A program made the position numbers and the translations under genes. From positions 1 through 64,000 of the forward strand of contig NZ_JAATOT010000009.1 of assembly GCF_011806455.1 (NCBI RefSeq): DNA of 64,000 nt. Direction: 5' to 3'. Positions within the stretch are counted from its first letter, which is position 1. Every line of letters begins with the position of its first letter. Below, piece by piece: positions 1 to 64,000 of the stretch. A model generated the notes under the pieces. The model was not told the DNA's origin, searched no databases, and was given only the letters and a program-made list of their open reading frames with translations. This stretch comes from Celeribacter sp. HF31. Lineage in GTDB: Bacteria; Pseudomonadota; Alphaproteobacteria; Rhodobacterales; Rhodobacteraceae.

Positions 1-264
1 GTGAAAGGCATGGGCGGCGCGATGGATCTGGTCGCGGGCGTGGGGCGTGTGGTGGTGGTGATGGATCACACCAACAAGCACGGTGACTCGAAGCTTTTGA
101 AGGCCTGCACGCTGCCCTTGACGGGTCAGGGCGTGGTGGATCGGGTGATCACCAATCTGGGCGTGCTGGATGTGGTCGAAGGCGGTCTCAAGATCGTCGA
201 ACTGGCCGATGGCGTCACCGAAGACGAGCTTCGCGCGGCGACCGAGGCGACGATCGTCGCATAG
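1..264 (+). CDS. 3-oxoacid CoA-transferase subunit B, C-terminal part
   Basis: The 87 residues match the C-terminal third of the beta subunit of 3-oxoacid/3-oxoadipate CoA-transferases (PcaJ, ScoB, AtoA), which move CoA between succinyl-CoA and a 3-oxoacid in the cytoplasm. The GAMDLVAG segment near the start and the CTLPLTG segment are typical. Family members are about 210 residues, so the gene begins outside the window; the GTG at base 1 is an internal codon. The stop lies 32 bases before the thiolase gene, so the two are probably co-transcribed and could handle a beta-keto acid made elsewhere. The fragment cannot separate the 3-oxoadipate enzyme from the acetoacetate enzyme. Confidence 0.85.
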   Translation: MKGMGGAMDLVAGVGRVVVVMDHTNKHGDSKLLKACTLPLTGQGVVDRVITNLGVLDVVEGGLKIVELADGVTEDELRAATEATIVA

Positions 265-296
265 GGCCGACACAAGACTGAAAACTGGAGATAAAT

Positions 297-1472
297 ATGA
301 CACATAATGCCTATATCATCGGCAGCGGACACACAAAGTTTGGCCGCCTGAGCGATACGCTCGAAGATTTGATCGTGATGGCAGGGCGCGAAGCGCTGGC
401 CGAAGCGGCGCTTGATCCGAGCGAGATCGACGCGGTCTTTCTTAGCCATTTCAACGCTGGCCTCGTTGCAGACGGGTTTCCCTCCTCGCTGATCCTGCAA
501 ATCGACCCGGCACTGCGCTTCAAACCGGCGGCCCGCTGCGAAAACGCCTGTGCCTCGGGCTCTGCGGCGGTCCATGCCGGGCTCAACCTCATGGCCGCCG
601 GTAAGGCACGCAATGTCCTCGTGATCGGGGTCGAGAAGATGACCCACCGGTCGACCCCGGAGGTGACGGAGGCGCTGGCCTCGGCGGGCTATCATTATGA
701 TCCGGCGGAGACAGGGCTGAGCTTCCCGCAATTGTTTGCCCTGGCGGCGGAGCAATATATGGCGCGTTTCGGCGACCAGATGGACGTCCTGGCCAAGATT
801 GCCGCCAAGAACCACGCCAATGCGATGAAAAACCCGCTGGCGCAGATGCACAAGGAAATGCCCTATGAGTTCTGTCGCGAAGTCAGCGAGAAGAACCCGC
901 TCATTGCACCGCCGCTGCGGCTGAGCGATTGCTCGCTGGTCTCGGATGGGGCCGCAGCCGTGGTTCTGAGCACGGACAACGGCGCAGCAGGCTCGGCAAC
1001 AAAACGCGTGCGGTTCGGCGCCGCCGAACATGTCTCCGATTTCCTGCCGCTGAGCCGTCGAAAGATCTCGGATTTCGAAGGGCCTGAACGCGCGATCCGC
1101 ACCGCGTATGACACGGCCGGGATCACCGTCGACGATCTCGATTTCGCCGAGGTGCACGATTGTTTCACCCCGGCGGAATTGATGATCTACGAGGCGATGG
1201 GTCTGGCCGAAAAAGGCGAAGGGGCGCGGGCGATCGAGACAGGGCGTGTGCTGGCGGACGGGCAAACGCCGGTCAACCTGTCCGGCGGGTTGAAGGCCAA
1301 AGGTCATCCGGTGGGCGCCACGGGCGTGTCGATGCATGCGCTGTCCTATCGCCAGTTGACCGGGCAGGCCGGTGACATACAACGCGCCGGGGCGCATTGC
1401 GGCCTCGTGTTCAACATGGGTGGCGCAGCGGTGGCCAATTACGCCTCGGTGCTTTTGGCTGACCGGGCGTAA
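297..1472 (+). CDS. SCP2-type thiolase / acetyl-CoA acetyltransferase family protein
   Basis: A 391-residue thiolase-fold protein. The nucleophilic cysteine is probably Cys85 in ENACASG; the C-terminal half carries the HDCF motif of SCP2-type thiolases and the GHPVGATG loop near the C-terminus. Classical thiolases cleave or condense beta-ketoacyl-CoA; SCP2-type members are often orphan enzymes with unusual acyl substrates. The gene follows the CoA-transferase by 32 bases, fitting activation of a beta-keto acid followed by thiolysis. It is not a typical PcaF 3-oxoadipyl-CoA thiolase, so a direct link to the ring-cleavage genes at 38.7-40.7 kb is unproven. Confidence 0.88.
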   Translation: MTHNAYIIGSGHTKFGRLSDTLEDLIVMAGREALAEAALDPSEIDAVFLSHFNAGLVADGFPSSLILQIDPALRFKPAARCENACASGSAAVHAGLNLMAAGKARNVLVIGVEKMTHRSTPEVTEALASAGYHYDPAETGLSFPQLFALAAEQYMARFGDQMDVLAKIAAKNHANAMKNPLAQMHKEMPYEFCREVSEKNPLIAPPLRLSDCSLVSDGAAAVVLSTDNGAAGSATKRVRFGAAEHVSDFLPLSRRKISDFEGPERAIRTAYDTAGITVDDLDFAEVHDCFTPAELMIYEAMGLAEKGEGARAIETGRVLADGQTPVNLSGGLKAKGHPVGATGVSMHALSYRQLTGQAGDIQRAGAHCGLVFNMGGAAVANYASVLLADRA

Positions 1473-1513
1473 CGCGTCCGATTTTGCTCAGCTGTGCCGA
1501 TGGGGTCTTTGGC

Positions 1514-1542
1514 GGCTGAGCGGTCACAGCGACCGCTCAGCC
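1514..1542. terminator. Perfect hairpin between convergent thiolase and AraC genes
   Basis: A 12-bp perfect inverted repeat (GGCTGAGCGGTC and its complement) with a 5-base loop lies downstream of the thiolase and overlaps the last codons and stop of the convergent AraC gene. It could end transcription from both sides, but neither side has a clear T tract, so this is a structural call only. Confidence 0.5.
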
Positions 1543-2444
1543 GACGGCAAACACCCGAAGAGGCGTTCGTAATAGGCCGCGAAGCGACCGAGATGACCGA
1601 AGCCGTGATCGAGCGCGAGGCGGGTCAGGGGCTGGTTGCCGCCCTTCAGGAGTTGCCGGTGCACCGCATCGAGCTTGCGCAGGAGCAACCATTCCCGTGG
1701 CGTCGTGCCGAGCGCCGTCGCAAAGGCTTCGCGCAGTTCACGCTGCGAGATGTGGAGCGCCTCCGCCATGAGCGCGACGGTAAGGTCGTCGGCCTCCCGG
1801 GTCCGAAAAATCCGTTCCGCGTTTTCAACGATCCGGAGCACCTGATCGGCGCTGAGCGGCATGGCGCGGCCCGGTTCGTCGAACTGGTCGAGAACGCTCT
1901 GGATCTTGGCGATCAGAATTTCGCCCATGGTCCTCCGAAACTCGCTTGGAGAAAACCGGATATTGCCCGCCGCCGAGACCAGAATGGTCTCAATGAAACG
2001 GGCGGCATCGTCCATCGCGGCGGTCATGGGCAGGGTCACAATCGGGCCACGGTGAAACAGCCGCTCCGGCAAAAGAAAGGCCGCACTTTCGATCTGGACC
2101 ACCACGCCCCTCGTTCCTTGCTGGCTGTTCACCATGATCTCAGCGCCACCGCGCTGGAGCAAAGCCTTGCCGCCAACGGGAACGCCGTTCATCCTCCAGT
2201 TCTCCCCATCTGGCAGAAAGCCGAGAACGAGGGTGCCCGGCGGCGGCGCACTCCATTGGATGACCCCAAGGTTCATCCGCTCGTCGATCAAAACGACCGG
2301 CCCGAAATCGATCCGTGTCACGCTGCCCTCGAAATCGCCCGCGACCGTCCGCATATACCTTTGATGCCAGCCTGGAAGACCGGTTTCCTGCAGAGTAGCG
2401 TCGAGAAACGTCGTGATCGACAGAGAGGTGGCGTAACGGTTCAT
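1524..2444 (-). CDS. AraC-family transcriptional regulator
   Basis: A 306-residue protein with a C-terminal AraC/XylS double helix-turn-helix (about residues 205-300); the TPREWLLLRKLDAV and LALDHGFGHLGRFAAYYERLFG segments are typical. The N-terminal 180 residues have no catalytic motif and probably form the ligand-sensing or dimerisation domain, like the aromatic-responsive members. It is divergent from the amine dehydrogenase operon, with about 190 bases between the starts, so it is the likely regulator of those genes with an amine or aldehyde as effector. The link rests on position only. Confidence 0.85.
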   Translation of the reverse strand: MNRYATSLSITTFLDATLQETGLPGWHQRYMRTVAGDFEGSVTRIDFGPVVLIDERMNLGVIQWSAPPPGTLVLGFLPDGENWRMNGVPVGGKALLQRGGAEIMVNSQQGTRGVVVQIESAAFLLPERLFHRGPIVTLPMTAAMDDAARFIETILVSAAGNIRFSPSEFRRTMGEILIAKIQSVLDQFDEPGRAMPLSADQVLRIVENAERIFRTREADDLTVALMAEALHISQRELREAFATALGTTPREWLLLRKLDAVHRQLLKGGNQPLTRLALDHGFGHLGRFAAYYERLFGCLPSAERSL

Positions 2445-2632
2445 CGCCGGGTGCCTGAACTTTTCGATGTGGGGAATGGTGGACCAAGGCTACGCTTTGC
2501 CATGCTGCAGCGTAAAGAGAAAATATGTTCGCCCACTGCCCAAATGATATGCTGAATCTTATGTAAAAACTGGATACCCGGCCCGCGCCAGATCCGCATC
2601 ATCAAGGCTCGTTCGTCATGAAGGAGACCCAG

Positions 2633-3793
2633 ATGACAAGACCTCTGACCCTCGGCGTCTGGCTGGCCTGCGGCCTCGCGGCCCAGAATGCCGTGGCCCA
2701 GGACGCCGATCACCCGGCCTTTGAGTTCGAAACCACGAGCGTGCGGGAAACCATCGCTCCGGGCCCGAACATCTTCGTGAACTCTCAGGGATGGGACAGC
2801 GCCAGTGCGGTGCGCGTTTACGGAACCGACGAGCTGGACTTCAAGGGGATTATGTCGGCCGGATTCCAGGGCAACTCCGCCGTCTCCGCCGATGGCAAGA
2901 CCCTGTATTACGTCTCGGGCTATTACAGCCGCCTGAGCTATGGCGACCCGGAACATGTCCTCCAGATCTTCGATGTGGATCGGCTGACTCCGGTGGCGGA
3001 AATCCAGCTGCCGCTGAAAGTGGCACAATATACCGCCGATGCGTCATTGCTGCGCCTCAGCGCGGACGAGAAATTCATTTACGTCCAGAATTCGACCCCG
3101 GCGACCTCGGTCACGGTCGTCGACCTCACGACGAAATCCATGGTGCAGGAAGTGCCGACGCCCGGCTGCTTCGGAGTGTTCCCGACGCTTGAGGGGCACA
3201 GCTTTTCGACCATCTGCTCGGACGGCAGTTTCATGACCGTCGCGCTCGATGACGCCGGTGAGACCCTCGGCACCACCAAGAGCGAAATGATCTTCGATCC
3301 CGATGCCGATCCAATCTATCTCGCCTCCGACCGCTATCAGGGCGACCTGATGTTCCTGTCCTACAACGGCACCATCTACCGCGCTGCCGATCACGCTGGC
3401 ACTGTCGAGCTGGTCACCACTCACCCGATCACCGAAGGCACCGAAGGCTGGCTGCCGGGCGGCTACGTTCCGATCACCGTCAACGAGGCCAATGGCATCG
3501 CCTTCGTCCCGATGCATCCGTCGACCGAAATCGGTACGCATCACCGTGGCTCGGAAGAAATCTGGGCCTATGATCTCGAAAACGGGACGCTTCTGTACCG
3601 GTCTCCGGCGGACAATGCGACCTCCGTCTTTGTCACCGATGACGCCCAGCCGGCGCTCTACACGCTGAACCTGCGCGACGACGAGATCGCCAAATACGAG
3701 GTGGACACAGAGGCCAAATTCGCCGTGAAAAAGGCGGTCAGCCACAACGGCATCGGCTTTTCGACAGTCCTCGAAACGGCGGCGCAGCAATGA
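2633..3793 (+). CDS. aauB: TTQ amine dehydrogenase, large (beta-propeller) subunit
   Basis: Large subunit of a periplasmic quinoprotein amine dehydrogenase of the methylamine/aromatic amine type, which oxidises a primary amine to an aldehyde plus ammonia. About 386 residues, with an N-terminal signal peptide (cleavage likely after NAVAQ) and a seven-bladed propeller region. I chose the ATG at 2633 because AAGGAG stands 7 bases before it; an ATG 15 bases upstream would contain that ribosome site. First gene of a tight cluster with the maturation genes and small subunit; the stop overlaps the next start. Aromatic amine dehydrogenase is preferred over methylamine dehydrogenase because of the small subunit. 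Confidence 0.9.
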   Translation: MTRPLTLGVWLACGLAAQNAVAQDADHPAFEFETTSVRETIAPGPNIFVNSQGWDSASAVRVYGTDELDFKGIMSAGFQGNSAVSADGKTLYYVSGYYSRLSYGDPEHVLQIFDVDRLTPVAEIQLPLKVAQYTADASLLRLSADEKFIYVQNSTPATSVTVVDLTTKSMVQEVPTPGCFGVFPTLEGHSFSTICSDGSFMTVALDDAGETLGTTKSEMIFDPDADPIYLASDRYQGDLMFLSYNGTIYRAADHAGTVELVTTHPITEGTEGWLPGGYVPITVNEANGIAFVPMHPSTEIGTHHRGSEEIWAYDLENGTLLYRSPADNATSVFVTDDAQPALYTLNLRDDEIAKYEVDTEAKFAVKKAVSHNGIGFSTVLETAAQQ

Positions 3794-4323
3794 GCGGTGA
3801 CACCTTCGCCCGGATGCTGGCCCTCGCTCTTAGCTCCGCTGTCGCGTTGATTTTCCTGCGGGCAGTTTACCACAAGCTCTCGGAGTTCACGGAGTTCACC
3901 GGCTTCGTCACGGATTACCGGCTCTTGCCCGAGACGCTGGTCCACCCGGCCTCTGTCGCACTGGTCGTGGCGGAAGCGGCGGTGGTTCTGGGCACCTTCG
4001 CCCCGGGCGGACAGCCCGTCGCGATGACGCTGGGGGCGGGGCTCTTCCTGCTCTACGCGGTGGGGATCGGCATCAACGTCGCCCGCGGCCGGACCACGAT
4101 TGAATGCGGCTGCGGCGGCGCACCTCAGGCCGTCGGCCCGGCGCTGCTCTGGCGCAACGGCATTCTCGCGGCCGCAGCCCTCGCCGCCGCAGCCCTGCCG
4201 TCCGGCGGCCTTCCGGTCGCCTCCTCCGTCGCCGCTTTGGCGACCGGGCTCCTCCTTTGGGTCGCCTTTTTGCTGGCCGACCTTCTGCTCTCCAACGCCT
4301 CGCTCGCACGCCGCTCGCTCTGA
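3790..4323 (+). CDS. aauE: MauE/AauE-type membrane protein for amine dehydrogenase maturation
   Basis: A 177-residue, very hydrophobic protein with four to five predicted membrane helices and a CGCGG motif between helices, characteristic of MauE. In methylotrophs MauE and MauD are needed for correct disulfide formation and stability of the small subunit. The start overlaps the large-subunit stop by four bases, so translation is probably coupled. Position between the large subunit and the MauD homologue matches the conserved B-E-D-A order of mau and aau clusters. Confidence 0.88.
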   Translation: MSGDTFARMLALALSSAVALIFLRAVYHKLSEFTEFTGFVTDYRLLPETLVHPASVALVVAEAAVVLGTFAPGGQPVAMTLGAGLFLLYAVGIGINVARGRTTIECGCGGAPQAVGPALLWRNGILAAAALAAAALPSGGLPVASSVAALATGLLLWVAFLLADLLLSNASLARRSL

Positions 4324-4344
4324 GACAGGCAGAAAGGACCAAAT

Positions 4345-4950
4345 ATGACAGCTCTCACATTTATCTCTGCGGCCATGTTTCTGATGATTGTCGGACTGGC
4401 GGTCGCGCTTCTGGCTCTGGCCCGTCAGGTCGGGATTTTGTTCGAACGGGTGTCCCCGATGGGGGCGCTGGTCAACGATTCCGGCCCCGAGGTCGGCACC
4501 GCCAGTCCCAAATTCAACCTCGAAAGCCGCACAGGTGGCATGGTTCCGATCGGCCCCCGGCCACAGCGGGCGACGCTTGTGTTTTTCCTCTCGCCGACCT
4601 GCCCGGTCTGCAAAAAGCTCCTGCCGGCGGTGCATTCAATCCGCGCGGCTGAAAGCAGCTGGCTCGATGTCGTCTTTGCCTCGGACGGCGGGTCCGCCGA
4701 ACAGCACGACCGTTTCATCGAGAGCGCAAAGCTGGAGCAATACCCTTATGTGGTCTCGACCGAACTGGGCCTCGCCTACCGGGTCGCCCGTCTGCCCTAT
4801 GCCGTCCTGCTCGATGAGCACGGTGTGGTCCGGGCCAAGGGGCTGGTGAACAGCCGCGAGCAGTTCGATAGCCTCTTCAACGCCTTCGATATGAAAACCC
4901 CATCCATTCAGTCCTACCTCGACGGACTCGACGCGCAGCCCGCGCATTGA
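4345..4950 (+). CDS. aauD: MauD/AauD-type thioredoxin-like disulfide protein
   Basis: A 201-residue protein with one N-terminal membrane anchor (about residues 8-30) and a periplasmic thioredoxin-like domain. The redox-active pair is Cys86-Pro-Val-Cys89 (CPVC). MauD proteins are thought to make or shuffle the six disulfides of the amine dehydrogenase small subunit, which here has 12 mature cysteines. It sits 21 bases after aauE and 36 bases before aauA. Confidence 0.9.
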   Translation: MTALTFISAAMFLMIVGLAVALLALARQVGILFERVSPMGALVNDSGPEVGTASPKFNLESRTGGMVPIGPRPQRATLVFFLSPTCPVCKKLLPAVHSIRAAESSWLDVVFASDGGSAEQHDRFIESAKLEQYPYVVSTELGLAYRVARLPYAVLLDEHGVVRAKGLVNSREQFDSLFNAFDMKTPSIQSYLDGLDAQPAH

Positions 4951-4986
4951 GCCTCCCTCGGCCGTCTCAACGAAAGGAGAAATGCT

Positions 4987-5526
4987 TTGAAATCGCTGTT
5001 CACACAGGTCTCGGACTGGTTCGACACCAAGGTCGAGGGCACGTCCCGCTCCATCGCACATCATGCCGGGCGGCGGAGTTTCCTCTCCAAAGCCGGCGCG
5101 GCAATGGTTGGCGGTTTCGTCCTTCCGATGCTGCCCTATGACAGTTCGAACGGCGCGGCCTTCGCGCGCGGCTTCGGCGAGCCGGAAGTCCTGCCGGACG
5201 ATTGCGACTATTGGCGCTACTGCTCGCTGCACGGCGGTCTGTGCAGCGAGTGCGGTGGGACCGTGACGCAATGTCCGCCCGGCTCCACGCCGTCCAAGGT
5301 CGCCTGGGTCGGCACCTGCCGCAATCCGAACGACGACAAGGACTATCTCGTCTCCTACAACGATTGCTGTGGCAAAGGCTCCTGCGCGTCGGAAGGATGT
5401 TCGCGTCAGGAAGGCGATATGCCGGGCTATCGCCTCGGCCTTGCCTCTGAATCGAGCTGGTGCATGGCCAATACCGACAAGGGCATCCACTGCACGGTCG
5501 CCATCGTTGTGGGGCTCGCGGAATGA
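4987..5526 (+). CDS. aauA: TTQ amine dehydrogenase, small catalytic subunit
   Basis: A 179-residue precursor with a long twin-arginine leader (GRRSFLSKAG around residues 28-37), as in MADH/AADH small subunits. The mature part has 12 cysteines (73, 79, 86, 89, 96, 111, 127, 128, 133, 138, 159, 169), enough for the six known disulfides. Trp107 and Trp158 are 51 residues apart, as in the tryptophan-tryptophylquinone pair of methylamine dehydrogenase, and Asp126 lies 19 after the first Trp, matching the catalytic base. Segments such as YNDCCGK, SSWCMAN and IVVGLA look closer to aromatic amine dehydrogenase than to the methylamine enzyme, judged from memory of the families. Initiation codon is TTG with an AAAGGAG site. 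Confidence 0.92.
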   Translation: MKSLFTQVSDWFDTKVEGTSRSIAHHAGRRSFLSKAGAAMVGGFVLPMLPYDSSNGAAFARGFGEPEVLPDDCDYWRYCSLHGGLCSECGGTVTQCPPGSTPSKVAWVGTCRNPNDDKDYLVSYNDCCGKGSCASEGCSRQEGDMPGYRLGLASESSWCMANTDKGIHCTVAIVVGLAE

Positions 5527-5978
5527 GGAGCGCGCCGATTGCGACGCTGCTCGTCGGGGTGATGGCGCTCACGGCTCCGGCCGTGGCGCAGGACGCCACG
5601 CGGGGCGCTGTGCTCTTCGACGAAACCTGCGCGGCCTGCCACCAACAGGGCGGGATCGGCCAGCCGGGGCTCGCACCGCCCTTGGCCGACGGTCCGCTCT
5701 GGACCGGTTTGGGGGACAAGGCCCCCAGCTATTTCGGCTCGGTCGTGCTCGGTGGGCTGACCGGTCGGATCACCGCCGCAGGCGTGACCTACATTGGCCT
5801 CGCGATGCCACTCCATAATTGGCTGGAAGACGACGAGATCCTCGATATCGCCGCCTATGTGCTCAGCGATCTGAACGGAATCGATGCCGCGCTCGACCCG
5901 CAGACCCTCGTGCTCCTGCGTGAGGCCCCTCTCGATGGGGCCACGCTTCATGCCATGAGAAAGGAGGCGCTTGAATGA
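5523..5978 (+). CDS. Periplasmic monohaem c-type cytochrome
   Basis: A 151-residue protein with a signal peptide (cleavage near APAVAQ) and one haem motif CAACH (Cys36, Cys39, His40). A methionine in LAMPLHNW is a plausible distal ligand. The start overlaps the small-subunit stop by four bases, so it is translated with the dehydrogenase and is a likely electron acceptor for it or the next carrier toward the oxidase. The Alcaligenes aau region also has a small monohaem cytochrome after aauA; MADH systems use a copper protein, amicyanin, and none is present here. Confidence 0.85.
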   Translation: MRSAPIATLLVGVMALTAPAVAQDATRGAVLFDETCAACHQQGGIGQPGLAPPLADGPLWTGLGDKAPSYFGSVVLGGLTGRITAAGVTYIGLAMPLHNWLEDDEILDIAAYVLSDLNGIDAALDPQTLVLLREAPLDGATLHAMRKEALE

Positions 5979-6433
5979 TCCGTCGTTTGTTGTTCACGGC
6001 GGCCGTCGCCGCGACGGCGATGCCAGCCATGGCGGTCGATACCAGCTCGGGCCGCACCGCGCAGACCAATTACATCCTCAAATGCGTTGGATGTCACGGC
6101 GTCGATGGCCATGGCTTCAGCGAGGTTGGCATACCTGATTTCGTGAACCTGATCGGCACCTTTGCCGGAGACGAGGCCGGGCGAGCCTATCTCGCCAACG
6201 TCCCGAACGTGGTGGGATCCGGCCTGAACGAGGACGATGTGGCTGAAGTGCTGAACTTCATCATCGCGAGATGGGCGGGCAGCTCGCTCCCCAAGGATTA
6301 CCGCCCGTTCGACGGTGCCGAAGTCGCGCGGCTTCACGCCCTAGATGTCGGAAACATCGTCGATTACCGTCGGGTGGTCGCCGCCCGACTGGCCGACCTT
6401 GGGATCGAAACCGCCGAATACCCCTGGCCCTGA
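5975..6433 (+). CDS. Periplasmic monohaem c-type cytochrome without a visible Met ligand
   Basis: A 152-residue protein with a cleavable signal peptide (AMPAMA) and one CVGCH haem motif (Cys37, Cys40, His41). No methionine follows the haem motif, so the usual His/Met ligation cannot apply; the iron may be five-coordinate or use another residue such as His in the C-terminal third. The start overlaps the previous cytochrome by four bases. The pair probably carries electrons from the amine dehydrogenase, or this one may have a maturation role, since no MauG-like dihaem enzyme is seen. Function beyond haem binding is inference. Confidence 0.8.
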   Translation: MIRRLLFTAAVAATAMPAMAVDTSSGRTAQTNYILKCVGCHGVDGHGFSEVGIPDFVNLIGTFAGDEAGRAYLANVPNVVGSGLNEDDVAEVLNFIIARWAGSSLPKDYRPFDGAEVARLHALDVGNIVDYRRVVAARLADLGIETAEYPWP

Positions 6434-6595
6434 AGACCCTCACGTCCGCCGTTTACCACCCCTTCGACAGAAAGCCGCTCCCCTGCGATGGACGCCAGAA
6501 CTGCGGACTTGTCGAAACACCGCTCATGCGGATAAGCTTCGAGGGCAGTCGACGGACGCGATCCATTTTCGGCTCGATGTGAAAAGGACATGGAA

Positions 6596-7837
6596 ATGGC
6601 GCGCATCTGGTCGGAATGGAAGTCTTCGCTCATCGCATGTTCGATGGTGATCGCCTGCGGTCTCACCGTCGCGGCCTCAGCTCAGGGGGCCGGGCTGCCC
6701 GCAGAGGCTTCGGTGATCTCTCCGACGGCAAGCCAGGACCAACGCCGGGCCGCGCTGGACCGGTTCTGGCAGGACTGGAAAAGCGTCTACCTGAAAGAGG
6801 GCTGTGGTGGGGCCTATGTCGATACCGCCGGTGATGGCAACCCGACCTATGGAGACAGTGCGTCCGGGACGCTCACCGTGTCGGAGGCCCATGGATATGG
6901 CATGCTCGCCCTCGTCAAAATGGCCGAACGGGACCCCCGCGCGAAACCGCTTTTCGACGAGATGCTGACCTACTTCCGGCTGCACCCCGCCGCAAGCGGA
7001 CCCGGCCTGATGGCATGGAACCAGACCCGCGATTGCACCGACGCGCCCGAGGGGAAGTCAACGGCCAGCGACGGCGACATCGACATCGCGCTGGCATTGC
7101 AATTGGCTGAGGAAAAATGGGGCGGCTACGCCGAAGATGCGGCAGAGGTGCGTGCCGCCATTCTCGCCCGTGAGATCACGCGCCATGACCTCGTCAATCT
7201 GGGCGATTGGGCGACCTACGAGGTGTATGACATCGCCTCCCGGTCGTCGGATTTCATGCCCTATAACTTCTCCGTCTTTGCCGACGCGCCCGGCCGCGAT
7301 GCCTCCCGGTGGATCGAAATCCGTGACGCGGGATATGAGGTCTGGGGCCGGATTTCTGCGCATTATGCGAAGGATACCGGCCTCGTGCCGGACTTCATGG
7401 TCGGAATGCCGGACGATCCGCGCCCCGCACCGCCGGAGTTTCTGGAAGGGGCCTATGACGGCTATTATTCGTGGAATGCCCTGCGCTATCCTTATCGGCT
7501 GGCGGCCGACTACCGGATCAGCCACGATCCCCGCGCCGCCGAACGTCTGATGCGGATCAACGCCTGGATCCGCACCGAAACCGGCGGCGACCCGGCGCGG
7601 ATCGCATCGACCTACCGGCTCGACGGCAGCATTCCGCGCGATGGCCGGTGGACAGGAGAGGCGGGCTGGATTTCCATGTTCGCGGCGGGCGCGATTGCCG
7701 GTAGCGGCGACCCGGCGGCAGATCAGGCCTGGATGGACGCTCTCTGGACCGCCATGGTCGCCATTCCCATCGAGGAGGGCGACTACTTCGGCAACACGCT
7801 CAAGCTCCTCGCGATGATCGACCTGGCCGAGATGTGA
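6596..7837 (+). CDS. Secreted glycoside hydrolase family 8 protein
   Basis: About 413 residues with an N-terminal signal peptide ending near residue 30. The family 8 fold is recognised from SEAHGYGM (acid Glu near residue 97-99) and ASDGDIDIALAL about 60 residues later, followed by the (alpha/alpha)6 repeats. GH8 members cleave beta-1,4 glucans, chitosan, xylan or bacterial cellulose. I chose the ATG at 6596 because AAAAGGA is 7 bases upstream; the ATG at 6590 nearly touches that site. No cellulose-synthase genes lie nearby, so the usual BcsZ role is not supported. It stands alone, 160 bases after the cytochromes. Confidence 0.87.
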   Translation: MARIWSEWKSSLIACSMVIACGLTVAASAQGAGLPAEASVISPTASQDQRRAALDRFWQDWKSVYLKEGCGGAYVDTAGDGNPTYGDSASGTLTVSEAHGYGMLALVKMAERDPRAKPLFDEMLTYFRLHPAASGPGLMAWNQTRDCTDAPEGKSTASDGDIDIALALQLAEEKWGGYAEDAAEVRAAILAREITRHDLVNLGDWATYEVYDIASRSSDFMPYNFSVFADAPGRDASRWIEIRDAGYEVWGRISAHYAKDTGLVPDFMVGMPDDPRPAPPEFLEGAYDGYYSWNALRYPYRLAADYRISHDPRAAERLMRINAWIRTETGGDPARIASTYRLDGSIPRDGRWTGEAGWISMFAAGAIAGSGDPAADQAWMDALWTAMVAIPIEEGDYFGNTLKLLAMIDLAEM

Positions 7838-7946
7838 ACGGCGCGCCTTGTGGGGCAAGAGAGGGGCATGTGACGCGAACAGGCACCAATCAGATGTAAA
7901 ATGACTGATAATTCGTCTTATGTATAGTTTAATGCACTAAATCGCC

Positions 7947-8966
7947 TCACAGCACCCCCTGAAGACGTTCCGCAGTCTCCGGCACAAGGCTCAGGCTGGC
8001 ATCGAGCCGCGCGCGCCAGCGCGGACCTTGGCGCATCGCCTCTTCATAGGCCTCCGCGAGATCGTCTGGTCGGTCGTCGGCCAGAACTTTGATCAGGAAT
8101 TCGGCCTGCGCACGGTCCTTGCGGGCCTTGGCGTGATCCGGACCGCCACGGCGACGGTCCGCCACGATCAGCTTGTGCACCGCAAACCGCTCCGGGCGCG
8201 GGATTTGCACCAGCACGCCCGACCGGTACAGCGCAATCGCGGGGATCGGCGCGGCGATCAGATAATTCAGATAATTGAGCCCCAGAGCACTCACCCCGAG
8301 TGCCGGCAAGGGTTTGATGGTTTCATCCCCGAAGGCCGGCGTCAGAAATTCGACCAGCGCCTCGCCGCTCGATTGTTGCCAGCGCCAAACCTGTCGGGTC
8401 TCGATGCCTGGGACCGGATCGAATTTCAGCGCCTGCAAAATCTGGTCCGGGCTTTCCTCGACACGGTCATCAAGCGCCACGGACAGCCGTTCGAAACTGG
8501 CAAAATCGATATCGCCGGTCTGCGCCAACTCCTCACTGTCGAAGCGCACCCCAAGCTCGCCCTGATAGAGCCCGTAAGCAGCAGTGCCGATCAGCGTGCC
8601 GCCAAGCCGGAACACCCCTGCTTTCGCGAAGGCCAGCAACAACGCCCCCGTGTCACGGTCAGGCGCCATGAAGCCTTCGGCGCGCAGAACCCGCGCCAGA
8701 CGTGCCATGGATTTTCGCCGGGCCTCCCCCTCTGCCTTGAGCGTTGCGGCTTGTGCGATCCGCGCGCGAAGCTCCGGCGTTGCCTCGCCGAGATAACGGC
8801 TGCGGATTTCAGTACCGAGCCGGAACTTGTCGTAGAGATAGACCCGCTCGCCACGCCGACGCTCTTCGACGGAACCGATCACGAGAGATGCGGCCTCATC
8901 AAGATGAAGGCGCTTGAGATCCTGATAGGCCACCTGAGCGGCGCGGGAATGGGACTGGACGGGCAT
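7947..8966 (-). CDS. GSU2403-like nucleotidyltransferase-fold protein
   Basis: About 339 residues, similar in style to the GSU2403-type nucleotidyltransferase-fold proteins: a basic N-terminal helical part with RYLGEATPELRARIA, then a core with GGTLIGTAAYGLYQG and a TGDIDFASF acidic pair, resembling the metal-binding Asp pair of nucleotidyltransferases. Function is unknown; relatives include toxin-like transferases. I chose the ATG at 8966, preceded by AAAGG; an upstream ATG at 8999 falls inside a palindromic repeat that looks like an operator. No partner gene is adjacent on this strand, so an antitoxin role or pair cannot be shown. Confidence 0.7.
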   Translation of the reverse strand: MPVQSHSRAAQVAYQDLKRLHLDEAASLVIGSVEERRRGERVYLYDKFRLGTEIRSRYLGEATPELRARIAQAATLKAEGEARRKSMARLARVLRAEGFMAPDRDTGALLLAFAKAGVFRLGGTLIGTAAYGLYQGELGVRFDSEELAQTGDIDFASFERLSVALDDRVEESPDQILQALKFDPVPGIETRQVWRWQQSSGEALVEFLTPAFGDETIKPLPALGVSALGLNYLNYLIAAPIPAIALYRSGVLVQIPRPERFAVHKLIVADRRRGGPDHAKARKDRAQAEFLIKVLADDRPDDLAEAYEEAMRQGPRWRARLDASLSLVPETAERLQGVL

Positions 8967-8983
8967 GATTGGCCTTTGAATCG

Positions 8984-9048
8984 TGTGCAACAAACTCATT
9001 TATGATGCACACATCGACTATGTGCAACAAATTAAAAAACGATGCACA
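8984..9048. promoter_or_regulatory. Two tandem 28-bp palindromic repeats (TGTGCA-N16-TGCACA)
   Basis: Two copies, 8984-9011 and 9021-9048, each start TGTGCAACAAA and end GATGCACA, with TGTGCA and TGCACA as inverted ends. Starts are 37 bases apart. They stand directly upstream of the nucleotidyltransferase start and look like a double operator. The regulator that binds is not identified. Confidence 0.75.
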
Positions 9049-9097
9049 TATATTCTGAGCCCTGTTCCAAACGCGCCCCGATGCAAAAGGCCGCACG

Positions 9098-9700
9098 CTA
9101 TCCGCCGCTGCGCGACACCACATGATCGCTGCCGATGCCGCCCAGAGATTGGAAAAGCCCGCTGGAATTGCTCACACCGAATTTCTTCAAAAGTTTGGCC
9201 CGGTAAACCTCGACCGTGCGATGCGACAGGTCGAGCTGGTTGGCGATTTCCTTGCTGGTCAGCCCGTCCGACAGGTAGGAAATGATTTCCCGCTCGCGTC
9301 GGGTCAGGGGCACATAGGGTCGGGTCTCAGACAGATCGGCAAAGCTCCAGACAGCGCGCATCAAGGGCTCGTCCGGTGTAAAAGAATGCCCCCTCACCCG
9401 ACACCAGAACAGCTCCCCGGTCTTTTTGGCCATGATCCGTTCGTCCCAATAGGTGTTGGTTTCACGCAGCTGTTTGACACCCCGGTCGCGGATGTTCACG
9501 AACTCCTCACCGGAGGGGTAGAGCATGGAAAAGACCTGATTGCGCAGCTCATCGCGGCTATAGGCGAACATGTCGGCAAAGGCATCGTTGCAATCGCGGA
9601 TCACCCGATTCTCCGTGATGACGAGGCCGACCGGCGCGAACGCATAGGCCAGTTCGGCGAAGTCGCCGGTCTCATAGGCCCGATCTATACGTGTTTCCAC
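9098..9700 (-). CDS. PAS domain, LuxR-type DNA-binding regulator
   Basis: A 200-residue protein: PAS domain at about residues 15-125 and a LuxR/FixJ helix-turn-helix at about 130-190 (LTRREREIISYLSDGLTSKEIA, then HRTVEVYRAKLLKKFG). There is no response-regulator receiver and no autoinducer-binding domain, so it is not a quorum-sensing LuxR. It probably senses a ligand or redox state through the PAS fold. It is divergent from the ABC importer at 9801, with 100 bases between starts, so it is a candidate regulator of that operon. Confidence 0.85.
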   Translation of the reverse strand: METRIDRAYETGDFAELAYAFAPVGLVITENRVIRDCNDAFADMFAYSRDELRNQVFSMLYPSGEEFVNIRDRGVKQLRETNTYWDERIMAKKTGELFWCRVRGHSFTPDEPLMRAVWSFADLSETRPYVPLTRREREIISYLSDGLTSKEIANQLDLSHRTVEVYRAKLLKKFGVSNSSGLFQSLGGIGSDHVVSRSGG

Positions 9701-9800
9701 GATATTGCCTCCTCAAGGTTGCCATGTGATCATCTTTGCAAGGTAGGTCCATCGCGCGTGCGGATGCAACGCGGTGAGCCTGCCAAAATGGGAGGAAATC

Positions 9801-11015
9801 ATGAAGTTACTCAAGCGACTCGTCGCGACCGTCGGCATGGGCATGGCGCTGACCACGACCATGACCACGGCGGTTCACGCGCAGGAGGCGATCAAGATCG
9901 CCCTCATCCACGGGCTCAGCGGGTCCAGTTTCGAAGCTTTTTCAAAACAGGCACAGACCGGATTTGAGATGGGCCTCGAATATGGCACCGGCGGCACAAA
10001 CGAGATCAACGGCCGCCCGATCGAGCTGATCGTCAAGGACACCCAGTTCAAGCCGGATATCGCGCGTGCCGTACTGGCCGAAGCTTACGGCGATGACGAG
10101 GTGCTGCTGGCCGTCGGCGCAACCTCTTCGGGCGTGACCGTCGGGATGCTTCCGATTGCCGAAGAATACGAAAAGATCCTGATCGTCGAACCCGCGGTGG
10201 CCGACAGCCTCACCGGCCCGGACAGCAACCGCTACGTGTTCAAGACCTCGCGCAATTCTTCGATGGACATGCAGGCACAGGCGCTGGCGCTCAACCCCGA
10301 CGAAAACCTCTATGTCGCCACGCTGGCGGAAGATTACGCCTTTGGCCGTGACGGCATCACCGCCTTCAAATCCGCTCTGGGCGGGTCCGGCGCCACGGTC
10401 GTGTCCGAAGAATATGCGCCGCAGGGCACCACCGATTTCACCGCCTATGCCGAGCGGCTGTTCAACGCGCTCAAGGACAAGGAAGGCCGCAAGGTCATCC
10501 TGATCTACTTCGCAGGGGGTGGTGACGCGCCCGGCAAGATTCAGGCGATGGACCCCTCACGCTATGGCATCGAGATTTCCATGGGCGGTCATATTTTGCC
10601 GGTGCTGCCGACCTACAAACGCTTCCCGGGCATGGAAGGGGCTGTGTATTACTATTACGAAGCCTTCGACAACGACATCAACGCGTGGTTGGTCGACGAA
10701 CATATGAAGCGTTTCGACAGCCCGCCGGACTTCTTCACCGCAGGCGGCATGTCCGCAGCTCTCGCCGTGGTCAAGGCCCTCAAAGACGCCCCCGATTACG
10801 AGACCGACACGCTGATCGCGACCATGGAAGGCATGTCGTGGGACACGCCGAAAGGTGAGATGACCTTCCGCCCCGAGGATCATCAGGCGCTTCAGGACAT
10901 GTTGCATTTCAAGATCAAGGTCGACGATGCGGTCGACTGGGCGATCCCCGAGAAAGTGCGGATCATTCCGGCCGATGAAATGGACATCCCGATCGGCCGC
11001 AACAATCAGGACTAA
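9801..11015 (+). CDS. Branched-chain-type ABC importer, periplasmic binding protein
   Basis: A 404-residue type-I periplasmic binding protein (LivJ/urea/aromatic acid family) with signal peptide (MTTAVHAQ) and the two-lobe pattern beginning IKIALIHGLSGSS. The ATG at 9801 follows GGGAGGA; earlier in-frame codons lack a site. It delivers an unknown small organic substrate to the permeases encoded downstream. Downstream genes (hydrolase, flavin monooxygenase, alcohol dehydrogenase) suggest an alcohol, ketone or ester-like substrate rather than an amino acid, but that is inference. Confidence 0.88.
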   Translation: MKLLKRLVATVGMGMALTTTMTTAVHAQEAIKIALIHGLSGSSFEAFSKQAQTGFEMGLEYGTGGTNEINGRPIELIVKDTQFKPDIARAVLAEAYGDDEVLLAVGATSSGVTVGMLPIAEEYEKILIVEPAVADSLTGPDSNRYVFKTSRNSSMDMQAQALALNPDENLYVATLAEDYAFGRDGITAFKSALGGSGATVVSEEYAPQGTTDFTAYAERLFNALKDKEGRKVILIYFAGGGDAPGKIQAMDPSRYGIEISMGGHILPVLPTYKRFPGMEGAVYYYYEAFDNDINAWLVDEHMKRFDSPPDFFTAGGMSAALAVVKALKDAPDYETDTLIATMEGMSWDTPKGEMTFRPEDHQALQDMLHFKIKVDDAVDWAIPEKVRIIPADEMDIPIGRNNQD

Positions 11016-11034
11016 GCCCCCGCCGCCATGATCC

Positions 11035-11061
11035 TGCCCTCTCCCGAACGGGGAGAGGGCA
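11035..11061 (+). repeat. Intercistronic hairpin after the binding-protein gene
   Basis: A perfect 11-bp stem (TGCCCTCTCCC with its complement) and 5-base loop lies 20 bases after the binding-protein stop and has no T tract. Such structures after periplasmic binding-protein genes usually stabilise the upstream mRNA so that the binding protein outnumbers the membrane parts. Confidence 0.65.
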
Positions 11062-11177
11062 CAGCGGGCGGGCGTGACACGCCTGGCCCGGTCTGACAGA
11101 CCTCGTTTTGGCGGCCTGCCTTTCGGCCTCTGCCTGGTCACGTGACCGCCCTCACCTTTCCTAATCACACCGGATAT

Positions 11178-11963
11178 ATGCCGATGACTTCCCCTTCCCT
11201 TGTGACCGAGGACCTGACAATCCGCTTCGGCGGCCATGTCGCGGTCAATAGCGTCTCCTGCGCCTTTCACCCCGGTGAGCTCACCGTGATCGTCGGGCCC
11301 AATGGCGCGGGCAAGACCACGTTTTTCAATCTGATTTCCGGCCAGCTCACAGCGACCTCAGGCCGCGTGCTCAAGGATGGTACGGAGATCACCGGGCTCT
11401 CGCCCTCGGCCCGTGCGCATCACGGCGTGGGCCGCGCGTTTCAGCTCACCAACCTGTTTCCACAGCTCACCGTGCTTGAAAACATCCGGCTCGCCGTTCA
11501 GGCGCGCTCCGGGCATGGCTGGCGCATGTTCCGCCCGGTGTCCGGGTTTCGCGAGTTGACGCGCAAGGCCGAACATTACCTTGAGGCGACCCGGCTCTCG
11601 ACCGTCGCCCATCAAGCCGCCGCCACCCTGCCGCATGGCGACCAACGCAAGCTCGAAGTGGCGCTGCTGATGGCGATGGAACCCGATGTCTACATGTTCG
11701 ACGAACCGACCGCCGGGATGAGCCTCGACCACGCGCCCGATGTTCTTGATCTGATCGCCCAGATCAAGGCCGACACATCCAAAACCGTGCTGCTGGTCGA
11801 ACATAAGATGGAGGTGGTCCGCGCGCTGGCCGACCGCATCATCGTGCTGCACAACGGTGAACTTTTGGCCGATGGCGACCCGACCGAAATCATGTCCAGC
11901 CGCATCGTGCGCGACGTCTATCTCGGCACGGCCCAAGGGACGGGCGGGGAGGACGCAGCATGA
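11178..11963 (+). CDS. Branched-chain-type ABC importer, ATPase (LivG-like)
   Basis: About 261 residues. Walker A GPNGAGKTTFFN, LPHGDQRKLEVAL in the position of the ABC signature, and Walker B VYMFDEPTAG are visible. The ARAHHGVGRAFQLTNLF segment is typical of LivG ATPases. No start has a good ribosome site: GTG at 11142, ATG at 11178 and ATG at 11184 are all in frame; I use 11178. The stop overlaps the next ATPase by four bases. Confidence 0.88.
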   Translation: MPMTSPSLVTEDLTIRFGGHVAVNSVSCAFHPGELTVIVGPNGAGKTTFFNLISGQLTATSGRVLKDGTEITGLSPSARAHHGVGRAFQLTNLFPQLTVLENIRLAVQARSGHGWRMFRPVSGFRELTRKAEHYLEATRLSTVAHQAAATLPHGDQRKLEVALLMAMEPDVYMFDEPTAGMSLDHAPDVLDLIAQIKADTSKTVLLVEHKMEVVRALADRIIVLHNGELLADGDPTEIMSSRIVRDVYLGTAQGTGGEDAA

Positions 11964-12664
11964 GCCTTTTGTCGATCCGCAACATGAAAACCGACATCGG
12001 GCAATACGCCGTACTGCACGATATCAGCTTTGAGGTTCCCGAGGGCGGCGTCTTTGTCCTTCTGGGGCGCAACGGCGCGGGCAAGACCACCACGCTGCGC
12101 TCGATCATGGGGCTTTGGACCCCCTCACCCGGTTCGGTGCAGTTTCGCGGCGAGGACATCTCGGCGCTGCACACGGCCGAGATCGCCCGCAAAGGCATCG
12201 CCTATGTCCCCGAGAACATGGGCATTTTCGGCACGCTGACCGTGGATGAAAACCTGATCCTTGCGACCTCGAACGGCCGGTTCGATCCCGCACGGCTTGC
12301 ACGCATCCACGCGCTTTTCCCCGCCCTCGAACGGTTCCGCGACAAACAGGCCTGGAGCCTGTCCGGCGGCCAGAAACAGATGCTCTCGGTCGCCCGCGCG
12401 ATCATCGAACCGCGCGCGCTCATTTTGATCGACGAGCCGACCAAGGGGCTTGCCCCCGCCATTGTCGATGCCATGGCCGAGGCCTTTCGAGAGATCGCCC
12501 AGACCACCACGATCCTCTTGGTGGAACAGAATTTCGCCTTTGCCAAATCCCTAGGCCGCGACATGGCAGTGATCGACGACGGACGTGTCGCGCACACCGG
12601 CACCATGGCCGATTTCGTCGCCGATACCACGCTTCAACACCGGCTTTTGAGCCTGTCGCTGTGA
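11960..12664 (+). CDS. Branched-chain-type ABC importer, ATPase (LivF-like)
   Basis: A 234-residue ATPase with Walker A LGRNGAGKTTTLRS, signature LSGGQKQMLSVARA and Walker B LILIDEPTKGLAP, plus the GIAYVPENMGIF segment characteristic of LivF. It overlaps the LivG-like gene by four bases and forms the expected ATPase heterodimer of this importer class. Confidence 0.9.
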   Translation: MSLLSIRNMKTDIGQYAVLHDISFEVPEGGVFVLLGRNGAGKTTTLRSIMGLWTPSPGSVQFRGEDISALHTAEIARKGIAYVPENMGIFGTLTVDENLILATSNGRFDPARLARIHALFPALERFRDKQAWSLSGGQKQMLSVARAIIEPRALILIDEPTKGLAPAIVDAMAEAFREIAQTTTILLVEQNFAFAKSLGRDMAVIDDGRVAHTGTMADFVADTTLQHRLLSLSL

Positions 12665-12690
12665 AAAGAGAAAGATGTGAGGAGAGAAAG

Positions 12691-13695
12691 ATGACTGCAC
12701 GCACCGCAACTCTGAGCACCTATTGGGACCGGGCTGGCGGGGTGAACCTGTTGCCGGTCGCCGTCGCCCTGATCGCCTTTCTCCTGATCGGCGCGCCGTC
12801 GTCCTGGATCACCCTGACCGTGGCCGGGCTGGCCATGGGCATGATGCTGTTCCTCATGGCCTCCGGGCTCAGCCTCGTGTTCGGTCTGATGGATGTTCTG
12901 AACTTCGGCCATTCCGCCTTTGTCAGCTTCGGCGCCTTTATCTCCGCCGCCGTTCTGGCGGGATTGGGCGGCTGGTTGGCCGCCGACAGCTGGGTCCTGA
13001 ACGCCTCTGCCCTGGCGGCGGCCTATCTCGCCGCGATCTGTTTCGGCCTGATCGCAGGCTGGTTTTTCGAGACGGTGATCATCAAACCGGTCTACCGCGA
13101 CCACCTGCGTCAGATCCTGATCACCATCGGCGCGATGATCGTCGCCGAACAGACCATTCTCGCCTTTTGGGGCGGCACACCCTTTTCCGTGGCGCGACCG
13201 CATTTTCTGGAAGGCTCCTGGATCATCGGCGATGTCTCCATCGAAATTTACCGCGCCTTCGCCTTTGCTCTGGGTGCCGGGGTCTTCGTCCTGCTCTACG
13301 TCGGTCTCAACCGGACCCGTATCGGATTGCTGATCCGCGCCGGGGTGGAAGACCGCGAAATGGTCGAGGCCTTGGGCTTTCGTGTCGACCGGCTGTTCAT
13401 CGGTGTCTTCATGCTGGGTTCTGCGCTCGCGGCACTCGGCGGTGCGATGTGGGCCGGGTATGAAACTCTGATCACCCCGCATATGGGGGCCGATCTGATG
13501 ATCGTCGTGTTCATCGTGGTCATCATCGGCGGCCTTGGCTCAATCGAGGGCACGCTTTTGGGCGCGCTCCTCGTCGGGCTGATGTCGAATTACGTTGGCT
13601 TTCTCGCGCCGAAACTGGCGCTGGCCTCGAACATGATCCTGATGGTGGCAATTCTTTTGTGGCGCCCGAACGGCTTGCGCCCGGCGGTCAAGTGA
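12691..13695 (+). CDS. Branched-chain-type ABC importer, permease (LivH-like)
   Basis: A 334-residue integral membrane protein with about eight helices. The ASGLSLVFGLMDVLNFGHS segment near residue 60 is the LivH hallmark, and the late GGLGSIEGTLLGALLVG loop is the ATPase-contacting region. The ATG at 12691 follows GGAGAG; an upstream GTG at 12661 lacks support. Confidence 0.9.
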   Translation: MTARTATLSTYWDRAGGVNLLPVAVALIAFLLIGAPSSWITLTVAGLAMGMMLFLMASGLSLVFGLMDVLNFGHSAFVSFGAFISAAVLAGLGGWLAADSWVLNASALAAAYLAAICFGLIAGWFFETVIIKPVYRDHLRQILITIGAMIVAEQTILAFWGGTPFSVARPHFLEGSWIIGDVSIEIYRAFAFALGAGVFVLLYVGLNRTRIGLLIRAGVEDREMVEALGFRVDRLFIGVFMLGSALAALGGAMWAGYETLITPHMGADLMIVVFIVVIIGGLGSIEGTLLGALLVGLMSNYVGFLAPKLALASNMILMVAILLWRPNGLRPAVK

Positions 13696-13705
13696 GGAGC
13701 ATGCG

Positions 13706-14788
13706 ATGATCACGTCAGACACCCGACACACCACCGGCACCCTCGTCATCAAGAGCGTGGTCGCCCTGATCGCGGCACTCCTGCTTTTCGCGCCCTTCCT
13801 GTTTCAGGATGTCCGCTCGCTCGAAGTGGCGGCGCGGATCTGCATCTTTATCGTCCTGGTGGCCAGTTTCGATCTGTTGATCGGCTATACCGGGATCGTC
13901 AGCTTTGCCCATACGATGTTCTTCGGCTTCGGCGCCTATGGCGCGGCGATCCTGCTCAAACAGATGGGGCCGGGCTGGACCCCCGTGCTCCTCGGCGCGC
14001 TGGCCGGGGTTGCGGTCTCGCTGGTCTTTGCCGTGGCCATCGGATTGCTGTCGCTGCGGGTGAAGGCAATCTTTTTCGCGATGATCACCTTGGCGGCGGC
14101 CTCCGTCGTTTTGGTGCTCGCCTCGCAATTGTCGCAGATCACCGGCGGCGAAGACGGGATCATCTACAAATCTCCCGATCTGTTCAAAACCGCGACCAAG
14201 CTTTTGACCGATGCCGACGGGAAAGTCGTCCGGCTCTGGGACGTCAAACTGAACGGCAAGCTCGCGGCCTATTATTTCGTCTTCATCACCTCGCTGATCC
14301 TTTTTCTCGCCATGCTGCGCTTTGTCGGGTCGCCCTTTGGCACCGTGCTGAAAGCCATCCGTGAAAACGAGGCGCGCGCCGAGGCCATCGGGTATCGCGT
14401 CGTCGCCTATCGCACCGCCGTCTTTTGCCTTTCGGCCACCATCGCCTCGCTGGCGGGGACGGTCTATGCGGTCTGGCTCAAATACACCGGCCCCGACACC
14501 GCACTTTCCTTTTCCATCATGATCGACATCCTGTTGATGGTGGTGATCGGCGGCATGGGCACCATGTGGGGGGCCGTGATCGGGGCGGTGCTTTTGATCC
14601 TCGCGCAATATTACCTGCGCGATCTCATGGGCGCGGCCTCTGAGGCGCTGACAGGCGTGCCCCTCCTGCCAGAGCTTCTGGCCCCAGATCGTTGGCTGTT
14701 CTGGTTGGGGATCATCTTTATTCTGCTGGTCTATTTCTTTCCCAGAGGGATCGCGGGCACGATGATGACAGGGAGGAAAGGCGCATGA
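13706..14788 (+). CDS. Branched-chain-type ABC importer, permease (LivM-like)
   Basis: A 360-residue membrane protein with about ten helices; the SFDLLIGYTGIVSFAHTMFFGFGAYG block and the later VIGGMGTMWGAVIGA loop identify LivM. It completes a G-F-H-M order behind its binding protein. Start follows GAGGAG; the stop overlaps the hydrolase start by four bases, so the hydrolase is translated with the importer. Confidence 0.9.
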   Translation: MITSDTRHTTGTLVIKSVVALIAALLLFAPFLFQDVRSLEVAARICIFIVLVASFDLLIGYTGIVSFAHTMFFGFGAYGAAILLKQMGPGWTPVLLGALAGVAVSLVFAVAIGLLSLRVKAIFFAMITLAAASVVLVLASQLSQITGGEDGIIYKSPDLFKTATKLLTDADGKVVRLWDVKLNGKLAAYYFVFITSLILFLAMLRFVGSPFGTVLKAIRENEARAEAIGYRVVAYRTAVFCLSATIASLAGTVYAVWLKYTGPDTALSFSIMIDILLMVVIGGMGTMWGAVIGAVLLILAQYYLRDLMGAASEALTGVPLLPELLAPDRWLFWLGIIFILLVYFFPRGIAGTMMTGRKGA

Positions 14789-15630
14789 TCTCGCCACGTT
14801 TCTCTCTCGTCCCGGTCATGGATCACGAAATTCATGTGACCGAATGGGGCGATCCCTCCGGGCGGCCGCTGGTGATGTGGCACGGGCTGGCGCGCACGGG
14901 GCGGGATTTCGACGAGCTTGCCGCCGCGCTCTCGGACGACTATTTCGTGATCTGCCCGGACACCATCGGGCGCGGGCTGTCGAGTTGGTCCTCGAACCCC
15001 GAGGCGGAATATTCGGTCGAATATTATGCCGGCATCGCGATGGATCTGATGGATCACTATGGCTTCGCCCAGGCGGATTGGTTCGGCACCTCGCTTGGCG
15101 GATTGATCGGGATGCGGCTGGCCTCCGGGCGTCAGGCCGACCGCCTAAGCGCGCTCGTCATCAACGACATCGGTCCGGAAATGCCCGATGAGGCCATCGA
15201 CCGCATCACCACCTATGTCAGCGACCCGCCGGTCTTTGCCAAAGTGTCTGAGGCCGAGACCTGGCTGCGCGCGGTCTATCGTCCCTTTGGCCCGGCCCCC
15301 GACGCCTATTGGCGGCGCATGGCGCGAACTTCGCTCAGACGGCGTGATGACGGCACGCTGAGCCTGCATTACGACCCAAAGATCACCGCTCAGTTCACCG
15401 CCTCGCGACATGAGCTGACCTCATGGGACCGCTATATGCGCATCGAAACACCCTGCCATGTCATTCGGGGCAAAAGCTCGGATATCCTGCCGGTCGAAGT
15501 CTTTGAGCTGATGCGTCAACGTGGGCCACGGCCCGGTGTGACCGAATTTGACTGCGGCCATGCGCCCTGCCTCGCCCACCCCGAAGACGCAGAACGCGTG
15601 CGAGACATCCTGAGATCCCTGAGCGGATGA
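14785..15630 (+). CDS. Alpha/beta hydrolase
   Basis: A 281-residue alpha/beta hydrolase. Nucleophile elbow GTSLGGLIG (Ser about residue 111), oxyanion region WHGLARTG (HGxxRT), and a C-terminal DCGHAP histidine are visible. It overlaps the LivM-like gene by four bases (ATGA). Members cleave esters, lactones or C-C bonds. With a flavin monooxygenase and an alcohol dehydrogenase just downstream, ester or lactone hydrolysis after oxygenation is attractive, but the substrate is unknown. Confidence 0.85.
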   Translation: MISPRFSLVPVMDHEIHVTEWGDPSGRPLVMWHGLARTGRDFDELAAALSDDYFVICPDTIGRGLSSWSSNPEAEYSVEYYAGIAMDLMDHYGFAQADWFGTSLGGLIGMRLASGRQADRLSALVINDIGPEMPDEAIDRITTYVSDPPVFAKVSEAETWLRAVYRPFGPAPDAYWRRMARTSLRRRDDGTLSLHYDPKITAQFTASRHELTSWDRYMRIETPCHVIRGKSSDILPVEVFELMRQRGPRPGVTEFDCGHAPCLAHPEDAERVRDILRSLSG

Positions 15631-15785
15631 GCCGCAGCCCCGCAACCGGTTGGCCCCCTGAGAGCAAGCCCCCGATCTCTCGGCAATCGCCCGCCGCGGC
15701 GGTCTTCGACCTTTTTCCAATCTAGGCTTGTCCCAATCCTGTGCTACATTTCCAGCGGGAGGCGACGCGCCATGAAGCAAGTGCC

Positions 15786-17531
15786 ATGAAAAACACACGG
15801 CATGTCGAAGAAATCGAACGGGTGCTCGACGGCAGCCAGACCGGGCGGGACAATTTTGTCTCGGCCTCCTGGCGGCGCTGTGTCGAGCTTTACGGCATGG
15901 ATCCGATGCGTTCGGATCCGGCCTATATCGTGACCGATGCGGAATTGCGCGACCACCGCAAACAGGCCGAATGGCTGATCGCGACCGCGCGCACGGGACT
16001 GCAATCCCTGTTCCGGCAGGTGGCCGGGCAAAATTACGTTCTGTTGCTGACCGATGCCAAGGGCGTCTGCGTCGACTTTTTTGGCGACGATCTCTTTACC
16101 GAGGATCTGCGCAGTGCGGGCCTTTATCTCGGATCGAACTGGTCCGAGAATCTGGCCGGAACCTGCGGTGTCGGCGCCTGTATCGTCACGCAAGAGCCGG
16201 TGACCGTGCATCAGGACGACCATTTCGGCAACGCCCATGTGGCCCTGTCTTGTACCGCGGCGCCGATCTTCGACAGCCTCGGGCAATTGGCCGCTGTGCT
16301 CGATATTTCGCTTCTGCGCTCCCCCACCCCCAAAAGCAGCCAGAACTTGGCGATGAGCCTCGTCACCTCCGCCGCGCGCCGCGTCGAGATGGCCAATCTG
16401 ATGGCCGAAAGCCCGCGCGACTGGGTGCTGCGCCTGTCGTCCAGCCCGGAATTCCTAGATGTGGACCCCGAGGCCGCCGTGCGGTTGGACGGCTCGGGGC
16501 GGGTGCTGGGCTACACCCGTGCGGCGCGACGGTTGTTCCCGGAAACGGGGCAAATTCTCGGGCGCCGGATCGACGAGGTCCTGAGTGTGAGCGTCGATGA
16601 TCTGCCCGACCTGATGCGCGACCGTCCCACCGAAGAACGGGTGATCGAGATGCGCGACGGTGGAGCCCTCTTTGGCCATGCCATTGCGCCGAAGGCCCCG
16701 CGACAAGCGCATCCGGGAATGCGGCGCGGCGGAGCTTTGGCCGGTCTGACCGGCGGCGACCCGGACATGGCCCGGCTTTTGGGTCAGGCGGAACGGTTGG
16801 CCCCCGGCACCGTGCCACTTTTGATCACCGGAGAGACCGGCACTGGCAAGACCAAACTCGCCCGTGCGATCCACATGATGAGCAAAGCGCAGGGCTTCAT
16901 CAGCCTCGAATGTGCGACACTGCGCCCGGAGGACATCACTGATCTGTGCCTGGACACGGTGAGCCTGACGACGCTTCTTTTGCGCCGGGTCGAGGAGTTG
17001 AGCGACGAGACGGCCATCGCCCTGAGCGGTTTGCTCGACCGCCGCCCTGATCTTCGGACGCTTTCCACAAGCTGCCTCGACCCGGCCCGCATTCATTTGC
17101 CCCGCACACTGTTCCACCGGTTGGCGGGCTACGTTCTCAGCGTGCCGCCGCTCAGGATGCGGCGCGATCTCGACTGGCTGATGTCGCGCCATCTGCGGCG
17201 CCATACCGCCGACGCGGTGCGCCTGTCGCCCTCGGCGCGCGCCGAGTTGATGGGACGGACCTGGCCCGGCAACATCCGCGAGATGGAACAAGTGCTCGAT
17301 ACCGCCGCCGCGCTGTGCGTCGGCTCGGTGATCGACCTTCCCGATCTGCCCAGCCCGATCGGACACGGCCCAGAGGCCGCCACCCCCGCCGCGACCGATC
17401 CTTGGGCCGCCCTCGAACAGGTTCTCATCGCCTGCGACTGGAACATGGCCCGTGCCGCGCGGCGGTTCGGGGTCAACCGCTCGACCATCCTGCGACGGAT
17501 GCGGGCCGCCGGGTTGCGCCCGCCCGAGTGA
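15786..17531 (+). CDS. AcoR-like GAF/AAA/Fis activator lacking the GAFTGA loop
   Basis: About 581 residues. An N-terminal GAF-type sensor contains GTCGVGACIVTQEPV and HFGNAHVALSCTAAPIF as in AcoR/AcxR activators; then a PAS-like linker, an AAA+ domain with Walker A GETGTGKT at about residues 349-356, and a C-terminal Fis-type HTH (MARAARRFGVNRSTILRRM). The AAA domain is shortened: there is no GAFTGA loop and no normal Walker B (LFLDE) after Walker A, yet the WPGNIREMEQVL part is kept. It probably acts with sigma70 rather than sigma54. It lies between the importer operon and the monooxygenase and likely controls the latter. Confidence 0.85.
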   Translation: MKNTRHVEEIERVLDGSQTGRDNFVSASWRRCVELYGMDPMRSDPAYIVTDAELRDHRKQAEWLIATARTGLQSLFRQVAGQNYVLLLTDAKGVCVDFFGDDLFTEDLRSAGLYLGSNWSENLAGTCGVGACIVTQEPVTVHQDDHFGNAHVALSCTAAPIFDSLGQLAAVLDISLLRSPTPKSSQNLAMSLVTSAARRVEMANLMAESPRDWVLRLSSSPEFLDVDPEAAVRLDGSGRVLGYTRAARRLFPETGQILGRRIDEVLSVSVDDLPDLMRDRPTEERVIEMRDGGALFGHAIAPKAPRQAHPGMRRGGALAGLTGGDPDMARLLGQAERLAPGTVPLLITGETGTGKTKLARAIHMMSKAQGFISLECATLRPEDITDLCLDTVSLTTLLLRRVEELSDETAIALSGLLDRRPDLRTLSTSCLDPARIHLPRTLFHRLAGYVLSVPPLRMRRDLDWLMSRHLRRHTADAVRLSPSARAELMGRTWPGNIREMEQVLDTAAALCVGSVIDLPDLPSPIGHGPEAATPAATDPWAALEQVLIACDWNMARAARRFGVNRSTILRRMRAAGLRPPE

Positions 17532-17533
17532 GC

Positions 17534-17575
17534 CGTTGCAGGACTGTTGCGCGCGCAACATGCTGCACTGCAACG
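17534..17575. promoter_or_regulatory. Nested palindromes upstream of the flavin monooxygenase
   Basis: A perfect 16-bp palindrome TGTTGCGCGCGCAACA (17545-17560) is flanked by an 8-bp inverted repeat CGTTGCAG (17534-17541) and CTGCAACG (17568-17575). It starts just after the AcoR-like gene and stands about 100 bases before the monooxygenase start, so it is the likely binding site of that activator. I see no clear TGGCAC-N5-TTGC sigma54 promoter in the gap. Confidence 0.65.
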
Positions 17576-17672
17576 TTCATTTTTCTCCACTCCTGTCCCA
17601 TTGCCTCCATAGATCGCTGCGCTTTCGCGCTCCCATACTCCTTCTCGAGACACGCGCAGAGGAGGAAACGCG

Positions 17673-19472
17673 ATGCTTGACAGTACAACAACCACTCAGA
17701 CCCAGGAGCTGCTGGACACGCTGAACGCCGCATTGGAGGGCGGCGATATCGAGCGTGCCGCATCCTTGTTCGCAACCGACAGCTATTGGCGTGATCTGGT
17801 TGCGGTCAGCTGGAATCTGAAGACCGTCGAAGGCCCCGAGGGCGTGGCCGATATGCTGCACAGCCAGCTCGACCACACCCGTCCGGGCAAGTTCGAGATT
17901 CAGTCAGGCGAGATGCCCGCCGAGGAGGACGGCGTCATCACGGCTTGGCTCACATTCGAAACCGCCACCGGGCGTGGTTGGGGGTTGATGCGGATGCGCG
18001 ACGGTCGGATCTGGACGCTGCTGACCGCACTACAGGAACTCAAGGGCTTTGAGGAAAACCGCGGCAAACGCCGCCCGATGGGCGCGGAGCATGGCGCGAA
18101 AAAGAACCGCAGCTCATGGAAGGAACGCCGCGAGGCCGAGGAGGCCGAGCTTGGCTATACGACCCAGCCCTATACGCTGATCATCGGCGGTGGTCAGGGC
18201 GGCATCGCGCTTGGCGCACGGCTGCGTCAATTGGGCGTCCCCACCATCGTTCTGGACAAACACGACCGGCCCGGCGACCAGTGGCGGTCCCGCTACAAAT
18301 CGCTCTGCCTGCACGATCCGATCTGGTACGACCACCTGCCCTACATCAAGTTCCCCGACAACTGGCCGGTGTTCACGCCCAAGGACAAGGTCGGTGACTG
18401 GTTGGAGATGTACACCAAGGTCATGGAGATCAATTACTGGAGCCGCTCAGAAGTCCAGAAGGCCAGCTATGACGAAGCCACAGGCACCTGGGAGGTCAAG
18501 GTCAACCGCGACGGCGAAGAGGTGATCCTGCGCCCGACCCAGCTTGTGCTCGCCACCGGCATGTCGGGCAAACCGAACATGCCGGAATTTCCCGGTATGG
18601 AGACCTTCAAGGGCACGATCCAGCATTCCTCGCAGCATCAGGGGCCGGATGAATGGGCCAGGAAGAAAGTCGTCGTCATCGGCTCTAACAACTCCGCCCA
18701 TGACATCTGCGCCGCGCTTTGGGAGGGCGATGCCGATGTGACGATGGTCCAACGCTCCTCGACCCATATCGTGCGCTCGGATAGCCTGATGGAGATCGGC
18801 CTCGGCGCGCTTTATTCCGAAGAGGCGATCGCCAACGGGGTGACCACCGAAAAGGCCGACATGATCTTTGCCTCCCTGCCCTACAAGATCATGCATGAAT
18901 TCCAAATCCCGCTCTACGACCAGATGCGCGAACGCGACGCGGAGTTCTACAAAGGTCTGGAAAAAGCCGGGTTCGATCTCGACTGGGGCGATGACGGCTC
19001 GGGCCTGTTCATGAAATACCTGCGACGCGGCTCCGGCTATTACATCGACGTGGGCGCCAGCCAGTTGATCATCGACGGTGAGGTCAAACTCGCCAAAGGC
19101 GGCGTCGATCATTTCGAGGAGGACGCGGTCGTTCTGACCGACGGCACCCGGCTGCCCGCCGATCTGGTGGTGCTCGCCACGGGGTTCGGCTCGATGAACG
19201 GCTGGGCTGCGGATCTCATCAGCCCAGAAGTCGCGGATAAGGTCGGCAAGGTCTGGGGCCTCGGCTCCGACACCACGAAAGACCCCGGCCCCTGGGAGGG
19301 CGAACAGCGCAATATGTGGAAACCGACCCAGCAGGAGCACCTCTGGTTCATGGGCGGCAACCTGCACCAGTCGCGCCACTACTCGCTCTACCTCGCCCTG
19401 CAATTGAAAGCCCGTCTGGAGGGGATCGACACCCCTGTTTACGGCCTTCAGGAGGTGCATCACCTGTCGTGA
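17673..19472 (+). CDS. Flavin-containing monooxygenase with N-terminal NTF2-like domain
   Basis: A 599-residue protein. Residues 1-130 resemble a SnoaL/NTF2-like fold; the rest is a class B flavin monooxygenase with FAD motif LIIGGGQGGIALGARL near residue 170 and NADPH region VVVIGSNNSAHDICAALW. The fingerprint reads FKGTIQHSSQH: the first seven positions fit FxGxxxH, but the last lacks the Trp of Baeyer-Villiger enzymes and the Tyr/Phe of FMOs. It could oxygenate a ketone, amine or indole-pyruvate-like acid. RBS AGAGGAGG. Followed by the dehydrogenase after 67 bases. Confidence 0.88.
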   Translation: MLDSTTTTQTQELLDTLNAALEGGDIERAASLFATDSYWRDLVAVSWNLKTVEGPEGVADMLHSQLDHTRPGKFEIQSGEMPAEEDGVITAWLTFETATGRGWGLMRMRDGRIWTLLTALQELKGFEENRGKRRPMGAEHGAKKNRSSWKERREAEEAELGYTTQPYTLIIGGGQGGIALGARLRQLGVPTIVLDKHDRPGDQWRSRYKSLCLHDPIWYDHLPYIKFPDNWPVFTPKDKVGDWLEMYTKVMEINYWSRSEVQKASYDEATGTWEVKVNRDGEEVILRPTQLVLATGMSGKPNMPEFPGMETFKGTIQHSSQHQGPDEWARKKVVVIGSNNSAHDICAALWEGDADVTMVQRSSTHIVRSDSLMEIGLGALYSEEAIANGVTTEKADMIFASLPYKIMHEFQIPLYDQMRERDAEFYKGLEKAGFDLDWGDDGSGLFMKYLRRGSGYYIDVGASQLIIDGEVKLAKGGVDHFEEDAVVLTDGTRLPADLVVLATGFGSMNGWAADLISPEVADKVGKVWGLGSDTTKDPGPWEGEQRNMWKPTQQEHLWFMGGNLHQSRHYSLYLALQLKARLEGIDTPVYGLQEVHHLS

Positions 19473-19539
19473 TGCGCATCACGCGTCCGGGTTTTCTTCC
19501 CGGCCCGGACGCAAACTTTACGAACCAAGGAGAACCACA

Positions 19540-20592
19540 ATGAAAGCAGCACGCTGGCATGGCGTCAAAGATATCCGCGTCGAAGACATCCCCGAACCCT
19601 CCCCTGCGGCAGGCGAGGTCAAGATCAAGGTGGCCTGGACCGGAATTTGCGGCAGCGACCTGCACGAATATCTCGCCGGGCCGATTTTCGTCCCCGTGGA
19701 CGAGGAGCACCCGCTCAGCCATGACAAGGCGCCGATCACCATGGGTCACGAATATTGTGGCGAGATCACCGAATTGGGCGCGGGCGTGACCGGGCTTGCG
19801 ATTGGCGACCGCGTGGCGATCGAACCGATCTTTGCCTGTGGCACCTGCCCCGCCTGTCATGAGGGCAAATACAATCTCTGTGACAGCCTCGGCTTCGTGG
19901 GGCTTTCCGGCGGGCACGGCGGTTTTGCCGCGACCTCTGTGGTGCCCGCGGGCATGGTGCACAAAATGCCGGACGCCCTGTCGATGGAGCAAGGCGCGCT
20001 GGTGGAACCGGCGGCCGTCGCGCTCCATGCGGTGCGGATGTCCAAGATCAAGGCGGGCGACACGGCCGCGGTCTTTGGCGCCGGGCCGATCGGTCTTTTG
20101 GTCGTCGAGGCGCTGCGTGTCGCCGGTGCGGCCCAGATTCATGTGGTCGAACCCTCGCCCGAGCGTCGCGAAAAGGCGCTGGAACTCGGCGCCACCAGCG
20201 TCATCGACCCGATGTCGACCGATCCGGTGGAGACGATCCGCGCGGCGACCGGCGGCGTCAACGTGGCTTTCGAAGTGACCGGGGTGCCGCGCGTTCTGCC
20301 GCAATGTATCGACAGCACCCGGCACGAAGGTCAAACGCTGATCGTCTCGATCTGGGAAGGCGATGCCGCGTTCCAACCCAACACCGCCGTTCTGAAGGAG
20401 CGTCAGCTTCTGGGCACCATCGCCTATCGCAACATCTATCCGGCGGTGATGGAGCTTATGACCCAGGGCTACTTCAGCGCCGACAAACTGGTGACCAAAC
20501 GCATCTCGATCGACGAGATCGTCGATCAGGGGTTCGAGGCTCTCGTGGCGGAAAAATCTCAGGTGAAAATCCTGGTCAAAGCTCCCGAGTGA
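19540..20592 (+). CDS. Zinc-dependent alcohol dehydrogenase, 2,3-butanediol dehydrogenase-like
   Basis: A 350-residue medium-chain dehydrogenase. Catalytic zinc region CGSDLHEY and GHEYCGEITELGAGV, structural zinc cysteines in CGTCPACHEGKYNLC, and the Rossmann motif VFGAGPIGLLVVEAL are present. The insert after the first zinc ligand (GPIFVPVDEEHPLS) is typical of (R,R)-2,3-butanediol/sorbitol-like members. It would interconvert a secondary alcohol and ketone with NAD(H). It ends the AcoR-regulated pair and is followed at once by a terminator. Confidence 0.88.
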   Translation: MKAARWHGVKDIRVEDIPEPSPAAGEVKIKVAWTGICGSDLHEYLAGPIFVPVDEEHPLSHDKAPITMGHEYCGEITELGAGVTGLAIGDRVAIEPIFACGTCPACHEGKYNLCDSLGFVGLSGGHGGFAATSVVPAGMVHKMPDALSMEQGALVEPAAVALHAVRMSKIKAGDTAAVFGAGPIGLLVVEALRVAGAAQIHVVEPSPERREKALELGATSVIDPMSTDPVETIRAATGGVNVAFEVTGVPRVLPQCIDSTRHEGQTLIVSIWEGDAAFQPNTAVLKERQLLGTIAYRNIYPAVMELMTQGYFSADKLVTKRISIDEIVDQGFEALVAEKSQVKILVKAPE

Positions 20593-20606
20593 TTTGATGT
20601 CGACAA

Positions 20607-20642
20607 GGCGGGCCTGATCATCCGAACGGGCCCGCCTCTTTT
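20607..20642 (+). terminator. Rho-independent terminator after the alcohol dehydrogenase
   Basis: Stem GGCGGGCC (20607-20614) pairs with GGCCCGCC (20629-20636), followed by TCTTTT. It closes the monooxygenase/dehydrogenase unit. Confidence 0.85.
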
Positions 20643-20657
20643 ACCGAACAAAGTCGT

Positions 20658-20834
20658 TTATGAAGATTTGCCCTCAGGGCAAAGACGTTCCAAAATGCGA
20701 TAGGGGTCGGACGCCCCGACCTCAGGATCGAAAAGATGGTCCAGCTGACCCTCAACGACATTGAGCGTCTCCTCATAGATCGTCGCCCACAGCCCCCGGA
20801 TCCCCACATCGGCAAACTCGCATCGACAGCCCAT
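20658..20834 (-). CDS. Possible small protein of 58 residues
   Basis: An open frame from an ATG at 20834 encodes 58 residues beginning MGCRCEFADVGIRGLW and ending RILERLCPEGKSS. Codon third positions are GC-biased like the neighbours, and the composition (acidic, with FDPEVGASDPYRI) looks protein-like. The other minus-strand frame here is rich in Arg/Ser and looks like a shadow. A stop lies four codons upstream and the ribosome site is weak, so the start is uncertain. I do not recognise it. It fills most of the gap between the terminator at 20607 and the SRPBCC gene. Confidence 0.4.
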   Translation of the reverse strand: MGCRCEFADVGIRGLWATIYEETLNVVEGQLDHLFDPEVGASDPYRILERLCPEGKSS

Positions 20835-20932
20835 CTTTTTTCAACTTTCTTTGTCACAGTCTCCGTCTTCGCCGCCTCTTACTAAATATGCGGTCGGGAC
20901 TGGCCCGACGCAGATCAATGAGGACGACACCC

Positions 20933-21334
20933 ATGAAAACGCACGACGTACAATCCATCAGCATCGCAAAACCCTTTGCCGAGGTGTTCGAATACATCGC
21001 CGATCCGGCGCATCTGCCCGAATGGACCAACGCTTTCAAATCCGCAGACGCCGAGACGGCGGAACTGGTCACCCCCAATGGCGCGGTGCCGATCCAGCTC
21101 GAAACACGGGCCTTCGCCGAACAGGGCACGGTCGACTGGATCATGACCTTTCCCGATGGCGCCGTGGGCGCGGCCTATTCCCGTGTGACCGAGGATGCCC
21201 ACGACACGTCGATCTATTCCTTTGTCCTGATGGCGCCGCCGGTGCCGCTTGAACTGTTGGAGGGCGCTTTGGAAGAGCAGAAAATGACACTGGCCAAGGA
21301 GCTCGTGAGCCTCAAGACGCGGCTTGAGGCATGA
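20933..21334 (+). CDS. SRPBCC-fold (polyketide cyclase-like) protein
   Basis: A 133-residue SRPBCC/START-like protein: an opening beta strand then FAEVFEYIADPAHLPEW, the common pattern of this ligand-binding fold. Members bind hydrophobic ligands or act as cyclases or chaperones. The stop overlaps the ECF sigma gene by four bases, so the two are made together and the protein may modulate the sigma factor or be tied to the same stress. That role is inference. I use the ATG at 20933, where homology begins. Confidence 0.8.
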   Translation: MKTHDVQSISIAKPFAEVFEYIADPAHLPEWTNAFKSADAETAELVTPNGAVPIQLETRAFAEQGTVDWIMTFPDGAVGAAYSRVTEDAHDTSIYSFVLMAPPVPLELLEGALEEQKMTLAKELVSLKTRLEA

Positions 21335-22143
21335 TCCGTCTGGATCCGAAACAGGTGAGCGCCGCGCGACAGGGGGATCGCGCGGCTCTTGCTGCCCTCG
21401 TTCAGGGCCTGCAACGCCCGATCTACGGTCTTGCCATGCGGATGCTGGCGCATCCCGCAGATGCGGAGGACGCGACACAGGAAATTCTCATCAAGATTAT
21501 CACGCATCTCGGCACACTCCGCGACGACGAAGCCGCCGGAGGATGGGCCCTCAAGGTCGCATCACGGCATCTGGTCGGGATGCGCAAGCGCGGCCGTGTG
21601 GAAGCGATGCGCATGACGTTCAAGGATTTCGCCGACGATCTGGAAAGCGGCTTGGCCGTCCCCGACAGGGATGAGGCAGACGACATGGTCACGGCGATTG
21701 CCATCGAGGAGATCAAGGTCGGGTGTACGCTGGCGATGTTGACCTGTCTCAACCGGAGCCTGCGCATGGCCTATGTGCTCGGCGATATTTTCGAAATGTC
21801 TGACACCGAGGCTTCGGAAGCACTGGGCGTATCGGCCGCCGCCTATCGCCAAAGGCTGCGCCGCGCCCGTCAGGAGATCACCCGGTTTCTGGAGAAATCT
21901 TGCGGAAATGTGTCGCAAAACGCCACCTGTCGATGCGAACACCGCCTGAACGCGGCGCAAAAGAGCGGGCGGGTCACGCTTGGCACCCCGGCTTTCGGAC
22001 TGGCCGCCCCGGCCTCTGATATCCCCGCATTGCGTCGCCGCGTCAGATCGCTTGAAGAGGGCAGACGGGCCGCCGCGCTGATGCGATCGAACCCTTCTTT
22101 TGCGACCGATGTCGGGGAATTGGTCCTTGCGGCCCTGAAATAG
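21331..22143 (+). CDS. ECF-type RNA polymerase sigma factor with C-terminal extension
   Basis: A 270-residue sigma70-family factor. Region 2 is seen in AEDATQEILIKIITHLGTLR and region 4 in TEASEALGVSAAAYRQRLRRARQEI. About 80 residues follow region 4, starting with a cysteine-bearing segment (SCGNVSQNATCRCEHRL), instead of the ~190-residue length of simple ECFs. No anti-sigma gene is adjacent; the extension or the coupled SRPBCC protein may regulate it. Target promoters are unknown. Confidence 0.88.
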   Translation: MIRLDPKQVSAARQGDRAALAALVQGLQRPIYGLAMRMLAHPADAEDATQEILIKIITHLGTLRDDEAAGGWALKVASRHLVGMRKRGRVEAMRMTFKDFADDLESGLAVPDRDEADDMVTAIAIEEIKVGCTLAMLTCLNRSLRMAYVLGDIFEMSDTEASEALGVSAAAYRQRLRRARQEITRFLEKSCGNVSQNATCRCEHRLNAAQKSGRVTLGTPAFGLAAPASDIPALRRRVRSLEEGRRAAALMRSNPSFATDVGELVLAALK

Positions 22144-22179
22144 CGCGCGGGCCTACGTGGTCCGGACGCGCGCCGAACA

Positions 22180-22926
22180 TCACGTCTCCGAAGACGTCAT
22201 CCAAAGAGCTTCAAACAACTGCCGCTGCATGGTCGCGAACTCCACGCTTTCGATGATCATGCCGTAATTTTCCCGCATGGACGAGATCAGGCAGACCTTG
22301 TCGTCATAGATCAATGTCGTCATCGACAGCAGAACATTCTCAGGGGCGAAACGGAGATGGCGCAGATCGCCTGAATCCGACGGCCAGATTGAGGCGACGT
22401 CTTTCGTGCGGGACCTGATCACCCTGAGCCAGATGCCCTTTTCTTTGCGCGCGGCGATGAAATTCTCCATCTCCTGAAGACCGGGAACCTCACGCAGCTC
22501 ATCCATGGACAAAATACCGAGCAACGTCGGATTTGTCCCCTTGATGCTCAAGGTGTCTTTCAGCGCGATCAAAATCCCCTCGCGGCCTTCGTAATACCGA
22601 ATGCGGGGCTTGCCCTTCGCGCGATTGTAGAGTGACCGCAACTCCGGCATCACCTCATTGAGCATCTGTTTGCGTGCCTCGATCCGTTCCAGCAAAACAG
22701 AGGGATCTTCGGCGACAACGATGCGCTTGTTGCCGCTTTTCACGATGGCAACGAGACCCTCCTCCTCCAGCCGCGACAGCGCGTCATAGGCCGTGGTGCG
22801 CACCAGCCCTGCGCGCGTGGCCACATCGGAAATCGGGGCCTCGCCCAATTCGATTGCCGCCACATACAACCGGTAGAGCGTACCGCTGATGCCCAGCTTC
22901 GACAATTTGCTTTGAAAATCATACAT
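22180..22926 (-). CDS. TrmB-family transcriptional regulator
   Basis: A 248-residue protein with an N-terminal winged helix (LYRLYVAAIELGEAPISDVATRAGLVRTTAYDALSRLEEEG) typical of TrmB regulators, then a C-terminal domain with the RYYEGREGI motif of the family. TrmB-type proteins sense small molecules. It is divergent from the nitrilase operon, with a 297-base AT-rich gap between, and probably controls it. It ends 37 bases from the convergent sigma gene with no clear terminator between. Confidence 0.85.
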   Translation of the reverse strand: MYDFQSKLSKLGISGTLYRLYVAAIELGEAPISDVATRAGLVRTTAYDALSRLEEEGLVAIVKSGNKRIVVAEDPSVLLERIEARKQMLNEVMPELRSLYNRAKGKPRIRYYEGREGILIALKDTLSIKGTNPTLLGILSMDELREVPGLQEMENFIAARKEKGIWLRVIRSRTKDVASIWPSDSGDLRHLRFAPENVLLSMTTLIYDDKVCLISSMRENYGMIIESVEFATMQRQLFEALWMTSSET

Positions 22927-23223
22927 CAGACAGCCCTCAAACCTCTAAACCCGTAAAATAATGCGACTTCAGAACGCGCACAAGGGGATCTTGCCTGTCG
23001 GAAGCATTCGACAAACTGAGTCGAATTTCGTGTCGAAAATGTCCGACAGATTATCGAAATAATAAAAATTCAGATTAATAAATGGCCAAGGACAAACAAT
23101 TTTGATCACTTTAGCGCCAAAAACGGCCCCAAAAAACGAATTTTCGAAGCACAATTGACAGTCATGTCCAAAATTCGCACAAAACAAGTGTGTCTAAATT
23201 AATCGACTAAATCGAGGTAAGCG
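22927..23223. promoter_or_regulatory. AT-rich divergent control region, TrmB regulator / nitrilase
   Basis: This gap is much more AT-rich than its flanks. Between about 23008 and 23060 it has repeated TCGAA/TTCGA elements forming short dyads (TTCGACA with GTCGAA; TTTCG-TG-TCGAAA), good candidates for TrmB operators. A TTGACA box lies at 23155-23160 on the plus strand, but its -10 partner is weak. No small gene is evident. Confidence 0.5.
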
Positions 23224-24156
23224 ATGACTTTCAAAGCGGCAGTGATTCAGGCAGGCGCCGTGCCATTCGATATCGAGGCCAGCCTCGCCAAGGCGGAGGT
23301 GCTGATTGCCGAGGCCGGTGCGCAGGGCTGTCGCCTCGCCGTTTTCCCCGAAGCCTATATTTCCGCCTACCCCAAGGAGCAGAGCTATGAGATCTCCGTC
23401 GGGGTGCGCACGGACGCAGGTCGCGAAGAGTTCCGGCGCTACGTCGACAGCGCCATTGAAATCCCCGGCGCCGAGACGGAGCGTCTGGGACAGGCCGCCG
23501 CCGCCGCCGGGCTTTACCTCGTAATGGGCATCATCGAACGCGAGGCGGGCACGCTCTATTGCACCGTCGTCTTCTTTGGCCCCGACGGAACGCTTTTGGG
23601 CAAACATCGCAAGCTGATGCCAACCGGTGCGGAACGTCTGGTCTGGGGCTTTGGCGATGGTTCGACATTGCCCACCTTCGACACCGACATTGGCAACATC
23701 GGCGCCGTGATCTGCTGGGAAAACTACATGCCGATGATGCGCATGGCCATGTACGGTCAGGGCATCAACCTCTATTGCGCCCCCACCGCCGACGACCGGG
23801 ACAGCTGGCAAGCGACCATGCAACACATCGCCCTCGAAGGGCGCACCTTCGTGTTTTCGAGCTGCCAGGTGTTGTGGGAAAAAGATTTCCCCGAAGACTA
23901 TGCCTTCACCCGCACCGATCCCGACCGCATCATGATGCGCGGCGGCAGCGTGATCCTTGATCCTTTGGGCAATGTCCTCGCAGGCCCGCTGTTCGACGAG
24001 GAGGGCATTCTGGTCGCCGAGATCGATCTGGACGCGGTGACACGGGGCAAGCTCGATTTCGACGCCGCCGGGCACTACGCCCGCCCGGATGTTTTCGAAC
24101 TGCGGGTGAACACGACGCCCCGCACACCGGTCACCTATACCAAAGCCGAGGGATAA
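23224..24156 (+). CDS. Nitrilase
   Basis: A 310-residue carbon-nitrogen hydrolase. The Glu-Lys-Cys triad is visible as Glu43 in FPEAY, Lys130 in HRKLMPT and Cys164 in ICWENYMP; CWENYMP is typical of true nitrilases rather than amidases. It would convert a nitrile to the carboxylic acid and ammonia in the cytoplasm. It is the first gene of an operon with a TRAP importer, so the nitrile or its acid is probably taken up. An arylacetonitrile such as indole-3-acetonitrile is attractive given the iac genes in the same window, but nothing in the sequence fixes the substrate. Confidence 0.9.
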   Translation: MTFKAAVIQAGAVPFDIEASLAKAEVLIAEAGAQGCRLAVFPEAYISAYPKEQSYEISVGVRTDAGREEFRRYVDSAIEIPGAETERLGQAAAAAGLYLVMGIIEREAGTLYCTVVFFGPDGTLLGKHRKLMPTGAERLVWGFGDGSTLPTFDTDIGNIGAVICWENYMPMMRMAMYGQGINLYCAPTADDRDSWQATMQHIALEGRTFVFSSCQVLWEKDFPEDYAFTRTDPDRIMMRGGSVILDPLGNVLAGPLFDEEGILVAEIDLDAVTRGKLDFDAAGHYARPDVFELRVNTTPRTPVTYTKAEG

Positions 24157-24165
24157 GGAGAAACG

Positions 24166-24693
24166 ATGCAACGCCTGTCCGACGTTTTCACCCAATTGCT
24201 CAACCTGCTCTCCGGGGTCGCCTTTGCCGCCGCCCTTTTGATCAACGCCGCCAATGTTGCGGGGCGATACCTGTTTCACAGCCCGATCTTCTGGGCCGAG
24301 GAGGTCACGACCCTGCTCATCATCTGGTCGGTGTGCCTGATGTCCTATCGGTTGACCCTGCAGGGGGAAAACCTCTCCGCCGAAATTCTCAAACCTATAT
24401 TGCCGCGTGCCGCATTGCGCTGGGTCGCCTTTGTCCTCGCCGCCGCAGGCGCCATCCTCTGCGGATATTTCGCCTATAACGCCTATCTCGTTGTCGAGCT
24501 GGTCGCCCGGTTCTCTCAGGTGACCAACGTGGCAGAAATCCCCAAGCAATACGTCAATGGCTCGATCTTCGCGGCCTTTGTACTGGCCTGCCTTGGCGGC
24601 ATCGTGCGCAGCCTCTCTCTGCTCGTTTCAGACCAACTCCTCACCGCATCCGAGCCCGTCGAAGTTCAAGATGCACTGGCAGGTACCAAATGA
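24166..24693 (+). CDS. TRAP transporter small permease (DctQ-like)
   Basis: A 175-residue four-helix membrane protein with the family pattern NAANVAGRYLFHSPIFWAEEV. It starts 9 bases after the nitrilase with an AAGGAG site and overlaps the large permease by four bases. TRAP importers use a sodium gradient, mostly for carboxylates. Confidence 0.88.
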   Translation: MQRLSDVFTQLLNLLSGVAFAAALLINAANVAGRYLFHSPIFWAEEVTTLLIIWSVCLMSYRLTLQGENLSAEILKPILPRAALRWVAFVLAAAGAILCGYFAYNAYLVVELVARFSQVTNVAEIPKQYVNGSIFAAFVLACLGGIVRSLSLLVSDQLLTASEPVEVQDALAGTK

Positions 24694-25964
24694 CACTCAT
24701 CGCTATTCTCGCCGGCTTGCCGCTGTTGTTGTTGATCATCGGTCTGCCGATCTATCTCGTCCTGCTCACCACTGCGAGCGTCGCCATCCTCACCCAGATG
24801 AGCGTCCCCGCCACCATGGTGCCGCAGATCATGTTCGGTGGCCTCGATAAATTCGCCCTGCTCTCCGTGCCGTTCTTCATCTTCGCGGGTGAGATCATGT
24901 CGCGCGGCGGCGTGTCGCGGCGCATCGTCAATTGCATCCTGATGCTCTGCGGCGGGTTGAAATCCGCCCGCCCGATGACCGCCATCGGCGCCAGCGAATT
25001 TTTCGGCGCGGTCTCCGGCTCAAGCCCCGCCACCGTCGCCGCCATCGGCCGGTTGATGTACCCGAGCCTGCGCGAGGGCGGCTATAGCGAAAAGTTTTCG
25101 CTTGGCCTCATCACCTCTGCTGGCGGCATCGCAAGCGTCATGCCGCCCAGCATCCTGATGATCCTTTATGCGGCCTCCTCAGAGCAATCCGTCACCGCGC
25201 TCTTTGCCGCCGGGATCCTGCCCGCCTTGCTGCTCGGCCTCGTCATTGTCGGATACATCCTCTGGGTGTCGCGCAAAATGAAACCCTCGGGTGCCAACAC
25301 GGCGCAAAAAGGCGAGGCCCTGTCGCTCTTTCTCTCGGCCCTGCCCGCACTCGGCACACCTGTGGTCATCCTCGGCGGCATCTATTCCGGCATCTTTTCC
25401 CCGACGGAGTCGGCGGGTGTTGCGGGCGTCTACGGTGTTCTGGTCGCGCGGTTTTTCTACCGTGAAATCACTTGGCGCGAGATTTGGAGCGTTGTGCTCA
25501 GCTCCGCCCATCTCACCGCGCAAATCCTGCTCGTCGTCGCGGCCTCCGGGGTGTTTTCCTGGGTCCTCACCACCAGCGGCGTGCCGCAGACCCTCGTCAA
25601 TTTCGTCGAAGCCGCCTCAAGCGAGCCTTGGGTGGTCCTGCTCACCATCAACATCTTCCTGCTGATCGTCGGCTGTTTGATGGACCCGGTCTCCGCGATC
25701 GTTCTTTTGACGCCGATGCTGGTGCCTGTGGTCACCCATCTTGATGTGAACCTCGTCCACTTCGGCGTCATCATGGCCGTGAACCTGAGCATCGGCATGT
25801 TCACACCGCCCTTCGGTCTGAACATCTTCACCTCCAATGCCCTGTTCGGCGCCCCGATTTCGCGCATCAGCGCGGGCCTCGTGCCCTTCATCATCCTGCA
25901 AACGCTGGCGCTCCTTCTGATCACCTATGTGCCCGCGATCTCCCTGCCGCAACTCTTGTTCTGA
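24690..25964 (+). CDS. TRAP transporter large permease (DctM-like)
   Basis: A 424-residue membrane protein with about twelve helices; blocks such as SVPFFIFAGEIMSRGGVSRRI, GGIASVMPPSILMILYAA and GGIYSGIFSPTESAGVAGVYG are characteristic. It forms the sodium-coupled channel with the small permease. Coupled by overlap to the DctQ-like gene. Confidence 0.92.
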   Translation: MTLIAILAGLPLLLLIIGLPIYLVLLTTASVAILTQMSVPATMVPQIMFGGLDKFALLSVPFFIFAGEIMSRGGVSRRIVNCILMLCGGLKSARPMTAIGASEFFGAVSGSSPATVAAIGRLMYPSLREGGYSEKFSLGLITSAGGIASVMPPSILMILYAASSEQSVTALFAAGILPALLLGLVIVGYILWVSRKMKPSGANTAQKGEALSLFLSALPALGTPVVILGGIYSGIFSPTESAGVAGVYGVLVARFFYREITWREIWSVVLSSAHLTAQILLVVAASGVFSWVLTTSGVPQTLVNFVEAASSEPWVVLLTINIFLLIVGCLMDPVSAIVLLTPMLVPVVTHLDVNLVHFGVIMAVNLSIGMFTPPFGLNIFTSNALFGAPISRISAGLVPFIILQTLALLLITYVPAISLPQLLF

Positions 25965-25999
25965 TCCCTCTCTCTAGACCCTTAAAATGGAGCTCTCTC

Positions 26000-27028
26000 A
26001 TGTCACTATTCCGACCCAGCCGCCGCAACATGGTCAAAGCCGCGGGCACCTGCCTCTTGCTCGCGACCCTCGGTGCCTCCCCTGCCTTTGCGCAAGAGTT
26101 CACCATGAAACTGGCGACGGCCACGGTGAATGATGTCCAGACCGAAGCCATCAAACGCTTTGCCAAACGCGTCGAGGAACGTTCCGAAGGCCGCATCAAA
26201 ACCGAGCTTTACCCCGCAGCACAGCTTGGTTCGAACGCCCGTATGATCGAGGGCCTGCAATTCGGCACCGTCGAATTCTACACCGGCCCCGCCGCCTATC
26301 TCGTTGGCGTCGACTCGCGCTTTCAGGTCACCGACCTGCCCGCGATTTTCGAAGACGCCCGCCACGCCCAACGGGTGTTCAGCGATCCGACATTCCGCGA
26401 AACCTTTCTGAACCTCGGCGCCGACAAAGGTCTCGTCGGTCTCGGCACCTATATCTACGGCAACACGGCGTTTGCGACCGCCTTTCCCGGCGATACGGTT
26501 GAGGCCTTCAACGGCAAAAAACTCCGCGTTCTCGCCTCGAAAGTCGAACGCAAAGGCGTCGAACTCATGGGGGCCACAGCCGTTCCCATCGACTTCAGCG
26601 AGGTCGCAACAGCCTTGCAGCAAGGCACCGTGGACGGCATGAAAAGCTCCCCGCCCGCCTTCACCTCGCTCAAACTCTACGACATCGTGAAACACATCAC
26701 CGCCACCGAAGACGGCGTGATGGGCGAGGTCATGATGGTCAGCAAAATCTGGTGGGACACCCTGCCGGAAGACTTGCAAACCATGCTGCGCGAAGAGGCA
26801 ACGGCGCTTGAGCCGGAGCTTTACGACTATGTTCTGGAAGACCAGGCCAACGCTTACAAAACCTGGGAAGAGATGGGCGGCACCGTTCACTATCTGCCGA
26901 AAGACGAACGTGACGCCCTTCTCAAAGAAATGCGCGTCGCCGTGCTCGAACTGCTAAACGAGGACCCCAAAACCGCCGAAATGCTCGCGGTCCTTCTCGA
27001 CGCGGCAGACCGCACAGCAACGCAATAA
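26000..27028 (+). CDS. TRAP transporter substrate-binding protein (DctP-like)
   Basis: A 342-residue periplasmic binding protein with signal peptide (cleavage near PAFAQ) and the DctP pattern (LYPAAQLGSNARMIEGLQFGTVEF). In carboxylate-binding members an Arg in the central strand grips the acid; residues around 150-175 fit. It lies 35 bases after the large permease. The Q-M-P gene order differs from the common P-Q-M order. Confidence 0.9.
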   Translation: MSLFRPSRRNMVKAAGTCLLLATLGASPAFAQEFTMKLATATVNDVQTEAIKRFAKRVEERSEGRIKTELYPAAQLGSNARMIEGLQFGTVEFYTGPAAYLVGVDSRFQVTDLPAIFEDARHAQRVFSDPTFRETFLNLGADKGLVGLGTYIYGNTAFATAFPGDTVEAFNGKKLRVLASKVERKGVELMGATAVPIDFSEVATALQQGTVDGMKSSPPAFTSLKLYDIVKHITATEDGVMGEVMMVSKIWWDTLPEDLQTMLREEATALEPELYDYVLEDQANAYKTWEEMGGTVHYLPKDERDALLKEMRVAVLELLNEDPKTAEMLAVLLDAADRTATQ

Positions 27029-27049
27029 GACAACACCGTCAAAAGATCA

Positions 27050-27077
27050 GGCTGCCCTGTCCTCTGTCAGGGCAGCC
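27050..27077 (+). terminator. Strong hairpin between TRAP binding protein and flavin reductase
   Basis: GGCTGCCCTG (27050-27059) pairs perfectly with CAGGGCAGCC (27068-27077) across an 8-base loop. Only three Ts follow after four bases, so it may be a partial terminator or a 3' stabiliser of the binding-protein mRNA. Confidence 0.6.
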
Positions 27078-27098
27078 CCTGTTTGAGAGAGGCTTTCC

Positions 27099-27728
27099 AT
27101 GCAATTCGATATGACAACCCTCGCGGCGCGCAAACGCTACAAACTCCTGTCATCTCTTGTGGTGCCGCGCCCGATTGCATGGGTCTCCACCCTCTCGCCC
27201 GAGGGCATCGTCAACCTTGCCCCCTATAGTTTCTTCAACGTGATGGGCCACGACCCGGCGATTGTGGCGCTCGGGATTTTGGAACATCCGGAAAAGCCGC
27301 TCAAAGACACCGCGCACAACATCACCGAAACCGGACGCTTTACGGTCAATCTGGTGACCGAGGCGCTGGCGGCACAGATGAACCAGACCGCCACAGACCT
27401 GCCCTATGCCGAAAGCGAAGCCGACATGGCCGCCATCGCCATGTCCCCGGCCACCGCCAACGGGGTGCCCGGCATCGCGCACTCTCCTGTTCGGCTGGAA
27501 TGTCAGTTGATGCAAACCATATCGACGCGCACCTCGCAGAAAATCGTTCTGGGGGAGATTGTGGCGCTTCACGTCGAGGACGCGCTGATGCTCGATTCAG
27601 AGACGGCCAGAGTTGATCTGGAGGCCCATCGTCCGATTGCCCGCATGGGCGGCGCCGGTCTCTATTGCAGAACGGCGGATCGTTTCAGCCTTGCGCGCCC
27701 GGACAGAAAAACCCAGCCGCTCGACTGA
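27099..27728 (+). CDS. Flavin reductase-like, FMN-binding split-barrel protein
   Basis: A 209-residue member of the DIM6/NTAB flavin reductase-like family; PRPIAWVSTLSPEGIVNLAPYSFFNVMG is the hallmark FMN-binding segment. Such proteins supply reduced flavin to a monooxygenase or act on their own. No flavin-dependent monooxygenase is adjacent, so its partner is unknown. It follows the TRAP binding protein by 70 bases across a hairpin and may be a less-expressed last gene of the nitrilase operon. Confidence 0.85.
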   Translation: MQFDMTTLAARKRYKLLSSLVVPRPIAWVSTLSPEGIVNLAPYSFFNVMGHDPAIVALGILEHPEKPLKDTAHNITETGRFTVNLVTEALAAQMNQTATDLPYAESEADMAAIAMSPATANGVPGIAHSPVRLECQLMQTISTRTSQKIVLGEIVALHVEDALMLDSETARVDLEAHRPIARMGGAGLYCRTADRFSLARPDRKTQPLD

Positions 27729-27824
27729 CCTGACGGGAAATTTTCCCTGCCCCTTCTCCGTGCCCCTTCGACGCCCCGACAAGGGGCCGCTGACGTTCGG
27801 ATGCCCTTTCGGGTCGGTCCGCAT

Positions 27825-28442
27825 CTAGTCGGGCTTATGGTCCAGGCTCGCGCGGGTGGCCTGCGCACCCACCGCGCGGTAACGCAGTCCGTCAACCAGT
27901 AGAGCGACCAACCGACGCGCCGGTGCAGGGTCTCCATCGCTTGAGGGCATGCACAGGCTCGCGACAGCCCGCAGGAGATCGTAGGGATTTGCGTCGGGCC
28001 GTATTTCCTCTGCAGCGACGGCCGCATCCAGCAAACGTCGCAACGCGGGCTCAAACCGGCTGTCGAAATAGGCAGGCAGAGCTTCGAACGCCGGGTCTCC
28101 TGAATGCAGGGCGGCAGCCAGTCCGCGCTTGGCAACGATGAAATCGACATAGCGTTGCATCCAGCGGTCAAGCGCCTCCCCCGGAGGATAGGTCCTTGCC
28201 AGATCTGACGCAGCCTCCGCGCAGGCGTCCACCTCGCTGCGAAACACCGCCGCGATCAGATCGGAGCGCTGCGGAAAGTTTCGGTAGATGGTTCCAACGC
28301 CAACGCCAGCCCTATCAGCGATCTCGCGCATGGGCGTCTCGACCCCCGACGTGGCAAAGATGTCCCGTGCCGTCCGAACGAGTGTCTCGATGTTGCGCTT
28401 TGCATCTGCGCGCAGATTTCGGTGCGATGGTCTGTCAGGCAT
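27825..28442 (-). CDS. TetR-family repressor
   Basis: About 205 residues. The N-terminal helix-turn-helix reads TPMREIADRAGVGVGTIYRNFPQRSDLIAAVF, typical of TetR. The ATG at 28442 has TTTGGAG upstream; longer frames would run through the operators at 28478-28516. It is divergent from the SDR gene and very likely represses both. The effector is unknown. Confidence 0.88.
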   Translation of the reverse strand: MPDRPSHRNLRADAKRNIETLVRTARDIFATSGVETPMREIADRAGVGVGTIYRNFPQRSDLIAAVFRSEVDACAEAASDLARTYPPGEALDRWMQRYVDFIVAKRGLAAALHSGDPAFEALPAYFDSRFEPALRRLLDAAVAAEEIRPDANPYDLLRAVASLCMPSSDGDPAPARRLVALLVDGLRYRAVGAQATRASLDHKPD

Positions 28443-28477
28443 GAGCTCCAAAACTCCTTCAAAGCGCGCTTGATAAA

Positions 28478-28516
28478 CGGAACAATGTTCCGTATATGAG
28501 CGGAATAACGTTCCGC
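28478..28516. promoter_or_regulatory. Two TetR-type operators between the TetR and SDR genes
   Basis: CGGAACAATGTTCCG (28478-28492) and GCGGAATAACGTTCCGC (28500-28516) are two copies of one dyad, with arms CGGAA and TTCCG, centred 23 bases apart. They sit in the 127-base divergent gap, as expected for autoregulation plus control of the SDR. Confidence 0.8.
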
Positions 28517-28569
28517 TTAATACGCTTTCGAGCCCGATAGCGCCAGCAAGGAATGAAAGGAAAGTCATC

Positions 28570-29316
28570 ATGTCAGACAAACGCGTAGCTCTCATCACGG
28601 GAGCCACTCAAGGGATCGGCCTCCAGATCGCCAAGGATCTGGTTGCAAAAGGCCTGACCGTACTTGTCGGCGCACGCGACATGGAAAAGGGTGAACGGGT
28701 CGCGCAGGACATCGGCGCGGCAGCCCACGCCCTCCAGCTCGACGTCACGGATGAAGCCTCGATCGCTCAGGCGGCCGCTCTCATTCGCACCAGGTTTGGA
28801 CGCCTTGATATCCTGATGAACAATGCCGGGATCTCTCGGGTGAACTCCAACGAGGCGTTTTCGGAGGCACTCACGAAGAACCAGCTGACCGACGCCCCTC
28901 TGGGCGATATCCGCACCGTATTCGAGACCAACGTATTCGGGGTCATCGCAGTGACCCAAGCGATGCTCCCGCTTCTACGCGAAGCACCGGCAGGCCGCAT
29001 CGTCATCACCGGCAGCTCTGGCGCCTCGCTGACGCTCAACTCCGACCCCGCCAACGATCATCGGCGCATGTTCGGCAATTACTCGGTTTCGAAGACGGCA
29101 GCGCATGCGGTGATGCTGGCCTTTGCGCTTGCGCTTGAAGGGACCAACATCAAGGTCAATGCCGCCTGCCCAGGATTCACCTCCACGGCCCTCAACAACT
29201 TCAACGGCACGCGCAGCGTGGAAGACGGCGCGCGGGAACCGGTGCGACTTGCCCTGATCGACGACGATGGCCCGACCGGCACGTTCTCCGATGAAAATGG
29301 ACCTGTGCCCTGGTGA
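28570..29316 (+). CDS. Short-chain dehydrogenase/reductase
   Basis: A 248-residue classical SDR: cofactor motif TGATQGIG, NNAG motif, active-site Ser in ITGSSGAS and Tyr/Lys in YSVSKTAAH. It resembles plant and bacterial carbonyl reductases and would reduce a carbonyl with NAD(P)H. Start has an AAAGGAAAG site. Under probable TetR control, fitting a response to a toxic carbonyl or xenobiotic; substrate unknown. Confidence 0.88.
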   Translation: MSDKRVALITGATQGIGLQIAKDLVAKGLTVLVGARDMEKGERVAQDIGAAAHALQLDVTDEASIAQAAALIRTRFGRLDILMNNAGISRVNSNEAFSEALTKNQLTDAPLGDIRTVFETNVFGVIAVTQAMLPLLREAPAGRIVITGSSGASLTLNSDPANDHRRMFGNYSVSKTAAHAVMLAFALALEGTNIKVNAACPGFTSTALNNFNGTRSVEDGAREPVRLALIDDDGPTGTFSDENGPVPW

Positions 29317-29638
29317 AGACCGGCGGAGCTGTTTGGCACGTCTTCGGCCTCACCTCCCGGACTGCCCCCGAAACTCTGCCTGAATGACGTCCGGAAAAGC
29401 GCGAACCGAGGGGGGCTTCGGGCAGCAGCCCGGGGATGGGTTCGCCGGTCTGGAAAGGCCATGGCATCAACATCCCGGAACTTTGGTCGCGCAGTGCGAT
29501 GGTACAGCCCCTGCCCTTCGGTCATCAGCGCCGGCGACCGCGTGGTGCGTCTTGTGGTTCCAAAATTGAATTAACAAATTTGGACTTCCCTTATGTCCGC
29601 GCGTCGAACAGTTTCTGCAAAGAAAAAGGAGTTATTCC
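29317..29638. other. 322-base gap without a convincing gene
   Basis: The first 250 bases keep the GC content and codon-like texture of coding DNA, but all frames read Arg/Ser/Pro-rich and match nothing I recognise; this may be the remains of a decayed gene. The last 70 bases turn AT-rich and hold the promoter and an AAAAAGGAG ribosome site for the aldo/keto reductase. Confidence 0.4.
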
Positions 29639-30655
29639 ATGACATTCCAACCGACTTTGCCGACTCGCTCGCTCGGAGAAAACCTGTCCGTTTCCGCCCT
29701 CGGCTATGGGGCCATGGGTCTGAGCGAGTTTTACGGCGAGACCGATCCCGGGATTATTGACACCATGCTGATGACAGTGCTCAGCGAGGGGATAACCCTG
29801 ATTGACACCGCAGATGTCTACGGGCGCGGGCACAATGAGGAGATCATCGGCAAGGCCCTAAAAGCTGCGCCGACAGAAGAGCGGGCGGCCATGCGGATCG
29901 CCACGAAATGCGGCATCGACCGGCCGAAGGACGCCGCTTATGCGCGACGGATCAACAACGATCCGGCCTATATCCGCGCCTGCTGCGATGCCTCGCTGTC
30001 CCGCCTGGGCGTCGAACGCATCGACCTGTTTTACATTCACCGGGTGGACCCGGATGCCGATATTGCCGCGACCATGGAGGTGCTGGGCGATCTGCACAAG
30101 GCGGGCAAGATCGCCGGTGCGGGCCTGTGCGAAGTGTCTGCGGCAACATTGCGGCGCGCACATGAGGTGTTTCCGGTCACAGCGATCCAGAGCGAATATT
30201 CGCTTTGGACGCGCGATGTCGAAGAGGATATCCTGCCACTCACGCAGGAACTGGGCGTAGGGTTCGTTGCCTACTCGCCGCTCGGAAGAGGATTTCTAAC
30301 CGGGCGCTACAAGTCCACGGACAACCTGTCCGCCGGGGATTTTCGCCTCTCGAACGCGCGCTTTACCGGCGACAATCTGGATCGCAACACCGCGCTTCTG
30401 GCCAAGGTGGAAGCCTTCGCAGCACGCCACAATGCCAGCACCGGTCAGGTTGCCCTGGCTTGGCTTTTGGCCCAGGCGGAAAATATCGTACCGATCCCCG
30501 GCACCCGTTCGCCGGAACGGCTGCGCGAAAACATCGCGTCGCTGTCCCTGGACCTGTCCCACGAGGAGCTGACGACCCTGTCCGACATCTGGAAGCCTGG
30601 CGCCACCGCCGGAGAACGCTACAGTGCGGAGGGCATGAAAGGGATCAACGCCTGA
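29639..30655 (+). CDS. Aldo/keto reductase
   Basis: A 338-residue AKR of the Tas/YhdN-like group. Catalytic Asp and Tyr appear in LIDTADVYGRGHNEEIIGKAL and the lysine in RIATKCG; the late IVPIPGTRSPERLRENI segment is the cofactor-phosphate loop. It reduces aldehydes or ketones with NADPH. Its stop is 6 bases from the end of the convergent LysR gene. Confidence 0.9.
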   Translation: MTFQPTLPTRSLGENLSVSALGYGAMGLSEFYGETDPGIIDTMLMTVLSEGITLIDTADVYGRGHNEEIIGKALKAAPTEERAAMRIATKCGIDRPKDAAYARRINNDPAYIRACCDASLSRLGVERIDLFYIHRVDPDADIAATMEVLGDLHKAGKIAGAGLCEVSAATLRRAHEVFPVTAIQSEYSLWTRDVEEDILPLTQELGVGFVAYSPLGRGFLTGRYKSTDNLSAGDFRLSNARFTGDNLDRNTALLAKVEAFAARHNASTGQVALAWLLAQAENIVPIPGTRSPERLRENIASLSLDLSHEELTTLSDIWKPGATAGERYSAEGMKGINA

Positions 30656-30661
30656 TCCCGC

Positions 30662-31579
30662 TCAGCCCGGGGTATGCCGTTTGAATTCCTCGATCATGCG
30701 CCGAACCTCGGGCCGCGCGCCCTGATCGCGCCAGATCACATAGATCGGGATCTGCAACTGATCGGAAATCTCGGGTGTCAGTGCCCGATAGACCACATTG
30801 GTATGGCGGACCGAGGTCCGGAGCGTTGGCAAAAACGTCGCCCCCTCCCCCGCTCCGATCCGTGAAAGCAGTTGAACGTGATCATCCGGCTCGCGCAAAC
30901 GTGGTGGGCGATATTGGTGATGCGCAAAGACCTGCTCGAAGATGTCGGCATAATGAGGGTTTTCATTTTTCGAGAACCAAAACAGGGGAAGATCGTCAAA
31001 ATCCTTGAAAGTCACGTGATCTTTCTGCGCGGCCGGATGATGCGCGGGCAAGGACACGCGGATGGTTTCAGTAAAGATCTGCAACCGATCTATGCTGTTG
31101 GGCGTATCGCGATAGGCACCGATGATCGCTGCATCCAACTCGCCCGATTCCACCAGCGACGCCAGATTGCGCGAGGCACCATATTCACGCTGAATCACCA
31201 CTGTATCGCCTATTTTATCCAACATATCTTTCATGATCGGCAAGGCGGTAAAGTCGAACATAAAGCTCAGCCCAATCTTGATCTGACGACTCAGCCGGTC
31301 CTCGGCATCGCTCATTCCCGCGATCGAACTTTCCAACATATTGATGATGCGTCGCGCGTCTTCGACAAAGACCTCACCCCCAGCCGTCAGGCTCACGTGA
31401 TGGGTTGAGCGGTCGAGCAAACGCACACCCAGAACATTCTCAAGCTCCTTGATCTGCCGTGACAGGGGCGGCTGCGACATGCCCAGGCGCGTCGCCGCTC
31501 TGCGAAAGCTCATTTCTTGAGCCACAGCGACGAAGCATCGGAGCTGCTGGATGGTGGGAAGGCGGTGAGACGTCACCAT
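30662..31579 (-). CDS. LysR-family regulator, probable controller of the AfsA-like operon
   Basis: A 305-residue LysR protein: winged helix at residues 7-65 (FRRAATRLGMSQPPLSRQIKELE) and a two-lobed effector domain similar in layout to CatM/BenM-type sensors of small aromatic or lactone acids. It is divergent from the nine-gene operon at 31768 with a 188-base AT-rich gap, the classical LysR arrangement, so it probably activates that operon in response to a substrate or product. Confidence 0.88.
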   Translation of the reverse strand: MVTSHRLPTIQQLRCFVAVAQEMSFRRAATRLGMSQPPLSRQIKELENVLGVRLLDRSTHHVSLTAGGEVFVEDARRIINMLESSIAGMSDAEDRLSRQIKIGLSFMFDFTALPIMKDMLDKIGDTVVIQREYGASRNLASLVESGELDAAIIGAYRDTPNSIDRLQIFTETIRVSLPAHHPAAQKDHVTFKDFDDLPLFWFSKNENPHYADIFEQVFAHHQYRPPRLREPDDHVQLLSRIGAGEGATFLPTLRTSVRHTNVVYRALTPEISDQLQIPIYVIWRDQGARPEVRRMIEEFKRHTPG

Positions 31580-31767
31580 AAGATAAGAATTCCTATTTTA
31601 AAACAAAAAGATACGACAAACCATCAAGTGTGCTTCGAGCCCATCCACGATCCAATATGAGTAATATCAAGAATAGTATTCCAAAATTCTGCGCCGCAGA
31701 AAAGAGTAGAAGTGCGAAACCTCAAAACAACCTGAGGTAATATCACTCTTTATAAGGAACGCTATCA
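31580..31767. promoter_or_regulatory. Divergent promoter region of LysR gene and AfsA-like operon
   Basis: AT-rich. A short palindrome GAATAGTATTC (31671-31681) and an ATAAGAATTCCTAT stretch near 31584 fit the T-N11-A style of LysR sites. AAGGA at about 31756 is the ribosome site for the first operon gene. No small gene is apparent. Confidence 0.5.
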
Positions 31768-32373
31768 ATGGCTTCGAAGTATCTTCTGATCTCGCGCTAT
31801 TCTTTCAAAACTGGCGCTGCGATTCCCTCGCACTTCATCGACGATGCCACCACCCGAAATTTCTGGTCGGACGCGCAGAACGAACTGATGCAGCTGCGTG
31901 CCTTTGAAGACCTGTCGGAGCTGCCCGACACTCTTGCAAAATGCGAATCTGAACTCAGCCAGGCCACCCCGGGACTGATCGGTGACGTCCGCCGCGAACT
32001 GGTCGACCTTGTTGAGCAGGTCAAGAGTGCCGAAGACGCACTGCCGCAGACGCCCTATGTGCAACTGCGACACGTCGAGGTGGTGCCCGAGCGGATGGCA
32101 GAATATCGCAAATGGCGCGAGGAAACCATTTTTGATGTGGTGCGCAGCCATGACGAGGTCGAGAGCTTTTCGGCCTATCATTCCCTGATCAGCGGCGTGC
32201 CCGGCGTGATGTTCGTGTCTGGTTTCAGCTGCCTCCCCGAGGCCTACGCCGCAGTGTTCAACAGCGAACGCTACAAGACCATCGTTCAGCAAGCCGGCGA
32301 CGGCTATATCACCGGCGGCACCGACGGGCTTTACACCCGGATCTACAACGGTTTGTCCAGCCTTGCCGCCTGA
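31768..32373 (+). CDS. Unknown protein, first gene of the AfsA-like operon
   Basis: A 201-residue protein I do not recognise. No signal peptide or membrane helix. The C-terminal half (VQLRHVEVVPERMAEYRKWREETIFDVVRSH, then SAYHSLISGVPGVMFVSGF) has the rhythm of a dimeric alpha-beta barrel (NIPSNAP/EthD-like), a fold used by small cofactor-free enzymes. The N-terminal half is helical and acidic. It leads the operon and is 38 bases from the AfsA-like gene. Confidence 0.75.
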   Translation: MASKYLLISRYSFKTGAAIPSHFIDDATTRNFWSDAQNELMQLRAFEDLSELPDTLAKCESELSQATPGLIGDVRRELVDLVEQVKSAEDALPQTPYVQLRHVEVVPERMAEYRKWREETIFDVVRSHDEVESFSAYHSLISGVPGVMFVSGFSCLPEAYAAVFNSERYKTIVQQAGDGYITGGTDGLYTRIYNGLSSLAA

Positions 32374-32411
32374 CCTTTCATTCCCCTCCCCCGAAGTAAG
32401 CGAGAAGTATC

Positions 32412-33137
32412 ATGGAAAATCATGAGATTGTTGTTGTCGGTGACCAATTCCACCAATTCGCTAACGGAAAGAACGCCATTACCCAGTCGGAGTTTCTCGC
32501 ATTGTCGAGCCTGCCGGACTGCTGTTTTCGCAGCAAAATGCGACTGACCCTCGGCCAGGGCGTGCGCCATGACGAGGTATCGAAGATTATTGAAACCAAC
32601 GGGTTGGCTCAAAAGGTCGATTTCACCGATCTGCACCGCATCGGCCTACGCGCCCCCGGCACCCATTCGCACAAGCGTCAGATTCATAACACCGTCATCG
32701 CCAAGCCGGAACGCATCGGGGAGGACCTGTATTCCTGCGCATTGCTCATTGACGAACGCTGCGAGCTGATGGGCGATCACCAGACCGGGCAGCACATCCA
32801 GGGCATGATCCTGATCGAGGCCTTCCGCCAATCTTTCCTTGCGGTGAGTGAGGAGTTCTATCCGCTGGAGGGCACCAACAAGACCTACTTCGTCATCAAC
32901 TCGATGGAGACATCGTTTTCCAACTTTGTCTTTCCGCTGCCGGCAGAGGTGCGGATCAACGTCATCGAATGCGATGCAAAACCATATCGCGTGCGGCTGC
33001 GGATGGAGATGACGGTGGAGCAATGCGGCGTCCCTTGTGCCGATTGCAAAGCACTGTTCACGGTCTACCCAGAGAGCGTTATCGCCGAGAAGGAAAAACA
33101 GCTCGCCGACGAGGCCCTGTCGAAGGTAACGCAATGA
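32412..33137 (+). CDS. AfsA-like hotdog-domain protein (A-factor synthase family)
   Basis: A 241-residue protein. Residues about 85-225 match the AfsA hotdog pattern: a histidine-basic start (SHKRQIHNTVIAKPERIG), a central LIDERCELMGDHQTGQHIQG, the helix with GMILIEAFRQSFLAVSEEFY (compare LxEAxRQ in AfsA), and a strand pair FSNFVFPLPAEVRINV. AfsA makes gamma-butyrolactone autoregulators in Streptomyces by joining dihydroxyacetone phosphate and a beta-ketoacyl chain. Here there is one clear hotdog unit, whereas streptomycete AfsA has two. Operon mates include a HAD phosphatase and an SDR. Family call is from memory of the motif; the reaction is inference. Confidence 0.72.
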   Translation: MENHEIVVVGDQFHQFANGKNAITQSEFLALSSLPDCCFRSKMRLTLGQGVRHDEVSKIIETNGLAQKVDFTDLHRIGLRAPGTHSHKRQIHNTVIAKPERIGEDLYSCALLIDERCELMGDHQTGQHIQGMILIEAFRQSFLAVSEEFYPLEGTNKTYFVINSMETSFSNFVFPLPAEVRINVIECDAKPYRVRLRMEMTVEQCGVPCADCKALFTVYPESVIAEKEKQLADEALSKVTQ

Positions 33138-33976
33138 GCCTGTGCACCCCGATCGAATTGGAGCTGACACCGACAACACAGGGTCCGCTCTACCCGCCAA
33201 GCGAGATCTGCGATGGCGAAGGAAACTTCGTTGTCGTCGGGCGGATCTGTGACGGGCAAGGGGGGCCGGACTGGGGTGGGGCGATCGTATCGTCCCATAC
33301 CATCCCGCCCGCATTCGGCGAGGCTGGACGGTATGACATCCTGCGCCGCTTCGATCCCACAGCCCTGCCCGCCGATCTAGAGGATGAGGTTCTGTGGACC
33401 CTGCCATTGCCTCTGCCATGCAACAATTACCCCATGCTTTTTGCGCCGGAACAAGCCCCCGAGGCACATCGCACGAAACGCATAAGCGCTCCGTTACATG
33501 CGGCCTATGTACCCGATGCGCGTCCCGAAGACGGGCTGCGTGAAATCGCGCCCGTCACGTTGGGCGACTGGCTGAAGGCTCGGGGTCAGATCGTGGTGTC
33601 GCTGACATCGGATAGGCGTAAAGCCCTGTTCGAGATGGAATTTTCCCACCTCGTGCCAAACAGCGTGTACACGGTCATGAGCCTGCGCCAGCACGATTTG
33701 CGCCCCGACAGCCCAACGAGACCAGGGCCGCTTGGCATTCCCAATGTCTTTGTCACCGATGCCCAGGGGCGGGGGCGGTTCGAGGCCTTGCTCCCCGATC
33801 CCTTTCCCGATCCATCGCGCCCCGGGGCGAACCGCATCATCAACGTGATCCTGCTCTATATGAGCACACGCATGAGCTATGGCGGTGCGATCGGATTGCA
33901 CGGATTGGGCGCGGATATCCATGCCCAGCTCAAACTGACAGAACCGGCTTTCTCCGATCTGGTGACCGTCGCCTGA
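33134..33976 (+). CDS. Unknown protein of the AfsA-like operon
   Basis: A 280-residue protein not recognised. It starts at an ATG overlapping the AfsA-like stop by four bases. No signal peptide. The C-terminal part (residues about 150-280) reads like a beta sandwich: GQIVVSLTSDRRKALFEME, LVPNSVYTVMSLRQHD, then IPNVFVTDAQGRGRFEALLPDPFP, followed by a histidine-containing GGAIGLHGLGADIHAQ near the end. Tight coupling to the AfsA-like gene suggests it acts on the same molecule. Confidence 0.75.
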   Translation: MSLCTPIELELTPTTQGPLYPPSEICDGEGNFVVVGRICDGQGGPDWGGAIVSSHTIPPAFGEAGRYDILRRFDPTALPADLEDEVLWTLPLPLPCNNYPMLFAPEQAPEAHRTKRISAPLHAAYVPDARPEDGLREIAPVTLGDWLKARGQIVVSLTSDRRKALFEMEFSHLVPNSVYTVMSLRQHDLRPDSPTRPGPLGIPNVFVTDAQGRGRFEALLPDPFPDPSRPGANRIINVILLYMSTRMSYGGAIGLHGLGADIHAQLKLTEPAFSDLVTVA

Positions 33977-34018
33977 CCGCATTTTTCCCCTCTTCCTTCC
34001 AAACCGAAAGGAACCCCG

Positions 34019-34252
34019 ATGCCCTTTGTCACCATCACCACCTGGAAATCCGACGACGATACCGCCGCAGAACAGTTGATGAGCGCGGTCACCCGCGCGG
34101 TCCACGATGCCACCGGCGCACCTCTCGACAAGATCGCCGTTGTCATCTCCGAAATTCCCAAGAGCCGCTGGTCCGAAGCCGACGTGCTCGCCACAGATCC
34201 CGCATTTTCGACGCTCAGCAGGCGTATGAGCTACGAGAAGGACCCGACATGA
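34019..34252 (+). CDS. 4-oxalocrotonate tautomerase-family protein
   Basis: A 77-residue protein beginning Met-Pro-Phe-Val; removal of Met exposes the catalytic Pro1 of the tautomerase superfamily. The pattern LMSAVTRAVHDATGAPLDKIAVVISEIPKSRW is typical. Members tautomerise enols, dehalogenate or hydrate unsaturated acids. Here it may isomerise an enol or butenolide intermediate. Overlaps the phosphatase gene by four bases. Confidence 0.87.
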   Translation: MPFVTITTWKSDDDTAAEQLMSAVTRAVHDATGAPLDKIAVVISEIPKSRWSEADVLATDPAFSTLSRRMSYEKDPT

Positions 34253-34956
34253 GCTACGCGTTTTTTGATGTCGACGACACGCTTATTCGGATCAAGAGCA
34301 TGTTCGACTTCTTTCCCTTCTGGTGCGACCTGCAGGGAGCGCCAGAGACGCTGGACCGGTTCAACACAGCCTTTGAACACGCCTTTTCCGAACGTCGCCC
34401 GCGCGAAGACCTGAACCGGCTGTATTATCGCTTTTTCGCTGGCGAAAACGAGATGCAACTCTTGGCGGCGGGGCGGCTTTGGGTCAAACGGCGTTTTGGT
34501 GCGCAAGGGCTTTCCGAGGCGATGATTTTTCCCGAAGTGCTCGAACGGTTGCGCGCGCATCGCGCTGGCGGCGTGGCACCAGTCTTTGTCTCGGGGTCGT
34601 TTCCCGCGCTTCTGACCCCGCTGGCGCAGCGTATGGGCGCCGAGCACATCCTTTGCACACGACAGGAAACCGGTCCGGACGGGACACTGACCGGAGAGAT
34701 CCTGCGACCGCAGACCATCGGCACCGGCAAGGCCGACGCCATCGCCGCGTTTCTACAACAGCACGGCACCGATCCACGCACCTGCTTTGCATATGGCGAT
34801 GACATGTCGGATCGCACGATGCTCGAAGCCGTCGGGCATCCGGTTGCCGTGATCGGGTCGCCGGATCTGGCCGATCTGGCCCGGGCACGCGGCTGGGAAT
34901 GCCTCACAACAATCGCGCCCAAACCCGCCTTCGCGGGAGAAAGCACAACGTCATGA
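34249..34956 (+). CDS. HAD-superfamily (IB, SerB-like) phosphatase
   Basis: A 235-residue HAD phosphatase: nucleophile motif DVDDT (Asp7, Asp9), Ser in VSGSFPALL, Lys in GTGKADA and the acidic YGDDMSD motif. The subclass IB cap suits small phosphate monoesters. In gamma-butyrolactone synthesis a phosphatase removes the phosphate left from dihydroxyacetone phosphate, and this gene is placed suitably for that; serine phosphate or another monoester cannot be excluded. Confidence 0.88.
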   Translation: MSYAFFDVDDTLIRIKSMFDFFPFWCDLQGAPETLDRFNTAFEHAFSERRPREDLNRLYYRFFAGENEMQLLAAGRLWVKRRFGAQGLSEAMIFPEVLERLRAHRAGGVAPVFVSGSFPALLTPLAQRMGAEHILCTRQETGPDGTLTGEILRPQTIGTGKADAIAAFLQQHGTDPRTCFAYGDDMSDRTMLEAVGHPVAVIGSPDLADLARARGWECLTTIAPKPAFAGESTTS

Positions 34957-36152
34957 CCTCTGCTGACACTCATATTCACACAAGCGGCACCCGCCTAAGC
35001 CGCCGCCTGCCCTTTCTGTCCGTGCTGATCGCATTGGCGGTGGGCTCGGTTTATGTCTCTCAACCGCTCTTCTTTCTGCTGGCAGAACGCTTTGCCACCA
35101 CACCGGAAACCATGCGTGATGTGTTTTCGATCACGGTGACCGTCTATGCGCTTAGTTTTTTCGTGGCTGGGCCACTGACCGATCTGTGGCCAACAACGCG
35201 GCTGATGGTCGGAGGCGCCGTCGTTCTGGGCCTGTGCCTGACGGCCGGAGCGCTCGCTCAGAGCGCCAGCACCTTTGTCATTGCAATGATCGCGGCCTCC
35301 GCGTCGGCGGCCTTTGTGCCTGCGGCGGGCTTTGCCTTGCTGGGACAGTCGGCACCGCAGGATATGCAGGGCGTTTACTTCGGCATTGCCATCGCAGCGT
35401 CGATTGTTGGCATCACCCTGTGTCGGAGCGTGAGCGCGGTGCTGGTGGCCTACATGGGCTACACCCCGTTCATCCTGACCTTTGCGGCAGTGCTCATTTG
35501 TACCGCCCTGGCGGCACTGGTGCAGGGCAAGGCCGACGCGCCCGCCGCAGGAGGCGCGATCCTTGCAAAATATCGCCAATCCGTTGCCCTGCTCTTCGAA
35601 ACCGCAATCCTCGAGCGGTTGCTCGTCGGTGGGCTGCTGTTTTTCGGCTATCTCGGCCTTGCCACCTATCTGACTTTCCGGCTTGCGGCTGCGCCTTTCG
35701 GGTTGAACACCGCGCAAATCGGCCTCGTGAATGTTGCGGGGTTGATCGCTGTGGTGGGTGCGCCTGGTGCAGGCGTTGCGATCCGCCGCTGGGGCAGCCT
35801 GAGCGTCGGCATCTGCGGGTTGCTCTGCGCCATCACCGGCGCGCTGATCGTCTGGCAATCGCAGAGCCTGCCGCCAATGGCGCTCGGACTGATCCTTCTG
35901 TTTCTGGGCACCTTCGCCACACAGCCGGTCAAACTGGTCGAACTTTCTGCCGTGGCCGGCCCTGCTCGGCGCGGAGCGGTGTCCTCGCTCTACCTGCTGG
36001 TCTGCCTGTTGATGGGCGGTTTTTCGGCCAGCGCTCTCGGCCCGCTTTGGGCGACACAGGGCTGGAACGGTGTGGCTGCGGCCTCGGTCGGCGCTCTGTG
36101 CCTCGCGCTGGCCATCCACATTTTCCGTCGTCCCGCGCCGTCGGCATCATGA
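34953..36152 (+). CDS. Major facilitator superfamily transporter, 12-helix
   Basis: About 399 residues, twelve predicted membrane helices, starting at an ATG that overlaps the phosphatase stop. Early VGSVYVSQPLFFLLAERF and the loop PLTDLWPTTRLMVGG resemble the DHA1-type carriers of small organics and drugs. It probably exports or imports the operon's product. The in-frame extension upstream to 34899 is inside the phosphatase gene and is not used. Confidence 0.88.
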   Translation: MTSADTHIHTSGTRLSRRLPFLSVLIALAVGSVYVSQPLFFLLAERFATTPETMRDVFSITVTVYALSFFVAGPLTDLWPTTRLMVGGAVVLGLCLTAGALAQSASTFVIAMIAASASAAFVPAAGFALLGQSAPQDMQGVYFGIAIAASIVGITLCRSVSAVLVAYMGYTPFILTFAAVLICTALAALVQGKADAPAAGGAILAKYRQSVALLFETAILERLLVGGLLFFGYLGLATYLTFRLAAAPFGLNTAQIGLVNVAGLIAVVGAPGAGVAIRRWGSLSVGICGLLCAITGALIVWQSQSLPPMALGLILLFLGTFATQPVKLVELSAVAGPARRGAVSSLYLLVCLLMGGFSASALGPLWATQGWNGVAAASVGALCLALAIHIFRRPAPSAS

Positions 36153-36186
36153 CATGGCCGCTTCCAATCCAATCAAAGGAAATCCC

Positions 36187-36972
36187 ATGAACTCTCCAAT
36201 CGTCATTGCCGGTGCAACCGGCGGCATGGGGGCGGCCATCGCCCTGGAACAACTCAGCCTCGGGCGTTCCGTCATCGCGCTGGGGCGCTCCGCCGAAAAG
36301 CTTGATCGGTTGCAGGCCTTGGCCGATGAAAATGGGCGCTACACGCAGATGGGTGAACTGCACAAATGCCAGGTCGAGATCACCGACCCCGAGGCCTGTC
36401 GCGACGTTGCCGCCGACATCATTGCCCGTCACGGATCGCTGGGCGGTTACGTGCACGCTGCGGGCATCGGTCATTGCGGTCCGCTGATGCAGACCAGCGA
36501 TGCAAACTGGACCGAAGCCTTTGAAATCAAAGTCAATGCGGCGGCACGGATGATCCGTCTTTTGATGCCCGGTTTCGACGGGGCGCCAGCGGCGAGCATC
36601 GTGCTGATTGGCGGCGTCTTCGCCAAGGAGCCCAACGGGTTGTTCGCGATCAACAGCACGCTGAACGCCGCGATAGCAGGGTTCGGCAAGTCGCTGTCGG
36701 GCGCACTGCGCGATAAGGGCATCCGCGTCAACGTGTTGCACCCAGGCGCCACGCGCACCGCGCAATGGTCGCAGCTTGCCACGGATGCAAGCCGCCTGTT
36801 GGGGATCACCGCCGACGAGGTGACCAATGCCACCGCTGCGCAGCTGATCGGGAACAAGCTTCTGGAACCGGGCGAGGTTGCCTCCGCCGTTTCGTTCCTG
36901 CTTGCCCCCGCCAACCGAAGCATGACCGGAACTCTGATGGTGCTGGACGGCGGCGAAACCAAAGCAATTTAA
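36187..36972 (+). CDS. SDR-fold protein with altered catalytic residues
   Basis: A 261-residue SDR: cofactor loop GATGGMGAA and HAAG in place of NNAG. In the active site the YxxxK pair appears replaced: by aligning RVNVLHPGATRT and the KSLSGAL helix, the positions read Asn and Asn (FAINSTLNAAI), and the usual Ser region reads LIGGVF. So it may bind NAD(P) without classical reductase chemistry, or use other residues. The ATG at 36187 follows an AAAGGAAA site. In butyrolactone pathways a reductase of this fold reduces the butenolide; whether this one can is open. Confidence 0.85.
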   Translation: MNSPIVIAGATGGMGAAIALEQLSLGRSVIALGRSAEKLDRLQALADENGRYTQMGELHKCQVEITDPEACRDVAADIIARHGSLGGYVHAAGIGHCGPLMQTSDANWTEAFEIKVNAAARMIRLLMPGFDGAPAASIVLIGGVFAKEPNGLFAINSTLNAAIAGFGKSLSGALRDKGIRVNVLHPGATRTAQWSQLATDASRLLGITADEVTNATAAQLIGNKLLEPGEVASAVSFLLAPANRSMTGTLMVLDGGETKAI

Positions 36973-37040
36973 AACTTTCGGACACCGCCACGGGCAGGAC
37001 AACCGCCGCCACAAGACGCGCCACGCGAAAGGACAATCTC

Positions 37041-37466
37041 ATGGCCCCACATCAGCAAACACCCAAGACGGAAACACGGCTCGAACGCGGCCGACGCGCC
37101 CTGGAGGCGATTGACGGACAAGCGGGACAAAAGGTGATCGACGCGCTGGCCGATATCTCGCCGGACTTCGCAGACTACCTGTTCGAGTTTCCGTTCGGCG
37201 ATATCTACACGCGCCCCGGCCTGTCGTTGCGCGACCGCGAGATCGCAACCATTGCCGCGCTGGCCGCTTTGGGCACAGCGCAACCGCAGCTCAAGGTGCA
37301 TATCGAAGCCGGGCTGAATGTCGGGCTCAGCCGCGATGAAATAACCGAAATTTTGATTCAGATGGCCGTTTACGCGGGGTTCCCGGCGGCGCTGAACGGG
37401 CTGTTCGCAGCCAAAGAGGTATTTGCCTCGCATGATGACCAAAACCCCCAGGAGAAAATCGCATGA
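37041..37466 (+). CDS. Carboxymuconolactone decarboxylase/AhpD-family protein
   Basis: A 141-residue helical protein with the family core PGLSLRDREIATIAALAALG and HIEAGLNVGLSRDEITEIL. PcaC members decarboxylate gamma-carboxymuconolactone; AhpD members have a CxxC pair, which is absent here, so it is nearer the PcaC side. A lactone-related role would suit the operon. ATG at 37041 has GAAAGGA upstream; longer frames overlap the SDR gene. Confidence 0.88.
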   Translation: MAPHQQTPKTETRLERGRRALEAIDGQAGQKVIDALADISPDFADYLFEFPFGDIYTRPGLSLRDREIATIAALAALGTAQPQLKVHIEAGLNVGLSRDEITEILIQMAVYAGFPAALNGLFAAKEVFASHDDQNPQEKIA

Positions 37467-38284
37467 CCACGACACGCCGTACCTTCCTTGCACGGGGCAT
37501 CGCCCTGCCTTTTGCCCTGCCTTTTGCCCTGTCTGCCAGCACCGCACGCGCGACCGCCGCAGGCCCCGAACAGCTCTGGAGCCGCGTCAGATCTCCGGTT
37601 GGAATGGCTTATGATGCCCATGGTGCTCTGTTCGTTGCCGAATGGGGCGCCGGACGCGTAAGCAAATTCACACCCTCTGGCGAACGCGAGACCTTTGCCA
37701 GTGGACTGTCGGGTCCATCAGGTCTGGCCATTGGAGCAGATGGCACAATCTATGTCGCCTCCTACTCCAGCGATGTGATCTGGAGCTTTTCTCCGGACGG
37801 CAAGCGGAGCACCCATGCGACCGGGCTCGCCACCCCCGCCGGGCTCAGCTTTGACCGTTCGGGGCAACTTTTGGTCGCAAACCGGCGCACCCATCAGATC
37901 CTTGCGGTGGAACGCAGCGGGTTGCGTCCGGTCATCAGCGATCTCAATACGCCGGTCGGCGCAGTGCAAACCCCCGATGGCGGCTATGTCGTTTCGAATA
38001 TCGCCGGTGGCGTCACCATCGTGCGTCCCGATGGCTCCCGCCTAGAGGCCGGACAGGCGTTCAGCACCCCTGGGCCTGGTATTGCGATCACCGACAGCGG
38101 GCGCGTCTTTGTCGTTGATTATGGTGGCACCGAGGTCCGCGAGATCCTGATGAGCGGCGGTTCCCGGGTCTACGCCGACGGGTTTTCAAGCCCGGTCGGT
38201 CTGGTCGTTACACCGGATCAAAGCGCTCTGCTGACCGCCACCTGGGGCGAGAGCGCTATCTTCCGCATTCCTCTCTCCAGCTGA
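37463..38284 (+). CDS. Exported SMP-30/NHL-type beta-propeller, lactonase-like
   Basis: A 273-residue protein with a twin-arginine leader (TTTRRTFLARG) and cleavage near ARATAA, then six propeller repeats such as GLSGPSGLAIGADGTIYVASY and ISDLNTPVGAVQTPDGGYVV. SMP-30/gluconolactonase relatives open lactones with a metal ion. Overlaps the previous gene by four bases and ends the operon. A periplasmic lactonase would inactivate or take up a lactone; a structural role is possible. Catalytic metal ligands cannot be assigned confidently. Confidence 0.82.
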   Translation: MTTTRRTFLARGIALPFALPFALSASTARATAAGPEQLWSRVRSPVGMAYDAHGALFVAEWGAGRVSKFTPSGERETFASGLSGPSGLAIGADGTIYVASYSSDVIWSFSPDGKRSTHATGLATPAGLSFDRSGQLLVANRRTHQILAVERSGLRPVISDLNTPVGAVQTPDGGYVVSNIAGGVTIVRPDGSRLEAGQAFSTPGPGIAITDSGRVFVVDYGGTEVREILMSGGSRVYADGFSSPVGLVVTPDQSALLTATWGESAIFRIPLSS

Positions 38285-38333
38285 ACCTGAATGCAGCCTA
38301 CTCAGTTCTCAAAGGGACCGGGAAAACACCTCG

Positions 38334-38364
38334 AAGGGGAGTGACGAAGTCACTCCCCTTTTTT
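38334..38364 (+). terminator. Strong rho-independent terminator of the AfsA-like operon
   Basis: GGGGAGTGAC and GTCACTCCCC form a perfect 10-bp stem with loop GAA, followed by six Ts. It marks the end of the 31768-38284 transcription unit. Confidence 0.95.
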
Positions 38365-38731
38365 ACAGATTGGCTGCATTTCTAAGATATATCAGGCTTG
38401 GGTGTCGCAGCAGACTCTTGCCAAGGCGCGAACCTGCAATTGGAAATCCATCACCATACAGGTCCGGCTCGAGCGGGCTGAGTGAAAGCGGGAACTCTCT
38501 ATGTGCCTATCCGCTGCTAGCACTCAATCACGGCTGTGCCGAAGCCGAATTTATTTTTTGGAGCACTCTACTGAGAAGGCGCGGCCAAAAATGAACTCGC
38601 GTCCTGAGCCAACAGAGTCTTGGGCGGGGCTTTGCACCTCCCCTGTCATGTCATTGATGCCACCGACGCACGACACCGCCGCCACGGGATGTGGCCGCGA
38701 TGCTGCGTTAGACTGTGACTGTCTTAGGCGC
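38365..38731. other. 367-base gap without a supported gene
   Basis: Lower GC than the flanks and no frame with family likeness. A plus frame from 38370 and one from 38501 are Arg/Ser-rich and run into the convergent dioxygenase; I reject them. The AT-rich stretch near 38540-38560 has no T-tract hairpin. This could be decayed mobile-element DNA; nothing specific is visible. Confidence 0.4.
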
Positions 38732-39571
38732 TCAGGCGAGGACGAAATCGTACTGCGCCGTCCACTCACCGCGCCGTTCTCCGGCGGTTTCCTGGACAAA
38801 ATCGACAATCAGCTCGCTTTTCACGCCGAAAACCGTGTCGTTCGAAATATAGGCATCCCCCGCGACAAACGTGTGCGTGATAAGAGGTTTGTATCCGTTG
38901 GCCATCACGCGAAAATGGGTATGCGCCGGGCGATACGGATGACGCCCGATCTGGCGTAGCATCTTGCCGACCGGGCCGTCATCGGGAATCGGATAGGACA
39001 CCGGCTTGATTCCGTAGAACCAATAGCGACCGTCGGTGCCGGTTCTGAACACGCCGCGATTGTTCCATTTCGGCTGAATATCGGGTTGCTGCACGTCATA
39101 AAACCCTTCGGCATTGTCCGACCACACATCGACCAAAGCCCCTTCGATCGGATTGCCCTCAAGATCGAGAACCCGCCCTTCGAACAAACAGCGCTCGCCC
39201 TTACCATCCAGAGAAATATCCGAACCCATGGCACGTTCCGGCGCCCCTTCGACGTGGAATGGCCCGAAAACGGTCGAGGGCGTGGCCCCCGCAGGTTTTC
39301 GGTTCTGAATGGCATCCACCAACATAGACACGCCCAAAACATCAGACAGCAGGATGTATTCCTGGCGTTCTTCGGAACAGATTTGACCTGTGGCCGTCAA
39401 AAACCCGATGGCAACGGCCCATTCCTCTTCTGTCAGCTCCACATCTTTTACGAAGGCATGCAAATGCTCTACAAGCGAGCGCATCACGTCTGCAAGCCGC
39501 TCCGGGACATCCGCACCGATACGCCCGTTGACAACCTCAACGGATTTACGTTCCTCAAAATAGGCACTCAT
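38732..39571 (-). CDS. Hydroxyquinol 1,2-dioxygenase-like intradiol dioxygenase
   Basis: A 279-residue intradiol dioxygenase with N-terminal dimerisation helices and a beta-sandwich core. Iron ligands are Tyr158 (GFYDV), Tyr193 (VSYPIP), His217 and His219 (AHTHF), spaced as in catechol 1,2-dioxygenases. Segments YPIPDDGPVG and GRHPYRPAH are typical of hydroxyquinol enzymes, which open 1,2,4-trihydroxybenzene to maleylacetate. The next upstream gene is maleylacetate reductase, which supports hydroxyquinol rather than catechol. Last gene of a five-gene minus-strand operon with a TRAP importer. Confidence 0.87.
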   Translation of the reverse strand: MSAYFEERKSVEVVNGRIGADVPERLADVMRSLVEHLHAFVKDVELTEEEWAVAIGFLTATGQICSEERQEYILLSDVLGVSMLVDAIQNRKPAGATPSTVFGPFHVEGAPERAMGSDISLDGKGERCLFEGRVLDLEGNPIEGALVDVWSDNAEGFYDVQQPDIQPKWNNRGVFRTGTDGRYWFYGIKPVSYPIPDDGPVGKMLRQIGRHPYRPAHTHFRVMANGYKPLITHTFVAGDAYISNDTVFGVKSELIVDFVQETAGERRGEWTAQYDFVLA

Positions 39572-39600
39572 TTGGGGTCTCCTCCTTCAAACAATCCCAA

Positions 39601-40659
39601 TTACGATTGTGGTGGCTCTCCGCGCCACGCCCGCGCCAGCATGTCTCTCAGCGCGCCTTCCTCGAGCGGTCTGGGATTGGCATAGGGGTTTTTCAAAGCC
39701 ATCTGCGCGGCCGTTGCGATCCCATTTTCCGGCATGCCCAGGTCTGCGAGGGCGCGCGGCGCACCAAGGCGCCCGGACAACTCATAGAGCGCCACGGCGG
39801 GATCCAACCCGAGCACATCTTGCAAGCGAACCATGACCGGCGCGATGGCGGGCGCGTTATACGCGAGGGAATGCGGCAGCATGACGGTATGCGTTTGCGC
39901 ATGCGGCAGATCGAAACTGCCGCCCAGCGTGTGGCAAATCTTGTGATGCAAGGACATCGCCACGGAGTCGAGGCACAGGCCACAGAGCCACGATCCGTAA
40001 AAAAGATCGGCCCGGACGCCCATATCCGTTGGAGAATCTGCCAGCTTTGGAAGGGCATTGGCCAAAACCTTGATCGCCTCCAGCGCCATAAGGTCGGTGA
40101 TAGGATTTGCGTCTGGTGCATAGAGCGCCTCCACGGCATGGGCCATGGCATTCATGCCCGACAGGCCGGACATGCCGAGCGGCAACCCCTGCGTCAACTC
40201 GACATCGTAAATCACCGTATCGGGGCGAATGGCGGGCGCACGACGGGTTGTCTTCACGCCCGCTTCCGTCTCGCCGAGGATATTTGTCATCTCGGAACCG
40301 GAATATGTCGTCGGCAGGCTGACATGCGCCAGCCCCTGACGCACGGCCAGCGCCTTTCCCAAACCAATGGTCGATCCGCCACCGATGGACACGACCCCGT
40401 CGGCCCCGCAGTTTTTCAGGTCATCGAGAGCCGACTGCGTCACGTCGACGGGCGTATGCATGGCGGCGCCCGAAAATACTGTCCACTCCCGGTTCTCAAG
40501 ACCTTCGGACAAAAGCTCGACGGCATCGGCCTGTTGAGGTGTGGTGAGAATGAGGGGATGCATGATCCCCAAACGATCCAGCTCTTCGCCAAGTGCCTTG
40601 CGGGCACCGGGCGCGAACAGAATGCGGCGCGCATGAGAGAGATAGGTGAAGTTTTTCAT
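39601..40659 (-). CDS. Maleylacetate reductase
   Basis: About 352 residues, iron-type dehydrogenase fold with the GVVSIGGGSTIGLGKALA cofactor block, LPTTYSGSEMTNI, and histidines in HAVEALY and SLHHKICHTLGG, the typical maleylacetate reductase pattern. It reduces maleylacetate to 3-oxoadipate with NAD(P)H. The ATG at 40659 follows AAAGG; the frame extends upstream without homology. 29 bases before the dioxygenase gene. Confidence 0.9.
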   Translation of the reverse strand: MKNFTYLSHARRILFAPGARKALGEELDRLGIMHPLILTTPQQADAVELLSEGLENREWTVFSGAAMHTPVDVTQSALDDLKNCGADGVVSIGGGSTIGLGKALAVRQGLAHVSLPTTYSGSEMTNILGETEAGVKTTRRAPAIRPDTVIYDVELTQGLPLGMSGLSGMNAMAHAVEALYAPDANPITDLMALEAIKVLANALPKLADSPTDMGVRADLFYGSWLCGLCLDSVAMSLHHKICHTLGGSFDLPHAQTHTVMLPHSLAYNAPAIAPVMVRLQDVLGLDPAVALYELSGRLGAPRALADLGMPENGIATAAQMALKNPYANPRPLEEGALRDMLARAWRGEPPQS

Positions 40660-40751
40660 CGTGAAGCCTTTGAAAGAAGCTTTTGGCACTCTGAGAGTGG
40701 CGGCAAGATGGGTGGGCCTCTGCCGGGAGGCCCACCGCAAAGCGCAGAGGG

Positions 40752-42050
40752 TCACATCATGTTAGGAATGAACAAGACGATGACAGGGAAGGCGAGGATC
40801 AGCGCGACGCGCAGCACATCGACCAGCAGGAAAGACACGAGACCGCGGAAGATCGTACCAAGCTGCACATCTTTGACGACGGATTTCAGAACAAAAGCGT
40901 TCAACCCAACAGGTGGGGTGATGTAGCTCACCTCAGTCACGATCACGACATAAATGCCGAACCAGATCAGGTCGAACCCCTGCGCGGCAACAATCGGATA
41001 AAAAATCGGCACCGTCAGCGTGATCATGGACAGACCTTCGAGCACGCAGCCGAGAACGAGATAGATGAGCGTGATGACGGCGATGACCATGAGGGGATGA
41101 TCTCCGATCGAGGTCACGAGCATCTGGATGTCGCGGGTCATGCCCGAGAGGTTCACGTAGTTCGCAAATGTCAGCGCGCCGAAGAGGATAAAGAACATCA
41201 TCGCCGTGGTCTTGGCGGTTTCATAGAGCGTGAGCAGGGTTTTGGCAAAGTTCAAACGGCCCTGAAGCAGAACCAGAAGGAACGCGCCCCCTGCCCCCAT
41301 GCCGGCACTTTCCGTCGGTGTGAAGACACCGAAATAGATGCCGCCCATCACAAAGGCGAAGAGACCGAGTGCGCCAGCGACGCCTTTGAGGGCAAAGATG
41401 CGCGCCCTAAGCGGCAGCTTGTCTTCCACCGGCAAATCAAAATGTCCGAAATGAACGGAGATGCGCACGGCAACCGCATAGAGCACAACGCCGAGAATGC
41501 CGGGAATGATGCCCGCGAGGAACAGTTTGCCGATATCCTGCTGAGTCATGATGCCGTAGAACACGAGGATCACGGAGGGCGGGATCAGGATGCCAAGCGT
41601 GCCGCCCGCCGCGATGGAGGCGGTCGACAGGCTGTCGGGGTAACCGAATTTGCGCATGTTCGGCAGGGCGATTTTCGCCATGGTGGACGCGGTCGCCAAA
41701 GACGAACCACAGACCGACGAGAATCCGCCACAGGCCACCACGGTCGCCACCGCCAACCCGCCCTTGCGGTGCCGGAGCCAGGCGTAAGCAGCGGAATAGA
41801 GGTCGCGTGCAATCCCCGATTGCACCACGAAATTCCCCATCATCAGAAACAGCGGCAGGATCGAGAGTGAATAGCTGCGGCTGTGCTCGAAATAGGTTTG
41901 GCCCAGCAGAGAAAAAGCCGGAGACCATCCAATGATCGCCGCCGTGCCGACCGTGCCCAGAAGCGCAAGTGCGAAAGAGATCGGAACGCCGAGAAACAGC
42001 AGGACAAACAGGACAAGCGTCCCGATTTCCCAATTGGCAAGCAAGGACAT
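40752..42050 (-). CDS. TRAP transporter large permease (DctM-like)
   Basis: A 432-residue multi-helix permease with GVPISFALALLGTVG at the start, the CGGFSSVCGSSLATASTMAKIALP segment and GGIYFGVFTPTESAGMGAGGAF. Pairs with the adjacent small permease. Its operon position upstream of ring-cleavage enzymes suggests uptake of an aromatic acid or phenolic acid. Confidence 0.92.
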   Translation of the reverse strand: MSLLANWEIGTLVLFVLLFLGVPISFALALLGTVGTAAIIGWSPAFSLLGQTYFEHSRSYSLSILPLFLMMGNFVVQSGIARDLYSAAYAWLRHRKGGLAVATVVACGGFSSVCGSSLATASTMAKIALPNMRKFGYPDSLSTASIAAGGTLGILIPPSVILVFYGIMTQQDIGKLFLAGIIPGILGVVLYAVAVRISVHFGHFDLPVEDKLPLRARIFALKGVAGALGLFAFVMGGIYFGVFTPTESAGMGAGGAFLLVLLQGRLNFAKTLLTLYETAKTTAMMFFILFGALTFANYVNLSGMTRDIQMLVTSIGDHPLMVIAVITLIYLVLGCVLEGLSMITLTVPIFYPIVAAQGFDLIWFGIYVVIVTEVSYITPPVGLNAFVLKSVVKDVQLGTIFRGLVSFLLVDVLRVALILAFPVIVLFIPNMM

Positions 42051-42051
42051 G

Positions 42052-42588
42052 TCAGCTTTCCTTTTTCAGATCGTCAGATGGCGGACGGTAGAAGATTTGC
42101 GCCAGCATCAAGAGGGCAGAGGCGCCGCAAAGAAGGGCGGCGAAATAGCCGATCGGCGCAATCGGCAGCTCAAGAGTGGCCGTGGTACCGCCATAGCCTG
42201 CGACCTGATCGGCCGTGATCCAAAGGCGCCAGGCGATCATCATCTGGATCCCGGCTGAGGCGACGAGCACCGCCGGACGACGGAGCTTGTCCACTGAAAG
42301 CGGCAAACGATCCGTGACCAGATCGACCGTGACATGTTCGCGGTCCAGCGTCGCGGCAGGCAGCCCGAGAAAGATTAATCCGGCGAGCATCAATTCGGTA
42401 AGCTCGGTCGAGCCTTTCACCGGGTTATTGAACAGATAGCGTCCCAGAACATCGGTCACGGTCAACCCCATCATCACGATGAGCAACAGCGAACAGGCGG
42501 CTGCAATCAGCATGTGAATGGGGTGGGCCACCCGTGGGGGCAGCCCGTCCGCATGATGTCCGGCAACAAGTTCGGACAGGTTGATCAT
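42052..42588 (-). CDS. TRAP transporter small permease (DctQ-like)
   Basis: A 178-residue four-helix protein with LTVTDVLGRYLFNNPVKGSTELTELMLAG, the DctQ pattern. It lies one base before the large permease start and overlaps the binding-protein gene by four bases. Confidence 0.88.
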   Translation of the reverse strand: MINLSELVAGHHADGLPPRVAHPIHMLIAAACSLLLIVMMGLTVTDVLGRYLFNNPVKGSTELTELMLAGLIFLGLPAATLDREHVTVDLVTDRLPLSVDKLRRPAVLVASAGIQMMIAWRLWITADQVAGYGGTTATLELPIAPIGYFAALLCGASALLMLAQIFYRPPSDDLKKES

Positions 42589-43613
42589 TCTTCGGCCTCA
42601 ACCTTTTCGATCTCGGCGAGAAGCATGTCATAGGCGGCCTGACCGTCGATCCCGGTGGCGCTGACCTGTTCGATCCGATCGGCGACGATGGGGGCGAGAC
42701 GCTCTTTCAGTGCGGCGACCTCTTCCTCTGTTGCGGCCTTGATCTCGATCTTGCCGTCCATCTGGGCGAGACCCGCTGCGTCGGCAGCGTTCCACATCTC
42801 ACCGGCACGACGGGCGAATGCCTCGCCGAGCAGCGGTTCGATCAGGGCTTGGTCCTCAGGCGCAATCGAATTCCATTTGGCCTCGTTCATCACCACATAC
42901 ATGGCCGAATTGTAGAGGCCACCCTCGACCGTGTAGCCATAGTCGAGAATGTCCTCGAGGCTAAAGAAGGTCACGGTTTCGAACGGAAAGAAGATGCCGT
43001 CGGCAACGCCTTGGGACAAAAGCTCATAGGCTTTCGACGAGGGGCCTTCGACCGGCACGGCTCCCAGTTCGGAGGCGATGTCATGCGCCACGGTCGAGCC
43101 GATCCGGATTTTCTGACCGGCCACATCCTCGGCGGTTTCGATCGGCTCGCGGGAGAAAATCTCGCCCGGACCGTGGGTGAACACCGTGAGCAGTTTGACC
43201 CCATCGTATTCACCGGCATCCTTGAGCATGGCGTCCTGAACGCGCCAGAATGCGACGGAGGTCGCGACCGCATCATCCGACAGGAACGGCATTTCGGCGA
43301 GAACCGAGGTTTTGAACCGTCCCGGGGAGTAGCCGTGCACCGCGTAGGCGATATCTGCGATGCCGTTCTTGGCGATGTCGAAAGAGGCCGGGGGCGGTCC
43401 GAGCGGCGCCGGCAGGATGTTGATTTTGACGCGGCCTTCGGTAACGCGCTCAATATCGGCGGCCCAGGGCACAAAAAGTTCAGAGACCTGCGGGTGGGTC
43501 GGCGGCAGCCAGCTGTTCATCGTCAGCACGGTTTCGGCATGTGCCGCGCCGGCGAAAAGTGCGATTGCAGCCGCTGTTGAAGCGATCTTTTTGATTTTCA
43601 CGTTCATTTTCAC
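42585..43613 (-). CDS. TRAP transporter substrate-binding protein (DctP-like)
   Basis: A 342-residue periplasmic binding protein with signal peptide (ALFAGAAHA). The segment NSWLPPTHPQVSELFVPWAADIER is typical of DctP proteins from aromatic-acid or amide clusters. First gene of the operon, in the common P-Q-M order. Divergent from iacR with 105 bases between, so IacR may also control this importer; indole-3-acetate is then a candidate substrate. Confidence 0.9.
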   Translation of the reverse strand: MKMNVKIKKIASTAAAIALFAGAAHAETVLTMNSWLPPTHPQVSELFVPWAADIERVTEGRVKINILPAPLGPPPASFDIAKNGIADIAYAVHGYSPGRFKTSVLAEMPFLSDDAVATSVAFWRVQDAMLKDAGEYDGVKLLTVFTHGPGEIFSREPIETAEDVAGQKIRIGSTVAHDIASELGAVPVEGPSSKAYELLSQGVADGIFFPFETVTFFSLEDILDYGYTVEGGLYNSAMYVVMNEAKWNSIAPEDQALIEPLLGEAFARRAGEMWNAADAAGLAQMDGKIEIKAATEEEVAALKERLAPIVADRIEQVSATGIDGQAAYDMLLAEIEKVEAEE

Positions 43614-43718
43614 ATTCCCTATTGGTGAGTGTTGGTGTTATGACGCCCTGACCGGACATTTTGTTTTTGTTTAAGAAACTCTAAGTGCCTTTGGGCGTGA
43701 CGAAGCCAGACACAGGTA

Positions 43719-44192
43719 ATGACCAAGATGAGTGAACTGCCGCAAGATCAGCAGGCCCCCGAACATCTTCGTGACACATGGCCCTATTTTTGGGTCAACC
43801 GGGTCAACGCCTATTACACCCGGGCGCTGGAAAAACGCTTGAAGCCGATGGGCGTCGACGCGCCGCGCTGGCGCGTGCTGATGTCGCTCTACCAACAGCA
43901 ATTCATGTCGGTCTCCGAGATCGCTGAATTCTCCACGCTCAAGCTCAACACCACGACAAAGATCGTCCAGCGCATGATCATCGATGGTCTGGTCGAAACC
44001 CGGGTGCGCCCGACCGATGGCCGGGTCACCGAGGTCTGCCTGACAGAAAAGGGCGATGCACTGCGTGCCAAGGCCTTGGTTGAGGTCGACCGCATTCGTG
44101 CGGAGAGTTTCTACAATACCTCGCCCGCAGAGCTTCAGACGCTCAACGAGATCCTTGAAAAGATCAGCGCCGATCTCGCGCGGATGATCTGA
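43719..44192 (+). CDS. iacR: MarR-family regulator of the iac genes (IacR-like)
   Basis: A 157-residue MarR protein with winged helix in MSVSEIAEFSTLKLNTTTKIVQRMIIDGLVETRVRPTDGR. In iac systems IacR is a MarR repressor released by indole-3-acetate or a breakdown product. Here it is convergent with iacG and divergent from the TRAP operon. An alternative start lies three codons in (43728); neither has a strong ribosome site. Confidence 0.85.
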   Translation: MTKMSELPQDQQAPEHLRDTWPYFWVNRVNAYYTRALEKRLKPMGVDAPRWRVLMSLYQQQFMSVSEIAEFSTLKLNTTTKIVQRMIIDGLVETRVRPTDGRVTEVCLTEKGDALRAKALVEVDRIRAESFYNTSPAELQTLNEILEKISADLARMI

Positions 44193-44209
44193 TGCGCGCG
44201 CGCGCATCA
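44190..44209. repeat. 20-bp perfect palindrome containing both stop codons
   Basis: TGATGCGCGCGCGCGCATCA reads the same on both strands. Its ends are the stop codons of the convergent iacR (TGA) and iacG (TCA on this strand). The alternating GC core could form a hairpin acting as a two-way block, though no T tract follows. Confidence 0.7.
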
Positions 44210-44710
44210 GGCTTGCTCCACCGTGAGATGGTGATAGTCGCGGCTGAACCACACAAGCCCATGACGCGCCTCCTCGGAGAGCCGTACCGCCTCGACCTGG
44301 CAAAAGAGCACGGAGTGGGTTCCTTCCTCATGGCGACTGGTGATGCGGCAATCGAACGCGACATTGGCATCCGCCAGCATCGGTGATCCGGTCTGAGCGG
44401 TGACCCATTCACCATAAGAAAAGCGATCCACGCCTTCGACATAGCGGGCAAAATGACCGGACAGCGCCTGATGTTCTGAGGCCAGAACATTGACAGCCAA
44501 CACGCCGTTTTCGACGAATTTGTCGTGGGCAAAGGCGTTCTTATTGATGCAGACCAGAAGCGTCGGCGGTTGATCCGTCACCGAACAGACCGCGGAGGCC
44601 ACGAGCCCGTGTTGTCCCGCCGGTCCGTCGCTGGTGATCAGGTTCACCGCCGCGCCAAGCCGGCTCATGCCTTCGCGAAAATCAAGCTGGGTTTGTGTGA
44701 GATCAACCAT
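44207..44710 (-). CDS. iacG: Flavin reductase of the iac pathway
   Basis: A 167-residue HpaC-like flavin reductase (FREGMSRLGAAVNLITSDGPAGQHGLVASAVCSVTDQPPTLLVCIN is the hallmark region). It would supply reduced flavin to the IacA monooxygenase. Last gene of iacHABCDEFG, three bases after iacF. Confidence 0.88.
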   Translation of the reverse strand: MVDLTQTQLDFREGMSRLGAAVNLITSDGPAGQHGLVASAVCSVTDQPPTLLVCINKNAFAHDKFVENGVLAVNVLASEHQALSGHFARYVEGVDRFSYGEWVTAQTGSPMLADANVAFDCRITSRHEEGTHSVLFCQVEAVRLSEEARHGLVWFSRDYHHLTVEQA

Positions 44711-44713
44711 GGC

Positions 44714-45676
44714 TCAAATCTCCAAGACCAGTTTCGGACCTTTGGCCCGCGAACAGCAGGCGCAAATCACGTCACCGTCCTCGCGCTCCTCTTCGGTGAG
44801 GAATTGATCGCGGTGGTCGATCTCGCCCGAAAGCACATCGGTCAGACAGGTGCCACAAACGCCTTCTTCGCATTTCACCTCGATCTTGATGCCTTCGCGC
44901 GCCAACGCCTTGGCGATCGTGTCATCGGGACCGACCGTGATGGTCACGCCGCTCTCGGCGCATTCGACCTCGAATGTGTCGCCGGTCACGTCGACATCGG
45001 CGGAGAAATATTCCCGATGCACATTGGCGGTGGCATGCCCCGCCGCTTCCGCCGTCTCGATCACCCAATCCATGAAGCCCTGCGGGCCGCAGACATAGAG
45101 ATGGGTGCTTGCGGCGGGCACGGGCAGATCCCGTGTGAGATCGAGCTTTTGCGCCGCATCCATATCGTCGAAATGGAACACCACCTTGTCGGCAAAACCG
45201 CAGTCTTTAAGCTCGTCCATAAAGGCGGTGACGCCCTCGGAACGGGTGCAGTAATGCAGGGTGAAGTCTTTCCCAATCGCATGGAGCCGCTTGGCCATCG
45301 CGATCATCGGCGTGATGCCGATGCCGCCGCCCAAGAGCACGGTGATCTCGGCGCTCTCATCGAGCGGGAAGTGATTGCGCGGGCCTTCAACCGTGAACAC
45401 GGCGCCTTCGACAGCCGTTTCATGCACCTTCACCGAACCGCCCCGGCTCTGCGGGTCTTTCAAAACGCCGATCTCATAAAACCCGGTCTCGGCCGGATCG
45501 GAGCAGAGCGAATATTGCCGCCACATGTCGAGATCCGGCAGGTAGAGATCGAGATGCGCCCCGGCCTCATAGGGCAGGATCGCGCCGCCCGTTTCCGGCG
45601 CAAACCGGATGCGGGCTATGTCGCCACGGTCGTCGATGCGGGCGATGACTTTGAGTTTTTGTGCGTTGTCAGCCAT
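44714..45676 (-). CDS. iacF: Ferredoxin reductase of the IacCD dioxygenase
   Basis: About 320 residues of the phthalate dioxygenase reductase type: flavin-binding barrel, NAD domain (VLLGGGIGITPMIAMA), and a C-terminal plant-type 2Fe-2S domain with CEEGVCGTCLTDV and a distal CACC. It passes electrons from NADH to the Rieske oxygenase. ATG at 45676 with a GAGGTAAAG site; 2 bases after iacE. Confidence 0.9.
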   Translation of the reverse strand: MADNAQKLKVIARIDDRGDIARIRFAPETGGAILPYEAGAHLDLYLPDLDMWRQYSLCSDPAETGFYEIGVLKDPQSRGGSVKVHETAVEGAVFTVEGPRNHFPLDESAEITVLLGGGIGITPMIAMAKRLHAIGKDFTLHYCTRSEGVTAFMDELKDCGFADKVVFHFDDMDAAQKLDLTRDLPVPAASTHLYVCGPQGFMDWVIETAEAAGHATANVHREYFSADVDVTGDTFEVECAESGVTITVGPDDTIAKALAREGIKIEVKCEEGVCGTCLTDVLSGEIDHRDQFLTEEEREDGDVICACCSRAKGPKLVLEI

Positions 45677-45678
45677 CT

Positions 45679-46440
45679 TTACCTCACATAAAGCCCGCCG
45701 TTGACGTCCCAACACGCGCCGTTGACGAATGCCGCTTCGGGGCTGGCAAGCATCACCACCATCTGCGCCACGAAGTCGGGATCGCCGAGCTTCTGCACCG
45801 GGATACCCGCAATCGCCGCCTCGATCTTGTCGCCCAGAACACCGCGCACCATCGGCGTGTCCATCGGACCGGGCGCAATGGCGTTGCAGGTGATGCCAAA
45901 GGGCGCGAGATCGCGGGCGAACACTTTGGTCAGCGTCAGGATCGCGCCTTTCGAGGCCGCGTAATGCGCCCCCGTGGCCGTGCCACCATTCTGACCCGCG
46001 AGCGAGGCCATGTTGACGATCCGGCCATAGCCGCGGTCCTTGAAGTGGCGCGCAAAGATCTGGCTTCCTGCAAAGATACCGCCCGCATTGGTCGCCATGA
46101 TGTCGTTGAAGACCGCAGGATCAATCTCCATCAGCGGCTGCGCCATGGTGCGCGCGGCGTTGTTCACCAGCACCTCGACGGAGCCATAGCGTTCAATGCA
46201 TTTGTCGAGCACCTCCTGGAAGTCGTCCGGCTTGGAAACGTCCAGTGTGGCGGTGATCGCGGTGTCGCCCGCAAGGTCCAGTTCGGAGGCCAGAGCTTGC
46301 GCCTCCTCGCCGGGGTCGATGTCGGCGATCACCACGCGGTAGCCCGCCTTGTGCAGGGCCCGGACGACGGAGGCGCCAAAGCCGCGCGCTCCGCCGGTGA
46401 CAACGGCTGTCTGGATCTGTTCAGGAAGAGGCGCTGTCAT
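45679..46440 (-). CDS. iacE: Short-chain dehydrogenase of the iac pathway
   Basis: A 253-residue classical SDR: VTGGARGFGASVV, NNAA motif, and HYAASKGAILTLTK with Tyr/Lys. In iac systems IacE reduces or oxidises an oxindole-type intermediate after IacA. Its start shares one base with the iacD stop. Confidence 0.88.
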   Translation of the reverse strand: MTAPLPEQIQTAVVTGGARGFGASVVRALHKAGYRVVIADIDPGEEAQALASELDLAGDTAITATLDVSKPDDFQEVLDKCIERYGSVEVLVNNAARTMAQPLMEIDPAVFNDIMATNAGGIFAGSQIFARHFKDRGYGRIVNMASLAGQNGGTATGAHYAASKGAILTLTKVFARDLAPFGITCNAIAPGPMDTPMVRGVLGDKIEAAIAGIPVQKLGDPDFVAQMVVMLASPEAAFVNGACWDVNGGLYVR

Positions 46441-46934
46441 CAGAACAAATAGCTGAACGAATTCAGCATCCCGTCGGAGTTCAGGAGACGAACGATTTTC
46501 TCATGAATCTTAAACCCGTCCTCGGTGACTTTCAGGGTGTAAGAGACATTCCCGGCCCAAACGCGCTGGCGTCCGAACTTGTCCTCGATCAGATGCTCTG
46601 CACAGGACACCCGGATCACATCGCCCTCGGCGGCGTCGATCCGAAACCGCGACAGGGTGCGCACGGTCTGGGCGGGCGGCGCCGACGAGATCGAGAACCC
46701 ACGCTGAAAGCGGCCAATCCGGTCGCGACGCATCTTGTCGTTGTCATAGCACAGGTTGAGCTGGTTCTTGTAATCCTCGCCCTCGCCGATCGGCAGGATA
46801 TACACCCCGTCCTCGGTCCAGAGATCGAGCCATTTGTCATATTCCGTGGCGTCGAGCATTGCGCCCTCGGCCCAGATGAATTCCGTGACATCGGCCAGCA
46901 GCGAACGCATGTCGATTTTGCTCATCTCGGTCAT
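46440..46934 (-). CDS. iacD: Rieske dioxygenase small (beta) subunit
   Basis: A 164-residue ring-hydroxylating dioxygenase beta subunit (NTF2-like fold), with FIWAEGAMLDATEYDKWLDLW and VSYTLKVTEDGFKIHEKIVRLLNSDG. Structural partner of IacC. ATG at 46934 overlaps the iacC stop by four bases; ATG at 46925 or 46916 are alternatives. Confidence 0.9.
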   Translation of the reverse strand: MTEMSKIDMRSLLADVTEFIWAEGAMLDATEYDKWLDLWTEDGVYILPIGEGEDYKNQLNLCYDNDKMRRDRIGRFQRGFSISSAPPAQTVRTLSRFRIDAAEGDVIRVSCAEHLIEDKFGRQRVWAGNVSYTLKVTEDGFKIHEKIVRLLNSDGMLNSFSYLF

Positions 46935-48208
46935 TGCGACATCATCCTTTTCCACATTTTGTAAGCGGCGCGCATGCCCGTCTCGGCAGAGATGTGGCCG
47001 CGCGGACCATCGGGACCGGGTTCTTCGTCCACGAGACCTCGGTTGACGAGGATCGGTAGGCTGTCGCCGCCCTTGGTGCCGCGCTGAACGCGTTCCCAAA
47101 CCTCGGCATCGTCTGGCGAACCGAACCCCATCGGCCCTTGGAAATGTTCGTGAAGACGCATCCGCGCCTGGTTGGCCGCTGCCGGTCCGCCGTCCATGCC
47201 GATGGCGATGTGACGAATGTCTGTCTGTTCGACCGAAACCGGGGTGAGCACGCGGAAGAAGGCCAGCGAGAATGACACGTTGGGGAAGAGGTTCAGGTTG
47301 AACCCTGCCCCGCCGACGGCGCGCACGATCTTCTTGACCTGATCCTCCGGATAGCCTTCGGCGCGGATTTCCTCGGCCAGCTCGGCAAAACGGTCCGGGA
47401 TCGGCGCGTCGAGGTTGTCGTCGAGATCTTCGAGCTCGGGGATCATCATCATGATCGAATGGCCGTTGCCCAGATCCTCGACCCAGCCGCGGCCCTTGTC
47501 GAGGAAGTCGAACATCTCCTCCGTGGCACCATCAAGCGTCTGCATGAAGGACTTGTGCACGATCGGGAAGTGGTAGGCGTCGGTGGTGTTCTCCAACTGC
47601 ACTTTCCAGTTCATCGGGACGGTGAACTGATGCTCGCCCAGAACCTTGACCGGGAACCCGCCGCCCTGCTTCATGAACAGGTCGATATAGCGGCAGACCG
47701 CTTCACCGAGGAATTCCTCAAGCGGCTCGATGTCCTCTTTAAAGGTGGCAAAGACCATGCCGTTGTAGGATTCCGTACGCAGTTTCAGCAACCCGTGCTG
47801 CGCCTTGTCGAAATCGTCGCCGTACTGCTCCGGATAGGGCAGCGCGCGCAGCGAGCCGTCGAGACCGTAGCCCCAGCCGTGGTAGGGGCATTGGAACGAC
47901 GAGGTCTTGCCCTTTTTCACTTCACAGACGGTGGCGGCGCGGTGGCGGCACCGATTGACCATGCAATGGATCTTGCCTTTGCGGTCGCGCACCACGATCA
48001 CCGGCTCAAGGCCGACATGCGACAGTTTGAACGAGCCCTTGTCGGGGAATTCGCTCTCATGCGCGACCCAGACCCAGGTGTTCTTGAAAATTTTCTCCAT
48101 CTCTTCGGCGAAGAGCTCCGGGTCCTCATACATCGAGGTGGCGACCTTCGCGTTCTCGCTGTCATAGAGCGCGTCGAGATCGCTGAACTTTGGCATATCG
48201 AGTGACAT
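46931..48208 (-). CDS. iacC: Rieske dioxygenase large (alpha) subunit
   Basis: A 425-residue Rieske oxygenase. The 2Fe-2S ligands are CRHR and CPYHGWGYG about 18 residues later; the mononuclear iron site is in ENTTDAYHFPIVHKS (bridging Asp, two His). With IacD, IacF it is placed at the later oxygenation of the indole-acetate skeleton toward catechol. RBS AAGGAG. Assignment as IacC rests on the surrounding set. Confidence 0.92.
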   Translation of the reverse strand: MSLDMPKFSDLDALYDSENAKVATSMYEDPELFAEEMEKIFKNTWVWVAHESEFPDKGSFKLSHVGLEPVIVVRDRKGKIHCMVNRCRHRAATVCEVKKGKTSSFQCPYHGWGYGLDGSLRALPYPEQYGDDFDKAQHGLLKLRTESYNGMVFATFKEDIEPLEEFLGEAVCRYIDLFMKQGGGFPVKVLGEHQFTVPMNWKVQLENTTDAYHFPIVHKSFMQTLDGATEEMFDFLDKGRGWVEDLGNGHSIMMMIPELEDLDDNLDAPIPDRFAELAEEIRAEGYPEDQVKKIVRAVGGAGFNLNLFPNVSFSLAFFRVLTPVSVEQTDIRHIAIGMDGGPAAANQARMRLHEHFQGPMGFGSPDDAEVWERVQRGTKGGDSLPILVNRGLVDEEPGPDGPRGHISAETGMRAAYKMWKRMMSQ

Positions 48209-48240
48209 GTCAGCTCCTTTCAGTGGGGTGACCCGTTAGA

Positions 48241-48603
48241 TCACAGTTGCGGGATTTCGAGCGCGCGACCCATGCGCGCCTCGACGGTCATGTATTTCCA
48301 CAGACGATCGTTGCCCTCGCCCACCACAATGGTGCGCAAGAGATTGCAAGCGGCCTTCACCGCGTCGCGGTTCGGGAAATCGGCCATGATGTACCAAGTG
48401 TAGGGAAAGCCCACGGAGGCCCCGACAAAGGTCTGATCGTCATCGAAGGTGCCGACGATTTCGACGCCGTCCATCTGGTCGATGGAGACCATCAGTTCCT
48501 GCGTGGCTTTCCAGACCGGCCCGATCTGATCGAAGGGCAGGTTGAAAAACGCGGCGTGGTTGTTGAAACACAAAAGGGTCCGGATCGGTGGGGTGTCGGT
48601 CAT
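48241..48603 (-). CDS. iacB: IacB-like small protein of the iac operon
   Basis: About 120 residues, no signal or membrane segment. Beta-strand-rich ends with a helix (LPFDQIGPVWKATQELMVSIDQMDG) suggest a dimeric alpha-beta barrel. Conserved gene next to iacA in iac clusters; its role is not settled. Two adjacent ATGs; GGAG is 7 bases from the one at 48603. Confidence 0.78.
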   Translation of the reverse strand: MTDTPPIRTLLCFNNHAAFFNLPFDQIGPVWKATQELMVSIDQMDGVEIVGTFDDDQTFVGASVGFPYTWYIMADFPNRDAVKAACNLLRTIVVGEGNDRLWKYMTVEARMGRALEIPQL

Positions 48604-48660
48604 CATTTTGCTCCGCTTTGGGAAAGTCTGTGAAAATCTTTTGGGGTGATGCGTCCGGCC

Positions 48661-49812
48661 TTAGGGGTACCCTGGCATCACCGGCTGATCGAAGAACGCC
48701 GCGCCCGCCGACGTCCATGTGCCCTCGCCCATAAAGGCGTGCTGGGCGACACAGGCCGCGTCGATCATGCAACGACCGAGTGTGTGGCCGGTCGTCATGA
48801 CGCCGGAGCCGCCGATGACAAAGGCAATTCGGGCCGCCTCCGCGCCGTCACGCGCGGCCTTGGTGGCCACGAGACGAAGGCGCACTTTCATGTCATTCGA
48901 CACGTCGCCCGTGGTTTTAAGTTCGTCCCATGCGGCTTCGATCGTGTCGTAAAAGGCCGCGCGCGCGCCCATCAAAAGGCCCTCGGCCTTGGCGAATTCG
49001 CTTTGCACATAGGGCCGTGCGCCGGGGTTCGGCGCGCCGGTGATCGAGGCACGCTGGCGGGCATCCTCCACGAGGAAATCCAGCGCTTCACGCGCCGCGC
49101 CCAACGCCACCACGGCCAGAACCTGCGCCGCCAGAGCCATCGCCGGGAAACGGAAAATCATGTCGTCCATTTCCGGTTTGCCGCCGCGGATAAAGGTCCA
49201 TTCGGGGTCCACCACCACGTCCTCGATCACCGCATCATGCGATCCCGTCGCCGACAGGCCGATGGTGTCCCAGGTCTCGTCCACCCTGACCTTGTCGCGC
49301 GGCATCACGGCCACGCGCGGCAGTGGTGTGTCATCGCCTTCGACCTTGATGCCCGCGCCCACAAGCGAGGCGCCCATGATCCCGGAACACCACGGCCAGC
49401 GACCTTTGACTTTGAACCCGCCCGCGACCTTCTCGGCCTTTTGCGGCGGGAACATCGCGCCGGCGAAGACCGTGTTCGGGTCCTGACCGTAGATCTTGGC
49501 ATAGGTCTCGGGCGGCAGGGCGGCGAGATAGGTGGCGGAAACACCAAAGGAGGCGACCCATCCCGTGGACGCATCGGCGGCGGAAATATCCTCGATCAAG
49601 CGGCAAAAATCTGCGGGGCTCAATTCGTCCCCGCCAAAGCGCGCCGGAACAAAGGCGCGGTAGGCCCCGATTTTCTGAAGCTTCGCCACCATATCGAGCG
49701 GCACATGGCGCAGCGCGGTGAAGTCTGCGCGACGGGCGCGGATTTCATCCAGAATGGTCACATAAGAAGATTCGCCAGCCTGCTCAAAGGCCAGTTTGGA
49801 AAGATAAGTCAT
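48661..49812 (-). CDS. iacA: Acyl-CoA-dehydrogenase-fold flavin monooxygenase
   Basis: A 383-residue protein of the acyl-CoA dehydrogenase/HpaB-like monooxygenase group (VKGRWPWCSGIMGASLVGAG and the VAVMPRDKVRVDETWDTIGLSATGSHDAV block). IacA performs the first attack on indole-3-acetate with reduced flavin from IacG; it also turns indole into indigo-type products in other hosts. Overlaps iacH by four bases. Confidence 0.9.
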   Translation of the reverse strand: MTYLSKLAFEQAGESSYVTILDEIRARRADFTALRHVPLDMVAKLQKIGAYRAFVPARFGGDELSPADFCRLIEDISAADASTGWVASFGVSATYLAALPPETYAKIYGQDPNTVFAGAMFPPQKAEKVAGGFKVKGRWPWCSGIMGASLVGAGIKVEGDDTPLPRVAVMPRDKVRVDETWDTIGLSATGSHDAVIEDVVVDPEWTFIRGGKPEMDDMIFRFPAMALAAQVLAVVALGAAREALDFLVEDARQRASITGAPNPGARPYVQSEFAKAEGLLMGARAAFYDTIEAAWDELKTTGDVSNDMKVRLRLVATKAARDGAEAARIAFVIGGSGVMTTGHTLGRCMIDAACVAQHAFMGEGTWTSAGAAFFDQPVMPGYP

Positions 49813-50972
49813 TGGGTGCGGTCCTTTGGCTGAAACAGGGAAATGCAGGATGAAATCCAGCTTGCAATGGCACAGAGTTTCGCGTCCTCTCCCCGGGGTC
49901 CGATGATCTGAAGCCCGATGGGCAGGCCAGAGTTGGAGCGCGCAGGCAGGGTGAGCGCGGGGTGGCCCGACAGGTTGAATGGGCGCTGGTATCGGGTGAG
50001 AGACAGCACGTTTTGCGGGTCTTTCGCCGCGTCGAGCGTGGGAGGGAACGTGGGCAAAGAGGGCGTGATGAGCGCGTCGTAGGTGTCCAGCAACGCGTCG
50101 ACCTCTGCCGTAAAACGATGGCGGATGTCTTGGGCTTTGGCATATTGCGCCTCCGTCACCTTTCGGGCGTTGGAAAGTCGCGCGACAATGTCCGGCCCAA
50201 AAGAGGCGCCAGCGTCAAGCATCGGCCCGAATTCTTGCGCCATTTCATAGGACATCACCACCATGCCCGCATCAAAGGCCGCCTCAAGCGAGGGCAGGAA
50301 TTCATAGGGCATGTCGGGATAGGCATCCATCAGCGCGTAGACCAGCGGATCGCCAATCTCCGGGTCCACACCCTCGGATTTGATCCGCCCGAGTTTGGGC
50401 GCATGGATCATGGCCTCGGCTTTGAAGGTCGGATCAATTGCCGCCATGCCTTTGGTCAGCATCTCCATATCGCGGGCCAGAATGCCCGGGCAATCGAGCG
50501 AGCTGTCTTTCGGGGTCAGACCCTTTCGGCTGATGCGCCCAAAGGTCGGTTTGATCCCGAAGATGCCACAGCAGGTGGCGGGCTGGCGGATCGAGCCGCC
50601 GGTGTCCGTGCCCACAGCGAAATCGCAAAGCCCGGCGGCGACGGCGACGGCCGAGCCCGAAGACGACCCGCCGGGGATGCGATCGGGCCACATCGGGTTG
50701 ATCGGCGTGCCAGTAAAGACGTTCACCCCGGTCATGCCAAAGGCCAGTTCATGCATATTCGCTTTGCCGGTGATCTTGCAGCCCGCGTTCAACAACGCAT
50801 TGACGATCTCCGCGTGTTCTGTGGCCGGGGCCGCATCCGCAAATGCCGCTGAGCCACAGCCGGTCACTGTGCCTGCAATATCAATGCAGTCTTTGACGAC
50901 AACGGTCGGCCCGTCTCCCCCGAGGGAAAGCGTTCCGACCAGCGTCGCGGCGCTGGGGGCATGTGCGTTCAT
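49809..50972 (-). CDS. iacH: Amidase-signature enzyme of the iac operon
   Basis: A 387-residue amidase-signature protein. The Ser-cisSer-Lys set is visible: Lys in VVVKDCID, Ser in GGSSSGSA and the nucleophile in GTDTGGSIRQPA. In iac systems IacH is thought to cleave the amide of an opened or oxidised indole intermediate. It is the first gene of iacHABCDEFG, transcribed from the 50973-51219 region. Confidence 0.88.
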   Translation of the reverse strand: MNAHAPSAATLVGTLSLGGDGPTVVVKDCIDIAGTVTGCGSAAFADAAPATEHAEIVNALLNAGCKITGKANMHELAFGMTGVNVFTGTPINPMWPDRIPGGSSSGSAVAVAAGLCDFAVGTDTGGSIRQPATCCGIFGIKPTFGRISRKGLTPKDSSLDCPGILARDMEMLTKGMAAIDPTFKAEAMIHAPKLGRIKSEGVDPEIGDPLVYALMDAYPDMPYEFLPSLEAAFDAGMVVMSYEMAQEFGPMLDAGASFGPDIVARLSNARKVTEAQYAKAQDIRHRFTAEVDALLDTYDALITPSLPTFPPTLDAAKDPQNVLSLTRYQRPFNLSGHPALTLPARSNSGLPIGLQIIGPRGEDAKLCAIASWISSCISLFQPKDRTQ

Positions 50973-51219
50973 GTCTCAACCCTGTGGGTGTTGTTTATGG
51001 CCTTGTGTCCGGCCTCTTACGGTAAACTTCACTTAATAACGGTAATAGTCAAGTGAAAAATCTAATAAAATCTTTACGTCAGCAGCAGGTTCGCGTAAAA
51101 ATAGTTTACGGTAATTTTACTGCAACAAATCAAAGCAACCCTGCGTAAAACAGGAATAAATTTTACGCAAAGTTTGTTTTCGACAAGGAGCGGGACGGCT
51201 CCAAACCGAAAGGACGCAC
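50973..51219. promoter_or_regulatory. Divergent iacH/iacI promoter with seven TTTACG-like repeats
   Basis: AT-rich. TTACGGTAA or TTTACG/CGTAAA elements start at 51017, 51037, 51073, 51094, 51105, 51144 and 51162, in both orientations. An inverted repeat TTCACTT (51028-51034) and AAGTGAA (51051-51057) encloses the second. They are candidate regulator sites, IacR or another. GAAAGGA at about 51208 serves iacI. Confidence 0.65.
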
Positions 51220-51786
51220 ATGTCACAAGATTCCACCATCGCGGCGCTCACACGCCGGATCGAAAACCTCGAAGCCGCCAATGAGGTGCGTAACGTGCAG
51301 ATGCGCTACATGTTTCTCTGCGACACGCCGCTGCCCGAATACGGGGTCAAAGATGATGCCGAACGCATTGATCTGATCATGGAGCTGTTCTCCGAAGAGG
51401 CCGTTTGGGAAGGCGTCGGCGAATATTACGATGGTCAGTTCGGCCGTGCCGAGGGCAAAGCCGCCGTGCGCAAGCACTTCGAAGGCTTCTGGGGCGGCAA
51501 GACCGACCCGGCGCTCATTCTCAATTGCCATTACGTGACATCTGAACAAATTCACGTCTCTGAAGACGGTCTGACCGCCACCGGCCAATGGGTGCATATG
51601 CAGCCCTGGCTGTTCTCCGATGGAAAGGCGCTTTTGCGCTCGTCGCGTCTCTTCAATGCGTTCAAAAAATGCGACGATGGTGTCTGGCGCTACACGCGCA
51701 ACCGCACCGAAAACGTCTTTGTCGCGCCCCTGCCCGCGACCTGGGCCTCGGACTACCCGTCGAAATCCGTGCTGATGAAGCCGTAA
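51220..51786 (+). CDS. iacI: SnoaL/NTF2-like protein of the iac set
   Basis: A 188-residue SnoaL-like protein (RRIENLEAANEVRNVQMRYMFLCD; then LFSEEAVWEGVGEYYDGQFGRAEG), the size and fold expected for IacI. Role in indole-acetate breakdown is not well defined. Divergent from iacH and followed by a strong terminator, so it forms a single-gene unit here. Confidence 0.85.
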   Translation: MSQDSTIAALTRRIENLEAANEVRNVQMRYMFLCDTPLPEYGVKDDAERIDLIMELFSEEAVWEGVGEYYDGQFGRAEGKAAVRKHFEGFWGGKTDPALILNCHYVTSEQIHVSEDGLTATGQWVHMQPWLFSDGKALLRSSRLFNAFKKCDDGVWRYTRNRTENVFVAPLPATWASDYPSKSVLMKP

Positions 51787-51810
51787 GGCCACGCGCGAGA
51801 CAGACACACG

Positions 51811-51839
51811 AAAAGGGCGCCCGCTGCGGCGCCCTTTTT
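51811..51839. terminator. Bidirectional terminator between iacI and the amidohydrolase
   Basis: AAAAGGGCGCC (51811-51821) pairs with GGCGCCCTTTT (51828-51838), loop CGCTGC, with T tracts on both strands. It separates the convergent units. Confidence 0.93.
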
Positions 51840-51865
51840 CATGACCGTGACATGCGACCCCGCCC

Positions 51866-52987
51866 TCAGGCGCGGCAATTCGGATGTTTTGCAAGTGCTG
51901 CGAGTTGCGCCGCGATGGCCTCTTGGCTCGGCTGTTGTGCAATCATCAGATCGAGAAAGGGATCCTCGACGCCACTGCGCGCCCCGGCCAGGTCCTCGAC
52001 CACCGCGAGGGCACAGAAGGGCACGTAGCTTTCGGCATAACCGCCTTCCTGAATGACGCTGAGCCGCCCGTCACAAAGCGCATCGGCCAGCGCCATAGTC
52101 CCCCGCGTCAGATGGCGGAAGGTGCCCGAATGCGCCAGCATCCGTGCCAGAGGATCGACGCCATTGGCATCCAGCCCGTTGACCACCACGATCATCTCCG
52201 GCGCGAAATCGCGGATCGCCGGGGCAATGATGTGATCGAAAGCGGCGACATAGGCATCATGGCCACAGCCCGGCCAAAGCGGCACGTTGAGATTGGCCCC
52301 CTCGCCTGCCCCCGCGCCCGTGGCCGTGACGCCGCTGTTGTCCCCTTCGGGCGGAAAACAGCTTTCCTGATGGATCGAGATCGTCAAGACATCCGGGTCG
52401 TCATAGAAACAGCTCTGCGTGCCATTGCCGTGATGCACATCCCAATCGAGCACCGCGATGCGTTTGCGTCCAGCTTCCTGAGCGGCGCGCACCGCGATGG
52501 CGACATTGGCGAAAAGGCAAAACCCCATGGGCGTGTCCGGTAGGCAATGATGCCCGGAGGGGCGCGACACCGCATAGCTGCGACGACGCAGGCCCGTGGC
52601 CACATCCATCACCGCCTGTTTGACGAGGCCCGCAGACTGGCAGGCAATTTCATAACTGCCGCCCAGAAAAGGCGCGGTGGGATGAAGCGCCCCGCCGCCC
52701 GCATCGCTCATCGTCTTGAAGGCATCGAGATAGCTCTGCGGATGGATGCGCAACAGATCCTTGGTCTCAAGCGGCGGCGTAGACAGCACATCCAACGCTT
52801 CACTGAGGCCTGATGCGTCTATCAACCCTTTGAGACGGCGTTTCGGTTCGGGCGAGTCCGCATGGCCCGCCCCGGCGGAGGGCTGGACCCAGCCGCCGAC
52901 CGGCTGGACCAGAACGGCGGGCGGCGTGGCGAACCAGAGGGTTTTCTCATGAAAATAAAATGCCAGTCTCTCGGAAATTTGGCTCAT
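51866..52987 (-). CDS. Histone-deacetylase-like zinc amidohydrolase
   Basis: A 373-residue HDAC-superfamily protein. RPSGHHC, GFCLFANVAIA, and VLDWDVHHGNGTQ carry the catalytic His pair and zinc ligands Asp and His; the third zinc Asp is in VVVNGLDANG, where most members read SAGFDA. Bacterial members cleave acetyl-polyamines or other amides. It overlaps the LivM-like gene by four bases, ending the ABC operon, so it may hydrolyse an imported amide; an indole-acetate conjugate is a speculative option. Confidence 0.88.
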   Translation of the reverse strand: MSQISERLAFYFHEKTLWFATPPAVLVQPVGGWVQPSAGAGHADSPEPKRRLKGLIDASGLSEALDVLSTPPLETKDLLRIHPQSYLDAFKTMSDAGGGALHPTAPFLGGSYEIACQSAGLVKQAVMDVATGLRRRSYAVSRPSGHHCLPDTPMGFCLFANVAIAVRAAQEAGRKRIAVLDWDVHHGNGTQSCFYDDPDVLTISIHQESCFPPEGDNSGVTATGAGAGEGANLNVPLWPGCGHDAYVAAFDHIIAPAIRDFAPEMIVVVNGLDANGVDPLARMLAHSGTFRHLTRGTMALADALCDGRLSVIQEGGYAESYVPFCALAVVEDLAGARSGVEDPFLDLMIAQQPSQEAIAAQLAALAKHPNCRA

Positions 52988-54036
52988 GCCTCCCCCTCAT
53001 CCGCCTTGAATCGTGCGGGCAGTTTGCGTGCGGTGCGAAACAGCGGCACTGGCCGGTGCGCGTTCATCACCCCCCAAATGCCTTTCGGCGCGAAGAGCAT
53101 CATCACGATGGCGATGAGGCCAAAGATCAGCATCGACCAGGCCTCCAGCCCCTCCAGAAGATCACGCAGCACAAAGAACAGGATCGTGCCGAGGATCGGT
53201 CCTTCGATGGTGCCGATGCCGCCGATCACCACGATGAAGATCACATAGGCCGCCCAGTTGATCGAAAAGGCGGCATCGGGGCGGACGTTGATCTGGACGA
53301 TATAGATCAGCGCGCCCGTGGCCCCGGCGATGGCGGCGGCAAAGAGATAGACGATGCGTTTGGTGCGCCGGGTCTCGACCCCCACCGCGCGCGCGCCATT
53401 TTCCGTGTCGCGGATCGCCTGAAGCGCCAGCCCGGTTTTCGAACGCAGAAGAAAGAACACGCCGAAGACCGCGATCAGGGCCAAAGCGAGACCGGCGTAA
53501 TAGCCGAGATCCTCACGCAGATGCCGGTCGAACTGGCCCAGGGAGCGCACGGTCCGCCCGCGCCCGCCGCCGAGCCAGTCGATATTGGCATTCACCGCCA
53601 GCCGCACGGTTTCGGCGATCACCCATGTGGCGACGGCAAAATAGGCGCCCTTGAGCCGGAACAAAAGCCAGCTCGACGGCAGGGCAAGGATCATCGCCAC
53701 GACCGCGGCCAGAGGGATGGTGAGAAACGGGTTGAGGCCCAGGTCTTCGGCAAAGACCACAAGGCTATAGGCGCCGATGCCGACAAAGGCCTGCTGGCCG
53801 ATGGACATCATGCCCGCATAGCCCGCCATCAGATTCCAGGCCTGCGCCAGTGCGAGGAAATAGAAGAATTCAAGCGCCGTTCGTTGAAGCGATCCGTCGC
53901 CCCAAAACGGCAGGCTCACCAGCGCCACAAGCACAGCGCCCAATAGAACCAGAGGCAGCGCCACATGCGCCTCGCGCGCATAGGGCGCTGCGGTCATCGG
54001 CGGACGGGGTTCGATCTCGGATCTGTTTTCGGACAT
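52984..54036 (-). CDS. Branched-chain-type ABC importer, permease (LivM-like)
   Basis: About 350 residues, ten or so helices; AQAWNLMAGYAGMMSIGQQAFVGIGAYS is the LivM hallmark and VIGGIGTIEGPILGTI the ATPase loop. ATG at 54036 chosen; the frame extends upstream into the LivH-like gene as Arg/Ser-rich shadow. Confidence 0.9.
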   Translation of the reverse strand: MSENRSEIEPRPPMTAAPYAREAHVALPLVLLGAVLVALVSLPFWGDGSLQRTALEFFYFLALAQAWNLMAGYAGMMSIGQQAFVGIGAYSLVVFAEDLGLNPFLTIPLAAVVAMILALPSSWLLFRLKGAYFAVATWVIAETVRLAVNANIDWLGGGRGRTVRSLGQFDRHLREDLGYYAGLALALIAVFGVFFLLRSKTGLALQAIRDTENGARAVGVETRRTKRIVYLFAAAIAGATGALIYIVQINVRPDAAFSINWAAYVIFIVVIGGIGTIEGPILGTILFFVLRDLLEGLEAWSMLIFGLIAIVMMLFAPKGIWGVMNAHRPVPLFRTARKLPARFKADEGEA

Positions 54037-54040
54037 GGGT

Positions 54041-54913
54041 TCAGCCCTTCTCGATGGTCTCGGGGAACAGGCCGGAGGGCCGCACGGCAAGGATGCCGAG
54101 GGTCGCCAGATGGCCTGCCAATTGGAAATACGTCGGGCTGATGGCGCCGCCGATGGTCTGCGCAAGGCCCAGGATCAACCCGCCCGCAAGCACGCCGTAG
54201 ATCGACCCCATGCCACCGATGATGATCACCTCGAAGGCAAAGATCAGCCGCGCTGGCCCGTCGAAGGGCGAGAAATTCGACCGGATGCCCATGATCACGC
54301 CAGTGACCGCGATGATGGCAAAGGCCAGCCCCATGGCGAGGCCATAAATCTTGCGCCCGTCGATCCCCATCAGCTCTGCCGTGTTGGGATCGTCGGAGGT
54401 GGCGCGAAACGCCCGGCCCAGAAGCGTGCGGCCCATAAAGGCCTGAAGCGCGAAGATCAGGACCAAAAGCACGCCCAAAGTGAGGATCGGGAACAGGCCC
54501 AGCGTCAGACCGGGCGCCAGAGTGACACCCATGGTCTCGACCGCACCTTGACGCAGCACCTGACGGTCGGCGGAAAAGCCCAGAAGCAACCCGTTCTGGA
54601 TCACGAAAGACAGGCCGAAGGTGATGATCACGGCCGGCATCATGCCGTCCTTGAGCGTGCGATTGAGCACCAGACGCTGAAGCCCGTAGCCGATGCAGAA
54701 CATCACCGGCACCAAGACGACAAGCGACATCAGCGGCGTAAAGCCCAGGATTTGCGTGGTCAGCAAGGACAAATAGGTGGCCAAGACAATGACATCGCCA
54801 TGGGCCAGATTGACCGTGCGCATGATCCCGAAGGTGAGCGACAGGCCCAGCCCGTAAAGCGCGTAAAGCCCGCCGAGGAGAATGCCGTTCAGGGCGGTGG
54901 AAATTGCGATCAT
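54041..54913 (-). CDS. Branched-chain-type ABC importer, permease (LivH-like)
   Basis: A 290-residue membrane protein with GILLGGLYALYGLGLSLTFGIMRTVNLAHGD, the LivH signature. Overlaps the LivF-like gene by four bases and lies 4 bases before the LivM-like gene. Confidence 0.9.
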   Translation of the reverse strand: MIAISTALNGILLGGLYALYGLGLSLTFGIMRTVNLAHGDVIVLATYLSLLTTQILGFTPLMSLVVLVPVMFCIGYGLQRLVLNRTLKDGMMPAVIITFGLSFVIQNGLLLGFSADRQVLRQGAVETMGVTLAPGLTLGLFPILTLGVLLVLIFALQAFMGRTLLGRAFRATSDDPNTAELMGIDGRKIYGLAMGLAFAIIAVTGVIMGIRSNFSPFDGPARLIFAFEVIIIGGMGSIYGVLAGGLILGLAQTIGGAISPTYFQLAGHLATLGILAVRPSGLFPETIEKG

Positions 54914-55617
54914 TGGCTGGCTCCGAAATAGGCGTCGATCAGGGCTTGCCGGTCGATCTCGCGGGACACACCGGCCAGCTCGACATGACCTTCGAGCAGA
55001 CAGGTGACGTGATCGGAGACGCTGAGCGCCCGGTTCAGGTCCTGTTCGACGAGGAGGACGGTGGTGCCTGCGGCGGAAATATCCGGCAGGCTGCGATAGA
55101 TCTGATTGACCACGATGGGCGCGAGGCCGAGGGAGATTTCATCCATCAGGATCAGCCGCGGGTTCGACATGAGCGCGCGCCCGATGGCAACCATCTGTTG
55201 TTCGCCGCCCGACAGATCGAGCCCCCGGTTCATCCGGCGTTTCACCAGTTCGGGAAACAGCTCATAGACCTTGTCCTTGGTCCAAACGCCCTTGCGTTTC
55301 GGATAGGAGCCGATGATCAGATTGTCCTCGACCGTGAGCGAGGGAAACAGCCTGCGCCCCTCAGGCACCATGGCGATGCCGCGTTGGACGAGTTGGCTCG
55401 CGGGCTGGCCCGCAATGTCTTCTCCGTCAAAGAGGATGCGCCCCTCAGAGGCCGGAAGCGCGCCGCAGATCGCACGCAAAAGCGTTGTCTTGCCCGCCCC
55501 GTTCGCCCCGACAATGGCGAGAGTCTCGCCCTCTTCGGCCGTGAGAGAAATGCCGCGCAAGGCCTGAAACAAGCCGTAGCGAGCAGAGATGTTTTCGACA
55601 TCCAGAAGCGCCATCAC
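54910..55617 (-). CDS. Branched-chain-type ABC importer, ATPase (LivF-like)
   Basis: A 235-residue ATPase: Walker A GANGAGKTTLLRA, signature LSGGEQQMVAIGRAL, Walker B LILMDEISLGLAP (Glu present, then Ile-Ser instead of Pro-Thr). Coupled by four-base overlaps on both sides. Confidence 0.9.
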   Translation of the reverse strand: MMALLDVENISARYGLFQALRGISLTAEEGETLAIVGANGAGKTTLLRAICGALPASEGRILFDGEDIAGQPASQLVQRGIAMVPEGRRLFPSLTVEDNLIIGSYPKRKGVWTKDKVYELFPELVKRRMNRGLDLSGGEQQMVAIGRALMSNPRLILMDEISLGLAPIVVNQIYRSLPDISAAGTTVLLVEQDLNRALSVSDHVTCLLEGHVELAGVSREIDRQALIDAYFGASQ

Positions 55618-56375
55618 ATCACCTCCCCAAGCCCGTGGTCCTCGCCGAAATAGGCGCGTTTGAAGGCCTCGCCCTCCATCACCTCTTTCGGCGCGCCCTC
55701 GGCGATCAGCTCGCCGAAATCGAGCGCGATCAACCTGTCGACCACGGCCACCAACGCATGCACCACATGTTCGATCCAGATGATCGACACGCCGGAGGCA
55801 TGAATTTCCTTGATCAGCGCCACGAGATCGTGCACCTCGAAATCCGATAGCCCGCCCGCAATTTCATCGAGCAAAAGCACCTTCGGATCGCAGGCCAGCG
55901 CCCGGCTCAGCTCCAACCGTTTGCGCCCCATGAGCGACAGGCTTCCCGCCGATTTGGCGTGGCGATCCAGAAGCCCGGTGCGTTTGAGCGCGGTATAGGC
56001 GGCGTCCTCGGCGACATGACCATGCAGCCCGCCACCATGAGAGGCAGCGGTCAGCACGTTTTCCCAGACCGAGATCTGTTCGAACGGCTGCGGCACTTGA
56101 GAGGTGCGCACGATGCCGGTGCGGCAACGATGCGGCTCCGGCAGGGCGGTGATGTCGCGCCCTTGATAGAGCACCTTTCCCTCGGTGGGCGCAACCGAGC
56201 CCGCGAGCATTTTCAAAAGCGTCGTCTTGCCTGCCCCGTTGGGACCGAGCACACCCAGGGCCTCGCCTTTCGTCAGCGAAAACCCGATGGCGTCATTGAC
56301 CGTCAACGCGCCATAGCGCTTGGTCAGGGCCCGTGCCTCAAGCACGGGACCATCAGTGTTGTGTTCTTGGGACAC
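55614..56375 (-). CDS. Branched-chain-type ABC importer, ATPase (LivG-like)
   Basis: A 253-residue ATPase: Walker A GPNGAGKTTLLKM, degenerate signature LSLMGRKRLELSRAL and Walker B VLLLDEIAGGLSD. The weak signature is common in LivG-type subunits. 6 bases after the binding-protein gene. Confidence 0.88.
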   Translation of the reverse strand: MSQEHNTDGPVLEARALTKRYGALTVNDAIGFSLTKGEALGVLGPNGAGKTTLLKMLAGSVAPTEGKVLYQGRDITALPEPHRCRTGIVRTSQVPQPFEQISVWENVLTAASHGGGLHGHVAEDAAYTALKRTGLLDRHAKSAGSLSLMGRKRLELSRALACDPKVLLLDEIAGGLSDFEVHDLVALIKEIHASGVSIIWIEHVVHALVAVVDRLIALDFGELIAEGAPKEVMEGEAFKRAYFGEDHGLGEVM

Positions 56376-56381
56376 GGGAGA

Positions 56382-57671
56382 TCACCAGACTTTTTCTTGC
56401 AGGGTGCCGTTTGTTGCGATCTCGGGAGCCACATCGTTGAAAGTACAGACCAGCTCATATTCGCCCGCCTCGGTCAGCTGCCATTGCCCGCCCGCGACCG
56501 GGGTTTTCGCGACATTCGGTGCCACCGCGAAATCGCCCCATTTGACATGGCCGACACAGGTGTCGAGATCGGTGGCGTTCATCGCCTCGACGATGGCCTC
56601 CGGGTTGACCTCCGTGGTGCGTTTGAGCGTGTCGATCGCCGCTTCGAACAGCGAATGCACATAGCCCGTGCCTTGCAGCCATTGGTTTCCGGTGGCCTCG
56701 GCATAGGCGGCGCAAAGCTCTTCGGTGGTCTGGCCGGTGAGCGAGGAGGTATAGGGGAATTGCGGCCCCCAGTAATATTCGCCCGACAGGTTCGCGCCCA
56801 GCCCGTCCGGGAAGCTCGCGACCCCTTTCGGCGTCAGCGCGGCCTTGGCGACGGTCACGAATTTAGGGGTAAAGCCCATCTGTTTCGATTGCGCCATGAA
56901 GGTCGCCAGATCCGGCGGCAGCATCACGCCGGTGACGATCTCGACCCCGGCCCGTTTGAAGGCGTTGATCTCGGCAGAGAAGTCGTCCTTGAGGTTCTGA
57001 TAGCGGCCCGGATCGACAAGGGTAAACCCGGCATCCTTGAGGGCGGGCGGAAAGCCCAGCTCCGCGTCGGCAAAGGCGATGCCGTCCGGGTCATTGGGCC
57101 AAAGCGCGCCCACAACCTTGTTGGTCTCAAGCCCGTTCCAAAGCCCGAAATAAACCTCAAGCAGATCTTCCGATCCCCAGAAAAAGTGGTTGGTGTAGGT
57201 GAACGTCTTTTCACCGGGCACACCGCCGCGCCCGAAATACCAGCTTTGCCAAGGGGTTGCGTTGGAAATGCACGGCACACCATTGAGCTCGCAGAGATCG
57301 GCGACAGGGTTCGTCGTGTCCGGGGTGGAGCCGACCAGCATGAGATCGACCTCGTCCTGATAGATCAGATCTGAGGCCATGTCGCCCGCGCGGTTCGGAT
57401 CGGATTGGGTGTCCTTGTCGATGATCTCGAAATCGAAACTGCCGGCGGCGGTGTCGATCTTGCCGCCCATGGCCGAACGAATCGCGTCGATCACGAATCC
57501 GTCGCTTTCGGAGATCTGGCTGAGCGCGCCCGAGCGCGGCGAGATATAGCCGACGCGCAGGGTGCCGCCCGCCGCATGGGCGCGACGTGCCGACAGGATG
57601 GAAGGCGCAAAGAGCGTGGTGGCAGCCGTGGCCTTGATCAGTTGGCGCCGGTTCATGTGCAGTTTCGTCAT
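56382..57671 (-). CDS. Branched-chain-type ABC importer, periplasmic binding protein
   Basis: A 429-residue type-I binding protein with a twin-arginine-like leader (MNRRQLIKATAATTLFAPS) and cleavage near RAHAAGG. Contains VGYISPRSGALSQISESDGF and ends EKVW. The leader suggests folding before export. The ATG at 57671 follows AGGGA; the frame runs further upstream into the GMC gene as a shadow. Substrate unknown; an aromatic acid is plausible from context. Confidence 0.87.
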   Translation of the reverse strand: MTKLHMNRRQLIKATAATTLFAPSILSARRAHAAGGTLRVGYISPRSGALSQISESDGFVIDAIRSAMGGKIDTAAGSFDFEIIDKDTQSDPNRAGDMASDLIYQDEVDLMLVGSTPDTTNPVADLCELNGVPCISNATPWQSWYFGRGGVPGEKTFTYTNHFFWGSEDLLEVYFGLWNGLETNKVVGALWPNDPDGIAFADAELGFPPALKDAGFTLVDPGRYQNLKDDFSAEINAFKRAGVEIVTGVMLPPDLATFMAQSKQMGFTPKFVTVAKAALTPKGVASFPDGLGANLSGEYYWGPQFPYTSSLTGQTTEELCAAYAEATGNQWLQGTGYVHSLFEAAIDTLKRTTEVNPEAIVEAMNATDLDTCVGHVKWGDFAVAPNVAKTPVAGGQWQLTEAGEYELVCTFNDVAPEIATNGTLQEKVW

Positions 57672-57718
57672 GATGTCAGTTCCCTGTTGTGCGTAGCTGG
57701 TATGTGCGAAAATCTGAG

Positions 57719-59290
57719 TCAGGCGGTGACTTTGCCCTTGATGAGATCGGCGCATTTCTCGCCGATCATGATGGCCGGGGCGTTGGTGTTGCCCGAGGGC
57801 ACGGCGGGCATGATCGAGGCATCCGCGACGCGCAGCCCTTTGACCCCGTAGACCCGCAGTTCCGGGTCCACGACGGACAGCGCATCCGTACCCATTTTGC
57901 AGGTGCCGACCTGGTGGTGATAGCTGCCCACGGCGGAGCGGGCATAGTCGGCCAGCGCCGCGTCGGTCTGCACCTCCGGTCCCGGATAAACCTCCCGCGT
58001 CACCCACGCTTCGAGCGCCGGTTGCGCGGTCAGCTCGCGGATCTGTTTCATCGAGGTGACGAGGCAATCGACATCGTATTGCGTCGACAGAAGGTTCGGA
58101 TCGAGCGCCACCGGATCGTCGATGCTTTTGCCGGTGAGCCACATCTCGCCCCGCGACGACGGACGGACGCCCGCGGCGTGAAGGGTAAAGGCGTTCATCG
58201 GCCCCTCCTGCCCCGGCGCGTAGGCGGGGACGGAGAAGAACAGCGGCTGCAAATCCGGCACCGCCATATCGGGATGGGATTTGGTGAACATATGCACCTG
58301 CATCGGCGGCAGGTTGGGGTTCGTCGGGAAGGGATAATCTTCCTTGCTCTCATAGACCATCGGCAGAAAGGTGTGATCGTGCAGGTTCTTGCCCACGCCG
58401 GGCAGGTCCACGATCACGTCGATGCCGATCTCTTCGAGATGCTCTTTCGGGCCGATGCCCGAGAGCATGAGGAGTTTCGGGCTTTCAAGCGTGCCCGCCG
58501 ACAGGATCACCTCCTTGCCCGCGTTGATCGTGACCGATCCGCTGGCGGTCTTGAGAACCACGCCCTTGACCACCTCGCCTTCGATCAGGACCTTCTCGGC
58601 CCGCGCGCCCGACATGACGGTCAGATTGGGACGATTGTGCACCGGGTCGATATAGCCCGCAGCGGTAGAGGCACGTGTGCCGTCCTTGATGTTGTATTGA
58701 ATCCGGGAAATACCTTCGGTGGTTTCGCCGTTGTAATCCTCGTTATAGGGAATGCCCGCCTGTACACCGGCCTCGATCAGCGCATCCATCACCGGATGCG
58801 CCTCGTAGTCCTTGATCACATGGAGCGGGCCGCCGGTGGCGCGATAGTCATCTTCGCCGCCTTCCCAATCTTCGATCTTCTTGAAATAGGGCAGGACATT
58901 TTCCCAATCCCAGCCATAGCAGCCCTGAAGCGCCCAGGCGTCGTAATCGGTCTTGTCACCGCGCACATAGATCATACCGTTCATAGAGGAACAGCCGCCC
59001 ATCACCTTGCCGCGCGGCCAATAGACCTCGCGATTATGTGCATGTTTCTGCGGCACGGTGGAAAAGCCCCAGTCATAATCCGAGAACCAGATGTCGATCA
59101 CCCGCAGCGGCGTGGAGACCATGTCGGGCGTGTCGCCATGTCCGGCCTCAACGAGCAGGACCGAGGTGTCCGGGTCCTCCGACAGACGCCCGGCGATGGC
59201 ACATCCGGCAGAGCCCGCGCCGCAGACGATGTAATCAAAGGTCTTGCCGTTCAGTTCGGTGGAGAGAGTCGGGTAGGCATGCGTATTCAT
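57719..59290 (-). CDS. GMC-family FAD oxidoreductase (alcohol/choline dehydrogenase type)
   Basis: A 523-residue GMC enzyme: FAD motif [17 protein letters not shown], signature 1 [18 protein letters not shown], signature 2 [16 protein letters not shown], catalytic His in [10 protein letters not shown] and Asn in PSGNTNAPA. It oxidises an alcohol to an aldehyde with FAD. 47 bases before the binding-protein gene, so first in the operon. The aldehyde dehydrogenase upstream on the same strand could take its product to an acid, for example an aryl-ethanol route to an acid. Confidence 0.9.
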
Positions 59291-59473
59291 GGAAATATCC
59301 TGTCAAGTGGCATGTAAATACAGCCCATGCACATCGGTGCGCATGGAGGGAGAGACCGCGTGAGAGATAGGGAATGTGGCGTCAGCCGGGGCTGTAAATG
59401 ACAGTCATGAGATCGTTTCCTCGCTGTTGGATCAAAACCGCAGCGCCCTCTTTATGGGGTTCGTCTTGCGGGG

Positions 59474-59536
59474 ATGTGCCGCACAAGCGCGGCACATGAA
59501 CGACAAAGGACCCCGCGTCAGGGAAACCGCGAGGCC
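59474..59536 (-). terminator. Probable terminator and dyad after the aldehyde dehydrogenase
   Basis: On the minus strand, a stem from 59536 to 59508 (CGCG core with one bulge) is followed by TTT. A second, perfect 9-bp inverted repeat ATGTGCCGC with GCGGCACAT lies at 59474-59497. Together they mark the end of the aldehyde dehydrogenase unit; the rest of the 59291-59543 gap holds no gene. Confidence 0.5.
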
Positions 59537-59543
59537 CCTCACC

Positions 59544-61055
59544 TTATGCGGGGTAAGCCACACATACGGATTTGGTTTCGAGATAGTTCTCAAGCGCGCC
59601 TGCGCCGTGTTCGCGCCCTATGCCCGATTGTTTGTAGCCGCCAAAGGGCATGTTCATATCCGGGATGTTATGGGCATTAACCCAGACCGTCCCGGCCTTG
59701 ATCTTCGGCACATAGCGCATGACCTTGTTGACATCCGTGGTCCAGATCGACGCGCCCAGACCGTAGATCGTGTCATTTGCCAGGGTCATCGCCTCGTCAC
59801 CATCCTCGAAGGGCGTCACCGAGATCACCGGACCGAATACCTCATTGCGCATGATGGACATATCCTGCGTGGTGTTGGTGAAAATCTCCGGCGCGACATA
59901 ATAGCCCTGGTTCGGCGTCACCCCGTTCAACAGCGGCGTGGCCCCCTCTTCGATGGCGCGGGCAACGCAGGATTTCACATGCTGCTGGTGTTTCGCCGAA
60001 ACCACCGGGTTGATCATATTCGCAGTGGACAGGCCGCTTCCCATCGGCAGGCTGCCAGCAATCCCGGCGATCACTTCGAGCGCCTTTTCGTAAATCCCTT
60101 TCTGGATATAGAGACGCGTGCCGGAGGTGCAGGTCTGGCCGGTGTTGAACATCGTGCCGATGCCCACCGCATTGCCCAGAAGATCGAGATCCATATCGTC
60201 GAACATCACCATCGGCGCCTTGCCACCAAGTTCGAGCGTCACCGGCTTGACGTCTTTCATCGCCTGCGCGCCGATGATCTTTCCGACGCTCGTGGAACCA
60301 GTAAAGGTGATCTTGTCGACACCCGGGTGCGCCACCAGCGGAGCACCTGCGTCTTCTCCCGTTCCCGTGATCACATTGACCACACCTTCGGGAAATCCCG
60401 CGTCGAGGCACAATTGTGCCAGATACATCGAGGTCAGCGGCGTCTCTTCTGCCGGTTTCAACACGACGGTGCATCCGGCGGCCAGCGCAGGCGCAAGTTT
60501 CCACACCGCCATTCCGAGCGGGAAGTTCCACGGCGTAATCGCCGCAACCACACCAACCGCCTCCTTGCGGGTCTGGGCCTGATAGCTCATGCCCGGCGGC
60601 ACGTTGATTGATACGTCAAAGGTCTGACCGTAAATCTTTGTCGCCCACCCGGCCATGTAGCGGATATATTCCGACGAGGCCTGAACCTCGATCAAACGCG
60701 ACAACATCACGTTCTTGCCGTTCTCCAGCGTCTCGATCTGGGCCAACTCCTCGCCGTGATCCTCCAAAAGATCGGCCAGTTTGAGCATCAGGTTTTGGCG
60801 CGCAATCGCTGGCAGCGCGGACCATTGGCCTTCGAAAGCGACGCGTGCGGCCTTCACGGCCGCGTCCACATCTTCAGGCCCCGCCGCGGGAACCTGTGCC
60901 AACTCCCCGCCTGTGGCGGGATCGTAAACGGCGAAACTTTTCCCGGAGAGCGCATCGCAGCTCTGAGCGCCAACCGTCATCTTCGGAGCTTTGAGAAATG
61001 CAGAAACGGATGGGAGAAGGGACTCCACATCACTGCCGGGCGCAGCAATTTTCAT
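59544..61055 (-). CDS. NAD(P)-dependent aldehyde dehydrogenase
   Basis: A 503-residue ALDH: catalytic Glu in TLELGGKAPM, nucleophile Cys in NTGQTCTSGTRLY, and the ITPWNFPLGM cofactor segment. Resembles betaine/phenylacetaldehyde/indole-acetaldehyde-type dehydrogenases. ATG at 61055 has an excellent GGAGGT site. It could oxidise the aldehyde made by the amine dehydrogenase or the GMC enzyme, giving indole-3-acetate for iac; this is inference. Its promoter region shares elements with the iac promoter. Confidence 0.9.
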   Translation of the reverse strand: MKIAAPGSDVESLLPSVSAFLKAPKMTVGAQSCDALSGKSFAVYDPATGGELAQVPAAGPEDVDAAVKAARVAFEGQWSALPAIARQNLMLKLADLLEDHGEELAQIETLENGKNVMLSRLIEVQASSEYIRYMAGWATKIYGQTFDVSINVPPGMSYQAQTRKEAVGVVAAITPWNFPLGMAVWKLAPALAAGCTVVLKPAEETPLTSMYLAQLCLDAGFPEGVVNVITGTGEDAGAPLVAHPGVDKITFTGSTSVGKIIGAQAMKDVKPVTLELGGKAPMVMFDDMDLDLLGNAVGIGTMFNTGQTCTSGTRLYIQKGIYEKALEVIAGIAGSLPMGSGLSTANMINPVVSAKHQQHVKSCVARAIEEGATPLLNGVTPNQGYYVAPEIFTNTTQDMSIMRNEVFGPVISVTPFEDGDEAMTLANDTIYGLGASIWTTDVNKVMRYVPKIKAGTVWVNAHNIPDMNMPFGGYKQSGIGREHGAGALENYLETKSVCVAYPA

Positions 61056-61485
61056 TTTGACCTCCAAGGGACATATAGTGCGGTTTATTTTACCTCTTCT
61101 GATATTCGAGAAGCGGTATTTGCATTATTGTTACCGTGAAATTTGACGCACCAGAGTTGCGCTGTCAAATTTAAATGAAAATTAACGCAATATTTTTCTG
61201 CTTTTTATATTTTGCACAAATGTCGATCACATTTTGGGAAAAATGGCGTTGCCTTGTCGCGTCATGCCGCATTTCGGAAACAAAGACATCATGCCGAAAT
61301 GCCGTTCATCTCACCAAATCGCAAAAGACCAAAATCGGACGTCGTAAAGAATCCCAGATGAAGTTTTTAAAGGACTGGGAATACTACGGCCACGCGGGGT
61401 TTCTGATCACCCATATGTTGAGGCCCCTGAGTTGGATCGGGTTTCGGGCGGAGACCCGCGATCGCGATAAAAGGTCCGAAAAGAC
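61056..61485. promoter_or_regulatory. Aldehyde dehydrogenase control region and gene-free DNA
   Basis: A perfect 9-bp inverted repeat AAATTTGAC (61139-61147) and GTCAAATTT (61164-61172) looks like an operator. TTACCGT at 61131 is the complement of the ACGGTAA seen in the iacH/iacI region, and TTAACGCAA (61172-61180) resembles TTTACGCAA at 51162. The rest, 61181-61485, is AT-rich then GC-rich; a plus frame with ATG at 61358 (MKFLKDWEYYGHAGF) runs into the Rrf2 gene and I do not accept it as a gene, though it may be a remnant. Confidence 0.5.
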
Positions 61486-61926
61486 CTATGAAGCTGCGTT
61501 ACAATTCGCCATGTCTTGTCGCCAGCCTGCTGTGAGCTGGGCAACCGTCACTGCGCCAAGTGATCGCTCAAATTGACTCCGCGCTGCGTTCAATGCTTCG
61601 GTCGTGGCGGCGTTCGCTTCGCGGGCAAGCAGACAGGTTGGCTCATCCTCATCGTTGCCAAGCGCAAACAAGGTCGGTGAACCCAGGGCCCTGTAAATGG
61701 CAAGCAGGGTGACTTCGCTCAGCGGTTTGATCAATATCCAGCCACCGCCATGCCCTTTCGTGGACGTGACAATTTCCGCATCACGCAGCCCTGCCATCGT
61801 GCGGCGCACCACGGCGGAATTGGTCTGCAACATCTGCGCGATTAGGTCTGATGTCGCTGGCTCATCCATGCCATCAAGATGGAGAAGGGCATGAAGGACG
61901 CGGGAAAGCCTTTTATCCTGACGCAT
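61486..61926 (-). CDS. Rrf2-family transcriptional regulator
   Basis: About 146 residues with Rrf2 winged helix (SRVLHALLHLDGMDEPATSDLIAQMLQTNSAVVRRTMAGL) and the STKGHGGGWILIKP beta wing. Only one Cys (TCLLARE) is in the iron-sulfur region, so cluster sensing is unlikely; it is nearer the YwnA/IscR-unlike drug or aldehyde-responsive members. ATG at 61926 follows GGAG by 7 bases; the ATG at 61938 would contain that site. Divergent from the MFS exporter. Confidence 0.83.
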   Translation of the reverse strand: MRQDKRLSRVLHALLHLDGMDEPATSDLIAQMLQTNSAVVRRTMAGLRDAEIVTSTKGHGGGWILIKPLSEVTLLAIYRALGSPTLFALGNDEDEPTCLLAREANAATTEALNAARSQFERSLGAVTVAQLTAGWRQDMANCNAAS

Positions 61927-61945
61927 TTGGGTCTCCATCGCTCAT

Positions 61946-62008
61946 ATGTAACATTTGAAAACACAAGAGATTGACACCCCCTGCATTATGATACATTTGA
62001 CGTTACAT
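61946..62008. promoter_or_regulatory. Inverted and direct repeats between Rrf2 and MFS genes
   Basis: ATGTAAC (61946-61952) and GTTACAT (62002-62008) form an inverted pair, and ACATTTGA occurs twice (61951-61958, 61993-62000). A TTGACA box at 61971-61976 lies between. This looks like the Rrf2 operator region with the exporter promoter; the second half overlaps the exporter's first ATG. Confidence 0.6.
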
Positions 62009-63476
62009 GAATACGAGCAAAAGCACCATGCCCGATGTGTCTCAACACGAGCCGCGCTCCGACAGGTGGATGGCCTTGGCCGTTCTGTTCCTTGCCAGCT
62101 TCATGAACCTGATTGACGTCAGCATCGTGAATGTCGCCCTGCCCCGCATACAAGCGGACACGGGTGCAACGGCGACCCAGCTTGAATGGGTGGCGGCGAT
62201 CTACGTTCTTGCCCTTGCCGTGGGCCTCCTGCCCTTTGGGCGCTTCGGTGATGTGTTCGGACGCCGTCGCATGTTCATTTTGGGCCTGTTCGGGTTCACG
62301 GTCGCATCCGTTCTTTGCGGGGTCGCGCCTGATATCCTGACCTTGATTGCAGCACGCGCTGCACAGGGTATCTTCGCCGCAATGATGGTGCCGCAGGTTC
62401 TTGCGATTGTGCATGTGATCTTTCCAACGGATGAAAAGGCCCGTGTCTTTGGTCTGTTCGGTACAATTTCAAGCCTTGGCGTCGTCGCAGGACCGATCAT
62501 TGGCGGCGCGGTGATTACCGCTGATGTCGCTGGGCTGGGCTGGCGGCTGGCCTTTCTGATCAACATTCCGCTTGGTGTGGTCGCCTTGATCGGCGCACTG
62601 CGCTTTGTCCCTGATCTGGAGACGGACACCACATTGCGCCCCGACTGGATCGGAACGGGATTATTTGCCGGGGCAATCGTTCTTTTGGTCCTGCCACTGA
62701 TCGAAGGCCGCGTTCTTGGCTGGCCTTGGTGGAGCTTTGCCGCACTCCTGGCCTGTGTGCCAATGATGGTCGGCTTTGTGCTTTGGGAATGTCGCTTGAG
62801 CAAACGCGGCTTGTCCGCGGTGATGCCCGAAGGACTTTTGGCAAACCGGCCCTACCTGATCCGCCTTGGGTTGGTGATCTTGTTCTTCTCCGGCATCCCC
62901 GGTCTGTTCCTTGTCCTCGCCATCTTCCTGCAATCCGGGTTTGGCCTGTCCGCCCTGCAAAGCGGCCTTGTGACCACGCCTTTCCCTGTCGGGGTTATGT
63001 TGGCGTCCACACTCACAGCCCGATTTGGAAACGGGTCTTTGACACTCAGAATTGCGTGCGGCGCTGCATTGCTGACGATCGGCATGATTGGACTTCGAGT
63101 CGTGATCAACGGCGTTGGGACTGACCTGAACCCGTATCTGTTCACCGTGCCGTTGCTCATCTGCGGCTTTGGCATGGGAACGGCGGTCATGTCGCTGTTT
63201 CAGGTCACGATGTCGAGCGTTGAAGCACAAGATGCAGGGGCCGGTTCTGGTGCCATGCAAGCGGTCCAACAAGTCGGCGCCGCCCTCGGCATCGCAATCG
63301 CAGGTCAGATCTTCTTCTCCCTGCTCGGTGAGGACGGGATGGAAGGGCGCACAGAGGCCACGTCCCGTTTTGTCCATGCCGCATCACAAGCCACGCTCTA
63401 TTCGATGGCCGTCTTTACAGCATTGGCTCTCGGCCTTGGAGTGTCAGCCTATCGCAACAGGCAGACCCCACAATGA
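62007..63476 (+). CDS. MFS multidrug exporter, 14-helix DHA2 type
   Basis: A 489-residue transporter: motif A GRFGDVFGRRRMFILG, motif C-like GPIIGGAVI, and about fourteen helices; opening NLIDVSIVNVALPRIQADT is the DHA2 (EmrB/QacA) hallmark. Drug or solvent efflux driven by protons. A second start at 62028 would avoid the operator overlap. Controlled most likely by the divergent Rrf2 protein. Confidence 0.9.
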   Translation: MNTSKSTMPDVSQHEPRSDRWMALAVLFLASFMNLIDVSIVNVALPRIQADTGATATQLEWVAAIYVLALAVGLLPFGRFGDVFGRRRMFILGLFGFTVASVLCGVAPDILTLIAARAAQGIFAAMMVPQVLAIVHVIFPTDEKARVFGLFGTISSLGVVAGPIIGGAVITADVAGLGWRLAFLINIPLGVVALIGALRFVPDLETDTTLRPDWIGTGLFAGAIVLLVLPLIEGRVLGWPWWSFAALLACVPMMVGFVLWECRLSKRGLSAVMPEGLLANRPYLIRLGLVILFFSGIPGLFLVLAIFLQSGFGLSALQSGLVTTPFPVGVMLASTLTARFGNGSLTLRIACGAALLTIGMIGLRVVINGVGTDLNPYLFTVPLLICGFGMGTAVMSLFQVTMSSVEAQDAGAGSGAMQAVQQVGAALGIAIAGQIFFSLLGEDGMEGRTEATSRFVHAASQATLYSMAVFTALALGLGVSAYRNRQTPQ

Positions 63477-64000
63477 CCGATAGATCATCAAACCCGTCGC
63501 AAGATTTTTGGGAACCACATTGCGCCCAAAAGACTCGTCCGTCTCGCGGCTGTTTTGAAGCAGTTTGTCGAGGCGCGACCAATCGGAACCGCGCTTGACG
63601 CGGGTTGCCCCCTGCCCCACCACGCGCTCCACGTCTTTGCCACCAACCGGCGAAGCACGCGCAAAGAGCATGGCGCTCGCCCACCGGTTTCCGCGTCTTG
63701 GTAACCTTGGTCATGGTGTGATCCCGTAGAGCCAAAAGGTCGGCCGTCCGGTCAGTCCCTCTGCGACACCCAGCTCGACCAGCCGATCCTTTCGCCCGGA
63801 GCTTCGGAGCGATGGCGTGAAGCGTTTCCACCCGATGGGCCAGATCCCGCGCTCTTCGGATCGTCTCCTCGATTGACTCGAGGATCCGGCCTGAACCGCC
63901 GGTTCTGCTCCCTGCCCGCTCCGCCCGGCGTCCAGCCAGCCACATCGCAACAGTTCTGGCCGGAATCCAACGCAAACACGCGCGCGCCCCGGTGCAAAAG
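63477..64000. other. Terminal 524 bases without an intact gene
   Basis: High-GC DNA in which several overlapping minus-strand frames are open but none keeps family-like composition throughout. Pieces read naturally in different frames (for example KDRLVELGVAEGLTGRPTFWLYGITP near 63715-63800), which suggests a decayed, frameshifted gene, perhaps of mobile origin. I cannot name it. Confidence 0.35.

Follow-up and report, generated by a model that had tools for sequence, protein, structure and literature searches.

An AfsA-type operon in Celeribacter sp. HF31 that may make a small diffusible antibiotic

What does an AfsA-type gene do in an alphaproteobacterium, where it could serve lactone signalling, antibiotic synthesis, or the breakdown of a lactone? 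Here we examined this question in the window, a 64,000-nucleotide stretch of Celeribacter sp. HF31 (NZ_JAATOT010000009.1, positions 1 to 64,000). Open reading frames and their translations place nine genes on the same strand between 31768 and 38284 (Table 1), all open over their expected lengths, on what is probably a plasmid. A first-pass annotation had read these genes as one operon with a divergent LysR gene, and both points hold: ATGA four-base overlaps occur at four of the eight gene junctions (33134, 34249, 34953, and 37463), the LysR gene points away from g1, and the RNA fold downstream of g9 gives a terminator with a 12-bp stem, a 3-base loop, and then T, a stem-loop that a consensus terminator scan did not list. 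The annotation did not include the aldo/keto reductase (AKR) gene, to which, judging from sequence comparison, the system extends upstream.

Table 1 Features of the operon and its surroundings in the window
Feature	Position	Strand	Remarks
Aldo/keto reductase (AKR)	29639..30655	+	putative system member; immunity or reduction step suggested
LysR-type regulator	30662..31579	-	divergent from operon, 188 bases away; HTH_1 1.3e-23, LysR_substrate 1.3e-22
Intergenic promoter region	31580..31767	.	between LysR gene and g1
g1	31768..32373	+	201 aa; predicted tandem ferredoxin-like (antibiotic-biosynthesis-monooxygenase-like) fold; SPOA0343 homologue
g2, AfsA-type protein	32412..33137	+	241 aa, one AfsA domain; SPOA0342 homologue
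g3	33134..33976	+	280 aa; predicted SOD-like beta-barrel with insertion; SPOA0341 homologue
g4, 4-oxalocrotonate-tautomerase-like	34019..34252	+	PF01361 5.9e-8, over cut-off
g5, HAD-IB phosphatase	34249..34956	+	PF12710 2.3e-29; TIGR01490 133.1 bits, cut-off 98.3
g6, MFS exporter (MFSb subgroup), putative efflux	34953..36152	+	PF07690 1.6e-20
g7, short-chain dehydrogenase/reductase (SDR)	36187..36972	+	PF13561 (adh_short_C2) 1.6e-32
g8, carboxymuconolactone-decarboxylase-like (CMD-like)	37041..37466	+	PF02627 8.2e-22
g9, NHL/SMP-30-like beta-propeller	37463..38284	+	PF01436 3.5e-17
Rho-independent terminator stem-loop, then T	~38334..38360	+	fold and sequence

The g2 product is AfsA-like, as had been proposed, with a PF03756 match of 57.2 bits in a Pfam profile search (cut-off 24, E 2.3e-15). 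A hotdog fold is suggested by this profile and by weak similarity to hotdog dehydratases (E 0.01). Residues D122, H123, H128, E136, and R139 are invariant in all 16 aligned sequences; the alignment holds 16 selected members, and the tree 23 selected rows, rather than all loci. In the tree the window AfsA lies outside the Ruegeria branch, and its row belongs to no starred set. We infer that g2 is a butenolide-phosphate synthase. Against the ScbA/BarX equivalog NF041195, run without an ScbA positive control, g2 scores 30.2 bits for a cut-off of 200, which is reached by none of six further AfsA proteins.

The HAD, SDR, CMD-like, MFS, and tautomerase families named in the annotation all pass their Pfam cut-offs. 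The tautomerase-like g4 starts with MP, the Pro directly following the initiator Met, and so does each of the 17 listed homologues; a DxD motif can be seen by eye in g5. The propeller g9, called lactonase-like in the annotation, passes the SGL (44.6 bits, cut-off 26.3) and NHL models and stays below the cut-off for Vgb_lyase (47.5 bits, cut-off 50); since the dedicated Lactonase model is also below its cut-off (16, cut-off 21.7), lactonase activity is possible rather than indicated. No Glu or His is found among the invariant columns of its four-sequence alignment. A twin-arginine-like signal, read by eye, suggests that g9 is probably exported. The exporter g6 is closest to the MFS proteins of loci L026 and L027 and has no BLAST match to the MFS proteins of the Ruegeria pomeroyi or Enterobacter clusters. 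The nearest relatives of the operon core differ from those of its tail. The window LysR is 36% identical to the Enterobacter cluster LysR over 303 residues, and it aligns with the R. pomeroyi regulator only within the DNA-binding head (67 residues, E 2e-6). The promoter region contains a 6-bp dyad, ACCTCA-N8-TGAGGT, beginning 49 bases before the g1 start. We rejected a shared LysR box in front of g1, as the window dyads are absent there from the 16 other loci examined; three enterobacterial loci (L018, L019, and L021) have a common dyad of their own.

The core proteins g1 and g3 match no Pfam or NCBIfam family at E up to 0.1, and g1 does not match the Pfam ABM profile at that level. Their predicted structures resemble a tandem ABM-like oxygenase with a ferredoxin-like fold (g1) and a SOD-like beta-barrel with an insertion, without the SOD histidines (g3), both matches coming from VIA-align alone. 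The metal site of Cu,Zn superoxide dismutase comprises six His and one Asp; the g3 alignment has H263 as its sole invariant His and H122 as a near-invariant one (15 of 17), too few for such a Cu/Zn site. By sequence, g3 has no relative among solved structures, and g1 has two chance-level matches only. An N-terminal resemblance of g3 to intradiol dioxygenases, noticed by eye, was discarded: compared with the dioxygenase encoded in the window itself, g3 had a match probability of 0.2%. A second g3-like gene, in L024, likewise belongs to no Pfam family.

A pattern-based locus search returned at least 24 related loci. Families were linked by BLAST in a table of 27 loci (the window, L007-L031, and L036) spanning up to ~10 kb on each side, or 15 kb for L031; L040 and L041 are described separately, and L001-L006, L038, and L039 lie outside the table. 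Contig ends truncate three loci (L007, L025, and L030), and the AfsA of L028 is broken. The block g1-AfsA-g3-(tautomerase)-HAD is also found in R. pomeroyi, Enterobacterales, and Burkholderiales, and its genes occur in a different order on a Streptomyces plasmid. All five are consecutive in 17 of the 27 loci, including the window and R. pomeroyi (L031), and AfsA-g3-(tautomerase)-HAD is found in 23, so the operon genes are conserved together. We judge this recurrence, in many genera and two phyla, to be far beyond chance. A LysR gene is divergent from and directly before g1 in 14/27 loci, and AKR genes of the window family occur in 18/27, window included and distant AKRs of L029 counted. BLAST linking covered whole loci, so paralogues that are unlinked or of another subgroup are counted under LysR (25), SDR (10), and MFSa (16). 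The Photorhabdus clusters do not have the tautomerase, AKR, or cluster MFS. A thiolase of the acetyl-CoA acetyltransferase type is present in 15/27 loci (two of these profile-scanned), and the Streptomyces relative has KAS III and ACP in its cluster. Thiolase and KAS III are both missing from the window operon, and the acyl donor must be drawn from these relatives: acetoacetyl is likely, with a host beta-ketoacyl-ACP equally possible.

A cluster of this kind is already in print. In R. pomeroyi DSS-3, the only strain with a known phenotype, SPOA0339-0344 and neighbours are needed for diffusible killing and immunity, as sections of a 2020 report describe (PMC7426152). There, insertions in SPOA0341 (g3), SPOA0342 (AfsA), and SPOA0344 (regulator) abolish killing, the equation of g1 with SPOA0343 and g3 with SPOA0341 following from gene order. 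Immunity persists in the afsA mutants, sensitivity is highest in the regulator mutant, and SPOA0341 mutants are partly sensitive despite an intact regulator (PMC7426152). Proteins SPOA0339-0343 account for 1-6% of the proteome (cited in PMC7426152). The open-access literature searched gave no molecule, acyl donor, or immunity gene for the killing factor. The window and R. pomeroyi share g1, AfsA, g3, tautomerase, and HAD in the same order at 41-57% identity, together with an AKR (51%), a CMD-like protein (42%), and one LysR and one MFS gene each, and both clusters are on plasmids (probably so for the window). However, the AKR, CMD, and MFS positions differ, the LysR and MFS proteins belong to different subgroups, and the SDR and NHL propeller are additional in the window.

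Immunity was approached through Enterobacter: of 61 genomes, 3 have the complete cluster and 4 a reduced form. The survey scored the best four candidate places per genome, and fainter remnants in the remaining 54 could have escaped it. In three of the four reduced clusters, LysR, MFS, and AKR are full length at 88-98% protein identity, and stubs or nothing remain of AfsA, g3, g1, HAD, CMD, and thiolase. The AKR is full length in all four; the fourth (G852) keeps only the end of the MFS. Because these clusters keep LysR, MFS, and AKR and lose the biosynthetic genes, the three probably form an immunity module. The LysR and AKR genes sit at the cluster ends, beyond the reach of internal deletions, and the deletions may be partly shared between clusters. 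This natural deletion series would separate production of the substance from survival of it. The module appears to carry over to the window in part, where AKR and LysR match and the MFS is of another subgroup. In E. coli, a close-match search of 5,426 genomes found no match to the Enterobacter cluster.

With moderate confidence, we propose that the product of the operon is a small diffusible antibiotic, the same type of substance as the R. pomeroyi killing factor, formed by an AfsA path and accompanied by LysR-controlled MFS and AKR immunity. The AfsA-type protein would join a C3 phosphate from glycolysis, for example dihydroxyacetone phosphate, to a beta-ketoacyl thioester (acetoacetyl being the likeliest) by condensation, giving a butenolide phosphate from which the HAD enzyme would remove the phosphate. 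The reductases, tautomerase, CMD-like protein, ABM-like oxygenase g1, and g3 would then tailor the butenolide, and the MFS protein would export the product. The LysR regulator may sense the product or an intermediate and switch on both biosynthesis and the immunity module (MFS efflux and AKR), making one molecule antibiotic and inducer. Such product-induced immunity would account for the protection of afsA mutants next to their parent and for its absence in regulator mutants; the partial sensitivity of SPOA0341 mutants is unexplained by this simple model, unless it reflects polarity or an effect of an intermediate. Because the LysR and MFS subgroups differ, regulation and immunity carry over to the window by analogy rather than orthology, which lowers our confidence. 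More tentatively, these loci could represent a widely traded antibiotic family combining an AfsA-type enzyme, an acetoacetyl thioester, and a C3 phosphate, its product also the inducer, with LysR-MFS-AKR a separable product-induced resistance cassette that outlives the biosynthetic genes, and g1 and g3 new enzyme types for the butenolide-to-warhead steps.

The annotation's phrase "lactone-like signal or antibiotic" is thus narrowed towards the antibiotic. Should the operon instead make a gamma-butyrolactone-like autoinducer that switches on antibiotic genes elsewhere, which we consider unlikely, the AfsA domain and the AfsA-dependent transcription in R. pomeroyi would be accounted for, and the authors of that work leave lactone signalling open (PMC7426152). 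However, 10 of the 21 AfsA-dependent genes there are the cluster itself (PMC7426152), which implies no large separate regulon in R. pomeroyi. The low ScbA/BarX scores argue against it too, and the nearest TetR gene (27825-28607), the only one scored, reaches 33.9 bits against an ScbR-family cut-off of 150 and lies partly within stretches missing from G007. It is improbable that a mobile killing cluster has become silent or is decaying in this genus: the nearest relative, sister genome G007, has lost 94 g3 residues through an in-frame 282-base deletion, and the operon occurs in just 2 of 20 same-genus genomes listed, its own included, but the nine window genes are intact in frame and the window g3 is full length in the alignment. 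Catabolism of a lactone or aromatic-derived acid is very improbable. The tautomerase, CMD-like, and propeller genes would suit it, and so would genes for aromatic degradation at other places on the plasmid. Just past the operon, on the opposite strand, lie an intradiol dioxygenase gene and an iron-dependent alcohol dehydrogenase-type gene, and similar stretches of other plasmids hold genes for aromatic ring-hydroxylating dioxygenases. However, the two downstream genes have no match at E 1e-4 in L007-L031, AfsA in relatives has synthetic neighbours (a thiolase, or KAS III and ACP), and the R. pomeroyi cluster confers killing. These last two points turn the direction, which the annotation had left undecided, towards synthesis.

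Comparing the related loci also argues against taking every proteobacterial AfsA gene as a gamma-butyrolactone signal. The Streptomyces A-factor/gamma-butyrolactone systems (AfsA, ScbA, BarX) share the AfsA domain with a phosphatase and reductases nearby. Membership of the window, which the annotation had suggested, is not supported: the one AfsA domain found is far under the ScbA/BarX cut-off, the regulator beside the operon is a LysR rather than an ArpA-type receptor, and g1 and g3 are two additional core families without a Pfam match. The AfsA domain of gladiofungin/gladiostatin reportedly belongs to a polyketide synthase pathway. In contrast, the window AfsA is free-standing, with no PKS seen in the operon; common to both is an AfsA-type domain in proteobacterial antimicrobial synthesis, described for Burkholderia (PMC7756420, PMC7756379) and proposed here. 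Three further systems were likened from parts of their published descriptions. The methylenomycin mmy cluster also makes a small antibiotic, with an acetoacetyl thioester proposed as acyl donor for the butenolide step, but MmyD is AvrD-like rather than AfsA-like and the substrate is a pentulose (PMC12593393). A quorum-regulated operon of Chromobacterium subtsugae has AfsA and HAD-IB genes beside unknown genes and an efflux system, but its partners are DUF2165, MarR, and CdeAB-OprM efflux (PMC12114271). The Pseudomonas Ps664 "A-factor-like" cluster has an AfsA-like protein, a hydrolase, and an MFS transporter but differs by a P450 (PMC8719888).

New here are the g1 and g3 fold predictions, the acetoacetyl donor suggested by relatives, the Enterobacter deletion series, and the differing relatives of core and tail. 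The likely donor, predicted folds, and deletion series give testable answers for the R. pomeroyi factor. For the Pantoea natural product clusters PNP-2 to PNP-4, AfsA goes unmentioned in parts of the published text, which describe PNP-5 as holomycin-like; an AfsA gene is carried on the Pantoea ananatis ICEPan elements (PMC4458695).

We lean toward reading the nine-gene operon as a variant form of the AfsA-type antibiotic cluster of the Ruegeria pomeroyi kind, with a separable immunity module. The first-pass annotation had proposed that it makes, exports, and hydrolyses a lactone-like signal or antibiotic; the antibiotic half of this claim probably holds, for a cluster of the R. pomeroyi kind, while Streptomyces-type lactone signaling is not supported. 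All nine genes lie on one strand; ATGA overlaps join four pairs of them, the neighboring LysR gene is divergent, and the operon ends in a strong terminator. The families originally assigned (AfsA, HAD, SDR, tautomerase, carboxymuconolactone-decarboxylase-like (CMD), and MFS) agree with Pfam, which places the propeller in an NHL/SMP-30-like family, and the two genes flanking afsA, g1 (201 aa) and g3 (280 aa), are indeed without a family. Among solved structures, a profile of the AfsA alignment weakly matched hotdog dehydratases (E 0.01). PF03756 has a single match in the whole genome. The contig is 102,392 bases long and carries the genome's only RepC match, so the operon is probably on a repABC-type plasmid.

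Features of the operon-bearing contig
Feature	Position	Strand	Remark
TetR-type gene	27825–28607	−	Upstream of the aldo/keto reductase (AKR) gene; start overlaps start of divergent SDR gene
SDR gene	28570–29316	+	Upstream of AKR gene; divergent from TetR-type gene
AKR gene	29639–30655
Nine-gene operon	31768–38284
Intradiol (chlorocatechol/catechol-1,2-dioxygenase-like) and iron-containing alcohol dehydrogenase-type genes	38732–40755	−	Directly downstream of operon
Aromatic ring-hydroxylating dioxygenase, TRAP transporter, and GMC oxidoreductase region	41000–64000
RepC match	65550–66053	−	Contig C13, the 102-kb contig of the operon

An AfsA protein query found at least 24 further loci in a GTDB-based collection, and another on the megaplasmid of R. 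pomeroyi. Families linked by BLAST over whole loci were compared across 27 loci (the window, L007–L031, and L036). AfsA is present in all 27, g1, HAD, and LysR in 25 each (LysR including unlinked and other-subgroup paralogues), and g3 in 24, followed by CMD (20), tautomerase (19), AKR (18, including distant matches in L029), thiolase (15), the MFS subgroup of the window (MFSb; 5), and NHL (4). The operon genes are conserved together: AfsA, g3, and HAD, with or without the tautomerase, form an unbroken row in 23 loci, g1-AfsA-g3 in 21, and all five core genes in 17. A divergent LysR gene immediately precedes g1 in 14. The window AKR gene lies beyond the limits first drawn for the operon, and its product is 46–64% identical to the AKRs of other loci except for three distant matches (31–42%) in L021 and L029. 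On a Streptomyces plasmid, genes for KAS III, ACP, a TauD-type dioxygenase, AfsA, HAD, g1, g3, and AKR follow in a row. Counting the present genome, g3 is scarce: two of the 390 genomes searched in the order have it, as do two of 398 at phylum level, one of these through a distant partial match only. Nine of the 390 carry AfsA domains. Two of these nine, from another genus of the family, carry AfsA-HAD pairs (L047 in G460, L048 in G386) with an adjoining frame that is MFS-like by eye, and neither g1 nor g3 was found beside them in the short stretch examined.

Sharpe et al. (2020; PMC7426152) describe R. pomeroyi killing diverse bacteria via a diffusible factor dependent on this cluster, with killing abolished by insertions in SPOA0341, SPOA0342, and SPOA0344. 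AfsA is SPOA0342, with hypothetical proteins to either side, and SPOA0344 is the regulator; afsA mutants are immune, SPOA0341 mutants partly sensitive, and the SPOA0344 mutant very sensitive. Since those hypothetical proteins flank AfsA and the record shows the same order, we equate SPOA0343 with g1 and SPOA0341 with g3. However, the R. pomeroyi core regulator is a LysR of another subgroup, matching the window LysR in the DNA-binding head only (67 residues, E 2e-6). The Enterobacter LysR is 36% identical to that of the window over 303 residues. The R. pomeroyi and Enterobacter MFS proteins are 44% identical, and neither matched the window MFS by BLAST. This comparison of regulator and exporter with R. 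pomeroyi slightly lowered our confidence in the antibiotic-cluster reading, which remains moderate.

An Enterobacter hormaechei record aligns in pieces (89–92%) with the complete E. wuhouensis cluster (L018). AfsA and g3 are gone, g1, HAD, CMD, and thiolase are stubs, and only LysR, tautomerase, MFS, and AKR keep their full length. We surveyed 61 Enterobacter genomes with the whole 8,097-base cluster, scoring the best four candidate places per genome, and found the whole cluster in three and reduced forms in four. Fifty of the other 54 held only low-identity matches (64–71%), almost all of them to the thiolase stretch; four had no match among the places scored. The reduced form of G870 is that of E. 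hormaechei; LysR, MFS, and AKR alone remain in G855 and G875, and AKR with the end of MFS in G852. In G855, G875, and G870 the three genes are full-length open frames, with protein identities of 95–98% (LysR), 89–96% (MFS), and 88–94% (AKR); DNA identity in G875 is 80–83%, so the proteins are better preserved than the DNA. MFS sits inside the cluster with deletions to both sides. Matches extend into the end of HAD in G875 and into the start of CMD in G855, which suggests that genes were deleted and that the short form is not ancestral. We take LysR-MFS-AKR to be a probable immunity module, which the regulator would switch on upon sensing the product. Immunity of R. pomeroyi afsA mutants beside their parent, and its loss in regulator mutants, would follow from such an arrangement.

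Three Photorhabdus clusters (L008, L009, L017) lack the tautomerase, the AKR, and the usual MFS. EamA and SDR genes lie close by in their place, and these clusters may therefore differ in their immunity part.

Both in-cluster thiolases that were scanned, one from Yersinia massiliensis and one from Erwinia persicina, score above the TIGR01930 acetyl-CoA C-acyltransferase cut-off. Together with the Streptomyces KAS III and ACP, they suggest that the donor is acetoacetyl or another short beta-ketoacyl group, and the window operon may share it. For methylenomycin, one study (PMC12593393) gives acetoacetyl-ACP as the proposed donor in an analogous step, in which an AvrD-like enzyme forms a butenolide.

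The best BLAST scores across the loci place LysR, g1, AfsA, g3, HAD, and AKR of the window nearest to Aquabacterium (L007) or a Lac Pavin MAG (L010). Its tautomerase scores best against Ewingella (L011); for MFS, SDR, CMD, and NHL the nearest locus is Leptothrix (L026) or a Burkholderiaceae MAG (L027). In the AfsA tree, R. pomeroyi and G354 group together (99/92) and the window is not placed with them, although its row falls in no starred set. The split relatives and this placement suggest separate acquisition and a mosaic cluster.

A second g3-like gene without a Pfam family (26% identical) lies about 4–5 kb from the AfsA core of an Alteromonadales MAG (L024, 4799–5980). A distant relative in L037 (8031–8981; 32% over about 140 residues) encodes 316 aa and is apparently exported, judging its signal by eye; g3 may descend from a family of exported proteins.

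Most of the operon is common to the sister genome G007 at about 98% DNA identity, and g3 there is missing 282 bases with the frame kept. The TetR-type and upstream SDR genes lie partly within stretches absent from G007. In that genome the operon region occurs twice on contig C2 (L038 and L039, near 700 kb and the contig end), 108 kb apart and 99.9% identical with gaps; the contig ends before the second copy is complete. Perhaps the assembly went more than once around a circular replicon of about 108 kb. The intradiol and alcohol dehydrogenase-type genes look like aromatic ring-cleavage breakdown and had no match in L007–L031. The dioxygenase and transporter region beyond them is 76–78% identical to Martelella, Gemmobacter, and Sagittula plasmid stretches.
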